The notes below the pieces were generated by a model. The model saw nothing but the letters and a program-made list of their open reading frames with translations. It was not told the origin of the DNA and searched no databases. A stretch of 63,179 bases of DNA, from NCBI GenBank assembly GCA_021787615.1, contig JAJYLP010000008.1, positions 1-63,179 on the forward strand, read 5' to 3'. This document shows, one piece after another, positions 1 through 63,179 of this stretch. A program made the translations under genes and the position numbers. Position 1 is the stretch's first letter. The number at the start of each line of letters is the position of its first letter. The DNA is from Pseudomonadota bacterium. GTDB lineage: Bacteria > Pseudomonadota > Gammaproteobacteria > Steroidobacterales > Steroidobacteraceae.

Positions 1-546
1 CCCGGTCCCCACTGACACCACCTGGGCGCGCTCGAGGTCTTAGACGCGGGTGGCGAGCGTGCGTCCCGTGCAGTTAGGAGATCTCGCCGGCCCCGAGGCT
101 CCTGAGGCCTCGGATGCGCTGTCCGTCGCGCCTGGCGGTGATGCTGCGATGCAGCAGCCCCGAGAGCCTCGAGCGGGGCGTGTGCAGGATCTCGGCGGCC
201 GCCTTCTGCGTCATGGCGCGGCAGAGCATGCCGATACGCCGTTCGAGCCGGTAGGTGATGCGCGCAGAGCGGGCCGCCTAGGGGATCTGCTCCTGCACTC
301 CTCCGTGCGTCGGGGACCCGATCTCCCGGGGGCGAACCACAGCAGGATCTTGCTCCCAATGAGGGTCAGATCCTCCCAGCGGCGCCCCACGTTCGGACTC
401 GCCACGATGTGCCCCGGGCGGCCGCACTGCGGACCGCGGCAGCCGTTCTGGTAGGGCTTGACCGTCCGGTGCAGCTCCCCCCCATGGTCCCGTAACGTCA
501 AGTCAGTGACCGTCATGCCTTTCAGACGCAAAATCTTGCTCAACAA
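1..546 (-). pseudogene. ISL3-family transposase, N-terminal part, multiply frameshifted
   Basis: Read on the minus strand from 546, the first frame gives MLSKILRLKGMTVTDLTLRD, then a zinc-ribbon-like stretch (CRGPQCGRPG), then VGRRWEDLTLIGSKILLWFA, all typical of ISL3 transposase N-termini. The frame breaks near 315. The downstream similarity (a CRAMTQKAAAEILHTPRS-type helix-turn-helix, then GLRSLGAGEIS) continues in another frame that contains TAG and TAA stops, and a further shift restores a DLERAQVVSVGTG-like segment near the window edge. At least two frameshifts and several stops make it non-functional. The rest of the gene, including most of the catalytic core, is outside the window. Confidence 0.8.
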
Positions 547-679
547 CCTTGTGTTGCTCGCGGGTCTTGTCTCCTCTCTGTCGATAGGTAGTCAACAGAA
601 GGGATGAGACCGTTGCCTTTGAACAAAATCAACTACCTGGATTCGCCTCCAAAGTTATTGGAAAATCCGCATAGAGCCC
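1..679 (-). mobile_element. ISL3-family insertion sequence remnant (partial)
   Basis: The minus strand holds a decayed transposase (see the pseudogene at 1-546). Beyond its start lies an AT-richer leader ending in GGGCTCTATGCGGATTTTCC (minus strand, about 679-660). A terminus beginning GGCTCT followed by an AT-rich tract resembles ISL3-family ends, so one IS end is placed near 678-679. The other end lies outside the window. That this is the true terminus is inference, because the matching inverted repeat and the target duplication cannot be seen. Confidence 0.45.
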
Positions 680-965
680 AGAAAGTCGGCACAGCGTGTC
701 CTGACAAGGTGTGGGTCATCGCGTCGGCGCAGAATCGAGACGAATACACATGCTGGATCAAGACTTGCATTTCCGCCGCACACTGGTGTTCCTGGCGCCC
801 AACAAGAATGGCGCCCTGGTTGGGCGCTGCAAACGGGCCGTCCCGCAGATGCCGCCGTGCCGGTGGAGCAGCCAGCGAGGCACTCGAGCGGATCGCGTCA
901 GTGCCGAGGGATCGTGAAATTCCTCGATCTGTACAGCAGCGGAACTCAACGAGAGAATCTTTGCC
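680..965. other. Intergenic stretch, no recognisable gene
   Basis: Between the presumed IS end and the nucleotidyltransferase pseudogene there is no reading frame with recognisable similarity or a convincing ribosome-binding site. Short overlapping frames on both strands look like random open frames. The stretch may be decayed accessory DNA. Confidence 0.4.
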
Positions 966-1615
966 CTACTTCGGCTTTGCTGCTTTTCTCGCCTTTCGCT
1001 TCGCGACAATGCCGCGTGCATGCGGCGCAGGAATCGATTGCGGCCTGCGCTGTTCGAGCAGCTTTTCGAATTCCGTCGGCAGATCCAGCAGGTCAGCGGC
1101 GGCGGCGAACTCGCGGATGAACTGGCTCACGCGCGCGACATTCGCATCCGGAAACACATCGAGGAGCCCTTCGATATCGCGCAACTCCTGTGGCCGATGG
1201 GCGATCGCCTTCATGATGAGCAGATCCTCGACCTCGGGTAAACGCACCCGCACGCCGGCAAATTCGTGCTGCCTGGCGCGGGATACTGCGTCGGCTTCGA
1301 AGGGAAGTGCGCCGAGGATCACATCGAGATCGATAGCAGACTCAGTGTGTCGAAGCAGCAGTACGCGCGTGCGGCGAGCGAACTGAAGCGGATTCTCGAT
1401 GCGCGGGCAGATGCCGTGAGCTTCGGCCGATGCGAGCAGCCGGCTCCACTGCTGCTCGGGTGCGACAGCGAGTGCAGATCGCGCGTCGCTCGCGGCCGAC
1501 CCAGGATCGATGCCGCAATGCCGCCGACAAGCATCGCGGGCACGCCGGCAGCCTCCAGCCATTCTCTCAGATCGGCAAGCGCACTGAGAAAGAGCTGCGG
1601 AACGCGCTCCGTCAC
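966..1615 (-). pseudogene. AbiEii-like nucleotidyltransferase, frameshifted at the catalytic motif
   Basis: A GTG at 1615 opens a frame with the nucleotidyltransferase signature: LVGGIAASILGRPRATRD, the GG...R-T-D start of a minimal nucleotidyltransferase active site. Right after the first Asp (codon 1480-1478) the frame is lost. The similarity resumes in another frame as ALAVAPEQQWSRLLAS, then SAIDLDVILG (third acidic position) and the family-typical LPEVEDLLIMKAIAHRPQ and RDIEGLL, ending at 966 in a lysine-rich tail. Only two bases separate the GAT codon from the resumed frame, so a 4-base deletion (or a 1-base loss) removed the second catalytic Asp. The GTG overlaps the stop of the upstream 76-aa ORF (GTGA), implying coupled translation. 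Without the lesion the protein would be about 215 aa. Related AbiEii-type enzymes serve as toxins or antiphage enzymes; that role here is inference. A sequencing error is the alternative explanation. Confidence 0.65.
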
Positions 1616-1842
1616 GCAAGCGCCTGACGGATGAGCCGCCAGCGTTCACGGACTTGTGCTAGTCCAGCCTCCCGCTGCGGATCGTTCTCAAAAAGTACCG
1701 CCGCGCTGATGAGTGACGATAGCTGGCGGAGCTTCAGCTCCGCTGGCGTGCGGCGAAGCTCCTCGATCTCGAACGCACTCGCGAGCTTGAGGCCGGCGAG
1801 ATACGCCCGAGCGTCTGTGCGGGATCCGCTTCGTACCGTCAT
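1612..1842 (-). CDS. Hypothetical small protein coupled to the nucleotidyltransferase gene
   Basis: This 76-residue ORF has a soluble, helix-prone composition (DARAYLAGLKLASAFEIEEL, then a RERWRLIRQAL tail). I do not recognise the family. Its TGA stop overlaps the GTG of the nucleotidyltransferase by 4 bp on the same strand, the arrangement expected of a two-gene unit such as a toxin-antitoxin or NTase-partner pair. The start is the ATG at 1842; no strong Shine-Dalgarno sequence is visible. The coupling is seen in the sequence; any antitoxin or partner role is inference. If the downstream gene is dead, this may be an orphan. Confidence 0.5.
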   Translation of the reverse strand: MTVRSGSRTDARAYLAGLKLASAFEIEELRRTPAELKLRQLSSLISAAVLFENDPQREAGLAQVRERWRLIRQALA

Positions 1843-2292
1843 TTCGTCGTTGCTCGTGTGGATTGACCGACGTCCCTATTGGTTAATTTTACCACGACCT
1901 TGCTTGGGACGGCTGAAGGGCCGCCTGTGGGCTGCAATTTCGGCGGGATATCCGCTGTGTGTGCAGGCGCAGTCGTCCGGTGTGGGTTAATTTCGTGCAC
2001 CGAAGGCGAGGGCGCGGAGCGTCTGAAACAGTCAGACCGGGCGGCCAAGTTGCGGGGGCGTCCGCGCAATTGCGGTACATCCAGGTCCAAGGGATCTGCG
2101 ACGCGCTCGGGACGCGCGCAGGTGCAATTCAATGCCGCAACTCACTCAGAGTCCGCTCGTGTGCTGCGGCCGCCGATGCGGGGGCGGACACGGTGGATCC
2201 TGATCGACTGGTTCTCCGCGCGCGCCCGTTTAAACATGACTGCTGCACCCAATGGCTCAAGACTAGGAATTCGACCGCAGCACCTCCGTAGG
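1843..2292. other. Intergenic stretch with no supported gene
   Basis: About 450 bp separate the small ORF from the first copy of the dusA-like 17-mer. Frames on both strands are open by composition only, and none shows a recognisable domain. A GGTTAATTT 9-mer occurs twice (near 1879 and 1985). I see no integrase or transposase remnant here. Confidence 0.4.
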
Positions 2293-2309
2293 CCCCATGA
2301 TGGACTGGA
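2293..2309 (+). repeat. Direct repeat copy 1, putative attachment site (dusA 5' motif)
   Basis: CCCCATGATGGACTGGA is identical to 3313-3329 inside dusA. The frame around it reads S-V-G-P-M-M-D-W, mimicking the S-I-A-P-M-M-D-W of DusA, but it has an in-frame TAG upstream at 2264 and no start codon, so it looks like a displaced 5' end of dusA. Integrases that target the 5' end of dusA are a described family. Reading this copy as the outer att half-site is inference. Confidence 0.65.
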
Positions 2310-2459
2310 GGAGCGATGAGGAGTGCAACACGAAAAGCCCAAGCGTACGGGTTGCGGAGAAATCATGTCTCCTTGTTGGCTCCCGCTGTGGGTTGGTTGC
2401 GAGCGCGGCCCGCGCCCGATGCCGGGGGTGAGGGGGCCGCCCGGGCCGGCGCGCGAGCT

Positions 2460-2478
2460 TGTTCCCGAAATGGGAACA
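2460..2478. promoter_or_regulatory. Palindromic operator upstream of higBA
   Basis: TGTTCCCGAAATGGGAACA is a perfect 7-bp inverted repeat around a 5-bp centre, 16 bp before the higB start codon. Type II antitoxins of the HigA family bind such palindromes and repress their own operon. Its position over the promoter/leader of this pair fits that role. The palindrome is seen in the sequence; binding is inferred. Confidence 0.65.
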
Positions 2479-2494
2479 TGCTAAGCTTTCGCGC

Positions 2495-2836
2495 ATGAGG
2501 ATTATTGCCCGGCGCACGCTCCAGAGGCGCGTGCATTCTCGGTCCGGGCGCTCGGGTCGCGCGGTACTCAAGGCGTCTCTGGAGGCTTGGTTTGACGAAG
2601 TGCGCCGGGCCAAATGGACGGGTATGGCGGCCATCAAGCGGCTCTTCCGGACGGCACGCGTTGTGTCGCCAGATCGGATCGTCTTTGACGTCAAGGGAAA
2701 TGATTACCGCCTCGTGACCGCAGTTGATTTCGAGAAGCAGATCGTATGGATAAAGTGGATTGGTACGCATGCGGAATATGACCGCATTGACCTGAACACG
2801 ATCGCACATGAAAGAACTGAAGCCGATTCGAAGTGA
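2495..2836 (+). CDS. higB: HigB-family mRNA interferase toxin
   Basis: The 113-residue product has the HigB layout: an N-terminal MRIIARRTL strand, a basic helix (LEAWFDEVRRAKW), then the beta core with DRIVFDVKGNDYRLV, VDFEKQIVWIKWIGTHAEYD and a terminal R-I-D-L motif. HigB toxins are ribosome-dependent endoribonucleases of the RelE superfamily that cut mRNA during translation. The ATG at 2495 is preferred over the ATG at 2459 because it gives the family-typical N-terminus and lies downstream of the operator palindrome. The toxin-first order and the 29-bp overlap with the antitoxin are typical of higBA. No frameshift or lost core residue is apparent, so the module looks intact. It lies between two copies of a dusA motif and was probably delivered by a mobile element. 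Confidence 0.85.
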   Translation: MRIIARRTLQRRVHSRSGRSGRAVLKASLEAWFDEVRRAKWTGMAAIKRLFRTARVVSPDRIVFDVKGNDYRLVTAVDFEKQIVWIKWIGTHAEYDRIDLNTIAHERTEADSK

Positions 2837-3185
2837 GCGGGATTACGAGCGGGCCCTGGCGGAGGTCGCAAGTCTTTGGGGGGCGAAAGCGGGCACGGCA
2901 GAAGGGGATCGTCTGGATATTCTGGCGACGCTGATCGCAGCCTACGAGGCCGTGCATTACCCGATTGACCCGCCCGACCCGATCGAGGCGATCAAGTTTC
3001 GTATGCAACAGCAGGGTCTGACGCGCAAAGACTTGGCCGGTATCCTTGGGACCCGAACTCGCGTCTCGGAAGTGCTTAACCGTAAACGCGGCCTGTCGAT
3101 CAAGATGATCCGCGGCCTGCATGCGAGACTCGGCATCTCGGCGGAAATCTTGATTCGACCTGGCTGCGCGCCCAGGACCCCGTAA
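2808..3185 (+). CDS. higA: HigA-family antitoxin with XRE-type helix-turn-helix
   Basis: This 125-residue protein is the partner of HigB. The N-terminal half (about 1-65) is the acidic, helical toxin-neutralising part, including the family-typical YEAVHYPIDPPDPIEAI stretch. The C-terminal half is an XRE helix-turn-helix: FRMQQQGLTRKDLAGILG, then a recognition helix in RTRVSEVLNRKRGLS, then a final IRGLHARLGISAEIL helix. It neutralises HigB and should repress the operon by binding the TGTTCCC palindrome at 2460-2478. The ATG at 2808 lies inside higB, so the two are probably translationally coupled. The last nine residues (PGCAPRTP region) look like run-on sequence. Confidence 0.85.
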   Translation: MKELKPIRSERDYERALAEVASLWGAKAGTAEGDRLDILATLIAAYEAVHYPIDPPDPIEAIKFRMQQQGLTRKDLAGILGTRTRVSEVLNRKRGLSIKMIRGLHARLGISAEILIRPGCAPRTP

Positions 3186-3286
3186 GCGGCGGAACCATCG
3201 CATGTTACGGATGGCGCCTGCGCAGGCGGTGGCGCAACGATTGGATTTCGCGAGTGGCCTGTTCGCGCGTGGGTGACTCTTCTACG

Positions 3287-4318
3287 ATGTTAGACCGCAC
3301 AATCTCCATCGCCCCCATGATGGACTGGACCGACCGGCACTGCCGGTACTTCCTGCGGGGGTTCTCGCCGCAGACGCTCCTCTACACGGAAATGATCAGC
3401 GCGGCGGCCATCACCCGCGGTGATGCCGCGCGCCTGCTTGCCTTCGACCCGGAAGAGCATCCGCTCGCACTGCAGCTCGGCGGTAGCGAACCGCGGGAGC
3501 TCGCCGCGGCGGCGCGCCTGGGCGAGGCGGCCGGCTACGATGAGATCAATCTCAATTGCGGCTGCCCGAGCGAGCGGGTGGCGAGCGGCGCCTTCGGCGC
3601 CTGCCTGATGCGCGAGCCGCAGCGGGTCGCGCAGTGTGTCGCGGCGATGAGCGCGGCCGTGCGGGTGCCGGTGACGGTGAAGATGCGCATCGGCGTGGTG
3701 CGCGGGGCGCATCGGGAGATGGCCGGGGCGCTCGAGCGCTTCGACGAGGCGGATTTCGAGGCGCTGCACGAGTTCGTGGCGCTGTGCCGCGAAGCCGGCT
3801 GCCGGGTGGCCATCGTGCATGCGCGCAAGGCGGTGCTCGGCGGGCTCTCGCCGAAGGCCAACCGGGAGGTGCCGCCGCTGCGCTACGAGGTGGTGCGCCG
3901 CCTGAAGGGCGCCTTCGCCGATCTGCCGGTCGTGGTGAACGGCGGCTTCCGCACCGCCAATGCGGCCCTCGAGGCGTTGAGCTGGTGCGATGGCGTGATG
4001 CTCGGCCGCGAGGCCTATCATCGCCCGGCGCTGCTCGAGGAGCTCAACCGCGCGCTGCGGCCGGGATCGACTCCGGTCTCCCGCGAGGCGCTGCTCGAGC
4101 GGATGGCTCGCTATGCCGAGAAGCGCCTCGCCGAGGGCCATTCTCTCGGCAGCATCACCCGGCACATGCTGGGGCTGTATGCCGGCGAACCGGGGGCTCG
4201 GGAGTACCGGCGGCTGATGAGCGAGGGGGCGCGCGCCAGCGGGGCGGACGCGGGCCTGATCCGGCGGGCCGCCGCAGTGGCGCGGCCGATGGCGTTGCCC
4301 CGCATGTCCATGGTGTGA
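3287..4318 (+). CDS. dusA: tRNA-dihydrouridine(20/20a) synthase DusA
   Basis: FMN-dependent NADPH oxidoreductase that reduces uridines 20/20a in the D-loop of tRNA. The 343-aa product starts MLDRTISIAPMMDWTDRHCR, with the DusA N-terminal P-M-M-D-W-T motif. It continues with LYTEMISAAAI, an LALQLGGSEP strand, the catalytic-cysteine region NLNCGCPSERV, the substrate/FMN lysine segment VTVKMRIGV, HARKAVLGGLSPK and NGGF. The start at 3287 is chosen because the family motif follows at once; upstream GTG codons exist (for example 3254), so it is not certain. Codons 10-14 contain the second copy of the 17-bp repeat, a known type of integration site. The element has left the coding frame intact. Confidence 0.93.
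   Translation: MLDRTISIAPMMDWTDRHCRYFLRGFSPQTLLYTEMISAAAITRGDAARLLAFDPEEHPLALQLGGSEPRELAAAARLGEAAGYDEINLNCGCPSERVASGAFGACLMREPQRVAQCVAAMSAAVRVPVTVKMRIGVVRGAHREMAGALERFDEADFEALHEFVALCREAGCRVAIVHARKAVLGGLSPKANREVPPLRYEVVRRLKGAFADLPVVVNGGFRTANAALEALSWCDGVMLGREAYHRPALLEELNRALRPGSTPVSREALLERMARYAEKRLAEGHSLGSITRHMLGLYAGEPGAREYRRLMSEGARASGADAGLIRRAAAVARPMALPRMSMV
3313..3329 (+). repeat. Direct repeat copy 2, putative attachment site inside dusA
   Basis: CCCCATGATGGACTGGA, identical to 2293-2309, spans DusA codons 10-14. Start-to-start distance to the first copy is 1020 bp, and the interval holds only higBA. The flanking bases are only partly similar (7 of 12 upstream), so the identity is confined to the core expected of a site-specific recombination site. 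Confidence 0.65.
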
Positions 4319-4361
4319 GCGATTCGTACTTCTCGCCAATGGCGCCGCGGCCCGCCTCGCG

Positions 4362-4367
4362 TATAAT
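4362..4367 (+). promoter_or_regulatory. Candidate -10 element before the cyclase gene
   Basis: A consensus TATAAT stands in a GC-rich gap between dusA and the cyclase gene, about 52 bp before its TTG start. No good -35 hexamer is seen at 16-18 bp, so the call rests on the -10 alone. Confidence 0.35.
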
Positions 4368-4418
4368 CCGGCTGCGGACTTATGTCCAATCGAGACAACC
4401 AACAGCAGGGGAGGACGG

Positions 4419-5336
4419 TTGACCGCCCAAACGACGGGTAAGGACGTCGAAGTTGCCGTACTGTTCGCGGACGTCGTCGGTTCAACCCGGCTCTACGAGC
4501 GCATGGGCGAGCAGCGGGCGCGCGACATGGTGGCGCTGTGCATCGATGTGATGCGGTCGGCCACCGAGCAGTACCGCGGCACGGTCATCAAGACCATGGG
4601 CGATGAGATCATGGCGACCTTCCCGAGCGCCGATGAGGCGCTGAACGCCGCCGCCCAGATGCAGAAGCAGATCGGCGCGAGCGCGCAGCTGCGCGTCGAC
4701 GGCCAGCCGGTCTCGATCCGCGTCGGCTGCCATTTCGGGCCGGTGGTGGTCGAGAGCCAGGACGTGTTCGGCTCGACCGTGCATACCGCCAACCGCATGA
4801 CCAGCCAGGCCAAGGCCGGCCAGATCATCACCACCGAGGCGACGGTGGGGCAACTCACCGGCCAGTGGCGCTCGGCCTGCCGTCTGATCGACAGCGCGCC
4901 GATCAAGGGCCAGCGCAACGAGGTGCCGCTCTACGAGGTGCTCTGGCAGGCCGAGGACGTCACCAGCATGGTGCGCACCGTGGGGCACGAGGCGGACCGC
5001 TCGTACTGCACGCGATTGCGCCTGTGGTGGCTCGATCAGGAGCTGCTGATCGACGAGCAGCGCCCGATCCTCACCATCGGCCGGGCGGACGAGAACGATC
5101 TGGTGGTCAAGGGCAATCTGGTCTCGCGGCTGCATGCGCGCATCGAGTTCGCGCGCCACAAGTTCACGCTGATCGACCACAGCACCAACGGCACGTTCGT
5201 GCGCGAGAGCAACGGCGAGGAGTCCTTCGTGCGCCGCGACTCGCTGCAGCTGAAGGGCGGCGGCATGATCAGCCTCGGGCGCATCCCCGAGGGCGAGTCC
5301 GCCCAGACGATCCGCTTCGTCTGCGAGCGCGACTAG
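4419..5336 (+). CDS. Class III nucleotidyl cyclase with C-terminal FHA domain
   Basis: The 305-aa protein joins a class III adenylate/guanylate cyclase catalytic domain (about residues 8-180) to an FHA phosphopeptide-binding domain (about 205-300). Metal-binding Asp residues are present: D18 in LFADVVGST and D62 in KTMGDEIMATF, with K58 in the usual adenine-selecting position. The FHA domain shows ILTIGRADEND, VSRLHARIEF and STNGTFV, the G-R, S-R-x-H and N-G-T signatures. In the motif usually written V-N-x-A-A-R, this protein has VHTANRM (121-127): the transition-state Asn is His, while the Arg (R126) is kept. No transmembrane segment or signal peptide is visible, so it should be cytosolic. 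The TTG start is supported by GGGGAGG just upstream. A likely job is making cAMP/cGMP under control of a phospho-threonine partner, but which nucleotide, and whether it is active, is open. Confidence 0.85.
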   Translation: MTAQTTGKDVEVAVLFADVVGSTRLYERMGEQRARDMVALCIDVMRSATEQYRGTVIKTMGDEIMATFPSADEALNAAAQMQKQIGASAQLRVDGQPVSIRVGCHFGPVVVESQDVFGSTVHTANRMTSQAKAGQIITTEATVGQLTGQWRSACRLIDSAPIKGQRNEVPLYEVLWQAEDVTSMVRTVGHEADRSYCTRLRLWWLDQELLIDEQRPILTIGRADENDLVVKGNLVSRLHARIEFARHKFTLIDHSTNGTFVRESNGEESFVRRDSLQLKGGGMISLGRIPEGESAQTIRFVCERD

Positions 5337-5346
5337 CGCGCGCGGC

Positions 5347-7122
5347 TCACGGGCCGAGCGCGGCGGCGGTCTTCTCCAGCTGCTCGATCATCTGCGCCGG
5401 CAGCCGCTGCCCGTACTGCTCGAGGTAGGCCCGGGTCTCGGCGAGTTCCTTGCGCCACAGGGGCGCATCGACCGCGAGCAGCGCGCGCAGCGTCTGCGGC
5501 TCGATGCTCATGCCGCGGGTATTCAAGTCCTCGGGCCGCGGCAGCAGACCGATGCCGCCGTCGAGCGCGGTGGCCCGGTCCGAGCAGCGATCGAGCATCC
5601 AGGCGAGCACCCGCAGGTTCTCCCCGTAGCCCGGCCAGAGGAACCGGTTGTGCGAGTCCCGCCGGAACCAGTTGACGTGGAAGATCCGCGGCGGCCGGCT
5701 GAGCTTGGCGCCGACGGCGAGCCAGTGCCGCCAGTAATCGGCGAAGCTGTAGCCGCAGAACGGCTGCATGGCCATCGGATCGCGCCGCACCACGCCGACC
5801 TGGCCCACCGCCGCGGCGGTGGTCTCGGAGGCGACGGAGGCGCCGACCAGCACCCCGTGGGCCCAGTCACGGGCCTCGTAGACCAGCGGCGCGACTTCGC
5901 GGCGCCGGCCGCCGAAGACGATGGCCGAGATCGGCACGCCGCGCGGATCGTCCACCAGGGGCGAGCAGGCCGGGTTGCGCCGGGCCGCGACGGTGAAGCG
6001 CGAGTTCGGGTGGGCCGCAGGGCCGTTGGCCGGATCGTACGGCCGGCCCTGCCAGTCGGTGACCGGCGTGCCCCCCTTGAGCCCCTCCCACCACGGACGG
6101 TTGTCGGCGGTGAGCGCGACGTTGGTGAAGAGCGTCTCGCGCCGGATCATGTCGTAGGCGTTGCGGTTGGTCTCGGGATTGGTGCCCGGCACCACGCCGA
6201 AGTAGCCGGACTCGGGGTTGATGGCCCACAGCCGCCCGTCCGGGCCGGGATGCAGCCAAGCGATGTCGTCCCCGACGGTGCACACCTCCCACCCGGGCAT
6301 GCTCTCGGGCGGGATCAGCATCGCGAGGTTGGTCTTGCCGCAGGCCGAGGGAAAAGCCGCGGCGATGTAGTGGGTCTCGCCGCGCGGGCTGCGCAGGCCG
6401 ACGATCAGCATGTGCTCGGCGAGCCAGCCTTCCGAGCGCGCCTGCCAGCTCGCAATGCGCAGCGCATGGCACTTCTTGCCGAGCAGCGCGTTGCCGCCGT
6501 AGCCGGAGCCGAAGCTCTCGATCGCGAGCTCCTCGGGGAAGTGCATGATGAAGCGGCGGTTGGGGTCGAGCTCGCCGGTGGAGTGCAGCCCGCGCACGAA
6601 CGTGTCCTCGCGCGCAATGCGCTCGAGGGCCGGGCGGCCGGCGCGCGTCATGATCAGCATGTTGATGGCCACGTAGGCGCTGTCGGTGATCTCCACGCCG
6701 CAGCGCGCGAGCGGCGAGTCGATAGGGCCCATGCAGTAGGGAATCACATAGAGCGTGCGCCCGCGCATCGCGCCGCGGAACAGCTCGCGCATCTTCGCGC
6801 GCGCCGCCTGCGGGTCCATCCAGTTGTTGTTCGGGCCCGCATCCTCCTTCGAGCGCGTGCAGATGTAGGTCAGGTGCTCGACCCGCGCCACGTCGGCCGG
6901 ATCGGAGCGGTACAGGTGGCAGTCGGGGAATTCCTTCGCATCGAGCCGCCGCAGCTCCCCGTTGCGCACCAGCTCGGCGGTGAGCCCCTGGCGCTCGGCC
7001 TTCGTCCCCTCGCACCAGTGCACATCGTCCGGCTGCGTCAGCTCGCGCACGGAGTCGACCCACTCGCTGACGGCGCGGCTGAGCTGCGACATCGGCTTCG
7101 GCAGGGGAGAAGCAGTGGCCAT
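5347..7122 (-). CDS. pckG: Phosphoenolpyruvate carboxykinase (GTP)
   Basis: Converts oxaloacetate plus GTP to phosphoenolpyruvate, CO2 and GDP, the entry step of gluconeogenesis. The 591-aa length and motifs are those of the GTP class: NNNWMDP, LYVIPYCMGP, the substrate-loop SGYGGNALLGKKC, the P-loop AFPSACGKTNLAM with its reactive Cys, the metal-binding CTVGDDIAWL, and NWFRRD near the C-terminus. GAGGAAT stands 7 bp before the ATG at 7122. The gene converges on the cyclase gene with only 10 bp between the stops, and is divergent from the helicase gene. No damage is seen. Confidence 0.96.
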   Translation of the reverse strand: MATASPLPKPMSQLSRAVSEWVDSVRELTQPDDVHWCEGTKAERQGLTAELVRNGELRRLDAKEFPDCHLYRSDPADVARVEHLTYICTRSKEDAGPNNNWMDPQAARAKMRELFRGAMRGRTLYVIPYCMGPIDSPLARCGVEITDSAYVAINMLIMTRAGRPALERIAREDTFVRGLHSTGELDPNRRFIMHFPEELAIESFGSGYGGNALLGKKCHALRIASWQARSEGWLAEHMLIVGLRSPRGETHYIAAAFPSACGKTNLAMLIPPESMPGWEVCTVGDDIAWLHPGPDGRLWAINPESGYFGVVPGTNPETNRNAYDMIRRETLFTNVALTADNRPWWEGLKGGTPVTDWQGRPYDPANGPAAHPNSRFTVAARRNPACSPLVDDPRGVPISAIVFGGRRREVAPLVYEARDWAHGVLVGASVASETTAAAVGQVGVVRRDPMAMQPFCGYSFADYWRHWLAVGAKLSRPPRIFHVNWFRRDSHNRFLWPGYGENLRVLAWMLDRCSDRATALDGGIGLLPRPEDLNTRGMSIEPQTLRALLAVDAPLWRKELAETRAYLEQYGQRLPAQMIEQLEKTAAALGP

Positions 7123-7379
7123 GCTCGCGATTCCTCAATTGGGGCACCGTCGCGGTTCGCGGCCCGGATCGGCGCCGAGGGCGTGGGGACGGGTGCACCC
7201 GCCGGCTCTTGGAATCAGTATAGCCGCGTGCCGGATCGTGTCTCATAAAGTACGATAAAAGGAGCCAATTTGTTCCATAATCGAACACTTCGCCCGCGAC
7301 GGGATACGCAGCCTTGACCCTGAACCCGGGGTCCGCCGGGGCGGGCGTGCGCCGACCACGCGCACCGTACAATGACGCG

Positions 7380-9353
7380 ATGTTGGATCTGGAGGACATT
7401 TTCGGCGCCGGCGGTCCGCTCGAGGCGGTACTGGCGGACTTCACCGTCCGTGAGCCGCAGCGACGCATGGCCGAGCGCGTCGCCGCGGCCATCGCGGGCC
7501 GCAAAGCGCTGGTCATCGAGGCGGGCACGGGCACCGGCAAGACCTTCGCCTACTTGGTCCCGGCGCTGCTGTCGGGTGCCCGGGTGCTGATCTCCACCGG
7601 GACCCGCACGCTGCAGGATCAGCTCTATGCCAAGGACCTGCCGCTCGTGGCGCGGGCGCTCGGGCGGCCGGCCACCGTGGCGGTGCTGAAGGGACGGTCC
7701 AATTACCTCTGCCGCTACCGCCTGGCCGAGGGCGAGGGCGCCTTACCGCTGCCGCTGCCGGCCGGCGCGCCCGGGGCGGACTCCCCGCTCGAGCGCATCC
7801 GCCGCTGGGCGCTGAGGACCCGCACGGGCGATCTCGCCGAGGTGGCCGGACTCGCCGACTCCGACCCGGTCTGGGCCGAGGTGACCTCGACCCGTGACAA
7901 CTGCCTCGGCGCGCGCTGCCCGGAGCTCTCGGGCTGCCACGTCGCCCTGGCGCGCCGTGCGGCGATCGAGGCCGACGTGGTCATCGTCAACCACCACCTG
8001 CTGCTGGCCGATCTGGCGCTGAAGGAGGACGGCTTCGGCGATCTGCTGGGCGCCGCCGATGCCGTCATCCTGGATGAGGCCCATCAGATCCCGGACCTGG
8101 CCACGCAATTCTTCGGCGCCGAGGTCGGCAGCCGCCGCATCGAGACGGTCCTTGCGGACCTCGAGGCGCATCTGAAGCGCCGCAGCGGCGCGGAGCAGGC
8201 CCTGGCCGAGCGCGCTCTGCTCGAGGCGGCGGGCGAGGTGCACGCGTGTCTCGCCCGCATGACGCGCGCTCTCGAGGGGCGCAGCGCGCGGCTCGAGTGG
8301 ACCGAGGCCGAGCCGCTGCTCGGCTCGGATGTCGCGACGCTGCGCGCGTGTCTCGGCGGCCTCACCGAGCGGCTGCGCGGCTGCGAGACGGATGCGCCGC
8401 TCGCGGCGCTGGCCGAGCGCTGCGCGGAGCTCACCGCGAGCCTCGGGCGCATCGGCGCGACCGAGTCTCTCGAGGGGGCCCGCAGCGTGCAGCCGCTGCG
8501 GCACGGCTTCACGTTGAGTCTGATGCCGTTCGACATCGCGCCGCGCTTTCAGGCTCTGGTCCAGGCGCGCCCCTGTGCGTGGATCTTCACCTCCGCGACG
8601 CTCTCCCTCGGTGAGGACTTCGGGCACTTCACCAGCCGGCTCGGCCTTGCCGAGGCCGATACGCTGAAGATTGACAGCCCCTTCGACTTCGAGCGCCAGA
8701 GCCTGCTGTTTTTGCCCGAGGGGCTGCCCGAGCCGCACAGCCCCGAGCATCTGAGCGCGGTGATGCGCCTGGCGCGCGAGCTCATCGAGGCCGCAGACGG
8801 GGGCGCGTTCGTGCTGTTCACCAGCCACCGCTCGCTCGCCCGGGCCGCCGCCCTGTGGCGCGCCGCCGGCGCGCCGCTCGCGCGCTACCGGCTGCTGGTG
8901 CAGGGTGAGGCGCCGCGCGAGCGGCTGCTGCAGGCATTCCGCGCCGACGGCAACGCCGTGCTGTTCGGGACGGCGAGCTTCTGGGAAGGGGTGGACGTCA
9001 AGGGCGATGCGCTGCGGCTCGTGATCATCGAGAAGCTTCCCTTCGCCTCGCCCGAGGATCCTCTGGTGCGCGCGCGCATCGCGCACCTCGAGGCGAGCGG
9101 CGCCAACGCCTTCCGCGATTATCAGCTGCCGGAGGCGGCGCTCGCCCTGAAGCAGGGCGTCGGCCGGCTGATCCGCAGCGAGCAGGACTTCGGGGTGGTG
9201 GTCATCTGCGACCCGCGGCTCGGCACGCGCGGCTATGGCAAGGTGCTGCTCGCGGCGCTGCCGCCGATGTCGCGCACCCGCCGCCCGGCCGAGGCGCTCG
9301 AGTTTCTGCGCCGCCACGTGGCCGCGCCGCCCGCTCTGGAGGCGCTGCCTTGA
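7380..9353 (+). CDS. DinG/YoaA-type ATP-dependent DNA helicase (XPD-like, Fe-S)
   Basis: Superfamily 2 helicase of 657 aa acting in DNA repair. Walker A is EAGTGTGKT (residues 47-55), preceded by a Q-motif-like REPQRRM. Four cysteines of the XPD-type iron-sulphur cluster are visible in SNYLCRYR and TRDNCLGARCPELSGCH. The DEAH box is VILDEAHQIPDLA, and the C-terminal motifs include FTSATLSLG, GTASFWEGVDVKGD and QGVGRLIRSEQDFG. The domain set and size fit YoaA more closely than the longer DinG of enterobacteria. The ATG at 7380 gives the family N-terminus; the upstream open frame to 7314 is intergenic in character. The stop overlaps the start of tsaB by 4 bp (TTGA), implying coupling. Confidence 0.92.
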   Translation: MLDLEDIFGAGGPLEAVLADFTVREPQRRMAERVAAAIAGRKALVIEAGTGTGKTFAYLVPALLSGARVLISTGTRTLQDQLYAKDLPLVARALGRPATVAVLKGRSNYLCRYRLAEGEGALPLPLPAGAPGADSPLERIRRWALRTRTGDLAEVAGLADSDPVWAEVTSTRDNCLGARCPELSGCHVALARRAAIEADVVIVNHHLLLADLALKEDGFGDLLGAADAVILDEAHQIPDLATQFFGAEVGSRRIETVLADLEAHLKRRSGAEQALAERALLEAAGEVHACLARMTRALEGRSARLEWTEAEPLLGSDVATLRACLGGLTERLRGCETDAPLAALAERCAELTASLGRIGATESLEGARSVQPLRHGFTLSLMPFDIAPRFQALVQARPCAWIFTSATLSLGEDFGHFTSRLGLAEADTLKIDSPFDFERQSLLFLPEGLPEPHSPEHLSAVMRLARELIEAADGGAFVLFTSHRSLARAAALWRAAGAPLARYRLLVQGEAPRERLLQAFRADGNAVLFGTASFWEGVDVKGDALRLVIIEKLPFASPEDPLVRARIAHLEASGANAFRDYQLPEAALALKQGVGRLIRSEQDFGVVVICDPRLGTRGYGKVLLAALPPMSRTRRPAEALEFLRRHVAAPPALEALP

Positions 9354-10027
9354 GGCTGCTCGCGATCGATACCGCCACCGAGAACTGCTCGGCGGCGCTG
9401 CGCGTCGGCGGGCAGCTGCTCACGCGCGAGCTCGAGAGCGAGCGAGCGCATGCCGAGCGCATCCTGCCGATGATCGATGAGCTCCTTGCCGAGGCGGATC
9501 TTGCGCTCGCGGCGCTCGATGCGATCGCCTTCGGCCGCGGGCCGGGCTCCTTCACGGGCGTGCGCCTGGCCGCCAGCATCACCCAGGGGCTGGCCTTCGG
9601 AGCGGGGCTTGGCGTGGTGGCGGTGTCGGATCTGGGCGCGCTGGCGCAGCGCGCGTTCGATCTCGATCCGCACGGCGCGCGCGTGTTGGTGTGCAATGAT
9701 GCGCGCATGGGCGAGGTGTATTGGGCGGCTTTTGCGCGCCATGGGGGCCTGGCCCAGGCGGCCGGTCCCGAGCGGGTGGACGCCCCGCAGAGGCTTGTGC
9801 CGTGCGCGCCCGGGACCCTGGGGGCCGGGCGGGGATTTGCCGCTTATCCGCAGCTCGCCGCGCAAACCGGGGTCACGGTACCGGCCGGCTGGCAGCGGCT
9901 TTTGCCGCGTGCGGCGGACATCGCCCGCCTGGCCGAGCCCGAGGTGCGCGGCGGGCGGCTCCTTGCGCCCGAGCAGGCCGTCCCCATTTATGTGCGCGAC
10001 AATGTCGCGCGACCGTCATCGCTGTGA
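9350..10027 (+). CDS. tsaB: tRNA threonylcarbamoyladenosine synthesis protein TsaB
   Basis: Works with TsaD and TsaE to make the t6A modification at position 37 of ANN-decoding tRNAs. The 225-aa product has the ASKHA-type fold signatures: LLAIDTATENCSAAL at the N-terminus, LPMIDELLAEA, then AFGRGPGSFTGVRL. The C-terminus ends PIYVRDNVA, as usual for the family. The start is a TTG that overlaps the helicase stop, with GGAGG 7 bp upstream. It forms an operon with the helicase gene, as in many gammaproteobacteria where the yoaA and tsaB (yeaZ) genes adjoin. Confidence 0.94.
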   Translation: MRLLAIDTATENCSAALRVGGQLLTRELESERAHAERILPMIDELLAEADLALAALDAIAFGRGPGSFTGVRLAASITQGLAFGAGLGVVAVSDLGALAQRAFDLDPHGARVLVCNDARMGEVYWAAFARHGGLAQAAGPERVDAPQRLVPCAPGTLGAGRGFAAYPQLAAQTGVTVPAGWQRLLPRAADIARLAEPEVRGGRLLAPEQAVPIYVRDNVARPSSL

Positions 10028-10040
10028 CATATATGATTCA

Positions 10041-10058
10041 TTGTCATGATGCTGAAAC
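10041..10058 (+). promoter_or_regulatory. Candidate Pho box upstream of phoB
   Basis: TTGTCATGATGCTGAAAC matches the two 7-mers of the Pho box consensus (CTGTCAT-N4-CTGTCAY) at 11 of 14 positions with the correct 4-bp spacing. It lies about 40 bp before the phoB start in a locally AT-rich gap. A second CTGTGAC stands at 10022-10028. Autoregulation of phoB by PhoB is known in enterobacteria; here it is inferred. Confidence 0.5.
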
Positions 10059-10098
10059 ACGTTTGACTTCAAATAGTCGCGCTCTTCAGGCGCGGAAT

Positions 10099-10794
10099 AT
10101 GGCAGGAAAGCTGATCCTAATCGTAGAAGACGAGCCTGCGATCCGTCAGATGATCGCCTTTGGACTGCGGCGCGCCGGCTTCGAGGTGCGCGAGGCGGTG
10201 GACTGCCGTCAGGCGCGCGAGGCGCTCGCCGATGAGCGGCCGGATCTGGTGCTGGTCGACTGGATGCTGCCGGACATGAGCGGCCTTGAGCTCACCCGCA
10301 CCCTCAAGCGCGACCGCGAGACCCGCGAGCTGCCGGTCATCATGCTCACCGCGCGCGCCGAGGAGGGGGACAAGGTCACCGGGCTCGAGAGCGGCGCCGA
10401 TGACTATGTGACCAAGCCCTTCTCCCCGCGCGAGCTCATTGCGCGCATCAACGCGGTGCTGCGCCGCGCCGGGGCGGCCGGTCTCGATCACGTGGTGGAG
10501 TTCGAGGCGCTCAAGCTCGATCAGCAGGGCCAGCGCATCACCGTCGACAGCCAGACCGTGCCGCTCGGGCCGACCGAGTACCGCATGCTCGAGTTCTTCA
10601 TGACGCACCCCGAGCGGGTGTTCAGCCGCGAACAGCTGCTCGACCGGCTCTGGGGCGGCAACGTCTACGTGGAGGAGCGCACCATCGACGTGCATGTGCG
10701 CCGGCTGCGCAAGTCGCTCGAGCGCTTCGGCCTGGACCGCCTCGTGCAGACGGTGCGCGGCTCCGGCTACCGCTTCTCCGCCAAGGCGCAGTGA
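10099..10794 (+). CDS. phoB: Phosphate regulon response regulator PhoB
   Basis: OmpR/PhoB-family response regulator, 231 aa. The receiver domain (about 1-120) has the acidic pair in IVEDE, the phosphoacceptor D54 in LVLVDWMLPDMSG, the switch Thr in VIMLTARAEEGD and the conserved Lys in YVTKPFSP. The C-terminal winged helix (about 135-231) has GPTEYRMLEFFM, RVFSREQLLDRLWG, ERTIDVHVRRLRKSL and VRGSGYRF. The ATG at 10099 is the start that gives a clean receiver N-terminus; the same frame is open much further upstream across tsaB. It is followed with overlap by phoR and then phoU, which identifies it as the phosphate regulator. Confidence 0.96.
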   Translation: MAGKLILIVEDEPAIRQMIAFGLRRAGFEVREAVDCRQAREALADERPDLVLVDWMLPDMSGLELTRTLKRDRETRELPVIMLTARAEEGDKVTGLESGADDYVTKPFSPRELIARINAVLRRAGAAGLDHVVEFEALKLDQQGQRITVDSQTVPLGPTEYRMLEFFMTHPERVFSREQLLDRLWGGNVYVEERTIDVHVRRLRKSLERFGLDRLVQTVRGSGYRFSAKAQ

Positions 10795-12113
10795 TGCGTC
10801 CGGGGCACGCGGCACTCGGCTACGCCGCGGCCCGCGTGGCGGGCGCGGCGCTCGCCGGCGTGCTGCTCGGGGCGCTCCTCGGGCGGCCCTTCGGCGGCAT
10901 GGCGCTTGCGCTGGCGGCGTATCTGCTGTGGCACTTGGCGATGCTCTACCGGGTCGAGTGGTGGCTGCAGCACAGGAGCGTCACCGAGCCGCCCGAGACC
11001 GGCGGGGTGTGGGGCACGGTCATCTCGCTCGTCGCCCGCCTGCACCGGCGCAAGCGCTTTCACAAGGAGCGCTTCGTGCAGCTGATGCGCCAGCTGCAGC
11101 TGTCCACCGCGGCGCTGCCGAACGGCGTGGTCATTCTCAACGCCCAGCGCGAGATCGTCTGGTTCAACCGCATGGCGGGGCGCCTGCTCGGGCTGCGCCG
11201 GGACACCGATCTTGGCGTGCGCATCGAGAACCTGCTGCGCGAGCCGCAGTTCGGCCGCTACCTCGCCAAGGGCGATTACGCCAATCCCGTGATCGTGCGC
11301 CGCTCGAGCCCGCAGGACAGCTACCTCTCGGTGCAGCTGGTCGCCTACGGCGACGGCCAGCAGCTGCTGCTCGCCGCGGACGTGTCGCGTCAGATGCGCC
11401 TCGAGGCGGTGCGGCGGGATTTCGTGGCCAACGCCTCGCACGAGCTGCGCTCGCCGCTCACCGTGATCTCGGGCTATCTCGAGACGCTGAGCCAGGATCC
11501 CTCGCTCGATGCGGAGTTCGCCGTGCCGCTCGCCGAGATGCGCCGCCAGGCCGAGCGCATGAACGCCATTGTGCGCGATCTGCTCGAGCTCTCGCGGCTC
11601 GAGGAGACCGACGAGCGCGCCGGCGGTGAGCCGCTCGATGTGGCGGGCCTCATGGCGCTGCTGCGCCGCGACGTGCTCGCCCGGCCTGTGCATCCGCGCG
11701 AGGTGCGCCTGCGCATCGATTCGGACGCGGCGCTGATCGGCAAGGAGTCCGAGATCCACTCGGCCTTCGCCAACCTGGTCGACAACGCGGCCAAGTACAC
11801 CCCGCCCGAGGGCTCGATCGAGATGCGCTGGTGGAGCGACATCGAGGGCGGGCACTTCGCCGTGACCGACACCGGCATCGGCATTCCGGCCGAGCACATT
11901 CCGCGGCTCACCGAGCGCTTCTACCGGGTCGACCCGGGGCGCTCGCGCGCCACCGGCGGCTCGGGGCTCGGCCTGGCCATCGTCAAGCACGTCCTGCAGC
12001 GCCACGGAGCGGAGCTGGAGATCGAGAGCACGCCGGGCAAGGGCAGCACCTTCACCTGCCATTTCCCGCCCGAGCGGGTGCTGCTGCCGGAGGCGGCACG
12101 CTCGAGCGGCTAA
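10791..12113 (+). CDS. phoR: Phosphate regulon sensor histidine kinase PhoR
   Basis: Membrane sensor kinase that phosphorylates PhoB under phosphate limitation. In about 440 aa it shows a hydrophobic N-terminal hairpin (residues about 9-50) without a large periplasmic domain, as expected for PhoR, then a PAS domain (about 95-195, ALPNGVVILNAQREIVWFN). The H-box is NASHELRSPLTVISGYL, the N-box is NLVDNAAKYTP, and the G-boxes are VTDTGIGIP and GGSGLGLAIVKHVL. The start is GTG at 10791 or ATG at 10794, overlapping the phoB stop. The strong match and the phoB/phoU neighbours make the assignment secure. Confidence 0.95.
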   Translation: MMRPGHAALGYAAARVAGAALAGVLLGALLGRPFGGMALALAAYLLWHLAMLYRVEWWLQHRSVTEPPETGGVWGTVISLVARLHRRKRFHKERFVQLMRQLQLSTAALPNGVVILNAQREIVWFNRMAGRLLGLRRDTDLGVRIENLLREPQFGRYLAKGDYANPVIVRRSSPQDSYLSVQLVAYGDGQQLLLAADVSRQMRLEAVRRDFVANASHELRSPLTVISGYLETLSQDPSLDAEFAVPLAEMRRQAERMNAIVRDLLELSRLEETDERAGGEPLDVAGLMALLRRDVLARPVHPREVRLRIDSDAALIGKESEIHSAFANLVDNAAKYTPPEGSIEMRWWSDIEGGHFAVTDTGIGIPAEHIPRLTERFYRVDPGRSRATGGSGLGLAIVKHVLQRHGAELEIESTPGKGSTFTCHFPPERVLLPEAARSSG

Positions 12114-12162
12114 GGGCCACTCCTTGGGCTATCATCGCGGACACCCGCAGAGGTGCTGACCG

Positions 12163-12933
12163 ATGGAAACCGCTGACCTGACCCATCACATCTCCCGCCG
12201 CTTCAACGAAGACCTCGAGCGCGTGCGCAGCAAGGTGCTCGCGATGGGCGGGTTCGTGGAGCAGCAGATCCACAAGGCCATCAACGCGCTGCTCGAGGGC
12301 GACAGCTCCCTCGGCGAGGCTGTGGCGCTCGCCGATCACCAGGTGAACAACATGGAGGTGTCGATCGATGAGGAGTGCAGCCGCATCCTCGCCACGCGCG
12401 CCCCGGCGGCGGGCGACCTGCGCGTGATCGTCGCCATCATCAAGACCATCACCGACCTGGAGCGCATGGGGGACGAGGGCGAGAAGATCGGCTACATCGC
12501 CTCGCGGCTCGCGACCATGGAGCGCCCCGCCGACAAGTACCGCGAGATCAAGCATCTCGGCCGCATCGTCACCGAGATGGTGCACGCGGCGCTCGATGCG
12601 TTCGCGCGCATGGACGCCGAGGCGGCGCTGCAGGTGGCCCGCCAGGACCGGCTGGTCGACGAGGAGTACGAGGCGATCCAGCGCCAGAGCATCACCTTCA
12701 TGATGGAGGACCCGCGCAGCATCCGCCGCGCCCTCGATGTGATGTGGGTGGTGCGCTCGCTCGAGCGCATCGGCGATCATGCCAAGAACATCAGCGAGTA
12801 CGTCATCTACATGGTCTACGGCAAAGACGTGCGGCACACCTCCCTCGATGACGTCGAGCGGGCGCTCGGACAGCGGCCCGCGCCCGCAGCTGCGCCTGCG
12901 CCTGCGCAAGGCGAGGAAGGAGCCGGCCCGTGA
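12163..12933 (+). CDS. phoU: Phosphate signalling protein PhoU
   Basis: Cytosolic helical protein linking the Pst transporter to PhoR; it keeps PhoR silent when phosphate is plentiful. The 256-aa product has the two PhoU three-helix repeats, with metal-binding motifs DEECSRILATRAPAAGDLR and TDLERMGDEGEKI in the first, and RSLERIGDHAKNISEYVIY in the second. The C-terminus carries an Ala/Pro-rich tail (about 235-256). It follows phoR after 49 bp, and its end overlaps the GTG start of dsbB. Confidence 0.95.
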   Translation: METADLTHHISRRFNEDLERVRSKVLAMGGFVEQQIHKAINALLEGDSSLGEAVALADHQVNNMEVSIDEECSRILATRAPAAGDLRVIVAIIKTITDLERMGDEGEKIGYIASRLATMERPADKYREIKHLGRIVTEMVHAALDAFARMDAEAALQVARQDRLVDEEYEAIQRQSITFMMEDPRSIRRALDVMWVVRSLERIGDHAKNISEYVIYMVYGKDVRHTSLDDVERALGQRPAPAAAPAPAQGEEGAGP

Positions 12934-13454
12934 GCGGCGAGGGGCTGGGTGCGCTGTTCGCGCGCGGCGCGCTGCGCCGCCAGGTGAACCTCGCGGGCTT
13001 TCTCCTCTGCGCGGGACTGATCGCCTACGCGATCTACGCGCAGTTCGATCTGCAGCTGGATCCGTGTCCGCTCTGCATCTTCCAGCGCATCGGCATCGCG
13101 AGCCTCGGGGTGATCTTTCTGCTCGCGGCCCTGCATCATCCGCGCCGCTGGGGCGCGCCGGTGTACGCCGCGCTGATCGCGCTCGCGGCGCTCGCGACCG
13201 TGGGTGTCGCGGGCCGCCAGATCTACCTGCAGCATCTGCCGGCGTCGGAAGTTCCCTCGTGCGGCGCGCCCCTCTCGGTGATGCTGCAGTTCATGCCCGT
13301 GACCGCGGTCATCCGCCGGGTGCTCTCCGGCAGCGGCGAGTGCAGCGTCATCAACTGGACCTTCCTCGGGCTCGCGATGTCCGAGTGGGTGGCGATCTGG
13401 GCGCTCGCACTCGGGGCCGTCGGGATCGCGGTGAACCTGCGCCGGCTCAGGTGA
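12930..13454 (+). CDS. dsbB: Disulfide bond formation protein DsbB
   Basis: Inner-membrane quinone reductase that re-oxidises DsbA. The 174-aa product has four hydrophobic segments and both redox pairs: C46-P-L-C49 after the first membrane segment, and a second pair in VPSCGAPLS and [10 protein letters not shown] in the long periplasmic loop. The RIG motif after CPLCIFQ helps bind quinone. The GTG start overlaps the phoU stop. The 3' end overlaps the convergent dapE by 8 bp. Confidence 0.94.
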
Positions 13455-14577
13455 GCAGATTCGCGAGGACGTTGACGTACATCCGGTGCAGCGTCTCGAT
13501 GTCCTCGACGCGCACGCACTCGTTGACCTTGTGAATGCTCGCATTCACCACGCCGAGCTCGACCACCTGCGCGCCGAGCGGGGCGATGAAGCGCCCGTCG
13601 GAGGTGCCCCCGCCGGTCGAGAGTTGCGGCCGTGAGCCGGTCACGGACTGGATCGCGGCGCACACCGCCTCGGAGAGCGCCCCGGGGGGCGTGTAGAACG
13701 GCTCGCCCGAGAGGTACCACTCGAGCGTGAAGCGCACGCCGTGCTTGCGCAGGATCCCCTCGACCGTCTCCTTCAGCCCCTCGAGCGTCTGTACCGGGGA
13801 GTAGCGGATGTTGAACCGCGCCCTGAGCTCCCCGGGGATCACGTTCGGGGCGCCGGTGCCGGCGTTGAGATTGGAGATCTGGAAGCTGGTCGGCTCGAAG
13901 TGCTCCGTGCCCCCGTCCCAGACGCGCTGAGTGAGCTCGGCGAGCGCCGGGGCCAGCGTGTGCACCGGGTTCTCCGCCAGATGCGGATAGGCCACGTGCC
14001 CCTGCACGCCGTGCACGGTCAGCCGGCCGCTGAATGAGCCGCGCCGGCCGATCTTGATGGTGTCGCCGATCGCGCGCTCGCTCGAGGGCTCGCCCACCAC
14101 GCACCAGTCGATGCGCTCGCCGCGCTCGGCGAACAGCGCCGCGATGCGCTTGGTGCCGTCGACCGAAGGGCCTTCCTCGTCGCTGGTGATGAGAAAGGCG
14201 ATCCGCCCGCGGTGGTGTGGGTGAGCGGCGAGGAACGCCTCGGTGGCCGTGATCATCGCGGCGAGGCCGCTTTTCATGTCGGCCGCCCCGCGCCCGTAGA
14301 GCACCCGGTCGCGGATCGTCGGCACGAACGGATCGCTCAGCCATTCCTCGAGCGGTCCGGTCGGCACCACATCGGTATGGCCCGCGAAGCACAGCACTGG
14401 CGCCGCCTGCTCGCCGCGCCAGGCCCAGAAGTTCGTCACGTTCCCGAAGGGCAGCGGCTCGATCTGAAAGCCGGCGGCGCGCAGCCGCTCGATCATCAGT
14501 GCCTGGCAGCCCTCATCGGCGGGCGTCACCGAGCGGCGGGCGATCAGATTCTGCGTCAGCTCGAGGGTAGGGGACAT
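13447..14577 (-). CDS. dapE: Succinyl-diaminopimelate desuccinylase DapE
   Basis: Di-zinc M20-family hydrolase that cleaves N-succinyl-LL-2,6-diaminopimelate to LL-DAP in lysine and peptidoglycan synthesis. The 376-aa product shows the zinc-ligand motifs [35 protein letters not shown] (catalytic Glu) and VVGEPSS, and the C-terminal [11 protein letters not shown]. dapD and dapC lie about 6 kb away in another operon. Transcription should start from the TTGCCC-17-TATAAA promoter about 60 bp upstream. Confidence 0.96.
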
Positions 14578-14638
14578 GTCTGCGGCAGGCGGCGGGGGTT
14601 CGGGTGAGTGAGGCAGTCAGTGCTGCAGGCTGCGCGGC

Positions 14639-14667
14639 TTTATACGGCGAGTGAGCGACGCGGGCAA
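14639..14667 (-). promoter_or_regulatory. Sigma-70-type promoter for dapE
   Basis: On the minus strand TTGCCC (14667-14662) is followed after exactly 17 bp by TATAAA (14644-14639). The predicted start of transcription is about 55 nt upstream of the dapE ATG. Both hexamers stand out in an otherwise GC-rich gap. Confidence 0.6.
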
Positions 14668-14814
14668 GCCGTTTTTGCGTGTGTGCGTGCGCGCGCCGGT
14701 ATTGTGTAAAGTGCCCCGCGTCGGCGGCGCGTCTTGCTCCACGCGGGCGCCTCGAAGCGATGACAGGTGCCTCGCGCGATGCGCAGCATGCGGCGCGCTC
14801 GCGGTTCTCGCATC

Positions 14815-15114
14815 TCAATCAAAGAGCGCCTTGAGGTAGTGATATCCCTCGGCGAGCGCCCGATGCCCTTTTGCGGTGGCAGTGTCGCGCCGCTGACGTC
14901 CGACTCCGCTGGCGCGCTCGCGCAGATAGCCTCCCTCGGTGAGCCGATGCCGCAGAGGATAGAGCGTTCCGGGGCTCATGCCGTAGCGGTGCCGGCGGAA
15001 CTCTTCGATGAGGCCGAGCCCGTAGATGTCCTCTTCGGATGCGTGATGCGGCACGTGCCGCTGAATCAGGCCACCCCAGAGCTCACGATGACGGCCTCGC
15101 GCGCGCACGGGCAT
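14815..15114 (-). CDS. Short PadR-family transcriptional regulator
   Basis: The 99-aa product matches a minimal PadR winged helix: ELWGGLIQRHVPHHASEED, YGLGLIEEFRRHRYGMSPGT, then LYPLRHRLTEGGYLRER and a wing with GRQRRDTATAKGHRALAE. It lacks the C-terminal dimerisation extension of longer PadR proteins, which is normal for the short subfamily. PadR proteins are usually repressors of transporter or detoxification genes. Here the downstream gene is dapE, 237 bp away with its own promoter, and the cupredoxin fragment is divergent; no target is evident. The sequence has drifted at conserved sites (for example RHVPHHAS), so partial decay is possible. Confidence 0.7.
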   Translation of the reverse strand: MPVRARGRHRELWGGLIQRHVPHHASEEDIYGLGLIEEFRRHRYGMSPGTLYPLRHRLTEGGYLRERASGVGRQRRDTATAKGHRALAEGYHYLKALFD

Positions 15115-15179
15115 CGCGGTTAGCTTATCAGACCCGCGATGCTGCAGCGCACGCGCGCAATGCTGCTCAGAACGTGAAC

Positions 15180-15389
15180 ATGATGCGGATCAGCCCGAGG
15201 AGGGCGGCGCGTGTGTCGCCCCCGCCGAGATGCGGCCCGTCCTCGGGGTCCGGCTCGACGGTCCCGCCGTGCGAGGCATCGCTCCTTCGTGTTCGATTTC
15301 CGCCGCCGGGGCGGTACACGTTCCGCTGCACCGTGCACGAGCCGGAGATGCAGGGTCAGATCATGGTGGCGCCGGCGGCCTCAAACTGA
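15180..15389 (+). pseudogene. Cupredoxin C-terminal fragment
   Basis: The last half of this frame reads VRFPPPGRYTFRCTVHEPEM, followed by QGQIMV. This is the terminal copper-binding loop of a plastocyanin/azurin-type cupredoxin, with the Cys-x2-His and downstream Met ligands and a G-Q-I final strand. The upstream sequence, which should carry the first His ligand and the N-terminal strands, is not recognisable. It instead overlaps low-similarity sequence next to the PadR gene. I read it as a 5'-deleted or frameshifted remnant. The ATG at 15180 is only a convenient boundary. Confidence 0.5.
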
Positions 15390-15449
15390 GCGGTCGGCTT
15401 GCGCCAAGACCCGGCGGCGGGTGCCTGCGGATCAAGGCGCAGCCGCGCG

Positions 15450-15483
15450 GCCCGCCGCCGCGGGATCTCTCGCGGCGGCGGGC
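15450..15483 (-). terminator. Strong GC hairpin downstream of the porin gene
   Basis: A perfect 13-bp stem (GCCCGCCGCCGCG with its complement) encloses an 8-nt loop, starting 11 bp past the porin stop. There is no U-tract, so it may terminate imperfectly or protect the mRNA 3' end. Confidence 0.55.
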
Positions 15484-15493
15484 ATGCGGCCCA

Positions 15494-16942
15494 TTACCTC
15501 TGGTAGGGGTAGTAGCGGAAGGAGGCCATGCCGACGAACATGTTGGCGCTCGGCGCCCCGCCGACACCGGCGAAGGCCTTGCGCTCGAAATACTCGCCCT
15601 GCAGGCCCACCTGCATGTTGCCGAGGCGGCCCTGGTAGAACTTCCACCAGAACCCGCCGCTCAGCTCGCTTACCGAGCGGGTGTTGCCGACGCAGGTGCC
15701 GCCGGCGATCTGGCAACCGCTGTTGTTGAACTCCGGGGCGCCGTACCCGTAGGTCGCATTCCCGACCGTGTAGTACGTGGCGCTCTCGCTCTCGCGGCCG
15801 GCGTAGCCGTACACCGTGACGAAGGGATTGGGCGTGTAGATGAGCCCGAGCAGCACTTCGTACTCGCGGATGGGCGTCAGCCCGCCGGTGGGCGTCATGG
15901 TCACATCCGGCAGCTGCGCCGAGCCGTAGCGCCCGATGCCCTTGCCGAGGAGCCCGCTCGCCTGGAAGGTGAGCTGGTTCGCCACCAGAGGCAGGATCAC
16001 ACCGGCGCCGATGCCGCCGCCGGCGACCGTCTTGCTCTGCGCGGCGACGCTCGAGCGGAACCAGCGGCTGAGGCCATAGACCTCGTAATGCCCCCAGCCC
16101 GGATCGAAGGCCAGCTTCACGATGACATCCGGGGCCACGTCGGTGGTGTAAGTCGTGGTGGAGTTCATCAGGCCGGCGGGATTGCCGGTGTTCTGATAGA
16201 CCGTGCCCGGCGGCGGAAAGGTGCCGGCGGCCGCGCCCACGGAGTTGATGCCGTTGCCGGTGACGGCCTGCGGGCTCTCGATCGAGAAACCGGCCGAGAA
16301 CTTCTTATTGAAGTGCTCGACGATGCGCAGCTGCGGTGTGCGCGTCCAGTTGAACCCGACGATGTACTGGGCGTCGATGCCGAGCGGGGCATCCTCGTCG
16401 CGCGGATACAGGTCATCCTTGTAGAGCGTCGCGAGGCTCCAGTTCTGACCGGCGAGCACATCGAGCCCGGAGTCGGTCGTGAAGCGGGCGTAGAACACCC
16501 GCATGCGCAGGGTGTAGCTGTTGCTCTCGCGCGAGTTCGAGGTCACCCCGGCGCTGAGGAAGTCCGTCTCGAAGTAGGCCTCGGCGCGCATCCCGTTGAA
16601 CTCCTCGCCCTGCGCGAGCAGCGAGAAGCGGCTCTGGCGCGCGCTTTCGCGGAACTCGGAGATGTGGCTGTTGGGATTGCTCGCGAAGGGGATGCCGGTG
16701 TTGAAGTCAGAGCCGACGTCGGCCGACTGATTGCGGTTGCGGTAAATGGTGGCGAACTCGGCAAAGCCCCCGAAGGTGAGGGTGAGCGGGCCGGTCTGGA
16801 TGGCCGGCGCGCTCGGGGTTTGCGCGAATACCGGCGCGCCGGCGCCGGCCAGAGCGATCGCTCCCACCGCGATCAGGGCGCGCGCCGCGGGGCGTGCGCG
16901 CTCGCTCTTGGGGGGCGGATTGATCTCTCTCATCGAAGCCAT
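15494..16942 (-). CDS. Outer-membrane porin-like beta-barrel, probably phosphate-regulated
   Basis: The 482-aa product starts with a long Sec signal: a basic n-region, then ALIAVGAIALAGAGAPVFAQ with cleavage after about residue 40. The mature part alternates polar and aromatic residues in strands typical of porins: LTLTFGGFAEFATIYRN, SRFSLLAQGEEFNGMRAEAY, RVFYARFTTDSGLDVLAGQ, EYEVLLGLIYTPNPFVTVYG. It ends FVGMASFRYYPYQR, not in the usual terminal Phe. I cannot place it in a named porin family. A tandem Pho box array lies about 390 bp upstream on the same strand, and phoBRU and pstB genes are close by. This suggests uptake of phosphate or a phosphorylated compound, by analogy with OprP/PhoE; that is inference. 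AGGAG lies about 8 bp before the ATG. Confidence 0.8.
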   Translation of the reverse strand: MASMREINPPPKSERARPAARALIAVGAIALAGAGAPVFAQTPSAPAIQTGPLTLTFGGFAEFATIYRNRNQSADVGSDFNTGIPFASNPNSHISEFRESARQSRFSLLAQGEEFNGMRAEAYFETDFLSAGVTSNSRESNSYTLRMRVFYARFTTDSGLDVLAGQNWSLATLYKDDLYPRDEDAPLGIDAQYIVGFNWTRTPQLRIVEHFNKKFSAGFSIESPQAVTGNGINSVGAAAGTFPPPGTVYQNTGNPAGLMNSTTTYTTDVAPDVIVKLAFDPGWGHYEVYGLSRWFRSSVAAQSKTVAGGGIGAGVILPLVANQLTFQASGLLGKGIGRYGSAQLPDVTMTPTGGLTPIREYEVLLGLIYTPNPFVTVYGYAGRESESATYYTVGNATYGYGAPEFNNSGCQIAGGTCVGNTRSVSELSGGFWWKFYQGRLGNMQVGLQGEYFERKAFAGVGGAPSANMFVGMASFRYYPYQR

Positions 16943-17328
16943 GGAGGCACTCCTGCAGTGGTGAGTTCGGTGTGTGCCCCGCTCGCGCGGGGAGGGGTCT
17001 GGGCGGCGGATTGCGATGTGGGCAACTGAGGCAAGTTAGGCAAGGCGCAGCAGAAGCGGCATCCGTGGGAGTACGGAGCGTGTGGTCCTGCCGCGCGCGC
17101 AGGCGCAGGCCAGGCACGATCGTGTCGGCCAGTCCGGCGGACGGGCACACTCGGGCGTCCCTGGGGACGCGATGCACGGCGGAATCACGCGGGCCTCCTC
17201 TGATGTTCGGCTCTCTCGTCCGAATACGTGTCGCGAGTGCGCGCGCCTTTCGTGACCGTTGTGTGACACCGCGTCCCGAAACAGCGCCCCGCGCCCCGCT
17301 GCGCCCGCCACCTTGGCGGCGGGCCGAC
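16943..17328 (-). other. Long leader region of the porin gene, no gene seen
   Basis: About 390 bp separate the Pho boxes from the porin start. No credible small ORF is seen on either strand. A 7-bp hairpin (GCCCGCC with GGCGGGC, 17302-17323) would sit at the very 5' end of the transcript if it starts just below the Pho boxes, and could act as a stabilising or attenuating structure. Confidence 0.4.
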
Positions 17329-17368
17329 GTGACGATTAAATGACATGAATGTGACAATCAAATGACAG
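17329..17368 (-). promoter_or_regulatory. Tandem Pho box array (four 7-mers at 11-bp period)
   Basis: On the minus strand, from 17368 down, the 7-mers are CTGTCAT, TTGTCAC, ATGTCAT and TCGTCAC, each separated by 4 bp (TTGA, ATTC, TTAA). This is two back-to-back 18-bp Pho boxes close to the CTGTCAT-N4-CTGTCAY consensus. A -10-like TTTAAT (17340-17335) lies exactly 10 bp beyond the first box, the spacing used in PhoB-activated promoters. The orientation points to the porin gene. Confidence 0.8.
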
Positions 17369-17830
17369 TCGCAAGCGGTCGGAGTCCGGGGCGCTCAGGT
17401 GATTGATTTTGATGCCCAATCAGGCGGCGCTGCGGTTCCCACCGGGCGCGGCGCAGGCTGACGTGAGGTGTCAGCTGAGCGCTGCGCCGCCAGGGCGTGT
17501 CACAGTTGGCGGTGGCCCTGGCGCAGGCACCTGGAGCCGGATACACGCTCGGCGCCGTTGCCGACCGCAAGTGCATCGGCCCCGGCCCCGCAAGCAGGTG
17601 CCGGAGGCGAGCGGGCGGGTGCGCCGGGCGGTGCCCGGGGCGCGCCGCGGGCGGCCGGATCGGCTCGCGACTTGCTGCCGGGGTTGCGGGCAGGCGACAA
17701 TCCGCGCATGCCCTGTACCGATGTGTCCCTCGTGCGCCGCGACGGCCGGCGGTGCGTTTCAATCCATGACGGACCTTGACGTGCCGGACATGCACCGATC
17801 AGTCTTGCGCAACGCGCCCGAAGCGCGCAC
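17369..17830. other. Intergenic region before pstB1, no pstSCA genes
   Basis: No reading frame here resembles PstS, PstC or PstA, nor any other protein I recognise; the open frames are Arg/Pro/Ala-rich compositional artefacts. The promoter of the pstB pair is expected here but no clear hexamers stand out. Confidence 0.45.
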
Positions 17831-18631
17831 ATGAGCCAGCCGGCCGAATGGGCGGCCGGCGCTGAGGCGCCGGCCGCCGCGAGCAAGATCGAGGTGCGCC
17901 ACCTCGATTTTCATTACGGCCGCCAGCAGGCTCTCAAGGACATCAATCTCACGCTGGCCGACCGCAGCATCACCGCCTTCATCGGCCCGTCCGGCTGCGG
18001 CAAATCGACCCTGCTCAGGGTGTTCAACCGCATGTACACGCTCTATCCGGGCCACCGCGCCAGCGGTGAGGTGTTGCTCGACGGCGAGGACATTCTCTCT
18101 CCGGCGGTCGACATCACCCGGCTGCGCCTGCGCGTCGGGATGGTGTTCCAGAAGCCGACGCCCTTTCCCATGTCGATCTTCGAGAACGTCGCCTTTGGGC
18201 TGCGCCTGGCACGGCGCATCGGGCGCGCCGAGCTCACGCAGCGGGTCCATGCGGCGCTCGGGGACGCGGCGCTGTGGGAGGAGGTCAAGGACAAGCTGCA
18301 CGAGGATGGGCGCAGCCTCTCGGGCGGCCAGCAGCAGCGGCTGTGCATCGCGCGCAGCATCGCGCTTGAGCCCGAGGTCATCCTGTTCGATGAGCCGACC
18401 GCGGCGCTCGATCCGATCTCGACGCTGAAGGTGGAGGAGACGCTGCAGAACCTGCGCGAGCGGTTCTGCATCGTCATCGTCACCCACAATCTGCAGCAGG
18501 CCGCGCGTGTCTCGAGCACCACGGCGTTCATGTATCAGGGCGAGCTCATCGAGATCGGTCCCACCGGGCAGCTGTTCACCGCGCCGCGGGACCGCCGGAC
18601 CGATGATTACGTCACCGGCCGGTTCGGCTGA
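17831..18631 (+). CDS. pstB: Phosphate ABC transporter ATP-binding protein PstB (copy 1)
   Basis: ATPase of the high-affinity phosphate importer. The 266-aa product has Walker [10 protein letters not shown], PstB-specific [16 protein letters not shown], the Q-loop [21 protein letters not shown], the signature [14 protein letters not shown], Walker [14 protein letters not shown] and the His switch [15 protein letters not shown]. The family-typical C-terminus [10 protein letters not shown] is present. It is followed 13 bp later by a second pstB. No permease or binding-protein genes adjoin. Confidence 0.93.
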
Positions 18632-18644
18632 GAGGAGAGCAGCG

Positions 18645-19556
18645 GTGCAGGAAACGACGCGGCCCGAGAGTAGCGCCCCCGGGACAAGCGCGGGCATGGC
18701 CAGCGGCGCGCTCGGCACCAAGCCGAGCGGCCGCGTGCACATTCCCGCGGCCCTGGGCGGCGATCTGGCGGGTCACCCGGCCGGTGAGCCCGAGGTGGCC
18801 GACCCGGTCTTCTCGTGCCGCTCGGTGAGCGTGTTCTACGGCGAGAAGCAGGCGCTCGCGGACGTGACGGTCGACATCGCGCGCGGTCAGGTGCTCGCCT
18901 GCATCGGCCCCTCGGGCTGCGGCAAGTCGACGTTCCTGCGTTGCCTGAACCGCATGAACGACACCATCCCGGGGGCGCGGGTGAGCGGCACGATCCTGCT
19001 CGACGGGCAGGACATCTACGAGAAGCGCCAGGACGTGGCGCGCCTGCGCGCGCGCATCGGCATGGTGTTCCAGAGGCCCAACCCCTTCCCCAAGTCGATC
19101 TACGACAACGTCGCCTACGGCCCGCGCATCCACAAGCTCACTCGCACGCGGGCCGAGCTCGATGAGCTGGTGTGCACCAGCCTGCAGCGCGCGGGCCTGT
19201 GGAGCGAGGTCAAGGACCGCCTGCACAGCCTCGGCACAGGGCTCTCGGGCGGGCAGCAGCAGCGCCTGTGCATCGCGCGGGCGCTTGCGGTGCAGCCGGA
19301 GGTGATCCTGATGGACGAGCCGTGCTCGGCGCTCGACCCGATCGCCACGGCGCGCATCGAGGACCTGATTGAGGAGCTGCACGGCACCTATGCGATCGTC
19401 ATCGTGACGCACTCCATGCAGCAGGCTGCGCGCGTCTCGCAGCGCACCGCGTACTTCCACATGGGGCGCCTGGCGGAGGTGGGCGAGACCGACCGGCTGT
19501 TCACCAACCCGCGGCACCGGCTCACCGAGGACTACATCACCGGGCGGATTGGATGA
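18645..19556 (+). CDS. pstB: Phosphate ABC transporter ATP-binding protein PstB (copy 2)
   Basis: A second, full PstB of 303 aa. Walker A is GPSGCGKST, followed by [80 protein letters not shown] and the C-terminal [10 protein letters not shown]. It is closer to the enterobacterial PstB consensus ([15 protein letters not shown]) than copy 1. It carries an extra N-terminal Ser/Ala/Gly-rich segment of about 45 residues before the ABC domain. The GTG at 18645 has GAGGAGAG upstream; the same frame stays open into pstB1, so a shorter or longer N-terminus cannot be excluded. Confidence 0.93.
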
Positions 19557-19649
19557 GTTCTTGCGGAATCCCCGCAACGCGTCCTCCTGAGGATCGAGCG
19601 CCCGCGCGGGGGGCGTGCCGAGCCGCCCGGGACGGCCATCACCCCACGT

Positions 19650-20480
19650 CTATTCCGCTGCCCGCAGCAGATCGTTGATCGAAGTCTTGGCGCGCGTCTG
19701 CGCATCGACGCGCTTGACGATGACTGCGCAGGCCAGCGCGCAGCGCCCGTCGGCCGAGGGCAGCGTGCCGGGCACCACCACGGAGCCCGCCGGGATCCGC
19801 CCGCGCAGGATCTGTCCGCTTGCGCGGTCGTAGATGCGCGTGCTCTGCCCGATGAACACGCCCATGGAGATCACCGAGCCGGCCTCCACGATCACCCCCT
19901 CGACGATCTCCGAGCGCGCGCCGATGAAACAGTCATCCTCGATGATGGTCGGGCTCGCCTGCAGCGGCTCGAGCACCCCGCCGATACCGACGCCGCCTGA
20001 TAGGTGCACGTTGCGTCCGATCTGCGCGCACGAGCCGACGGTCGCCCAGGTATCGACCATGGTCCCGGCATCGACGTAGGCGCCGATGTTGACGTAGCTC
20101 GGCATCAGCACCGTGTTGGGCGCGATGTACGCGCCCTTGCGCACGACGGCATGGGGCACGATGCGCGCGCCGCCCTCGCGCAGCCGCTGCGCCGGGGCGT
20201 CGGCGTACTTCAGCGGCACTTTGTCGTAAAAGCGCGTGAAGCCGGCCTCGATGAGGCTGTTCTCGCGCGTGCGGAAATAGAGGAGCACCGCCTTCTTCAG
20301 CCATTCGTTGACGACCCAGCGATCCCCCAGCCGCTCGGCCACGCGCGCGCGGCCGCTGTCGAGCAGCTCGATGCACGCATCGATCTGCCCCGCCAGCCCT
20401 GCCGGCGTGCGGCCCGGTCCGAGCGTGGCGCGCGCCTCGAAGGCCGCCTCGATGGCCGACTGCAGCGCGGCGTTGCTCAT
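19650..20480 (-). CDS. dapD: 2,3,4,5-tetrahydropyridine-2,6-dicarboxylate N-succinyltransferase
   Basis: Transfers succinyl from succinyl-CoA to tetrahydrodipicolinate in lysine/DAP synthesis. The 276-aa product has a helical N-terminal domain, the family segment [20 protein letters not shown], and a left-handed beta-helix of hexapeptide repeats with [20 protein letters not shown] and [16 protein letters not shown]. It ends the minus-strand cluster map-glnD-dapC-dapD, and its start overlaps the dapC stop by 4 bp. It converges on pstB2 with a 93-bp gap that contains only a short GC hairpin. Confidence 0.96.
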
Positions 20481-21685
20481 GCGTTTCTGCTCTCGACGTA
20501 AGCGCGAATGCGTTCGGCGGCCTCGATGCAGTCGGCGACGCTCGGCACCAGGGAGATGCGCACGCGGCCGGCGCCGGGATTGCCCTGCGGGCCGCTGCGC
20601 GCGAGGTAGCGGCCCGGCAGCACCGTGACGGCCTGGGTGGCATGCAGCTCGCGGGTGAAGCGCTCATCATCGCCGTCGGCGCCGATCTCGGTCCACAGAT
20701 AGAACGCACCGTCGGGTTTGTCCACCGGCAGCACCGGCTTGAGAATCGGGATCACCCGCTCGAACTTTTCCTGATAGAGCCGGCGGTTCGCGAGCACGTG
20801 TGCATCGTCTTGCCAGGCGGGAATGCTCGCGAGCTGGGTCGGCACCGGCATGGCGCAGCCGTGGTAGGTGCGATAGAGCAGCAGCCGCGCGATGATCGCC
20901 GGGTCCCCGGCCACGAACCCCGAGCGCAGCCCCGGCACGCTCGAGCGCTTCGAGAGGCTGTGAAAGACGATGCAGCGCTCGAAGCGCTCGCGCCCCGAGC
21001 GCTGCGCCGCCTCGAGCAGCCCCGGCGGCGGGGACGCCTCATCGAGGTAGATCTCCGTGTAGCACTCATCGGCGGCCACGATGAAATCGTGCCGCTCGGC
21101 GAGCTCGAGCGCCCGCAGCAGATACTCGCGCGGGAACACCTTGCCGGTGGGATTGCCCGGGCTGCACAGGATGAGCACCTGACAGCGCCGCCAGTGGCTC
21201 TCGGGCACGGCCGCAAGGTCCGGCGTGTACCCGTTGGCCGGGGTGGTCTCGAGGAAGTACGGCCGCGCGCCGGCGAGCAGCGCCGCGCCCTCGTAGATCT
21301 GATAGAAGGGATTGGGCATCGCGACCAGCGGCTCGTGCCGCTCATCGACCGCCGCCTGCACGAAGGCGAACAGCGCCTCGCGCGTGCCGTTCACCGGCAG
21401 CAGCATGCTGGCCGGGTCGACGCTGCCGGCGCGCAGGCCGAAACGCCGCTCGAGCCACGCGCTGCAGGCGGCGCGCAGCTCGGGTACTCCGGCGGTGGTG
21501 GGGTAGGTGCCGAGCCGGTGCGCGTTCTCGCGCAGCGCCTGCGTCACCATCGGCGGCGGTTCGTGCCGCGGCTCGCCGATCGACATGCCGATCGGCTTGA
21601 GGTGACGCGGCGGGGTGGCGCCGGCGGTGAGCCGTGCGAGCCGTTCGAAAGGATATGCGTGCAGCCGCTCCAGACGCGGGTTCAT
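20477..21685 (-). CDS. dapC: Succinyldiaminopimelate transaminase
   Basis: PLP-dependent class I/II aminotransferase of 402 aa acting between DapD and DapE in the succinylase branch of lysine synthesis. Visible features are the N-terminal [27 protein letters not shown], the cofactor-contacting CSPGNPTGK and ADECYTEIY, the Schiff-base lysine in [15 protein letters not shown], and the C-terminal substrate Arg in GRVRISLV. The overlap with dapD and the pathway context make DapC more likely than a generic aspartate transaminase. Confidence 0.93.
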
Positions 21686-21705
21686 GGGTCGCTCCAGTGG
21701 TCAGA

Positions 21706-24420
21706 TCAGGCCGCGGCGCGCGCTCTGAGCGCCTGGCCGAGAATGTCGCGCAGACGCGCCGCGCGCGCCTCATCGAGCGCGCGCCCGTCGAGGTCGGTAA
21801 TGTAGAACACGTCCTCGGCCCGCTCCCCGACGGTCATGATGCGCGCCGCCTGCAGCATGATGTGCTCGGCCGTGAGCACCTTGCCGACATCGCACAGCAG
21901 CCCCGGCCGGTCGCCGGCGGTGAGCTCGAGCACCGAGCGGCCGTTGGGCTCATCGGTGCTGATGGTGATCTGCGTCGGGGTGTGGAACATGCGCGCTTGG
22001 CGCGGCGCGCGCCGGTGCACGGCGACGGTGGCCTGCGGCTGCTGCAGCGAGCGCCACAGCGCCTCCTCGATCTCCTCGCGCCGCTCCCCGTCGGCGACCG
22101 GCGCACCGTCGTCCTCGAGCACGTGGTACAGGTCGAGGCTGAACCCATCGCCCGTCGGGGTGATGCGCGCATCGAGGATGTCGAGCCCGAGCTGATCGAG
22201 CACGGCGGTGGTGCGCGGGAAGCCGTGCTCGCGCGCACGGGTGAAGATCAGCACCGCGGTCGTGCCGCGCACGCTGTACGGATCGAGCGCCACCAGCGGC
22301 TCATCGGAGCGCGGATCGCGGTCGGCGATCAGTCGCATGTGCCAGGCCACCTCCTCGGGGGAGTGCTGCAGGAAGTAGGTGTCCGAGAAGCGCTCCCAGA
22401 CCCGCTCGATGTCGGCGGTGGCGATCCCGCGCTCGAGCATCAGCTGGCGCGCGGCGCTGCGGGTCTCGCCCACCAGTTGCTCCTGGTCGATGGGGGACTG
22501 CAGCCCGCGGCGCAGCGCCCGGCGCACGCGCTGATAGAACTCATCGAACAGCGAGGCTTTCCACGAGTTCCACAGCTTCGGGTTGGTGGCGCGCACGTCG
22601 GCGCAGGTGAGCACGTAGAGATAGTCCAGGCGCGACTCATCGCCGACGGTGCGGGCGAAGGCGTTGATCACCTCCGGATCGGTGATGTCCTGCTTCTGCG
22701 CGCTGATCGAGAGGGCGAGGTGGTGGCGTACCAGCCAGGCCACCAGGCGCGCATCGTAGGGCGAGAGTCCCTGCTCGAGGCAGAACGCCTCGGCGTCCAC
22801 CGCGCCGAGCTCGGAGTGATCGCCGCCGCGCCCCTTGGCGATGTCGTGGAACAGGGCCGCGAGGTAGGCCACCTCGGGCCGCGGCAGCTGCTGCATGATG
22901 CGGGAGGCCTGCGGCAGCTCCTGATCGTAGCGCGGGATGGCGAAGCGCCTCAAGTTGCTCACCACGAACAGCGTGTGCGCATCGACCGTGTAGGCGTGGA
23001 ACAGGTCGTACTGCATGCGCCCGACGATGCGGCCGAAGGCCGGAATGTAGCGCCCGAGCACCCCGTAGGTGTTCATCCGGCGCAGCTCGTGCGTCACCCC
23101 GACCGGGGAGCGCACGATCTCGAGGAAGAGGCGGTGGTGGCGCGGGTTCTGGCGGAACTCCTCGTCGATCAGCCACAGGCTCCTGCCCACGGCGCGCAGC
23201 GTCGAGGCGCGCACGCCCTTGATTTCGGGGTGGCGCTGCAGCAGCGCGAACAGCTCAAGCAGCGCCGAGGGGGTGCGCGCGAACACATCGTCGCTGACCG
23301 CCTCGAGCGAGCCGCAGCGCACCTGGAAGCGCGCATTCAGCGGCCGCGGCGGCTCGCTCTCGGTGAGGATGGCCTCGCGAAACAGCTGCAGCAGCAGCTC
23401 ATTGAGCAGGCTCACGTCCTTGACGGTGCGGTAGTAGCGCTGCATCAGCTGCTCGACCGCGAGCGTGTAGGAGGCGTCCTCGTAGCCGAAGGTCTGGGCG
23501 AGGCGGATCTGGTGATCGAACAGGAGCCGGTCCTCGCGCCGCCCGGTGAGCACGTGCAGCCCGAAGCGCACCTTCCAGAGAAACGCCTGCGCCTGCTTCA
23601 GGCGGCGGAACTCCGCGATCGAGAGGAACCCGTGCTGCGCCAGCTCATCGAGCGTCTCGGCGCCGAAGTGGCGCTTGGCCACCCAGGCGATGGTCTGGAT
23701 GTCGCGCAGCCCGCCGGGGGCGGTCTTGACGTTCGGCTCGAGGTTGTAGGCGGTATCGTTGGCCCGCAGGTGCCGCTCGGCCTGCTCGCGCACCTTGGCC
23801 TCGAAGAACTCGCGCACCGGCCAGATGTGCTCAGGCGCGAGCGCCGCGCGCAAGCGCGCGAGCAGCGCCGCATTGCCCTCGAGCAGGCGCGCCTCGATCA
23901 GGGTGGTCATGACGCTGACATCGGCGGCGCTCTGCTCGAGGCACTCCTCGACCGTGCGCACGCTGTGGCCGACCTCGAGCCCGATGTCCCACAGGAAAGC
24001 GAGCAGGCGCTCGAGCGCTGCGCGCTCGGCGCCCTGCGGCGGCTCGCGCACCAGCAGCAGGATGTCGATGTCCGAGCACGGGTGCAGCTCGCCGCGGCCA
24101 TAGCCGCCGACCGCCACCAGCGCCCACTCGTGCATCGAGCCGGTGAGGTGCGCGCGCCACAGGCCGGCGAGCACGCGGTCGACGAGAGCCGCGCGCGCGT
24201 GCACCAGCGTCTCGATGGGCTCATCGGCGAGGAAGCGCGCCTTGAGCTGCTCGTGGGCCTGCCCGAGCAGCTCGCGCAGCGCCGCGGGCTCGGCCGGCGG
24301 GCCGGCGATGAGCGCCGGCAGGCGCTCGAGCAGCGGCCAGGCCGCCGCCTCGGGCGGCGCCGCAGCGCTCGGTTCGACCGGCTCGAGCGTCTCGTCCGGC
24401 TCGCTGTTCCCGGCAACCAT
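21706..24420 (-). CDS. glnD: Bifunctional PII uridylyltransferase / uridylyl-removing enzyme
   Basis: Nitrogen sensor that uridylylates or de-uridylylates PII according to glutamine. In 904 aa it has the nucleotidyltransferase motif VGGYGRGELHPCSDIDILLL, a GlnD UR domain with the HD motif LFHDIAKGRGGDHSELG, and two C-terminal ACT repeats (STRGTTAVLIFTRAREH-type start, and RSVLELTAGDRPGLLCDVG). The N-terminus has an acidic Ala/Pro-rich extension of about 30 residues. It lies 4 bp after map and 20 bp before dapC. Only the minus strand is taken as coding, despite long antisense open frames. Confidence 0.96.
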   Translation of the reverse strand: MVAGNSEPDETLEPVEPSAAAPPEAAAWPLLERLPALIAGPPAEPAALRELLGQAHEQLKARFLADEPIETLVHARAALVDRVLAGLWRAHLTGSMHEWALVAVGGYGRGELHPCSDIDILLLVREPPQGAERAALERLLAFLWDIGLEVGHSVRTVEECLEQSAADVSVMTTLIEARLLEGNAALLARLRAALAPEHIWPVREFFEAKVREQAERHLRANDTAYNLEPNVKTAPGGLRDIQTIAWVAKRHFGAETLDELAQHGFLSIAEFRRLKQAQAFLWKVRFGLHVLTGRREDRLLFDHQIRLAQTFGYEDASYTLAVEQLMQRYYRTVKDVSLLNELLLQLFREAILTESEPPRPLNARFQVRCGSLEAVSDDVFARTPSALLELFALLQRHPEIKGVRASTLRAVGRSLWLIDEEFRQNPRHHRLFLEIVRSPVGVTHELRRMNTYGVLGRYIPAFGRIVGRMQYDLFHAYTVDAHTLFVVSNLRRFAIPRYDQELPQASRIMQQLPRPEVAYLAALFHDIAKGRGGDHSELGAVDAEAFCLEQGLSPYDARLVAWLVRHHLALSISAQKQDITDPEVINAFARTVGDESRLDYLYVLTCADVRATNPKLWNSWKASLFDEFYQRVRRALRRGLQSPIDQEQLVGETRSAARQLMLERGIATADIERVWERFSDTYFLQHSPEEVAWHMRLIADRDPRSDEPLVALDPYSVRGTTAVLIFTRAREHGFPRTTAVLDQLGLDILDARITPTGDGFSLDLYHVLEDDGAPVADGERREEIEEALWRSLQQPQATVAVHRRAPRQARMFHTPTQITISTDEPNGRSVLELTAGDRPGLLCDVGKVLTAEHIMLQAARIMTVGERAEDVFYITDLDGRALDEARAARLRDILGQALRARAAA

Positions 24421-24424
24421 GGCG

Positions 24425-25198
24425 TCAGTGGGTGTGGCGGTCGGCCGCCCCTAGGGTGAGGACCTCGTGGCCGCCGTCGGTTACGAGAATGGTGTGCTCC
24501 CACTGGGCCGAGAGCGAGTGATCCTTGGTGATGACCGTCCAGCCGTCCGGCAGCAGCCGCACGTGCCGCTTGCCGGCATTGATCATCGGTTCGATGGTGA
24601 AGGTCATGCCGGGCTCGAGCGTCAGCCCCGTGCCGGGCTCCCCGTAGTGCAGCACCTGCGGGTCCTCGTGGTAGGTCCGCCCGATGCCGTGGCCGCAGTA
24701 CTCACGCACCACCGAGTAGTGGTTCTGCTCGACGAAGCTCTGGATCGCGTGCCCGATGTCCCCGAGCCGCGTCCCCGGACGCACGATCTCGATGCCGCGC
24801 CACATGGCCTCGAAGCACGTCTCGGCCAGGCGCTGGGCGTGCGTCGGCGGCTTGCCGACGAAGTACATGCGGCTGGTGTCGCCGTGGAAGCCGTCGCGGA
24901 TCACCGTCACGTCGATGTTGATGATGTCCCCGGCCTTGAGGCGCTTGTCGTTGGGGATGCCGTGGCAGACTACGTGGTTCACGGACGTGCAGATGGTCTT
25001 CGGAAAGCCGTGATAGTTCAGGTTCGCCGGGACGGTGCCCTGCACGTTCACGATGTAATCGTGGCAGAGGCGGTCGAGCTCCTCGGTGCTCACCCCCGGC
25101 ACCACGTGCTCGGCGATCATGTCGAGCACCTCGGCGGCCAGCCGGCCGGCGATGCGCATCTTCTCCTGCTCCTCGCGGTTCTTGATCGTGACGGACAT
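24425..25198 (-). CDS. map: Type I methionine aminopeptidase
   Basis: Removes the initiator Met from nascent proteins. The 257-aa product has the pita-bread fold motifs: NHVVCHGIPND, the metal ligands in NIDVTVIRDGFHGDTSRMY, CGHGIGRTYHEDPQV, TFTIEPMINAG and AQWEHTILVTD. The ATG at 25198 gives the family start MSVTIKNREEQEKMRIAG with GGAAAG before it; the frame is open further upstream into the rpsB promoter region. It is divergent from rpsB, the usual gammaproteobacterial arrangement. Confidence 0.96.
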   Translation of the reverse strand: MSVTIKNREEQEKMRIAGRLAAEVLDMIAEHVVPGVSTEELDRLCHDYIVNVQGTVPANLNYHGFPKTICTSVNHVVCHGIPNDKRLKAGDIINIDVTVIRDGFHGDTSRMYFVGKPPTHAQRLAETCFEAMWRGIEIVRPGTRLGDIGHAIQSFVEQNHYSVVREYCGHGIGRTYHEDPQVLHYGEPGTGLTLEPGMTFTIEPMINAGKRHVRLLPDGWTVITKDHSLSAQWEHTILVTDGGHEVLTLGAADRHTH

Positions 25199-25269
25199 GG
25201 ACTTTCCAGCGTGACTCGAACGGGCGCGCCGCGCGGCGCCGGGACAGGCCGGCCGCTGCGCGCAAGACA

Positions 25270-25298
25270 TTGTTCGGGCGAGGTCTTCATGGTATAAA
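25270..25298 (+). promoter_or_regulatory. rpsB: Sigma-70-type promoter of the rpsB operon
   Basis: TTGTTC (25270-25275), a 17-bp spacer and TATAAA (25293-25298) form a good promoter. It leaves a leader of about 130 nt before rpsB, long enough for the S2-dependent autoregulation known in other gammaproteobacteria; that regulation is inference. Confidence 0.65.
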
Positions 25299-25432
25299 GC
25301 GCCGCCTTTTTTGGCAATCAACCCACACGCGCATCACACCATCCGCAGACTGGGTGTTCCGCTGGCGGCCGCAGGCCCCCGGCGGGATGGCTGCGGAGAT
25401 GCGCGGAGGCTCAACCCAACGAGGAGTTTCTC

Positions 25433-26431
25433 ATGCCTGGCGTATCCATGCGGCAGATGCTGGAGGCGGGAGTCCATTTCGGACACCAAACCCGCTTCTG
25501 GAACCCGAAGATGGCCCCGTTCATCTTCGGCGAGCGCAACAGAATCCACATCATCAATCTCGAGAAGACCCAGCCGATGTACTCGCAGGCTGCGGCCTTC
25601 GTGAAGGGCGTGGCGGCCGATGGCGGTCGGGTGCTGTTCGTCGGCACCAAGCGCTCGGCGCGCGAGTCCATCCAGAAAGAGGCCGAGCGCTGCGCGCAGC
25701 CGTACGTCAACCAGCGCTGGCTCGGCGGCATGCTCACGAACTTCAAGACCATCCGCCAGTCCATCAAGCGTCTGGAGGAGATCACGGAGCTCTCGGGCTC
25801 GGGCGCGATCGAGAAGCGCGGCAAGAAAGAGGCGACGCAGCTGCGGCGCGAGCTGGAAAAGCTTGAGAGGAGCCTCGGCGGCATCAAGCACATGGAAGCG
25901 CTGCCGGATGCGCTGTTCGTCGTCGACGTGGGCCACGAGAAGCTCGCCATCGACGAGGCGCGCAAGCTCGGCATTCCGGTGGTGGCGGTGGTCGACACGA
26001 ACTGCTCGCCGGACGGGATCGACTACGTGATCCCGGGCAACGACGATGCGATGCGGGCCATCCAGCTCTACGCCGCCGGCATCGCCGATGCGGTGCTCGA
26101 GGGCAAGGAGTCGGTCCCGGCGGTGCTGGTCGGCGAGGACGAGTTCGTCGAGCTCGACGAGGCCGGCAATCCGCGCAAGAAGTCCGCGCGCGGTCCGCGC
26201 AAGGCCGCCGCCGCGGTGCGGGCCAGGAAGCCGGTCGCGCGGCGCCGTCTGCCGCCGGCCAAGGCGCCGCCACGCGTCGAGGGCACCGAGGAGGTCGCCA
26301 CGGAGGAGGAGGTGCTGGAGGCCGTGCCGGAAGTGGTCGCCTCGGGCGGCTCGGGGGCAAGCACGCCGGCCGCGGGCGCGCGCCGCAGCACGGGCGGCGC
26401 CACGCGCCGCAAGGGCCGGGGCGGGGAGTGA
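25433..26431 (+). CDS. rpsB: 30S ribosomal protein S2 with long C-terminal extension
   Basis: The first about 245 residues are a normal S2: [20 protein letters not shown], the coiled-coil arms around residues 100-150, [17 protein letters not shown], and [20 protein letters not shown]. The usual S2 ends soon after; here about 85 further residues follow: a basic Ala/Arg/Lys stretch, an acidic patch ([20 protein letters not shown]) and a Gly/Arg-rich end. The tail continues in frame with codon use like the rest, so it looks coded and not a read-through error. GAGGAG stands before the ATG. Similar low-complexity S2 tails occur in some proteobacteria; function unknown. Confidence 0.96.
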
Positions 26432-26535
26432 TCCCCCGCGTGCGGCCGCCGCGGCTGCGTTTGCGGTAAGGCTTCGGCGACGGAGAGCCGGGGCGGATGG
26501 AGCGTCCAGGGACGGGGCATTGAAGTGAGTGCGAG

Positions 26536-27414
<879 letters not shown>

Positions 27415-27491
27415 CCGGGGTCTGATCCGGCCTCGCCGTCCCCCGGCGCCGCGCGGGGCGGGCGGCTCCCGTAACGAGTGAAGGTTGGCGC

Positions 27492-28226
27492 ATGGCGAAT
27501 GAACAAGCGAAAGCGTCCCGCTACTCCCGGATCCTGGTGAAGCTCTCCGGCGAGGCGCTCATGGGCCAGGCCGACTACGGCATCGATCCGGCGGTGATCA
27601 AGCGCATCGCCGCTGAGCTCGAGGAGATCGCCGGCCTCGGGGTGCAGCTTGCGGTGGTCATCGGCGGCGGCAACATCTTCCGCGGCGCGGGCCTGGCGCG
27701 CGCCGGCATGGACCGCGTGACCGCCGATCACATGGGCATGCTTGCCACCGTGATGAACGCGCTCGCCATGCAGGATGCGCTCGAGAGCCGCGGCCTCTAT
27801 GCGCGCGTGATGTCGGCGATCCGCATCAACGAGGTGTGCGAGGACTACATCCGCCGCCGCGCCGTCCGCCACCTCGAGAAGGGCCGGGTGGTGATCTGCG
27901 CGGCGGGCACCGGCAATCCCTTCTTCACCACCGACACTGCCGCGGCGCTGCGCGCCATCGAGATCAATGCCGAGGTGCTGCTGAAGGCCACCAAGGTCGA
28001 CGGGGTGTACTCCGATGACCCGGTGCGCAATCCCGCCGCCCAGCGCTACCGGCGCCTGACCTTCGACCGGGTGCTCGCCGAGAAGCTGAACGTGATGGAC
28101 GCCACCGCCATCGTCATGTGCCGCGACAACCACTTGCCCTTGCAGGTGTTCAATCTCAACAATCCAGGGGATCTGACCCGCAGCGTCCGCGGCGACGAGG
28201 TGGGCACGATCGTGACCTGCGAGTGA
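27492..28226 (+). CDS. pyrH: UMP kinase
   Basis: Phosphorylates UMP to UDP (amino acid kinase fold, hexameric). The 244-aa product shows [68 protein letters not shown] and [13 protein letters not shown]. It lies between tsf and frr, the conserved order. Confidence 0.97.
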
Positions 28227-28250
28227 GCCGATCCGGCCCGGAGTGCGACC

Positions 28251-28808
28251 ATGATCGAAGACCTTAAGAAAGACGCGCGCGAGCGCATGGCCAAATGCGT
28301 GCAGAGCTTCCAGGCGGACATGAGGAAGCTGCGCACCGGGCGGGCGCACCCGAGCCTGATCGAGCATCTGAAGGTCGATTACTACGGCTCGGAGGTGCCG
28401 CTGCAGCAGGTGGCGAGCATCGCCGTGGAGGACGGGCGCACGCTGGTGATCTCCCCCTGGGAGAAGGCCGTGGTGCAGGCCATCGAGAAGGCGATCTTCA
28501 AGTCCGACCTGGGGCTGACGCCGATGACCGCCGGCACCGTGATCCGCATCCCCATGCCGCCGCTCACCGAGGAGCGGCGCCGCGAGATTACCAAGGTGCT
28601 CAAGGCCGATGCAGAGAATGCGCGCGTTGCGGTGCGCAACGTGCGCCGCGACGTGATGAACGACGTCAAGGAGATGCTCAAGGAGAAGCTGATCTCGCAG
28701 GATGATGAGCGCCGCGCGGAAGGGGACATCCAGAAGCTCACCGACAAGCACGTCGCCGAGATCGAGCAGCTCCTCTCGGCCAAGGAAAAGGAGGTCATGC
28801 AGGTCTGA
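28251..28808 (+). CDS. frr: Ribosome recycling factor
   Basis: Splits post-termination ribosomes with EF-G. The 185-aa product has the L-shaped RRF features: KMRTGRAHPSL-like KLRTGRAHPSLIEHLKVDYYG, the hinge with PLTEERRREITKVLK, then the long final helices ending LLSAKEKEVMQV. Its TGA stop shares its last base with the start codon of uppS at 28808. Confidence 0.97.
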   Translation: MIEDLKKDARERMAKCVQSFQADMRKLRTGRAHPSLIEHLKVDYYGSEVPLQQVASIAVEDGRTLVISPWEKAVVQAIEKAIFKSDLGLTPMTAGTVIRIPMPPLTEERRREITKVLKADAENARVAVRNVRRDVMNDVKEMLKEKLISQDDERRAEGDIQKLTDKHVAEIEQLLSAKEKEVMQV

Positions 28809-29602
28809 TGGCGCGCGACGTGTCCGACAACGCCGAGCCGCAATCGCTGCCGCGCCATATCGCCATCACCATGGACGGCAATGGCCGCTGGGCGGCTGCG
28901 CGCGGCCTTGCCCGCTCCGCCGGGCACAAGGCGGGGCTTGAGCCGGTGCGCCTGTGCGTGCGCGAGTGCTCGCGCCTGGGGATCGGGGCGCTCACGCTGT
29001 TCGCGTTCTCGAGCGAGAACTGGTCGCGGCCGGCCGAGGAGGTCGCGAGCCTGATGGGCCTGTTTCTCGAGACCATCGAGCGCGAGGTCAACGATCTGGA
29101 CCGCCAGGGCGTGCGGCTGCGCGTCATCGGCAACCGCCAGGCCCTCTCGGTGCGGCTGCAGGCGCAGATCGCCGCCGCCGAGCAGCGCACGGCGGGCAAC
29201 TCGGGACTGAACCTGCAGGTGGCGGTGAGCTACGGCGGACGCTGGGACATCGTGCAGGCGGCGCGCACGCTCGCGGCCGAGTGCGCGAGCGGGGCGCTCG
29301 CGGCGGCGGCCATCGATGAGGCGCGCTTTGGCTTGGCGCTCGAGCTCGGCGCGCTGCCCGATCCGGATCTGCTCATTCGCACCGGCGCCGAGCGGCGCAT
29401 CAGCAACTTCCTGCTGTGGAATCTCGCCTACGCGGAGCTTTATTTCAGCGAGCGGCTGTGGCCGGACTTCGATCAGGCGGAGCTCGAGCGCGCGCTCGAG
29501 TTCTTCGCCGGGCGCGAGCGGCGCTTCGGGCACACCGGCGGGCAGCGCGGTGCGGGGACCGCGGCCGGGCGCGCCGGCGCGGCGCTGAAAGCGGCGCCGT
29601 GA
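28808..29602 (+). CDS. uppS: Undecaprenyl diphosphate synthase (cis-prenyltransferase)
   Basis: Makes C55 undecaprenyl diphosphate, the lipid carrier of cell-wall synthesis. The 264-aa product has the catalytic [17 protein letters not shown] (Asp of MDGNGRW), [21 protein letters not shown] and [31 protein letters not shown] C-terminal signature (split here: [15 protein letters not shown]). The C-terminus has an Ala/Gly-rich extension. It overlaps frr at its start and cdsA at its end (GTGA). Confidence 0.96.
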
Positions 29603-30411
29603 GCGACTCGCTGCGCAAGCGCGTCATCACTGCCGCCGCTCTCATCGCGCTGCTGCTCGTGGTGCTGTTCGCGCTGCCCGGGAGCGCCACCCTCGCGCTC
29701 ATCACCCTGTTGGTGTTGCTCGGGGCCTGGGAGTGGTCGGCGTTCCTGAAGAGCGGCCGGCGCTGGGTCCGCACGGCCTATGTGCTGGCGATCGGCGCCT
29801 GCCTGGCGCTCGCCTGGCGCCTCACCGCCACGCGCGAGGGCCTGCAGCTTCTGCTCGGCGCGGCCGCGCTCTGGTGGGTGGTCGCGCTCGGGTGGATCGT
29901 GCTCGCCCCGCAGCGGGTGTGCGCCGCCTCAGCGGCGCTCGCCGGCCTGTGCGCCCTGGTGCCGGCGTGGCTGGCGCTTGCGCGATTGCGTCTGGCGGGC
30001 TTGCGCGGCGCCGAGTGGGTGCTGTTTTGCCTGCTGCTGGTGTGGATGGCCGATATCGGGGCGTACTTCGCCGGGCGGCGCTTCGGCCGGCGGCGGCTGG
30101 CCCCGGCGGTCTCCCCGGGCAAGACCTGGGAAGGGGTGCTCGGGGGGACGGCGGCGTGCATTCCGGTGGCGGTCGCGGGCAGTTTCTGGTTCAGTGTGCC
30201 CCCTGGATGGTTTCTGGTGCTGTGCCTGGGGGCGGTGGCGGCGTCCATCGTCGGGGATCTGACCGAGAGTCTGCTCAAGCGCTACGCGGGGGTGAAGGAC
30301 AGCGGTACGCTCTTCCCCGGGCACGGCGGGGTCATGGACCGTATCGACAGCCTGACGGGGGCCGCCCCGGTGCTGCTGCTCGGTCTCACATTTCTGGGAG
30401 TCCTGCCATGA
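29599..30411 (+). CDS. cdsA: Phosphatidate cytidylyltransferase
   Basis: Multi-spanning inner-membrane enzyme that makes CDP-diacylglycerol. The 270-aa product has about seven hydrophobic segments and the family signature near the C-terminus, covering [32 protein letters not shown] and [20 protein letters not shown]. The GTG at 29599 overlaps the uppS stop and gives a normal N-terminus ([19 protein letters not shown]); the longer open frame upstream is the shadow of uppS. Its stop overlaps the dxr ATG. Confidence 0.95.
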
Positions 30412-31625
30412 TCGGCGTGGTCGTTCTCGGTTCCACCGGCTCGATCGGCGAGAGCACCCTCGATGTGCTCGCGCGCCACCCCGAACGCTTCCGCCTGGTC
30501 GGGCTCGGCGCGCACACGAATGTCGAGAAGCTCGCCGCGCAGATCCTCAGCCACCGGCCCGCCTACGCCGCGCTCGCCGATCCGGCCGCCGCGCGCGCGC
30601 TGCAGGAGCGCCTCGGCGATCGCGCGAGCGGGACCCGCCTGCTCTCGGGGCCCGAGTCGCTCGAGCAGCTCGCCACCCTCGCGGAGGCCGAGTGCGTGAT
30701 GGCGGCGATCGTCGGGGCGGCGGGTCTGCCCTCGACGCTCTCGGCCGCGCGCGCCGGCAAGCGACTGCTGCTCGCGAACAAGGAGTCGCTGGTCATGTCG
30801 GGCCCGCTGCTGATGCAGGCGGTGCGCGAGGGCGGTGCGACGCTGCTGCCCATCGACAGCGAGCACAATGCGATTTTCCAGTGCCTGCCGCACGGCGCGA
30901 GCGCCGGCAGCACGCCCCCGGGCGTGCGGCGCGTGCTGCTGACCGCCTCGGGCGGGCCGTTTCGCGACTGGAGCATCGAGGCGATCGGCGCGGCGAGCCC
31001 GGAGGCGGCCGTGGCCCATCCCAACTGGGTGATGGGGCGCAAGATCTCAGTCGATTCCGCCACGCTCATGAACAAGGGGCTGGAGCTGATCGAGGCGTGC
31101 TTCCTGTTCGGCCTGCCGCCGGAGCGGGTCGATATCGTCATTCACCCGCAGAGCATCATCCACTCGCTGGTCGAGTACATCGACGGGTCGCTCCTGGCGC
31201 AGCTCGGCTCGCCCGATATGCGCACGCCCATCGCCTACGCGCTCGCCTGGCCCGAGCGCATGGCCTCGGGCGTGGCGTTTCTCGATCTGGTGCGCACGGC
31301 GCGACTGGACTTCCGCGCGCCGGATCCCGAGCGCTTCCCGTGCCTGGCGATCGCGCAGGCGGCCGCGCGCGCCGGCGGACTCGCGCCGGTGATCTTGAAC
31401 GCGGCGAACGAAATCGCCGTGCACGCCTTCCTCGAGCGGCGGTTGAACTTTCCCGGGATCGCCTCGGTCATTGAGGAGGTGATCACACGCTCTAGCGCGG
31501 GGCCCATCGGCGGGCTGGACGATGTCATGGCCGCCGACGCCGAGGGGCGGAGGCTTGCGCGCGAGCGCATCGAGGCGCGCGCTCGCGCTGGCGCACCCAT
31601 CGCTGTGGGAGGCGCAGGCGCATGA
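30408..31625 (+). CDS. dxr: 1-deoxy-D-xylulose 5-phosphate reductoisomerase
   Basis: Second enzyme of the MEP isoprenoid pathway (IspC), NADPH-dependent. The 405-aa product has the Rossmann start [32 protein letters not shown], the metal/substrate motif [54 protein letters not shown] and the C-terminal [15 protein letters not shown] at 30408 overlaps the cdsA stop; its own stop overlaps the rseP ATG. ispD and ispF of the same pathway lie about 19 kb downstream in this window. Confidence 0.96.
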
Positions 31626-32992
31626 CGGTGCTGTGGTATCTCCTGTGGTTCGCCGTCGCCGTGAGTCTGCTCGTGACGGTGCACGAGTTCGGCCACTTCT
31701 GGGTGGCGCGCCGGCTCGGCCTGAAGGTGCTGCGCTTCTCGGTCGGCTTCGGCAAGCCGCTCGTGCACTGGCGCGGGCGCGACGGCGTCGAGTACTGGAT
31801 CTGCCCGATCCCGCTCGGCGGCTACGTCAAGATGCTCGATGAGCGCGAGGGTCCGGTTGCGCCCGAGGAGCTGCCGCGCTCGTTCATGCGCCAGCATCCG
31901 CTCAAGCGCGTGCTGGTGCTGCTCGCCGGCCCCGGGTTCAATTTCCTCTTCGCGGTGCTGGTGCTCGCCGGGATGCTCTGGGCGAGCGGCCTGACGCGTT
32001 GGCTGCCGGTGGTCGGTGATGTGGGCGCAGGCTCCATCGCCGCGAACGCCGGGGTACGCTCCGGGGACCGGGTCATCGCCGTGAACGGCGCGCCGGTGGA
32101 CAGCCAGAGCCAGGTGCGCATGCGCCTGCTCGAGGTCATGAGCGGCAGCGGCAACGCCCGGCTCACCGTGCGCGCCGGCAATGGCGCCCCCCGCGTGCTC
32201 GATCTCGACGTGCGCGATCCGGCGCTGCGGCGGCGCCTGACGGGGCCGGCAGGCCCCATGGCCGGTCTCGGCATGCATTTCTGGGCGCCGAGCATCCCGG
32301 CGGTGCTCGGGCGCGTGCTGCCCGACGGGCCGGCGGAGCGCGCGGGGCTGCGCGCCGGCGATACCATCGTGGCCGTCGACGGCCGGCCGATGAAGGATTT
32401 CGAGGACGTGGTGCGGGCGATCAGCCCCAACCCCGGCAAGACGCTTGCGATCACCTACCGGCGCGGCTCGACCGAGCGCACCGTCGAGGTGAGGGTCGCG
32501 AGCGTGACGGTGCAGGGTCGGCGCATCGGGCGCATCGAGGCCGAGCAGCCCCTCACCATCCATTACCCCAAGAGCCTGGTGCGCCACGTACCGCTCGGCC
32601 CGATCGCGGCGCTCACCGAGGCGGCGCACCGGATCGGGTCGCTGACGCTGCTGCAGGTGCGGCTGCTGTGGCGTATGGTGCTCGGGCGGGTGTCGATCAA
32701 GAATCTCGGCGGGCCGCTCACGATCGCCCAGGAGGCCGGCCAGTCCGCCAGCGCCGGCGCCGGCTCGTTCCTCGACTTTCTCGTGCTGATTTCGCTCGAG
32801 ATCGGTTTTCTCAATCTGCTGCCGATTCCGATTCTCGACGGCGGGCAGGTCGTGTTTCAGCTGGTCGAATGGGTCAAGGGGGCGCCGCTTTCCGAGCGGG
32901 CGCAAATCGTGGGTCAGCAGGTCGGTATCGCGCTGCTGATCCTCCTGATGGGGGTGGCGTTGTTCAATGACATCGCCCGCCAGTTCAGCTGA
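31622..32992 (+). CDS. rseP: Site-2 intramembrane zinc metalloprotease RseP
   Basis: Cleaves the anti-sigma-E factor and signal peptide remnants inside the inner membrane. The 456-aa product has the zinc-binding HEFGH (about residues 21-25) in the first membrane segment, two tandem PDZ domains (about 120-310, including [21 protein letters not shown] [20 protein letters not shown]), and the C-terminal [20 protein letters not shown] with the third zinc ligand. Sits between dxr and bamA, the standard order. Confidence 0.96.
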
Positions 32993-33146
32993 CTGCTGCA
33001 GACATTAAAGTCGGACCGCAGCCTGTGGCCAAGGTCCGCTCGTCTCCGCGCGGCGCTGCCGAGCGGGGCACCGGGGGTACATACGTGATTGATGCAAGCG
33101 ATTGGGGCCAAATGTTTCGCGACGTGACAGATCGGATGGTTGCCGT

Positions 33147-35585
33147 ATGAAGACGAGGCGTATCGCACTCGCCGCAGTCGCGCTCGCCGTACATTCGGCG
33201 ATCGCACTGGCGCAAGGCGCCCCTTCGCGGGGCGCGGCGGATTTCACCGTCGGCAACATCAAGGTGGAGGGACTGCAGCGCATCTCCGAGGGCACGGTCT
33301 TTAACTATCTGCCGGTGAACATCGGCGATACGCTCGACCCGCGCAAGGTGCGCCAGGCGATCCGCGCGCTCTACGCCACCGGGTTCTTCCGCGACGTGGA
33401 GATGCGCCGCCAGGGCAGCACCCTGATCGTGGTGGTCTCCGAGCGGCCCTCGATCGAGAGCTTCACGATCAAGGGCAACAAGGCGATCAAGACCAAGCAG
33501 CTGATGAAGTCGCTGCGCAACGTCGGGCTCGCCGCGGGCAAGATCTTCGACCGCTCGGTGCTGCAGCAGGTCACCGAGTACCTCACCGACATGTACTACG
33601 GGCGCGGCAAGTACGGCGTACGCATCAACACCAAGGTCATCCCTGACACCGACAACCGGGTGAAGATCGCCATCAACATCAACGAGGGCTCGCGCGCGGT
33701 CATCCGCTCGATCAACATCGTCGGCGCCACGCATTTCCCGCAGGGTCAGATTCTCAAGCACTTTCACCTGAAGACGCCGGACTGGCTGTCCTGGTACCGC
33801 CAGGACGACCGCTACTCGCGCTCGACGCTCAAGGGCGATCTTGAGCGTCTGCGCGATTTCTACATGGACCGCGGCTACGCCAACTTCTCGATCCGCTCCA
33901 CGCAGGTGCAGATCAGCCCCGACAAGAAGAACATGTACGTCACGGTCGCCATCCGCCAGGGCGGGGTGTTCCGCATCTCCAAGGTCAAGCTCGCCGGCAC
34001 GTTCGTGGTGCCGAAGTCGCAGCTCGAGCAGCTGGTGGTGGTCAAGCCCGGCCAGGTGTTCGACCGCGAGCGCATCACGAGCACGCAGAAGCTCATCCAG
34101 GACCGCCTCGGGGAGTACGGCTACGCGTTCGCCAAGGTCGATCCGGTGCCGACGCCGAACGCCAAGACCCACCAGGTCTCCCTCACCTTCTTCGTCGATC
34201 CGGGCGATCGGGTGTACGTGCGCAAGATCACCTTCTCCGGCGAGACCTCGATCAACGATGTGGTGCTCAGGCGCGAGCTGTATCAGCTCGAGGGCGGCTG
34301 GCTCTCGAACCTCGCGCTCGAGCGCTCGAAGTTCTTCCTGCAGCGCCTGCCTTACGTGAAGAAGGTGAGCTACAGCACCCACCGGGTGCCGGGCTCGCCG
34401 GATCAGGTCGACGTCGATTACAAGATCAAGCAGGGCCCGGCCGCGCAGCTCTCGGGCGGCATCGGCTACTCGGCGATGTACAAGCTGATGCTGAATGCGA
34501 ATTTCGCCGATGCGGATTTCCTCGGCACCGGCAACCGCCTGGCGATCAACCTGCAGGGCGGGGCGTTCGACAAGCTCTACAGCATCAGCTACACCAACCC
34601 GTTCATCACCCAGAACGGGGTGTCGCAGACGCTCTCGGTGAGCTACAACGACGCCACGCAGTTCGTCTCGTCCTCGTCCAACTTCTCCTCCAAGACCGTC
34701 ACCGCAGGCCCCGAGTGGTCCTATCCGATCACCGAGTTCCAGTACCTCTCCTTCGGGGCGGCGTTCGAGGATGCGCAGCTGCTCACCAGCTCCATCGGCA
34801 GCGCCGAGCAGGCACAGCAGTGGGTGCAGCAGAACGGCAACTCCTACAGCCGCCTGGTGCACGAGGACTACAGCAACAACGACTTCGTGTTCTATGGCAC
34901 GAACTATCATGACGTGCAGCTGCTGCTCGGCTGGCAGATCGATGACCGCAACCGCACGCTGTTCGCTGACCGCGGCATGCGCGCGGCGCTCAACTTCAGC
35001 GCCACCATTCCCGGCAGCAGCACCGTCGAGTACTACGTCGGCAGCGCGCTCTATCAGCTGTACGTGCCCGTGTGGCGCAATTTCCTGACACTGTCGTTCC
35101 ACGAGCGCGCCGATTACGGCAACGGCTTCGGCGGCACCACGGGGCTGCCGCCGTATCGGCTATTCTTCGGCGGCGGACCGGATTCGGTGCGCGGCTTTCG
35201 CGAGAGCTGGCTCGGGCCGCGCGATCAGTTCGGCAACCCCTACGGCGGCAATTTCGATATCATCAGCCAGAACGAGCTGCTGCTGCCGATGCCGGCCAAG
35301 TGGCGCCAGACCGCCCGGGTGAGCCTGTTCTTCGATGTCGGGAACGTGTTCTACACCGGCAACCGGATTAAGTTCTTCGAGCCCGATGGGATCACGCCGG
35401 TGACCTACCACCTGAACGGCTGGAGCTCCCTCAGGCGCTCGGTGGGCCTCGCCGTGGAGTGGCTCTCGCCCATGGGGCTCTTCCGCTTCAGCTACGGCGT
35501 GCCGCTGAACGCCCGGCGCGGCACAATCGATACCTGGGGGGATCAGACCAGCGGCTTCCAGTTCACGGTCGGCCAGGCTTTCTAG
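33147..35585 (+). CDS. bamA: Outer membrane protein assembly factor BamA
   Basis: Core of the BAM complex, which inserts beta-barrels into the outer membrane. The 812-aa product has a signal peptide (basic start then ALAAVALAVHSAIALAQ), five POTRA domains (about 30-430: FTVGNIKVEGLQRISEGTVF, ESFTIKGNKAIK, etc.) and a C-terminal 16-strand barrel with the lid-lock motif VRGFRES in loop 6, ending QFTVGQAF with the terminal Phe recognised by BAM. ATG at 33147 is chosen because it gives the signal peptide; the open frame begins 45 bp earlier. Confidence 0.97.
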   Translation: MKTRRIALAAVALAVHSAIALAQGAPSRGAADFTVGNIKVEGLQRISEGTVFNYLPVNIGDTLDPRKVRQAIRALYATGFFRDVEMRRQGSTLIVVVSERPSIESFTIKGNKAIKTKQLMKSLRNVGLAAGKIFDRSVLQQVTEYLTDMYYGRGKYGVRINTKVIPDTDNRVKIAININEGSRAVIRSINIVGATHFPQGQILKHFHLKTPDWLSWYRQDDRYSRSTLKGDLERLRDFYMDRGYANFSIRSTQVQISPDKKNMYVTVAIRQGGVFRISKVKLAGTFVVPKSQLEQLVVVKPGQVFDRERITSTQKLIQDRLGEYGYAFAKVDPVPTPNAKTHQVSLTFFVDPGDRVYVRKITFSGETSINDVVLRRELYQLEGGWLSNLALERSKFFLQRLPYVKKVSYSTHRVPGSPDQVDVDYKIKQGPAAQLSGGIGYSAMYKLMLNANFADADFLGTGNRLAINLQGGAFDKLYSISYTNPFITQNGVSQTLSVSYNDATQFVSSSSNFSSKTVTAGPEWSYPITEFQYLSFGAAFEDAQLLTSSIGSAEQAQQWVQQNGNSYSRLVHEDYSNNDFVFYGTNYHDVQLLLGWQIDDRNRTLFADRGMRAALNFSATIPGSSTVEYYVGSALYQLYVPVWRNFLTLSFHERADYGNGFGGTTGLPPYRLFFGGGPDSVRGFRESWLGPRDQFGNPYGGNFDIISQNELLLPMPAKWRQTARVSLFFDVGNVFYTGNRIKFFEPDGITPVTYHLNGWSSLRRSVGLAVEWLSPMGLFRFSYGVPLNARRGTIDTWGDQTSGFQFTVGQAF

Positions 35586-35689
35586 CGGCGCGGGCATGCG
35601 CGCGCCGGTGGTGGTAAGATCGACCGCTTAGCCGCCCCCGCTGTGGGGCGGACGTGCATTACACATAGCCATTTTTGAGGTGGGTTTCC

Positions 35690-36229
35690 GTGAAGCGCTT
35701 GAGAAGCCAATCATTCGTCTGGATGTTCGCCGCCGGCTTGCTGGTGACCGGGCTGGCCGCCGCGAGCGCCCAAGCTGCGGCACTGAAGATCGGTGTGGTC
35801 GATTACGGGGTGCTGGTGCAGTCCTCCCCGCAGTACAAGGCCGCCATCGCCTCGCTGCGCGCGGAATTCCTGCCCCAGCAGAAGAAGCTGCAGGCCGAGG
35901 CGAAGATCCTGCAGACCAAGCAGCAGACCCTGCAGCGTAATCAGGCGACCATGACCCAGGACCAGGTCGCCCAGGCCGAGCTCGACCTGCGCGAGAAGGT
36001 GGAGACCTTCCGCACCGAGTCGGCCAAGATCCAGCAGGCGCTGAACACCAGCCGCAGCGAGCTGTTCACCAAGGTGCAGAAGTCGATCGCGCTCGTGGTG
36101 CAGCACTATGCCAAGCAGCACGGCTACACCCTCGTGATGATGAACGACGGGGTGATGTATGCCGATCCGGCGCTCGACCTCACCCCGGCGATCCTGAGGA
36201 TCCTGCAGGCGACGCCGGCCGGGAAATAA
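35690..36229 (+). CDS. skp: Periplasmic chaperone Skp (OmpH family)
   Basis: Trimeric jellyfish-shaped chaperone that holds unfolded outer-membrane proteins for BamA. The 179-aa product has a signal peptide ending ASAQA-A, the N-terminal strand LKIGVVDYGVLVQSSPQYK, long charged helices (about 60-140) forming the tentacles, and the C-terminal strand part YTLVMMNDGVMYADPALDLT. GTG at 35690 is preferred over the TTG at 35675 because GAGGTG lies just before it. It sits between bamA and lpxD, as usual. Confidence 0.93.
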   Translation: MKRLRSQSFVWMFAAGLLVTGLAAASAQAAALKIGVVDYGVLVQSSPQYKAAIASLRAEFLPQQKKLQAEAKILQTKQQTLQRNQATMTQDQVAQAELDLREKVETFRTESAKIQQALNTSRSELFTKVQKSIALVVQHYAKQHGYTLVMMNDGVMYADPALDLTPAILRILQATPAGK

Positions 36230-36241
36230 CCTCCGGTTCCC

Positions 36242-37282
36242 ATGAGCGTCTCGATCGGGGAGCTCGCGGTTCGCTTCGGCTGTGAGCTCAGGGGCGATCC
36301 GGGCGCCCAGGTCGAGCGGGTGGCGAGTCTGGCTTGCGCCGATGAGCAGTCGGTGGCCTTCGTCGCCAACCCCCGCTATCGCGCGCAGCTCGCGGGCACG
36401 CGGGCGGCGGTGGTCGTCCTCGATGAGGCGAGCGCCGCCGCCTGCCCGGTCGCTGCGCTCGTCTGCGCCAATCCCCATGCCACCTTCGCACGCATCGCGG
36501 CGGTGCTGCACCCGGCGCCCGCCGGCTCCCCGGGGGTGCACCCCTCGGCGGTCGTGGCGAGCGGGGCGCGCGTCCATCCGAGCGCCCATGTGGGGGCGCT
36601 GTGCGTGATCGGCTCCGGGGCCGTGGTCGGCGAGCGCGCCTACATCGGCCCGCAGAGCCTGCTCGATGAGGGGGTGCGCGTCGGGGATGACGTGCGCCTG
36701 GTGTCGCGGGTGACGCTCTGCCGGGGCGTCGTGATCGGGGATCGCTCGATCGTGCAGCCGGGCGCGGTCATCGGCGGTGACGGCTTCGGCTTCGCGCAGG
36801 ACGACGGCCGGTGGCTGAAAGTGCCGCAGACCGGCGGCGTGCGCATCGGGGCGGACGTGGAGATCGGCGCCAACACCACCATCGACCGCGGCGCCATCGA
36901 GGACACGGTGATCGAGGAGGGCGCCAAGCTCGATAACCTGATTCAGATCGGACACAACGTGCGCATCGGCGCACACACCGCGCTCGCGGCGTGCGTCGGG
37001 GTGGCCGGCAGCACCAGCATCGGCTCGCACTGCATGATCGGCGGGCAAGCCGGCATCGGCGGTCACCTAACGATCTGCGACGGCGTGATGATCACCGGCT
37101 GCACCATGGTCACCCATTCGATTACACGAGCGGGCGTATACTCCGGCGGCATTCCGCTCGAGGAGGCGCACCTCTGGCGCCGCCTGGTCGGGCGCTTCAA
37201 GCGCCTCGAATCGCTCGCCACCCGCTTGAAGCGGCTCGAGCGCGGCGTCGCTGCGGCGGATCTGGAAGAGGACGATGACTGA
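36242..37282 (+). CDS. lpxD: UDP-3-O-(3-hydroxyacyl)glucosamine N-acyltransferase
   Basis: Third step of lipid A synthesis. The 346-aa product has the N-terminal uridine-binding domain ([31 protein letters not shown]), then a left-handed beta-helix of hexapeptide repeats with the catalytic-His region [19 protein letters not shown] and [14 protein letters not shown], and a C-terminal helix. The last codons overlap the fabZ start by 8 bp. Confidence 0.96.
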
Positions 37283-37727
37283 CACGCAACTCGACATTCA
37301 CGGCATCCTGCAGCTGCTGCCGCACCGCTATCCGTTCATGCTTGTCGATCGCGTGCTCGAGTGGCACGCCGGGCAGAGCATCCGCGCGCTGAAGAACGTC
37401 TCCTACAACGAGCCGTTCTTTCCCGGGCACTTTCCCGGCCGGCCGGTGATGCCGGGGGTGATCATCATCGAGGCGCTGGCGCAGACGGCGGGCATCCTCA
37501 CCTTCCTGAGCGCCGATATCGTGCCGCACAAGGACAGCCGCTTCTACTTCGTCGGCATCGACAAGGCGCGCTTCAGAAAACCCGTCGAGCCCGGCGATCA
37601 GCTCACGCTCACCGCCACGGTCGACCGCTGCCTGCGCGGCATCTGGCGCTTCTCCACCCGCGCCGAGGTTGGCGGCGGGGAGGTGGCCCACGCGGAAATC
37701 ATGGTTACGCCGGAGGCCGGCAAGTGA
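37275..37727 (+). CDS. fabZ: 3-hydroxyacyl-ACP dehydratase FabZ
   Basis: Hot-dog fold dehydratase of fatty acid synthesis, 150 aa. Visible: [20 protein letters not shown] with the catalytic His, [19 protein letters not shown] with the active-site helix, [12 protein letters not shown] with the catalytic Glu, and the [14 protein letters not shown] strand. It overlaps lpxD at the start and lpxA at the end (GTGA), tying 3-hydroxyacyl-ACP use to lipid A synthesis. Confidence 0.97.
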
Positions 37728-38494
37728 TCGATCCGCGGGCGATCGTCTCGCCGGCGGCCGAGCTCGCCGCGGACGTGTCGGTCGGTCCCTTCAGCATCAT
37801 CGCCGCGGATGTCACCATCGGGCCGGGCACCGTGATCGGGCCACACGTGGTGATCAACGGCCCGACGCGCATCGGCGCGGACAACCGCATCTTCCAGTTT
37901 GCCTCGCTCGGGGATGCGCCGCAGGACAAGAAATATCGCGGCGAGCCGACCCGGCTCGAGATCGGCGACCGCAACGTGTTTCGCGAGAACACCACGGTCA
38001 ACCGCGGCACCACGCACGATCGAGGCGTCACGCGCATCGGCGATGACAACCTGTTCATGGCCTACTCGCACGTGGCGCACGACTGCAACGTCGGCAGCAA
38101 CGCGGTGTTCGCCAACTGCGCCGCCCTCGGCGGGCACGTGGAGATCGGTGACTGGGTGATCCTCGGGGGCCTCACCGCCGTGCACCAGTTCACCAAGATC
38201 GGCGCGCACGCCTTTCTCGCTGGCGGCGCCATCGTCACCCGCGACGTGCCGCCGTACATCATGGTGGCGGGCAATCCGGCGGTGCCGCACGCGGTGAACA
38301 GCGAAGGGCTGAAGCGGCGCGGCTTCACGAGCGAGCAGATCCGCAACATCCGCGAGGCTTACCGGACCGTCTACCGCCGCGATCTGCGCCTCCTCGAGGC
38401 GCTCGAGCGGCTCGATGAGCGCGCTGCCGGGCAGCCCGAAGTGCAGACGTTCGTCGAGTTCATCCGCAGCGCCTCGCGCAGCATCGTCCGATGA
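37724..38494 (+). CDS. lpxA: Acyl-ACP--UDP-N-acetylglucosamine O-acyltransferase
   Basis: First step of lipid A synthesis. The 256-aa product is a left-handed beta-helix ([51 protein letters not shown]) with the catalytic His in [13 protein letters not shown] and [11 protein letters not shown], then a C-terminal helical domain ([20 protein letters not shown]). GTG at 37724 overlaps the fabZ stop; its stop overlaps the lpxB ATG. Confidence 0.97.
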
Positions 38495-39702
38495 CCCCGC
38501 CCGGCAGCGCGTGCGGGGCGGTCCCGGCACGGGCGGCCCTGCGGGTGGGGCTCGTGGCCGGGGAGTCCTCCGGCGATCAGCTCGGCGCGGCGCTGATCAC
38601 AGCGCTGCGCACGCGCCTCGGGGCGCTCGAGTGCTTCGGCGTCGCGGGACCTAAGATGGCGGCCGCCGGATGCGAGGCGTGGGAGAGCGCCGAGTCGCTC
38701 GCGCTGATGGGGCTCACCGAGGTGCTGCCGCACCTGCCGCGCCTGCTGCGCCTGCGCGCCGAGCTTACACGGCGCTTCATCGAGGCGCGCCCGGATGTGT
38801 TCATCGGCATCGACGCCCCGGAGTTCAATTTGCGCCTCGCGCCGCGCCTGCGCGCCGCGGGCATCCCCACCGTGCAGTACGTCGCGCCGCAGGTGTGGGC
38901 GTGGCGCCAGGGCCGGGTGCGCAAGATCGGCCGTGCCTGCGACCTGGTGTTGTGTTTGCTACCGTTCGAGACTGGCTTCTACGAGCGCCACGGGGTGGCC
39001 GCTGAGTTCGTCGGGCATCCGCTCGCCGACCAGATCCCTCTTGAGGCCGACCGCGCCGGGGCGCGCGCGGCGCTCGGACTGGCGCCCGAGGCCACGGTGG
39101 TGGCGCTGCTGCCGGGCAGCAGGGTCGGTGAAGTCTCGCGTCTCGCGGCGGATTTCCTCGCGGCGGCGGCGTGGATCGCAGCGCGGCGGCCCGAGGTGCG
39201 TTTCCTCGCACCGATGGCGAGCGCGCGTGCGCGTGAGGCCTTTCAGAGCAAGTGCGCGGAAGTGCCTGAATCCCCTGAGGTCATGATCACCGATGGCCAG
39301 GCCCAGCAGGTCCTGGCCGCCTGTGACGGCGCGCTGGTGGCCTCCGGAACCGCTACACTGGAGACGCTGCTCTCGCGGCGCGTGATGGTGGTGGCGTACC
39401 GCTTGGGCGCGGTTACGGCGTTTCTCCTGCGGAGACTCCGTCTGGTGAAGGTCCCCTACTTCTCACAACCGAATCTGCTGCTCGGCCGCGCGTTCGTGCC
39501 GGAGTTCTTTCAGGAGAGCGTCACCGGCGCGGCCCTCGGCGAGGCGCTGCTCGCGCGCCTCGACGATGCGCCCTACCGCAGTGAGCTCGCGGTCGAGTTC
39601 GAGCGGGTGCATCGCCAGCTGCGCCGCGGCGGAGCGGGGCTCGCGGCGGATGCGATTCTGCGCCGGCTGCAGGGGGCGCGCGCGGGCGGGGCTGGCCCGT
39701 GA
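38491..39702 (+). CDS. lpxB: Lipid-A-disaccharide synthase
   Basis: GT19 glycosyltransferase joining UDP-diacylglucosamine and lipid X. The 403-aa product has [111 protein letters not shown] and [12 protein letters not shown]. The first about 15 residues (before [11 protein letters not shown]) are extra and the start is the ATG overlapping lpxA. The stop overlaps rnhB. Confidence 0.96.
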
Positions 39703-40297
39703 GCGCGCCGCTCGCTCCGAGGGCTGTTGCCGGCGTCGATGAGGCCGGCCGCGGACCGCTGGCAGGTCCGGTCATCGCCGCGGCGGTGATCCTCGATCCG
39801 GCGCGGCCCATCGAGGGGCTCGCCGACTCCAAGACGCTCACCGCAGCGGCGCGCGAGCGGCTCGCCCCGCTCATCCGCGCGCGCGCCAGCGCCTGGGCGC
39901 TCGGCAGCGCCGACCGGGCGGAGATCGACGCGCTCAACATTCTGCAGGCGACGCTGCTGGCGATGCGCCGCGCGCTGTTGGCGCTGCCGGTGCGCCCCGC
40001 GCACGTGCAGATCGACGGCAACCGCGCCCCATCGCTCGAGGACCTGCAGTGCACCGTTGAGACCGTGGTGGGCGGCGATGCCACGGTGGCGGCAATCGGC
40101 GCCGCCTCCATCCTCGCCAAGACCCACCGCGATGCGCTGATGCGCGCGCTCGACCGCGTGCACCCGGGCTACGGCTTCGCCCGCCACAAGGGCTACGGCA
40201 CCGCGGCGCATCTGGCGGCGCTCAAGCGGCTCGGCCCCTCGAGCGAGCACCGCCTCTCGTTCGCGCCGGTGCGCGCGGCGCTCGCCGGAGCGCGCCG

Positions 40298-40301
<4 letters not shown>
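39699..40301 (+). CDS. rnhB: Ribonuclease HII
   Basis: Removes ribonucleotides misincorporated in DNA. The 200-aa product has the active-site [20 protein letters not shown] (Asp-Glu), [15 protein letters not shown], the third acid in VQIDGNRAP and the fourth near [20 protein letters not shown], followed by the [14 protein letters not shown] signature. The GTG start overlaps lpxB, and the stop overlaps the dnaE GTG. Confidence 0.96.
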
Positions 40302-43810
<3,509 letters not shown>

Positions 43811-43882
43811 GGCGCGCCGCTTGCGCACAGCCGCAAGCGCCCGTACCCTCGCGCCCAGCACGGGAGAACTCCGGTAAACCGC

Positions 43883-44848
43883 ATGGCCGTCGCCTTTCTC
43901 GATTTCGAACAGCCGATCGCCGAGCTCGAAGCGAAGATCGAGGAGCTCAAGCACGTCACGAGCGACCCGGAGATCAACATCCAGGAGGAGATCACGCGGC
44001 TGCAGGCCAAGAGCCGCCAGCTCACCACCAGCATCTTCGCCAACCTGACGCCCTGGCAGATCACGCAGCTCGCCCGCCATCCGCACCGGCCCTACACGCT
44101 CGATTACATCGGCGCGATCTGCACGGACTTCAGCGAGTTGCACGGCGATCGGATGTATGCCGATGACGGGGCCATCGTCGGCGGCGTGGCGCGCCTCGAG
44201 GGCAGGCCCATCATGATCATCGGCCATCAGAAGGGGCGCGACACCAAGGAGCGGGTGCGGCGCAACTACGGCATGCCGCGCCCGGAAGGCTACCGCAAGG
44301 CGCTGCGGCTGATGCACCTCGCCGAGCGGTTCGAGCTGCCTCTGGTGACGCTGATCGACACGCAGGGAGCGTATCCGGGCGTCGGCGCCGAGGAGCGCGG
44401 CCAGAGCGAGGCGATCGCGCGCAACCTCCTCGAGATGTCCACGCTCGCCGTGCCCGTCGTCACGGTAGTCACGGGCGAAGGCGGCTCGGGCGGCGCGCTC
44501 GCCATCGGCGTGTGCGACCGGCTGTTGATGCTGCAGTACAGCACCTACTCGGTGATCTCGCCCGAGGGCTGCGCCTCGATCCTCTGGAAGAGCCAGGACA
44601 AGCGCGAGGCGGCCGCCGAGGCGCTGAACCTGACGGCCGACCGGCTCGAGCGGCTCGGGCTCGTCGATCAGCTGATCGAGGAGCCGCTCGGCGGCGCACA
44701 CCGCGACCCGGCGGCCACGGCCGCGAGCCTCAAGGCGGCGCTGCTGGCGCACCTCGATGCGCTCGAGGCGCTGCCGCGCGAGGCGCTGCTGGCCGCGCGC
44801 AGCGCGCGGATCGCCGGCTTCGGCGTGTACGCCGAGAGCCCCGCTTGA
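43883..44848 (+). CDS. accA: Acetyl-CoA carboxylase carboxyltransferase alpha subunit
   Basis: Alpha half of the carboxyltransferase that makes malonyl-CoA. The 321-aa product has the N-terminal [19 protein letters not shown] coiled coil, [64 protein letters not shown] and [20 protein letters not shown]. It follows dnaE after 72 bp and precedes tilS, the usual order. Confidence 0.97.
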
Positions 44849-44867
44849 GCGATGCGGAGCGTGGCCG

Positions 44868-46262
44868 TTGAGCGCCGCGAACCGACGGCGAGCAGGGGCA
44901 GGGCGGGCGTTCTGCGGCGAACGGCTCATCGAGCACCTGCAGGGGCTGCTGCCGCAGTTCCCGCACGTGAGCCTGTGCGTCGCCTTCAGCGGCGGAGTTG
45001 ACTCAACCGCGCTGCTCGCCTCGCTCGCGCGCGTGCGCGGGCGCACCTTCGGGCTGCGCGCCGCGCATATCGATCATGGACTGCATCCGGACTCCGCGCT
45101 GTGGAGCCGCCAGTGCCGCCAGCTCGCGCGGCGCCTCGGCGTTCCGCTGCGCGTGGTGCGCATCGCCGTGGCGCAGCCGCCGGGCGCCTCGCTCGAGGAA
45201 GCCGCGCGCAGCGCGCGCTATGGCGCGCTCCGGGCGCTGCTGAAGCCCGGCGAGACGCTGCTCACGGCGCACAACCAGGACGACCAGCTCGAGACGGTGC
45301 TGCTGCAGCTGTTTCGCGGCTGCGGCCTAGCGGGGCTCGCGGCCATGCCGCCGGCGGCGCCCTTCGGCCGCACGCTGCTCGTGCGCCCGCTACTGGGCTT
45401 CAGCCGCGCACAGCTCGCCGCCTGGGTCGAGGCCGAGGGCCTGCCGGTGGTGGTGGACGCCACCAATGCCGATGAGCGCTTCGACCGCAATTACCTGCGC
45501 CGCCAAGTGCTCCCCGCGGTGCGCTCACGCTGGAGCGGGGTGGCCGCGGCGGTAGCGCGCACGGCGCGCCACGCCGCCGAGGGCCAACAGCTGCTCGAAA
45601 CGCTGGCGCGCGCCGACGTCGAGCGGGCAAGCGACGGGGCGGCGCTGTCGGTGAGGGCGTTGCGGCTTCTGCCGCCGCCGCGGCGGCGCAATGCGCTGCG
45701 GTTCTGGATCGCAAGCGGCGCGCACACGCTGCCCGATGCCCGCCGTCTCGAGCAGATCGCAGGCCCCGTGCTCGAGGCGCGCCCGGATGCCCATCCGCAC
45801 GTGGCCTGGGGCACGGCGCGCATCGAGCGTCATGCCGACCGGCTCTCGATCGAGCGGGCCGCGCCGCACGCGCAGTGCTCGGTGCCGGCCGGGGAGATCC
45901 TCTGGGCGGTGAGCGCATCGCCGCGCTGCGCGCTGCCCGAGGGGTGCGGCGAGCTCGAGCTGCGTGCCGATCCGCTCGGCCCGCTCGACCTCGATGGGCT
46001 CGGCGCGGCCGTGACGGTGCGCTGGCGCCGCGGCGGGGAGCGCCTGCGGCTGCGTCCGGGTGGCGCGCGCCGCGCGCTGAAGAGCCTGCTGCAGGAGGCG
46101 CGTGTGCCGCCGGCCGAGCGCTCGCGCCTGCCGCTGCTGTTCCGCGACGGCGAGCTCGTTGCCGTGGCGGACCTATGGCTCGGGGCGAGCGTGCGCGCGC
46201 AGCGCGCGTCGCGCCGGCGCGCGCGGCTCATCTGGAAGAAGCCGCCCCGCCCGATGCGCTGA
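44868..46262 (+). CDS. tilS: tRNA(Ile)-lysidine synthase
   Basis: Converts C34 of the CAU tRNA-Ile to lysidine. The 464-aa product has the PP-loop LCVAFSGGVDSTALL, then AAHIDHGLHPDS, LLTAHNQDDQLETVLLQLFR-type motif (LLTAHNQDDQLET), and NADERFDRNYLRRQVLP, followed by the C-terminal substrate-binding and TilS-C domains (RWRRGGERLRLRPGG, KSLLQEARVPPAERSRLPLL). The TTG at 44868 with GGAG upstream is the best start; the longer open frame reaches back into accA. TTG starts recur in this genome (tsaB, the cyclase). Confidence 0.93.
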   Translation: MSAANRRRAGAGRAFCGERLIEHLQGLLPQFPHVSLCVAFSGGVDSTALLASLARVRGRTFGLRAAHIDHGLHPDSALWSRQCRQLARRLGVPLRVVRIAVAQPPGASLEEAARSARYGALRALLKPGETLLTAHNQDDQLETVLLQLFRGCGLAGLAAMPPAAPFGRTLLVRPLLGFSRAQLAAWVEAEGLPVVVDATNADERFDRNYLRRQVLPAVRSRWSGVAAAVARTARHAAEGQQLLETLARADVERASDGAALSVRALRLLPPPRRRNALRFWIASGAHTLPDARRLEQIAGPVLEARPDAHPHVAWGTARIERHADRLSIERAAPHAQCSVPAGEILWAVSASPRCALPEGCGELELRADPLGPLDLDGLGAAVTVRWRRGGERLRLRPGGARRALKSLLQEARVPPAERSRLPLLFRDGELVAVADLWLGASVRAQRASRRRARLIWKKPPRPMR

Positions 46263-46300
46263 TGTGATAGCCTACACACCCGTCGTTCATGCAGCCATGA

Positions 46301-47995
<1,695 letters not shown>

Positions 47996-48002
47996 GAGGG
48001 AC

Positions 48003-50146
<2,144 letters not shown>

Positions 50147-50263
50147 TCCGCGGGCCGCGGACTCGTAAGCTCTCGCCGTGCGCGAGGCCCGCCAGATGAT
50201 CGGATGGGGTGTCCGTCAGGGGCGCCGAGCGCGCACGCGGTCCGCGCCCAACGACCCACGCGC

Positions 50264-50563
50264 ATGAAACTACTCGCCGCCGCCCTGATCGCCGCCCTGG
50301 TGCTGCTGCAGTACCGCATCTGGATCTCCAATGACGGGGTGCGCCCGGTGTATCGGCTCGAGCGCGCCGTGGCCGCGCAGGAGAAGCTCAACGCACGCCT
50401 CACGCGGCGCAACGCGCGCCTCGCGGCGGACGTGGCGGACCTGAAGACCGGCACGGGCGCCATCGAGGAGCGGGCGCGCAGCGAGCTCGGCATGATCGGC
50501 CCGCACGAGACCTTCTACATGGTCGTCGAGCCGCCGCGCTTTCCGCCGGCCGCCCGCCGCTGA
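50264..50563 (+). CDS. ftsB: Cell division protein FtsB
   Basis: Small bitopic divisome protein that forms a complex with FtsL and FtsQ. The 99-aa product has a short N-terminal hydrophobic segment (KLLAAALIAALVLLQYRIWI), a coiled coil rich in R/L/A heptads (about 30-70) and the family's ending around ARSELGMIGPHETFYMV. The ATG at 50264 is preferred over the 60-bp longer frame because the membrane segment should be N-terminal. The place between eno and ispD is the standard one. Confidence 0.92.
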   Translation: MKLLAAALIAALVLLQYRIWISNDGVRPVYRLERAVAAQEKLNARLTRRNARLAADVADLKTGTGAIEERARSELGMIGPHETFYMVVEPPRFPPAARR

Positions 50564-50566
50564 ACC

Positions 50567-51247
50567 ATGCACTACTGGCTCGTGATGCCCGCCGCCGGCA
50601 TCGGCCGCCGGTTCGGGGCCGAGCGCCCCAAGCAGTACGCGCCGCTGCGCGGGCGCACCGTCATCGAATGGGCGCTGGCGCCGTTTCTGCGCGATGCGCG
50701 CTGCGCCGGGGTGACGGTGGCGCTCGCGGCCGATGATCCGTACTGGCGCGAGATCGCCCCGCCGCGGGTGCTCACCGCACTCGGTGGCACCGAACGCAGC
50801 CACTCGGTGCGCAACGCGCTCGCGGCGCTCGCGCCGCGCGCTCAGGCCGAGGACTGGGTGCTGGTGCACGATGCGGCGCGGCCGTGCCTGCCGGATGCGG
50901 ATCTCGAGCGGCTCATCGTCGAGCTCGCCGGCCATCCGGTCGGCGGACTGCTCGCGACGCCGGCGGCCGACACCCTCAAGCGCGCCGATGCGGCCGGCTG
51001 CGTGACCGAAACCGTGGACCGCACCGGTCTGTGGCGGGCGCTCACGCCGCAGATGTTCCGCTACGGGCTGCTCTGCGCGGCGCTCGATGAGGCGCACGCG
51101 GCGGGCCGCACCCCGACCGACGAGGCGCAGGCGCTGGAGTGGCTCGGCAAGCGGCCCGCGCTCGTGGCCGCCTCGGCGGCGAATCTGAAAATCACCCGCG
51201 CGGCGGACCTGACGCTCGCCGCGGCACTGCTGGAGGCGCTCGCATGA
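50567..51247 (+). CDS. ispD: 2-C-methyl-D-erythritol 4-phosphate cytidylyltransferase
   Basis: Third enzyme of the MEP pathway. The 226-aa product has the CTP-binding [75 protein letters not shown] and [30 protein letters not shown]. It overlaps ispF by 4 bp (ATGA). Confidence 0.97.
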
Positions 51248-51720
51248 GAGTCGGTTCGGGTTTCGATGTGCATGCGTTCGGCCCCGGCGAGCACGTCATG
51301 CTCGGCGGGGTGCGCGTGCCGCACACCCACGGCGTGCTGGCGCACTCCGACGGCGATGTGCTGCTGCATGCCCTCACCGATGCGCTGCTCGGGGCCGCCG
51401 GGCTCGGTGACATCGGGCAGCATTTCCGCGACACCGATCCGCGCTGGAAGGGCGCCGACAGCGCCCGCTTCGTGCAGGCGGTGCTCGCGATGCTGCGCGA
51501 GCGGGGCCTGCGCGTGGGCAACGCCGATGTGACCCTCATCGCCGAGCGGCCCAAGGTCGGTCCCTACCGCGATGCGATCCGCGCGCGCATCGCCGAGCTG
51601 CTCGAGGTGTCCGGGCAGGCGGTCAACGTCAAGGCGACCACCACCGAGAGGCTCGGGTTTCTCGGGCGAACCGAAGGCCTCGCCGCCCAGGCGGTGGTGC
51701 TGCTGCTCGAGAGCCCCTGA
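51244..51720 (+). CDS. ispF: 2-C-methyl-D-erythritol 2,4-cyclodiphosphate synthase
   Basis: Zinc-dependent cyclase of the MEP pathway, 158 aa. It shows [20 protein letters not shown] with zinc ligands Asp/His, [53 protein letters not shown] and [20 protein letters not shown]. The ATG at 51244 overlaps the ispD stop. Normally truD follows directly; here a PNGase A-like gene intervenes. Confidence 0.97.
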
Positions 51721-51798
51721 GCGGGGCCGGCGCGGCGTGCGCTTCGGGTGGGGAACCGCAGGGCGCGGCGCGGGTGAACACCCGGCAAATCGCGGCCT

Positions 51799-51827
51799 TT
51801 GCCGCGCGCCGGGCGCCGTGCTAGCTT
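51799..51827 (+). promoter_or_regulatory. Weak candidate promoter before the PNGase A-like gene
   Basis: TTGCCG (51799-51804), a 17-bp spacer and TAGCTT (51822-51827) lie about 85 bp before the ATG at 51911, which has AGGGGG upstream. The -10 match is poor. Confidence 0.3.
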
Positions 51828-51881
51828 TAGGACGGATCGCGCGCTCGTCATAAAACGAACGCGGGCCGGCCCATCGGGGCT

Positions 51882-53288
51882 TTGCGACCCGCGCCAACCA
51901 GGGGGTCGTCATGCCGGTCATTGACAGAGTGGCGCGCCGCGCCGCACTCGGGCGCGGCGTCGATCTTCAACATCGTCAACAGCACCTACACGGGCGTGAT
52001 CCACGGCAGCGGCTATCTCTATTTCTACCCGGGCGCGCGCTCGCGCGGCAGGCAAGGGGACGATGATGCCGCTTCGGTGCCGTCCGCGGTCTATCCGCTC
52101 AACAGCGGCAATCAGCCGAGTTACCTCGATTCGGCCGCGCAGTCGCTCGCCGGGACGTTCGTCTTCCCGACCAACATGACGCACATGGACCTCGTAATCA
52201 CGGCGCAGAGCCAGATCGACGATGAGTTCTGGTACACCTGCGTGCCGAACGAGTACACGATCGAGCTCGAGAGCTGCGGCAACACCGGCTACCGCCAGGT
52301 GATGGTGCAGGTCGACGGGCGCACGGTGGCCTATTCGCCGGTCTCGCCGTGGATCTACACCGGGGGCATCGACCCGTTCCTCTGGCAGCCCACCCCGGGG
52401 GTGCAGACGCTGAACTTCATCCCGTACCGCGTGAATCTGACACCGCTGCTGGCGGAGCTCGATAACGGCCAGCCGCACACCATCGCCGTGAGCGTGTACA
52501 ACGACGACAATTACTTCTCGGTGGCGGCGAACCTGCTCGTGTACCAGGACCCGCGCGTGAGCGCGCTCGGCGGCGCGGTCACCGAGGTGGACGTGCCGGC
52601 GCTCGCCCCGAGCATCACCTCCGACCTCGCCGGCGGCGCCTCGGGCGAGGTGAGCGGCTCGGTGGCGGTCAGCTCCGATGTGCGCACGCGCCTCGTCGGC
52701 TATCTCGATCTGCCCGGCGGCCCGCGCTGGACGGCGGTGGCGCAGGACCTGCACTTCAGCAACAGCCAGAACTTCACCATCAACAACACCGTCTACGACC
52801 AGCAGATTGCGCTCGCGAGCACGGTGCGGACCGTGACCCGCGTGAGCGGCGGCGGCGCGGACGGGCGCACCCGGGTGCGCAGCTGGAGCTTCCCGCTGAC
52901 GCTCAACGACGATCAGGTGCAGCAGGCGAACGGCGATTTCGTCCTCACCAGGACCGTGCTGCAGCACGAGGCGGCGCGCTCCGCGCCCGCCTGGCCCGCC
53001 GCCTCCGGCTGGGCGCTGAGCGACCGGGTGCAGTCCGAGGACACGCTCGAGTTCGACCCGAGCTTCACCTTCCTCGGCCACTGCGGCATGTCGGGCTCGC
53101 AGCAGTACCAGTTCGAGAGCCGCGGCCGGGGTGAGCCGCGGTGCGGCTCGCGGACCATCACCAACACGGTCAACGCCGTGAGCGCCGTGTCGGATGCGCG
53201 GCACTGTGATCTTCTGAGGGGCGATGACGGGGGCGCTGAGCGCAGCCGGCCGCATCACCCCGGGTGCGGCGCGCCGGATGCGCCCTGA
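51882..53288 (+). pseudogene. PNGase A-like amidase lacking its N-terminus
   Basis: From about residue 27 the frame matches bacterial peptide-N4-(N-acetyl-beta-glucosaminyl)asparagine amidase A: IFNIVNSTYTGVIHGSGYLY, DEFWYTCVPNEYTIELESCG, SPWIYTGGIDPFLWQP, GVQTLNFIPYRVNLTPLL and AVSVYNDDNYFSVAANLLVY. Intact relatives begin with a signal peptide and about 140 more residues before the NLVNSTYT region; here neither is present. The only ATG with a good ribosome-binding site (51911, MPVIDRVARRAA) is in a different frame from the body; the TTG at 51882 has none. This points to a deletion joining the original start to the middle of the gene. The C-terminus runs past the expected end and overlaps truD by 65 bp. 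These enzymes release N-glycans from glycoproteins outside the cell, so a signal-less form would not work normally. Confidence 0.7.
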
Positions 53289-54315
53289 GGCCGCGTTCGA
53301 GCCGCCGCGCGCGCACGGTCCACCGCTTGGCGAGGTGAGCGTGCGGAGCGAGCCCGAGGACTTCTCGGTCGAGGAGTCCCTCGGGTTTGCGCCCGCCGGC
53401 GCCGGGGCGCACGTGCTGCTGCAGGTGCGCAAGCGCGATGCCAATACCGTGTGGGTGGCGCGCGAGCTGGCCAAGCTCGCCGGCTGCCGGCCGTCCGAGG
53501 TGGGTTACGCGGGGCTGAAGGACCGGCGCGCCGTGGCGGTGCAGTGGTTCTCGGCGCCGCGCGGGCGGCGCGCGGCCGAGGAGTGGGCGGGAGCGCGCGG
53601 GGAGGGCTTCGAGGTGCTCGCCGCCCACCCGCACACGCGCAAGCTGCCGCGCGGTGCGCTCGAGGGCAACCGCTTTCGCATCCGCGCGCGCGGCGAGCCG
53701 CCGCCCGAGGAGCGGCTCGGCGAGCGAGTGCGCCGGATCGCCGAGCGCGGCGTCCCCAATTACTTCGGACCGCAGCGCTTCGGGCGCGGCGGGGCGAACC
53801 TCGAGCCGGGAGCGCTCGATCCGCGCGCGCTGCGCCCCGCTGAGCGCGGGTTCGTGCTCTCGGCCGCGCGCAGCCTGCTGTTCAACGCGGTGCTGGCCGA
53901 GCGGGTGCGCGCGGGTCGCTGGGACGGGCTCGAGCCCGGCGACCGCGCGATGCTCGACGGGCGCGGCAGCCATTTCGCGGTCGAGGCCTGCGATGCGGCG
54001 CTGCGCGAGCGGGCGGCTCGCCTTGAGATTCACCCGAGCGGGCCGCTGTGGGGGCGCGGCGCGCCGGACTCGCAGGGCGCCGTGCGCGAGCTCGAGGAGC
54101 GCGTGGCGGGCCAGCATCCGCAGTACTGCGCACTGCTCGAGGCCGCCGGCCTGCGCCAGGAACGGCGCAGTCTGCGGGCCGCGGTGCGCGAGCTCAGCGT
54201 CCGGATCGAGCCCGGCGCGGTGGTGCTTCAGTTTCGTCTCGCGCGCGGGGCCTACGCCACCTCGGTGCTGCGCGAGCTGTTCACGCTCGGCGATTACGAA
54301 GAGAGCAGCACGTAG
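53224..54315 (+). CDS. truD: tRNA pseudouridine(13) synthase TruD
   Basis: Makes pseudouridine at position 13 of tRNA-Glu. The 363-aa product has SEPEDFSVEESLGF, the catalytic Asp in GYAGLKDRRAVAVQWFS, LEGNRFRIRARG, GVPNYFGPQRFGRGG, and the TRUD insertion domain, ending LARGAYATSVLRELF. The ATG at 53224 is supported by GAGGGG 5 bp upstream, although it overlaps the end of the PNGase A frame; ATG 53278 is the alternative. Its 3' end overlaps the convergent Smr gene by 22 bp. Confidence 0.95.
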   Translation: MTGALSAAGRITPGAARRMRPEAAFEPPRAHGPPLGEVSVRSEPEDFSVEESLGFAPAGAGAHVLLQVRKRDANTVWVARELAKLAGCRPSEVGYAGLKDRRAVAVQWFSAPRGRRAAEEWAGARGEGFEVLAAHPHTRKLPRGALEGNRFRIRARGEPPPEERLGERVRRIAERGVPNYFGPQRFGRGGANLEPGALDPRALRPAERGFVLSAARSLLFNAVLAERVRAGRWDGLEPGDRAMLDGRGSHFAVEACDAALRERAARLEIHPSGPLWGRGAPDSQGAVRELEERVAGQHPQYCALLEAAGLRQERRSLRAAVRELSVRIEPGAVVLQFRLARGAYATSVLRELFTLGDYEESST

Positions 54316-54830
54316 ATGGCCCCGGTGCCGCCATCGACCGCCCGCGCCGAGACGTACGCGGCCACCGGCGAGAGCCGGCGCAGCACGGCGGCGACCAGGC
54401 CCTTGAGGACCGGCCCGCGGTGACCCGAGCGCAGCCCCTTGCCGTGGATGATCCGCAGGCAGCGCCAGTGCCGCAGCATCGCCTCGGCCATGAACTCGCG
54501 CAGGGCCCGCTTGGCCTGCTCGACGGTGAGGCCATGCAGATCGAGCTCGGCCTGCACCCGGTACTCGCCGCGGCGCAGCCGGCGCAGGACCTCGAGCGGG
54601 ACCCCCTCGCGGCGGAAGACCAGCTCGTCCCCGGCGGCGAGCGCCGGATCGGGCGGCCCGCTGCCGCTCAGGCTCTCTTCGAGCACGGCCAGCCGGTCGG
54701 CGCGCGTGAAGCGCGCCGCAGGGGCCGGCTTGGGCCGCTCGCTCGCCACGGCGGGGCGCTCGAGCGGCTTGACGCCGCGGACCGCCTCGCGGAACAGCCG
54801 CCGGTCATCTTCCGGGTCCGATGCGCACAC
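54294..54830 (-). CDS. Smr-domain protein
   Basis: The 178-aa product has a variable Arg/Pro-rich N-terminal half and a C-terminal Smr domain: [35 protein letters not shown] and the ending [11 protein letters not shown]. Smr domains are nuclease/RNA-binding modules related to MutS2 C-termini, and SmrB in E. coli acts on collided ribosomes; which subtype this is cannot be told. The GTG start has GGAGG 4 bp upstream. A TATACT at 54861-54856 may be its -10. It is convergent with truD and divergent from surE. Confidence 0.9.
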
Positions 54831-54907
54831 GCTACCTCCGCCGAATTTGCTTCCAGTATAGTCGCGCCCTTCCCGAGGAACGTCCTCGCCGAGACACCGC
54901 CCGCCAC

Positions 54908-55666
54908 GTGAAAATCCTGCTCAGCAACGACGACGGCTACCATGCCCAGGGGATCCGCATCCTCAGGCGCAAGCTGGCGGATCTGGCCGAGGTCACCGTC
55001 GTCGCCCCCGACCGCAATCGCAGCGGCGCGAGCAACTCGCTCACGCTCGACATGCCGCTACGAGTGCTCGAGATCGAGCCCGGCCTTTACTGCGTGCAGG
55101 GCACGCCGACCGACTGCGTGCACCTGGCGATCACGGGGCTGTTTGATTTCGAGCACGACATGGTGGTCTCGGGCATCAACGACGGGGCCAATCTCGGCGA
55201 TGACGTGCTGTACTCCGGCACCGTCGCGGCCGCGATCGAGGGCCGCTGGCTCGGTCTGCCGACCTTCGCGGTGTCGCTGTGCACCCGGCCCGGCAGTGGC
55301 GGGCATTTCGAGACCGGCGCGGCCGTGGCGCATCGGCTGGTCGCCGAGATGCTCAAGCGACCGCTGGATGCTTCGCTCATCCTCAACGTCAACGTCCCGG
55401 ACGTCCCGCTCGAGGCGCTGCGCGGTTACCGCGCCACCCGCCTCGGCTACCGCCATCGCTCCGAGCCCATCGTGCCCTCGCGCGACCCGCGCGGCCGCCC
55501 GGTGTACTGGGTGGGGCCCGCCGGCACGCAGCAGGATGCCGGGCCCGGCACGGATTTTCACGCCATCGCCGAGGGCTACGTCTCGGTGACGCCGCTGCAG
55601 ATCGACCTGACGCGCCATGCCGCGCTCACCCCGCTGCGCAGCTGGCTGGAGCGGCTCGATGAGTGA
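54908..55666 (+). CDS. surE: 5'/3'-nucleotidase SurE
   Basis: Metal-dependent nucleoside monophosphate phosphatase, 252 aa. Metal and active-site motifs are [45 protein letters not shown] and [20 protein letters not shown]. It ends with [17 protein letters not shown]. The GTG at 54908 gives the normal N-terminus but has no clear ribosome-binding site. It overlaps pcm by 8 bp. Confidence 0.96.
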
Positions 55667-56321
55667 CCTGCGCATGGCGGGCATCGGCATGACCTCGGCG
55701 CGCACGCGCGACCGCCTGGTGCAGCGCCTGCGCGAGCAGGGCATCAGCAACCTTGCGGTACTCGATCGCATCCGCAATGTGCCGCGCCACATCTTTGTCG
55801 ACGAGGCCCTCGGCAGCCGCGCCTACGAGGACACGGCGCTGCCGATCGGCTTCGGCCAGACCATCTCGCAGCCGTACATCGTGGCGCGCATGAGCGAGGC
55901 GCTGCTCGAGGGCGGACCGCTTGGCAGTGTGCTTGAGGTGGGCACCGGCTGCGGCTACCAGACGGCAGTGCTCGCGCCGCTCGTGGAGCGCCTGTTCACG
56001 ATCGAGCGCATCGGGGGCCTGCTCGAGCGCGCCAGGGAGCGGCTGAAGGAGCTCGACATCCGCACCGTCAAGTTCCACCACGGCGACGGCAGCCAGGGCT
56101 GGAAGAGTCAGGCGCCGTTTGACGGCATTCTGGTGGCGGCCGCACCGCTGGTCGTGCCGCCGGCGCTCGTGCGCCAGCTCGCCCCGGGCGGACGGCTCAT
56201 CGTGCCGGTGGGCTCGGAGGGCGAGCAGGAGCTGATGCGCTTCACGCGGCGCGAGCAGGGCGTAGTGCGCGAGTCGCTCGGCCGCGTGGCGTTCGTGCCA
56301 CTGCTCGGCGGCAAGAACTGA
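55659..56321 (+). CDS. pcm: Protein-L-isoaspartate O-methyltransferase
   Basis: Repairs isoaspartyl residues using SAM. The 220-aa product has [38 protein letters not shown], the SAM-binding [36 protein letters not shown] and [15 protein letters not shown]. The surE-pcm overlap is the standard gammaproteobacterial pair. The usual downstream nlpD-rpoS genes are not present here. Confidence 0.96.
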
Positions 56322-56713
56322 TCCGCCGCGGCGCCGATTGAGCGCACGGGAATCGGCGTGAATTTATGTCTATAAGTTATTGAAAATAAATACTAATTTA
56401 CCAGCCATAGCTTGTGCTGCCCGGCTTTCGAGCCGCTGCGCCAGGCCGGCGCGCTGTTTTTCGCGTCGCGTCGGAAAAACGCTTGCCAGCACAAAACCGT
56501 CGTGGTTAACATACCGCCCGTCTCTCGCGAGCGACAAACGTCGCCGGGGGGGACGCCGGGAGAGGGCACAGGGAGGAGGGGGCGGGCGAGACAAAAGCAA
56601 CAATAGCGACAATTCGATCGCGACCAGCAAAAGCAATAACAGTGCAGCGTTCGGCGCGTCGGGTCGTGGAGTTGAAACCCCTCCCCCTGTGCCTTCCTCG
56701 ATGCCGGCGCGGC
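56322..56713. other. AT-rich intergenic region, no confident gene
   Basis: The stretch 56356-56400 (TATGTCTATAAGTTATTGAA and following) is strikingly AT-rich against its surroundings. On the minus strand a frame runs down to 56370 with a hydrophobic core (NAALLLLLLVAIELSLLLLL) followed by Pro/Arg-rich sequence. It has no good start or recognisable domain, so I do not call it a gene. It may hold promoter or transcript-end signals. Confidence 0.4.
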
Positions 56714-57085
56714 TCACGCGAAGAACAAAGCCGCCGCGACCCGCCGGTCCTCTTGCACCAGAATGTTGAACGTCCGGCACGCCGCGCCGAGATCCATCAC
56801 CTCGAGTCCAACGCCGCGCGTGCTGAAAGCCGAGCGAATCGGCGCCGGCGCAAAGCGTTGCTGCGCCCCCGTGCCGATCAGCACCAGCTGCGGCTCGAGC
56901 GCGAAGATGGGCTCGAGATGCGCCGCCTCGAGCGCCTCGAAATGCGCCGGCTCCCACTCGGTGATGAGCCGCTCGGCGGTGAGAATGCAGCTCGCGCGCA
57001 CCACGGTCTCACCGATGCGCAGCTCGTGCGGCGAGTAGGCGCGCACCGTATTGACGTGCGTTGAGTTCTCTAAACTGAATCGCAT
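56714..57085 (-). CDS. Mth938-like domain protein (DUF498)
   Basis: The 123-aa product matches the small Mth938/NDUFAF3-like family: MRFSLENSTHVNTVRAYSPH, LRIGETVVRASCILTAERL, PQLVLIGTGAQQRFAP, then GLEVMDLGAACRTFNILVQE and RRVAAALFFA. The function in bacteria is unknown; the mitochondrial relative helps assemble complex I. The ATG at 57085 is preferred because the longer frame upstream overlaps the divergent RpfE-like gene. The gap to that gene is only 18 bp. Confidence 0.88.
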   Translation of the reverse strand: MRFSLENSTHVNTVRAYSPHELRIGETVVRASCILTAERLITEWEPAHFEALEAAHLEPIFALEPQLVLIGTGAQQRFAPAPIRSAFSTRGVGLEVMDLGAACRTFNILVQEDRRVAAALFFA

Positions 57086-57103
57086 GACGGTACGATACCG
57101 CCC

Positions 57104-58120
57104 GTGAGCGAACTCGTCATCGTGATCACGGATTTGTACCTCGATCCAGACCCTGGCGCGCCGCCGAGCGGGCGCGGCGTGCTGCCGGGCATCGAGTCGT
57201 TGACGCGCTTTGCGCGTGTCCGAGCGCTCGAGCAGTCCTGGCGCGAGTGGGCCGCGCGGTGGCTCGGGCTCGAGCGCTATGCGGACTTGCCGCCGGCGAG
57301 CATCGCGGCCTCGGGCGCAGCGGGCGGGCCGCCCGGGGCGGCGGTGTGGCTCGCCGAGCCGCTGCACCTGACCGAGGGGATCGGCCGGGTGCATCTGGAG
57401 CGGCGGGGCCGGCTGCGGCTCGCCGCGCCCGAGGCCGAGCGGCTGGCCGCCGATTTCAACGCGCTGTACGCCGGCTCGGGATTCGCGCTCAGCCCGCTGC
57501 CCGGCGGAACGTTTCTGCTCGCCGCCCCGGCGGGTGAGACGCCGCGCACCTGCGAGCCGGCGCGCGTGCCGGCCGGGACGCTGGCCGAGTCACTGCCGAG
57601 CGGCAGCGGCGCGGGCGCGCTGCGGCGCCTCGGCGCCGAGCTCGAGATGTGGCTGCACCAGCACCCGCTCAATGCCGAGCGCACCGCCCGCGGCGAGCCG
57701 CCGGTCTCGACGCTGTGGATCTGGGGCGGCGGGGCGGCGCCGGCCCGCGCGGCGCCCGCGAGCGCGGCGCGCGCGGCCGTGTACGGGACCGAGGCGTACC
57801 TGGCGGGACTGGCGCGCCTCGGCGGGACCGAGTCCCGCCCCGTCCCGCCCGAGTGGCCGTACGCGCGCGCCGGGGCGCTCGAGAGCGCGCTGCTTGCGCT
57901 CGAGGTGAGCGATGCGCTGCAGCGCGAGCCGGGCGCGGATCTGCTGCGCGCGCTCGCGGACCTCGATCGGCGCTGGATCGCCCCGGCCGTCGCGGCGCTG
58001 GGCGCCGGCTCGCTCGAGCGGCTCTGGCTGCTCGCGAATGACCGGGCGTGGTGCCTGCGATCGCGCGACCGCTGGCGGCGCTGGCGGCGCGGCCGGGCGG
58101 GGCTGGAGGCGCTGGCATGA
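57104..58120 (+). CDS. RpfE-like protein of unknown function
   Basis: The 338-aa product begins ELVIVITDLYLDPDPGAP. It has no membrane segment, and its body resembles the RpfE family found beside recJ in Xanthomonas, with LPGIESLTRFARVRALEQSW, ELEMWLHQHPLNAERTARGE and VSTLWIWGGG. Some family members are annotated as phosphoglycerate mutase-like, and the WLWGGG-type motif suits that fold, but the catalytic set cannot be confirmed by eye. RpfE was named from a cluster that regulates pathogenicity factors; its biochemical role is not established. Its stop overlaps the recJ ATG (ATGA). Confidence 0.75.
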   Translation: MSELVIVITDLYLDPDPGAPPSGRGVLPGIESLTRFARVRALEQSWREWAARWLGLERYADLPPASIAASGAAGGPPGAAVWLAEPLHLTEGIGRVHLERRGRLRLAAPEAERLAADFNALYAGSGFALSPLPGGTFLLAAPAGETPRTCEPARVPAGTLAESLPSGSGAGALRRLGAELEMWLHQHPLNAERTARGEPPVSTLWIWGGGAAPARAAPASAARAAVYGTEAYLAGLARLGGTESRPVPPEWPYARAGALESALLALEVSDALQREPGADLLRALADLDRRWIAPAVAALGAGSLERLWLLANDRAWCLRSRDRWRRWRRGRAGLEALA

Positions 58121-59832
58121 TGTTGCGCGTGGTGCGCCGCCCGGAGGCGGCGGGCGAGCGGTTGCTTCCCGGGCTGCATCCGGTGCTGAGCCGCGTGTAC
58201 CGCGCGCGCGGCGTGCGCAGCGCCGAGGATCTCGACACCTCGCTCGAGCGCCTCACGCCCGTCGGCACGCTCGAGTCGGTCGAGGCGGCCGCCGAGCTGC
58301 TGCTCGCGCAGCGCGCGGGTGGGCGCATCCTGGTGGTCGGGGATTTCGATGCCGACGGGGCGACCAGCTCCGCGCTGATGCTGCGGGCGCTGCGCGCCTG
58401 GGGGTTCGAGGCGGATTTTCTGGTGCCGAACCGCTTCGAGTTCGGCTACGGGCTGACGCCCGAGATCGTACGCGTGGCGGCCGAGCGCGCCCCGAGCCTG
58501 ATCGTCACGGTGGACAACGGTATCGCCAGTCTCGCCGGCGTCGCCGAGGCGCGCGAGCGCGGCATCGAGGTCCTGATCACCGACCATCACCTGCCCGGCA
58601 GCGAATTGCCCGCCGCGCGCGTCATCGTCAATCCCAACCTGCCGGGCAGCCGCTTCGCGAGCCGCTCGCTCGCCGGGGTGGGCGTGGCGTTCTACGTGCT
58701 CGCGGCGCTGCGGCGGCGGCTGCAGAGGGGCGCTCTGCTGGGCGCGGATGCGCCGGGGGTGGCCGAGTGGCTCGACCTGGTTGCGCTTGGCACGGTGGCG
58801 GATCTGGTGCCGCTCGATGGCAACAACCGGGTCCTGGTCGCCCAGGGCATCAGGCGGATCCGCGCGGGACGCTGCGCCGCGGGCATCCGTGCGCTGCTCG
58901 AGGCCGCGGGCCGGCCGCTCGCGCGAGTGACCAGCGCCGACCTGGCGTTCGCGGTGGCGCCGCGGCTGAATGCGGCGGGAAGGCTCGATGACATGTCGAT
59001 CGGCATTCAGTGCCTGCTCGCCGACGCCGGCGATGCCGCGGGACTCGCTACGCGGCTCGATGCGCTCAACCGCGAGCGGCGCGAGATCGAAGCGCGGATG
59101 CAGGCCGAAGCGCTTGCCGCGGTCCGCGGACTCGATGAGGCGCGCACGCGCGCCGCGCAGCGCAGCGCGGTGTGCCTGTTCGACGAGAGTTGGCACCAGG
59201 GTGTGGTCGGGCTGGTGGCGAGCCGTGTCAAGGAGCGCGTGCGCCGTCCCGTCATCGCGTTCGCTGTGGCCGGGGACGGGGATCTGCGCGGCTCGGCGCG
59301 CTCGGTGCCCGGAGTACATATCCGCGACGTGCTGGCCGAGCTCGATGCGCGCCATCCGGGACTGATGGGCCGCTTCGGCGGCCATGCGATGGCCGCCGGG
59401 CTGACGCTGCCGCGCTCGCGGCTCGATGAGTTTGCCGCGTTGTTCGATGCGCAGGTGGCCGGGTTGACGCCGCGCGGGGTGCTCGCCGATGCGATCGAGA
59501 CCGACGGGGAACTCGACGTGGAGGAGATTGCACTCGAGACAGCCGAAGCGCTCCGCGCGGGCGGCCCCTGGGGACAAGCGTTCCCCGAGCCGTGCTTTGA
59601 TGGTGTGTTCACGGTACGCAATGCCCGCGTGGTGGGTGAGCGTCACGTCAAGATGTGGGTGCAGGGAGCCCGCAATCGCGCCTTCGACGCCATTGCGTTC
59701 AATCTGCTCGATCCCGAGGTCGGCATGCCCTTGCCGGAAGGGGAGCGGCGGCTGGTGTACCGCCTGGATGTCAACGAATACCAGGGTGAGCGGCGGCTGC
59801 AGCTGCTGGTCGATCACGTTCTGGCCCCCTGA
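58117..59832 (+). CDS. recJ: Single-stranded-DNA-specific exonuclease RecJ
   Basis: 5'-3' ssDNA exonuclease used in recombination and mismatch repair. The 571-aa product has the DHH-family motifs ILVVGDFDADGATSSALML, IVTVDNGIAS, VLITDHHLPG, PNLPGSRF, DLVALGTVADLVPLDGNNR and, in the DHHA1 part, HQGVVGLVASRVKER and GRFGGHAMAAGLTL. The C-terminal OB domain ends GERRLQLLVDHVLAP. The ATG at 58117 has GGAGG upstream and overlaps the stop of the RpfE-like gene. Confidence 0.96.
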   Translation: MMLRVVRRPEAAGERLLPGLHPVLSRVYRARGVRSAEDLDTSLERLTPVGTLESVEAAAELLLAQRAGGRILVVGDFDADGATSSALMLRALRAWGFEADFLVPNRFEFGYGLTPEIVRVAAERAPSLIVTVDNGIASLAGVAEARERGIEVLITDHHLPGSELPAARVIVNPNLPGSRFASRSLAGVGVAFYVLAALRRRLQRGALLGADAPGVAEWLDLVALGTVADLVPLDGNNRVLVAQGIRRIRAGRCAAGIRALLEAAGRPLARVTSADLAFAVAPRLNAAGRLDDMSIGIQCLLADAGDAAGLATRLDALNRERREIEARMQAEALAAVRGLDEARTRAAQRSAVCLFDESWHQGVVGLVASRVKERVRRPVIAFAVAGDGDLRGSARSVPGVHIRDVLAELDARHPGLMGRFGGHAMAAGLTLPRSRLDEFAALFDAQVAGLTPRGVLADAIETDGELDVEEIALETAEALRAGGPWGQAFPEPCFDGVFTVRNARVVGERHVKMWVQGARNRAFDAIAFNLLDPEVGMPLPEGERRLVYRLDVNEYQGERRLQLLVDHVLAP

Positions 59833-60009
59833 GGGTTTCCCTTCTCGCGGCGTGCTGCGTCACTCGATGGTGGGCGTGCGGCCGCATGGGTCCGTGCGCT
59901 CGGCCGCGGCGCTGCGCTCTTGCGCCGCAACCGCGGCGGGGTCAGGCGGCCCCCGCGCGATCGGATCCCCATGCGACATGGCGCGCGCGCCGGGCGAGGG
60001 GGATCGATC

Positions 60010-61008
60010 GTGGAAGCCATGCTCGAATTCGCGCAGCTGCTCTATCGCACCGCGCAGCACACGCCGACCGAGCGCTTCCAGGATCTGGCGCTCATCGCAC
60101 TGGGCGAGCACGTGCGTTTCGAGGCGGCGCTGTGGTTCACCGGCCGCCTGAGCGCCGGTCAGGTGCAGGTGCATCGCCTGCACGCCCACCGCCTCTGCCC
60201 CGAGGTGGCGGTGAGCGTTCTGCGCCACTGCCCGCACGCCCTGGCGGCGACGGCGGCGGCCCCAGGCTGTGCGCATAGCATCGATGCCGCAGAGCTCTTG
60301 GCCCGAGAAGCGTGCCAGGCGCAGCTTGCGCAAGCGCGGCGCTGGGGCATCGAGCGGCAACTGCTGATCGCGCGGCCTGCGGCGGGGGATGCCGCCGGCG
60401 AGTGGCTCTCGCTGCACCGCCCGCACCGCGATGCGCCGTTTGACGACGCGGATCGCTCGAGGCTGCGCCTGCTGATGCCGCACCTGTCGGAGTCCCGCTG
60501 TGTGAACCGGGCGCTGTGCCTGCGGCGCGCCTCGGAAGAGCCGCTGCTCGCTGCGGCGCCGCATCGGGCGTTGACTCTGCCCGACGGCACGGTGCTGCAT
60601 TGCGGACAGCGCGTGAGCGAGGCGATTGGTGCCACTTGGGCGCACTGGGACGGGCTGCGGCTACCGGCGCCGCTCGTTGCCCGGGCGCTGCGCGGGGAGG
60701 CGGTCCCGCTCGAGCGGCGCGGCGAGCGCATCGTGGCGCGCCGCTTCACCGATTCGCTGGTGCTCACCGTGCGCTGCCTGCCCGTCAGTGAGCGCCTGAC
60801 GCGCCGTGAGTACCAGATCGTTCGGCTGTACGCTGCCGGGCGAAGCTACCGCGAAGTAGCGCGTCACTGTGCTCTCGCTGCGGGCACGGTGCGCTGCGTC
60901 CTGCACACCTGCTATCGCAAGCTCGGCATCAACAGCCGCGGCGAGCTTGGGCGGCTGCTCGCGCGCGAGGCCGGCGCGAGGCTGGAAATTCCGCCGCCGG
61001 ATCGCTAG
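60010..61008 (+). CDS. LuxR-type helix-turn-helix regulator, orphan
   Basis: About 332 aa. The C-terminal 65 residues are a LuxR/FixJ-type DNA-binding domain: LTRREYQIVRLYAAGRSYRE, then VARHCALAAGTVRCVLHTCY and RKLGINSRGELGRLL. The N-terminal part (about 1-250) is helical and could be a GAF-like ligand domain, but I recognise no family; there is no receiver Asp and no autoinducer-binding signature. GTG at 60010, with GGGGG eight bases before it, or the ATG at 60019, are the likely starts; the frame is open to 59920. It sits between recJ and prfB on the same strand, with about 180 bp upstream containing nothing else. Confidence 0.75.
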   Translation: MEAMLEFAQLLYRTAQHTPTERFQDLALIALGEHVRFEAALWFTGRLSAGQVQVHRLHAHRLCPEVAVSVLRHCPHALAATAAAPGCAHSIDAAELLAREACQAQLAQARRWGIERQLLIARPAAGDAAGEWLSLHRPHRDAPFDDADRSRLRLLMPHLSESRCVNRALCLRRASEEPLLAAAPHRALTLPDGTVLHCGQRVSEAIGATWAHWDGLRLPAPLVARALRGEAVPLERRGERIVARRFTDSLVLTVRCLPVSERLTRREYQIVRLYAAGRSYREVARHCALAAGTVRCVLHTCYRKLGINSRGELGRLLAREAGARLEIPPPDR

Positions 61009-61052
61009 CATGACTGGCTCATACCCGCATCTCACCCGGACGGCACCGCACG

Positions 61053-62148
61053 ATGGAAGTCAATCCTCTCAAGCGCCAGCTCAAAGACCTCGAGGAGCGC
61101 ATGGGCGCCCTACGGGGGTTTCTTTGAGTACGACCTCAAGAAAGAGCGCTTGGAGGAAGTCGCGCGCGAGCTCGAGGAGCCGAGCGTCTGGTCGCAGCCT
61201 GAGCGCGCGCAGCAGCTCGGCCGCGAACGGGCGCGCCTGAACGGCGACCTCGAGGCGATCGACCGGGTCGAGGGCGGTCTGCGCGACGCCGCGGAGCTGC
61301 TCGAGCTCGCCGAAGGCGAGGGCGATGAGGCGACCGTGCGCGAGCTCGGCCGCGAGGCCGGGGAGCTCGAGACCGCGGTGCGCCGGCTCGAGCTGAAGCG
61401 CATGTTTCGCGGCGAGATGGACTCGCACAATGCATTTCTCGACATCCAGGCCGGCGCCGGCGGCACCGAGGCGCAGGACTGGGCGCAGATGCTGCTCAGG
61501 ATGTACCTGAGGTGGGGCGCCTCGCGCGGCTTCGCCTGCGAGGTGATCGACTCGAACCCGGGCGAGGTGGCGGGCTTCAAGAGCGCCACCATCGAGGTGC
61601 GGGGCGAGTTCGCCTACGGCTGGCTGCGCACCGAGACCGGCGTGCACCGCCTGGTGCGCAAGTCGCCGTTCGACTCGGGCAACCGCCGCCATACCTCCTT
61701 CGCCTCGGTGTTCGTCTCCCCGGAGGTCGATGAGGACATCGACATCGAGATCAATCCGGCGGACCTGAAGACCGACGTGTACCGCTCCTCGGGCGCCGGC
61801 GGCCAGCACGTCAACAAGACCGAGTCGGCGGTGCGCATCACACACGTCCCGAGCGGGATCGTGGTCGCCTGCCAGGCCGAGCGCAGCCAGCACAAGAACC
61901 GCGCCACAGCGATGAAGATGCTGAAGGCGAAGCTCTACGAGCTGGAAGTCAACAAGCGCAACGCCGCCGCCCAGGTGCTCGAGGAGTCCAAGTCCGACGT
62001 GAGCTGGGGTAACCAGATCCGCTCCTACGTGCTCGACCAGTCGCGCATCAAGGATCTGCGCACCGGCGTGGAAGTGGGCAACACTACCGCGGTGCTCGAT
62101 GGGGATCTCGATCAGTTCCTGGAGGCCTCGCTCAAGGCGGGGTTGTAG
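61053..62148 (+). CDS. prfB: Peptide chain release factor 2 (programmed +1 frameshift)
   Basis: RF2 terminates translation at UGA and UAA. The first frame reads [20 protein letters not shown], then RGFL and an in-frame TGA at 61125-61127. Skipping the T at 61125 continues [20 protein letters not shown] and the rest of a normal 364-aa RF2. Key motifs are SPF in [15 protein letters not shown] (stop-codon recognition) and GGQ in [17 protein letters not shown] (peptidyl hydrolysis). Low RF2 lets the ribosome stall at UGA and shift +1, giving autoregulation. lysS follows 7 bp later, as in E. coli. Confidence 0.96.
61114..61127 (+). promoter_or_regulatory. prfB: prfB programmed frameshift site
   Basis: GGGGGTTTCTTTGA: an internal Shine-Dalgarno-like GGGGG lies 3 bp before the slippery CTT-TGA, as in the E. 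coli site (GGGGG-TAT-CTT-TGA). Here the base after UGA is G, not C. Confidence 0.9.
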
Positions 62149-62155
62149 GCCATTT

Positions 62156-63179
<1,024 letters not shown>

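Follow-up and report, generated by a model that had tools for sequence, protein, structure and literature searches.

A predicted HigBA toxin-antitoxin unit between two dusA starts, probably the eroded remainder of a dusA island

The interval 2293-3329 of a 63,179-nucleotide stretch of DNA from a member of the Steroidobacteraceae (the window, to which all coordinates refer unless stated otherwise) is probably the eroded remainder of an island brought in by a dusA integrase, now reduced to one attachment end and a predicted higBA pair. A preliminary description of this DNA had offered two readings, either the scar left by a dusA island of which the toxin-antitoxin module remains or a very small mobilisable unit. 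The insertion on which both depend is well supported by a displaced dusA start, an arm-like repeat at the offset usual in the genus, low G+C and parallel units in relatives; between the two, the evidence leans to the scar, because neither a right arm nor a piece of an integrase was found in the window or in four parallel toxin-antitoxin units.

The dusA gene, encoding tRNA dihydrouridine synthase A (3287-4318, plus strand), was assigned with NF008774 (E 2e-134, searched with the frame from 3254), the ATG at 3287 being our choice of start. On the forward strand, CCCCATGATGGACTGGA occurs exactly at both 2293-2309 and 3313-3329, as had been described, with the inner copy forming dusA codons 10-14 counted from ATG 3287 (MLDRTISIAPMMDW); no further match with up to two mismatches was found in the 176 contigs of the host assembly. 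By its alignment, the 17-mer is the core of a longer repeat of the dusA start, in which the 40 nt at 2270-2309 and at 3290-3329 (both plus strand) pair without gaps at 83% identity. The outer copy, read here as the displaced dusA start and left attachment site, lies 1,020 bp upstream of the inner copy, the present dusA start and right attachment site. It has kept the frame of the dusA start, where it translates as DRSTSVGPMMDW (dusA counterpart DRTISIAPMMDW), and has lost its start codon.

To score such copies, a 44-bp core profile was built from 46 dusA starts, 42 from the genus (including the window's inner start) and 4 from other families of the order; outer copies were kept out of its training, and 19 retrieved stretches in which no dusA start matched strictly were set aside. 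The outer copy reached 28.7, against a reverse-strand null maximum of 1.06 over 1,827,517 positions. It is this likeness to a dusA start, rather than the bare 17-mer repeat, that identifies the displaced start, since the window sequence is 70% GC and contains 16 direct repeat pairs of at least 17 bases, the dusA pair included, which makes the repeat alone weak evidence. Those pairs would be the argument for a 17-mer present by coincidence in unrelated sequence; given the profile score and an arm repeat at the expected offset, we rejected such a chance occurrence, which can hardly be credited. The outer copy is thus a displaced dusA start, as had been suggested, and the 17-mer does not belong to an unrelated conserved gene, a finding that had been named in advance as one that would speak against the island. 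A tRNA-type insertion site was also set aside, the sole tRNA found in the window being at 45639.

The repeat at the expected offset is a GTCTCC-type direct repeat at 2365-2385 (plus strand). It lies 71 bp away from the outer core and probably serves an integrase as an arm site. In 10 of 12 genus units, a direct repeat of the form GTCTCC-TTTAY-GTCTCC begins 70-72 bp inside the outer core, and in three larger units it recurs at -148 from dusA (scores 18.9-31.8), with the integrase genes, where seen, beginning just outside this right arm on the opposite strand. The repeats are probably a pair of integrase arm sites; the right-hand one is present in some single-core loci too. The arm model was trained on nine units, among them the four parallel toxin-antitoxin units and excluding the window, so that independence from the model holds for the window's left score and for the right-side scores alone. 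Position 2365 ranked first of all window positions on both strands (13.0; runner-up 11.65), at the low end of the range of the nine training units when each was left out (9.5-34.3). Reversed core and arm patterns, used as controls, gave no match in all 58 genus genomes.

Between the core copies lie only higB and higA, two open frames with a 29-nt overlap, which bears out the description of an intact HigBA pair with nothing else. higB (2495-2836, plus strand), encoding a predicted HigB-type toxin, matched PF09907 (E 1e-27, searched with the frame from 2459), and higA (2808-3185, plus strand), encoding a predicted HTH antitoxin, matched HTH_3 (E 6e-6); the higB start at ATG 2495 is our choice, the listed open frame beginning with TTG at 2459. 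Against solved structures, the higB product gave a weak match to HigB 5ifg (E 5e-4) and the higA product a match to HigA 5ycl (E 6e-5). Immediately 5' of higB lies an inverted repeat (2456-2482; arms 2456-2466 and 2472-2482, 91% complementary), a possible operator. With a PF09907 toxin gene first, an overlapping HTH antitoxin gene second, a predicted single operon and an inverted repeat upstream, the pair has the layout of HigBA systems and is classed as one by prediction from sequence, its similarity to the solved members being weak. The unit has a G+C of 60.9%, lower than all 286 1-kb steps past position 5000, and a GC3 of 66-70% compared with 90% in dusA. A scan of 2200-3400 gave no promoter-like or terminator-like site, so nothing visible parts dusA from the higBA transcript.

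HigB also matched the phage-defence model PD-Lambda-2_A (E 2e-31), and HigA matched the PD-Lambda-2 B model over positions 1-119 of 402 only. PD-Lambda-2 phage defence has a full-length B protein and a third gene. This identity was rejected, the B match being partial and no third gene lying between higA and dusA.

An ancestral neighbourhood of higBA and dusA was rejected as well. HigB-family matches occurred in 22 of 58 genus genomes, and the window's was the only one to share a contig with a found dusA core, a comparison limited by contig breaks and with G033 and G074 being without a core. Among the PF09907 loci of the genus, seen as short stretches, a dusA core or arm repeat was present only at the window's own. 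In a sample of the class, HigB relatives at E up to 1e-20 were found in 6 of 369 genomes, the host included, the others being 39-49% identical. The arrangement that had been proposed as evidence against an insertion, higBA beside an unrepeated dusA in relatives, was therefore not encountered among the HigB-family matches of the genus.

As to the integrase, the interval had been described as having none, and the five PF00589 matches in the host all lie on contigs other than the window's, which has no such match. No integrase remnant was found in the window unit (best E 0.5), and none was seen in the four parallel toxin-antitoxin units. The dusA integrase of the L041 type was found in 6 of 58 genus genomes and is absent from the host assembly. 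Cis-mobilizable elements (CIMEs) keep their attachment sites, have lost the integrase and are mobilised by a neighbouring or helper element. The window unit likewise has flanking attachment sites without an integrase, and the units described here resemble CIMEs and island accretion in kept attachment sites, lost integrase and tandem stacking at one site. They are unlike CIMEs in that a right arm was not found, which speaks against mobilisation, and in that the cargo is a toxin-antitoxin pair and little else.

Most relatives in the genus are draft assemblies, with varying lengths upstream of dusA. After three loci repeating already-counted contigs were dropped, 33 of 43 genus dusA loci had at least 1.5 kb upstream; extra dusA-start cores were present in 10 of these 33, giving 12 units of 353, 1020, 1167, 1244, 1270, 1399, 4567, 6261, 11215, 13254, 13543 and 15653 bp. 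Five units, of 1,020-1,399 bp, contain a predicted toxin-antitoxin pair and little else, on the dusA strand: the HigBA unit of the window (1020 bp; PF09907 and HTH_3), a predicted VapBC pair in G032, an AbrB-like gene with a DUF6036 nucleotidyltransferase in G062 and in G060 (only predicted to be a toxin-antitoxin pair), and, in G064, a HigB2-type toxin, its HTH partner and one more small frame that matched no family. The left arm is present in all five, and the right arm was found in none (best scores -7.1 to -0.2). The 353-bp unit of G063, also without a right arm, keeps a piece of an integrase start (E 6e-7), from which it follows that erosion at the dusA site happens; the 4,567-bp unit of G026 has no right arm and contains a small PF00589 protein (E 4e-19). 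The ~13-kb units of G030 and G080, in which the left arm is missing, represent a different kind of event, since their extra core lies inside a dusA piece or gene copy. Beyond the genus, an extra core was found in 4 of 60 loci, the nearest 6.6 kb off, as counted with a core profile trained mainly on the genus. With a stricter exact core pattern, one that fails to detect the outer copy in the window, 88 of the order's 196 genomes gave a match, and a single same-contig pair, 18.9 kb apart, turned up outside the genus. Predicted toxin-antitoxin pairs are the remaining content of 5 of 6 units below 2 kb, which suggests that they may be the last cargo to be lost from dusA islands.

Several further features of these loci were observed. 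A small frame ending in PHDYYW, without Pfam match, follows toxin-antitoxin pairs at dusA in G064 and G027 (L178, reverse complement, 2746-3060; L124, 5244-5525), and what remains of such a frame is seen in G034 (L135, reverse complement, near -131 of dusA). In L178 (reverse complement, 15100-15260), an arm repeat at 15220 appears by eye to be preceded by a decayed core ~71 bp before, and the G064 array may hold one further boundary. One class of dusA upstream ends has a palindrome, GGTCCAGT-ACTGGACC, that adjoins the core ~70 bp upstream of dusA (L033 and L131, reverse complement, by eye). An ATPase-like frame on the minus strand adjoins dusA in G036 and G070 (L131 and L186, reverse complements, about -330 to -1565 of dusA; by eye), with a different ATPase-like frame in G080; no integrase matching the right ends of G007, G036, G005 and G070 was identified. 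In G063 (L034, 8363-8622), the AbrB-DUF6036 left end looks by eye joined, within the arm repeat, to sequence resembling a right arm, as though by recombination between two arms. A second dusA gene in G080 and G032, or a dusA 5' piece in G030, lies 13-41 kb upstream of dusA (L195, 320-1333; G032:C53:84721-85758; L113, reverse complement, near 4069).

In the case of the parallel VapBC unit, insertion is shown by an unoccupied site in a relative: the outer flank of the G032 unit matches the flank directly abutting dusA in G067 at 82.9% over 416 bp, through the core, and the G026 flank at 78.6% over 387 bp. The comparison with relatives lacking the insertion, suggested in the preliminary description, thus succeeded for the VapBC unit; for the window unit, with 11 first-look candidates scored per genome, no unoccupied site was found. 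Window positions 1936-2292 had no match beside dusA in any relative, and 1840-1935 match G003. Further out, a nucleotidyltransferase gene and a small partner (966-1842, minus strand) look broken by eye. A homologous nucleotidyltransferase pair lies near a single-core dusA, with no higBA, in G024, and G080, G024 and, in part, G076 have relatives of the nucleotidyltransferase on the same strand, 5' of dusA, while a remnant was found in G003.

The age of the insertion can be approached through G008, whose dusA is 95% identical and in which the 36 nt to the left of the inner core show no difference before the sequences diverge. Either the insertion is older than the separation of the two lineages, or the start they share arose in some other way; the former is the simplest account and fits the decayed outer start and arm. 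By eye, the divergence point is near a transposase-like frame.

Instead of site-specific insertion, a duplication of the dusA 5' end, or homologous recombination there, might have produced the second start, with higBA arriving separately. A repeat as short and imperfect as this one would suit that account, and duplication does also occur in the genus, as the near-whole second dusA of G080 and the dusA 5' piece of G030, ~13 kb upstream and without arm repeat, indicate. We nevertheless consider it very unlikely here, as the repeat stops at the att core, the arm repeat stands at the island offset, the unit is low in G+C and the parallel VapBC unit has a clean empty site.

The likeliest alternative is a non-autonomous cassette, a toxin-antitoxin pair with attachment ends moved in trans by the dusA integrase of another element, so that dusA would collect such cassettes in arrays, somewhat like an integron. 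The units fall into the narrow size class of 1,020-1,399 bp, those other than the window's represent three dissimilar toxin families, the first gene stands 139-201 bp from the core on the dusA strand in all five (start codons chosen by us), and small units occur in tandem with larger ones in G062 and G064. The AbrB-DUF6036 units are moreover at odds with host relationships: G062 and G063 are 96.9% identical in the unit, 87.2% in dusA and 91.9-95.4% downstream, compared with 83.9%, 96.1% and 92.6-95.6% for G034 and G063 and 84.2%, 85.4% and 92.4% for G034 and G062, while G060 differs from the other carriers (unit 74-76%, downstream about 83%). This discordance could, however, reflect faster decay; the nucleotidyltransferase match of G034 breaks off at residue 176 of 208, in a copy that has no bounding core. 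Tyrosine-integrase attP sites normally require a right arm, and it is missing from all five units. The L041-type integrase is lacking in the host, although a helper of another type is possible among the five other PF00589 proteins of the host, and none of the 60 loci beyond the genus, scored with the genus-trained profile, has a unit below 2 kb. On balance, we regard the cassette as unlikely.

A broader version, in which the dusA start of the genus is an integron-like dock for ~1-kb integrase-less toxin-antitoxin cassettes that use integrases from other elements, seems to us quite unlikely; the cassettes would be inserted one behind another, each giving dusA a new start and promoter. The superintegron of Vibrio cholerae contains toxin-antitoxin cassettes. 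The units at dusA are like these in being stand-alone toxin-antitoxin pairs between recombination sites, and the G064 toxin matches solved HigB-2 chains (E 1e-21); unlike the superintegron, the recombination repeats here are dusA starts.

Under the favoured reading, the eroded island, a dusA-targeting tyrosine integrase would have inserted an island into the dusA 5' end, recombination at the core pushing the old start outward and giving dusA a new one; two dusA starts are present, the outer decayed, and the origin of the inner one we infer from this step. A later deletion, which we deduce from the missing integrase and right arm, would have extended from just past higA to just upstream of dusA and removed both, a loss that would leave the unit unable to integrate alone. 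That no integrase remnant was seen in the window unit or the four parallel units counts against this reading. The dusA-side end would have been retained because dusA needs it, and higBA because leftover toxin would poison cells losing the pair; read-through from higBA into dusA, were it to occur, would be a further tie between the pair and its site. As the putative cause of higBA persistence we favour retention by addiction, and the G063 unit, as an example that a unit can lose everything, counts against it.

That integrases use the dusA 5' end had been stated beforehand and agrees with known dusA islands and with the integrases beside dusA in some of the larger genus units. The described dusA-specific genomic islands and prophages comprise 94 islands of 4,758 to 184,808 bp, which share an integrase, were discovered through its homologues, and move the old dusA start aside while bringing a replacement (Farrugia et al., 2015; PMC4482086). 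The window unit has in common with them the dusA 5' site and the direct-repeat attachment sites, and may likewise have given dusA its new start. These islands bear an integrase, as some of the larger genus units do, whereas the small units measure 1.0-1.4 kb and have none; with no dusA-type integrase and 1,020 bp, the window unit falls outside the described range of 4.8-185 kb. The words "toxin" and "tandem" do not appear in the main text of PMC4482086. In Vibrio, dusA islands related to Salmonella Genomic Island 1 have 21-bp imperfect repeats, and several carry toxin-antitoxin systems, including higAB, which that study takes to aid stability (PMC8409611). They share with the window unit the dusA target and the higAB/higBA cargo, but are described there as larger and mobilizable. 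They encode an integrase of their own as well as transfer genes, and their toxin-antitoxin pair is one item in a large cargo. Islands at dusA, some with higAB, are thus already known; in the literature searched, mainly open-access, no report of integrase-less units this small, or of integrase-less toxin-antitoxin units at dusA, was found.

It has long been asked whether toxin-antitoxin pairs on chromosomes keep the surrounding DNA from being lost. One site across one genus here amounts to a series of repeated natural trials, in which islands enter dusA and some lose the integrase and right end. Since the left end of the units can be recognised, both surveys and bench work could test the pattern, which further suggests that the smallest class of dusA island would escape searches that start from the integrase.
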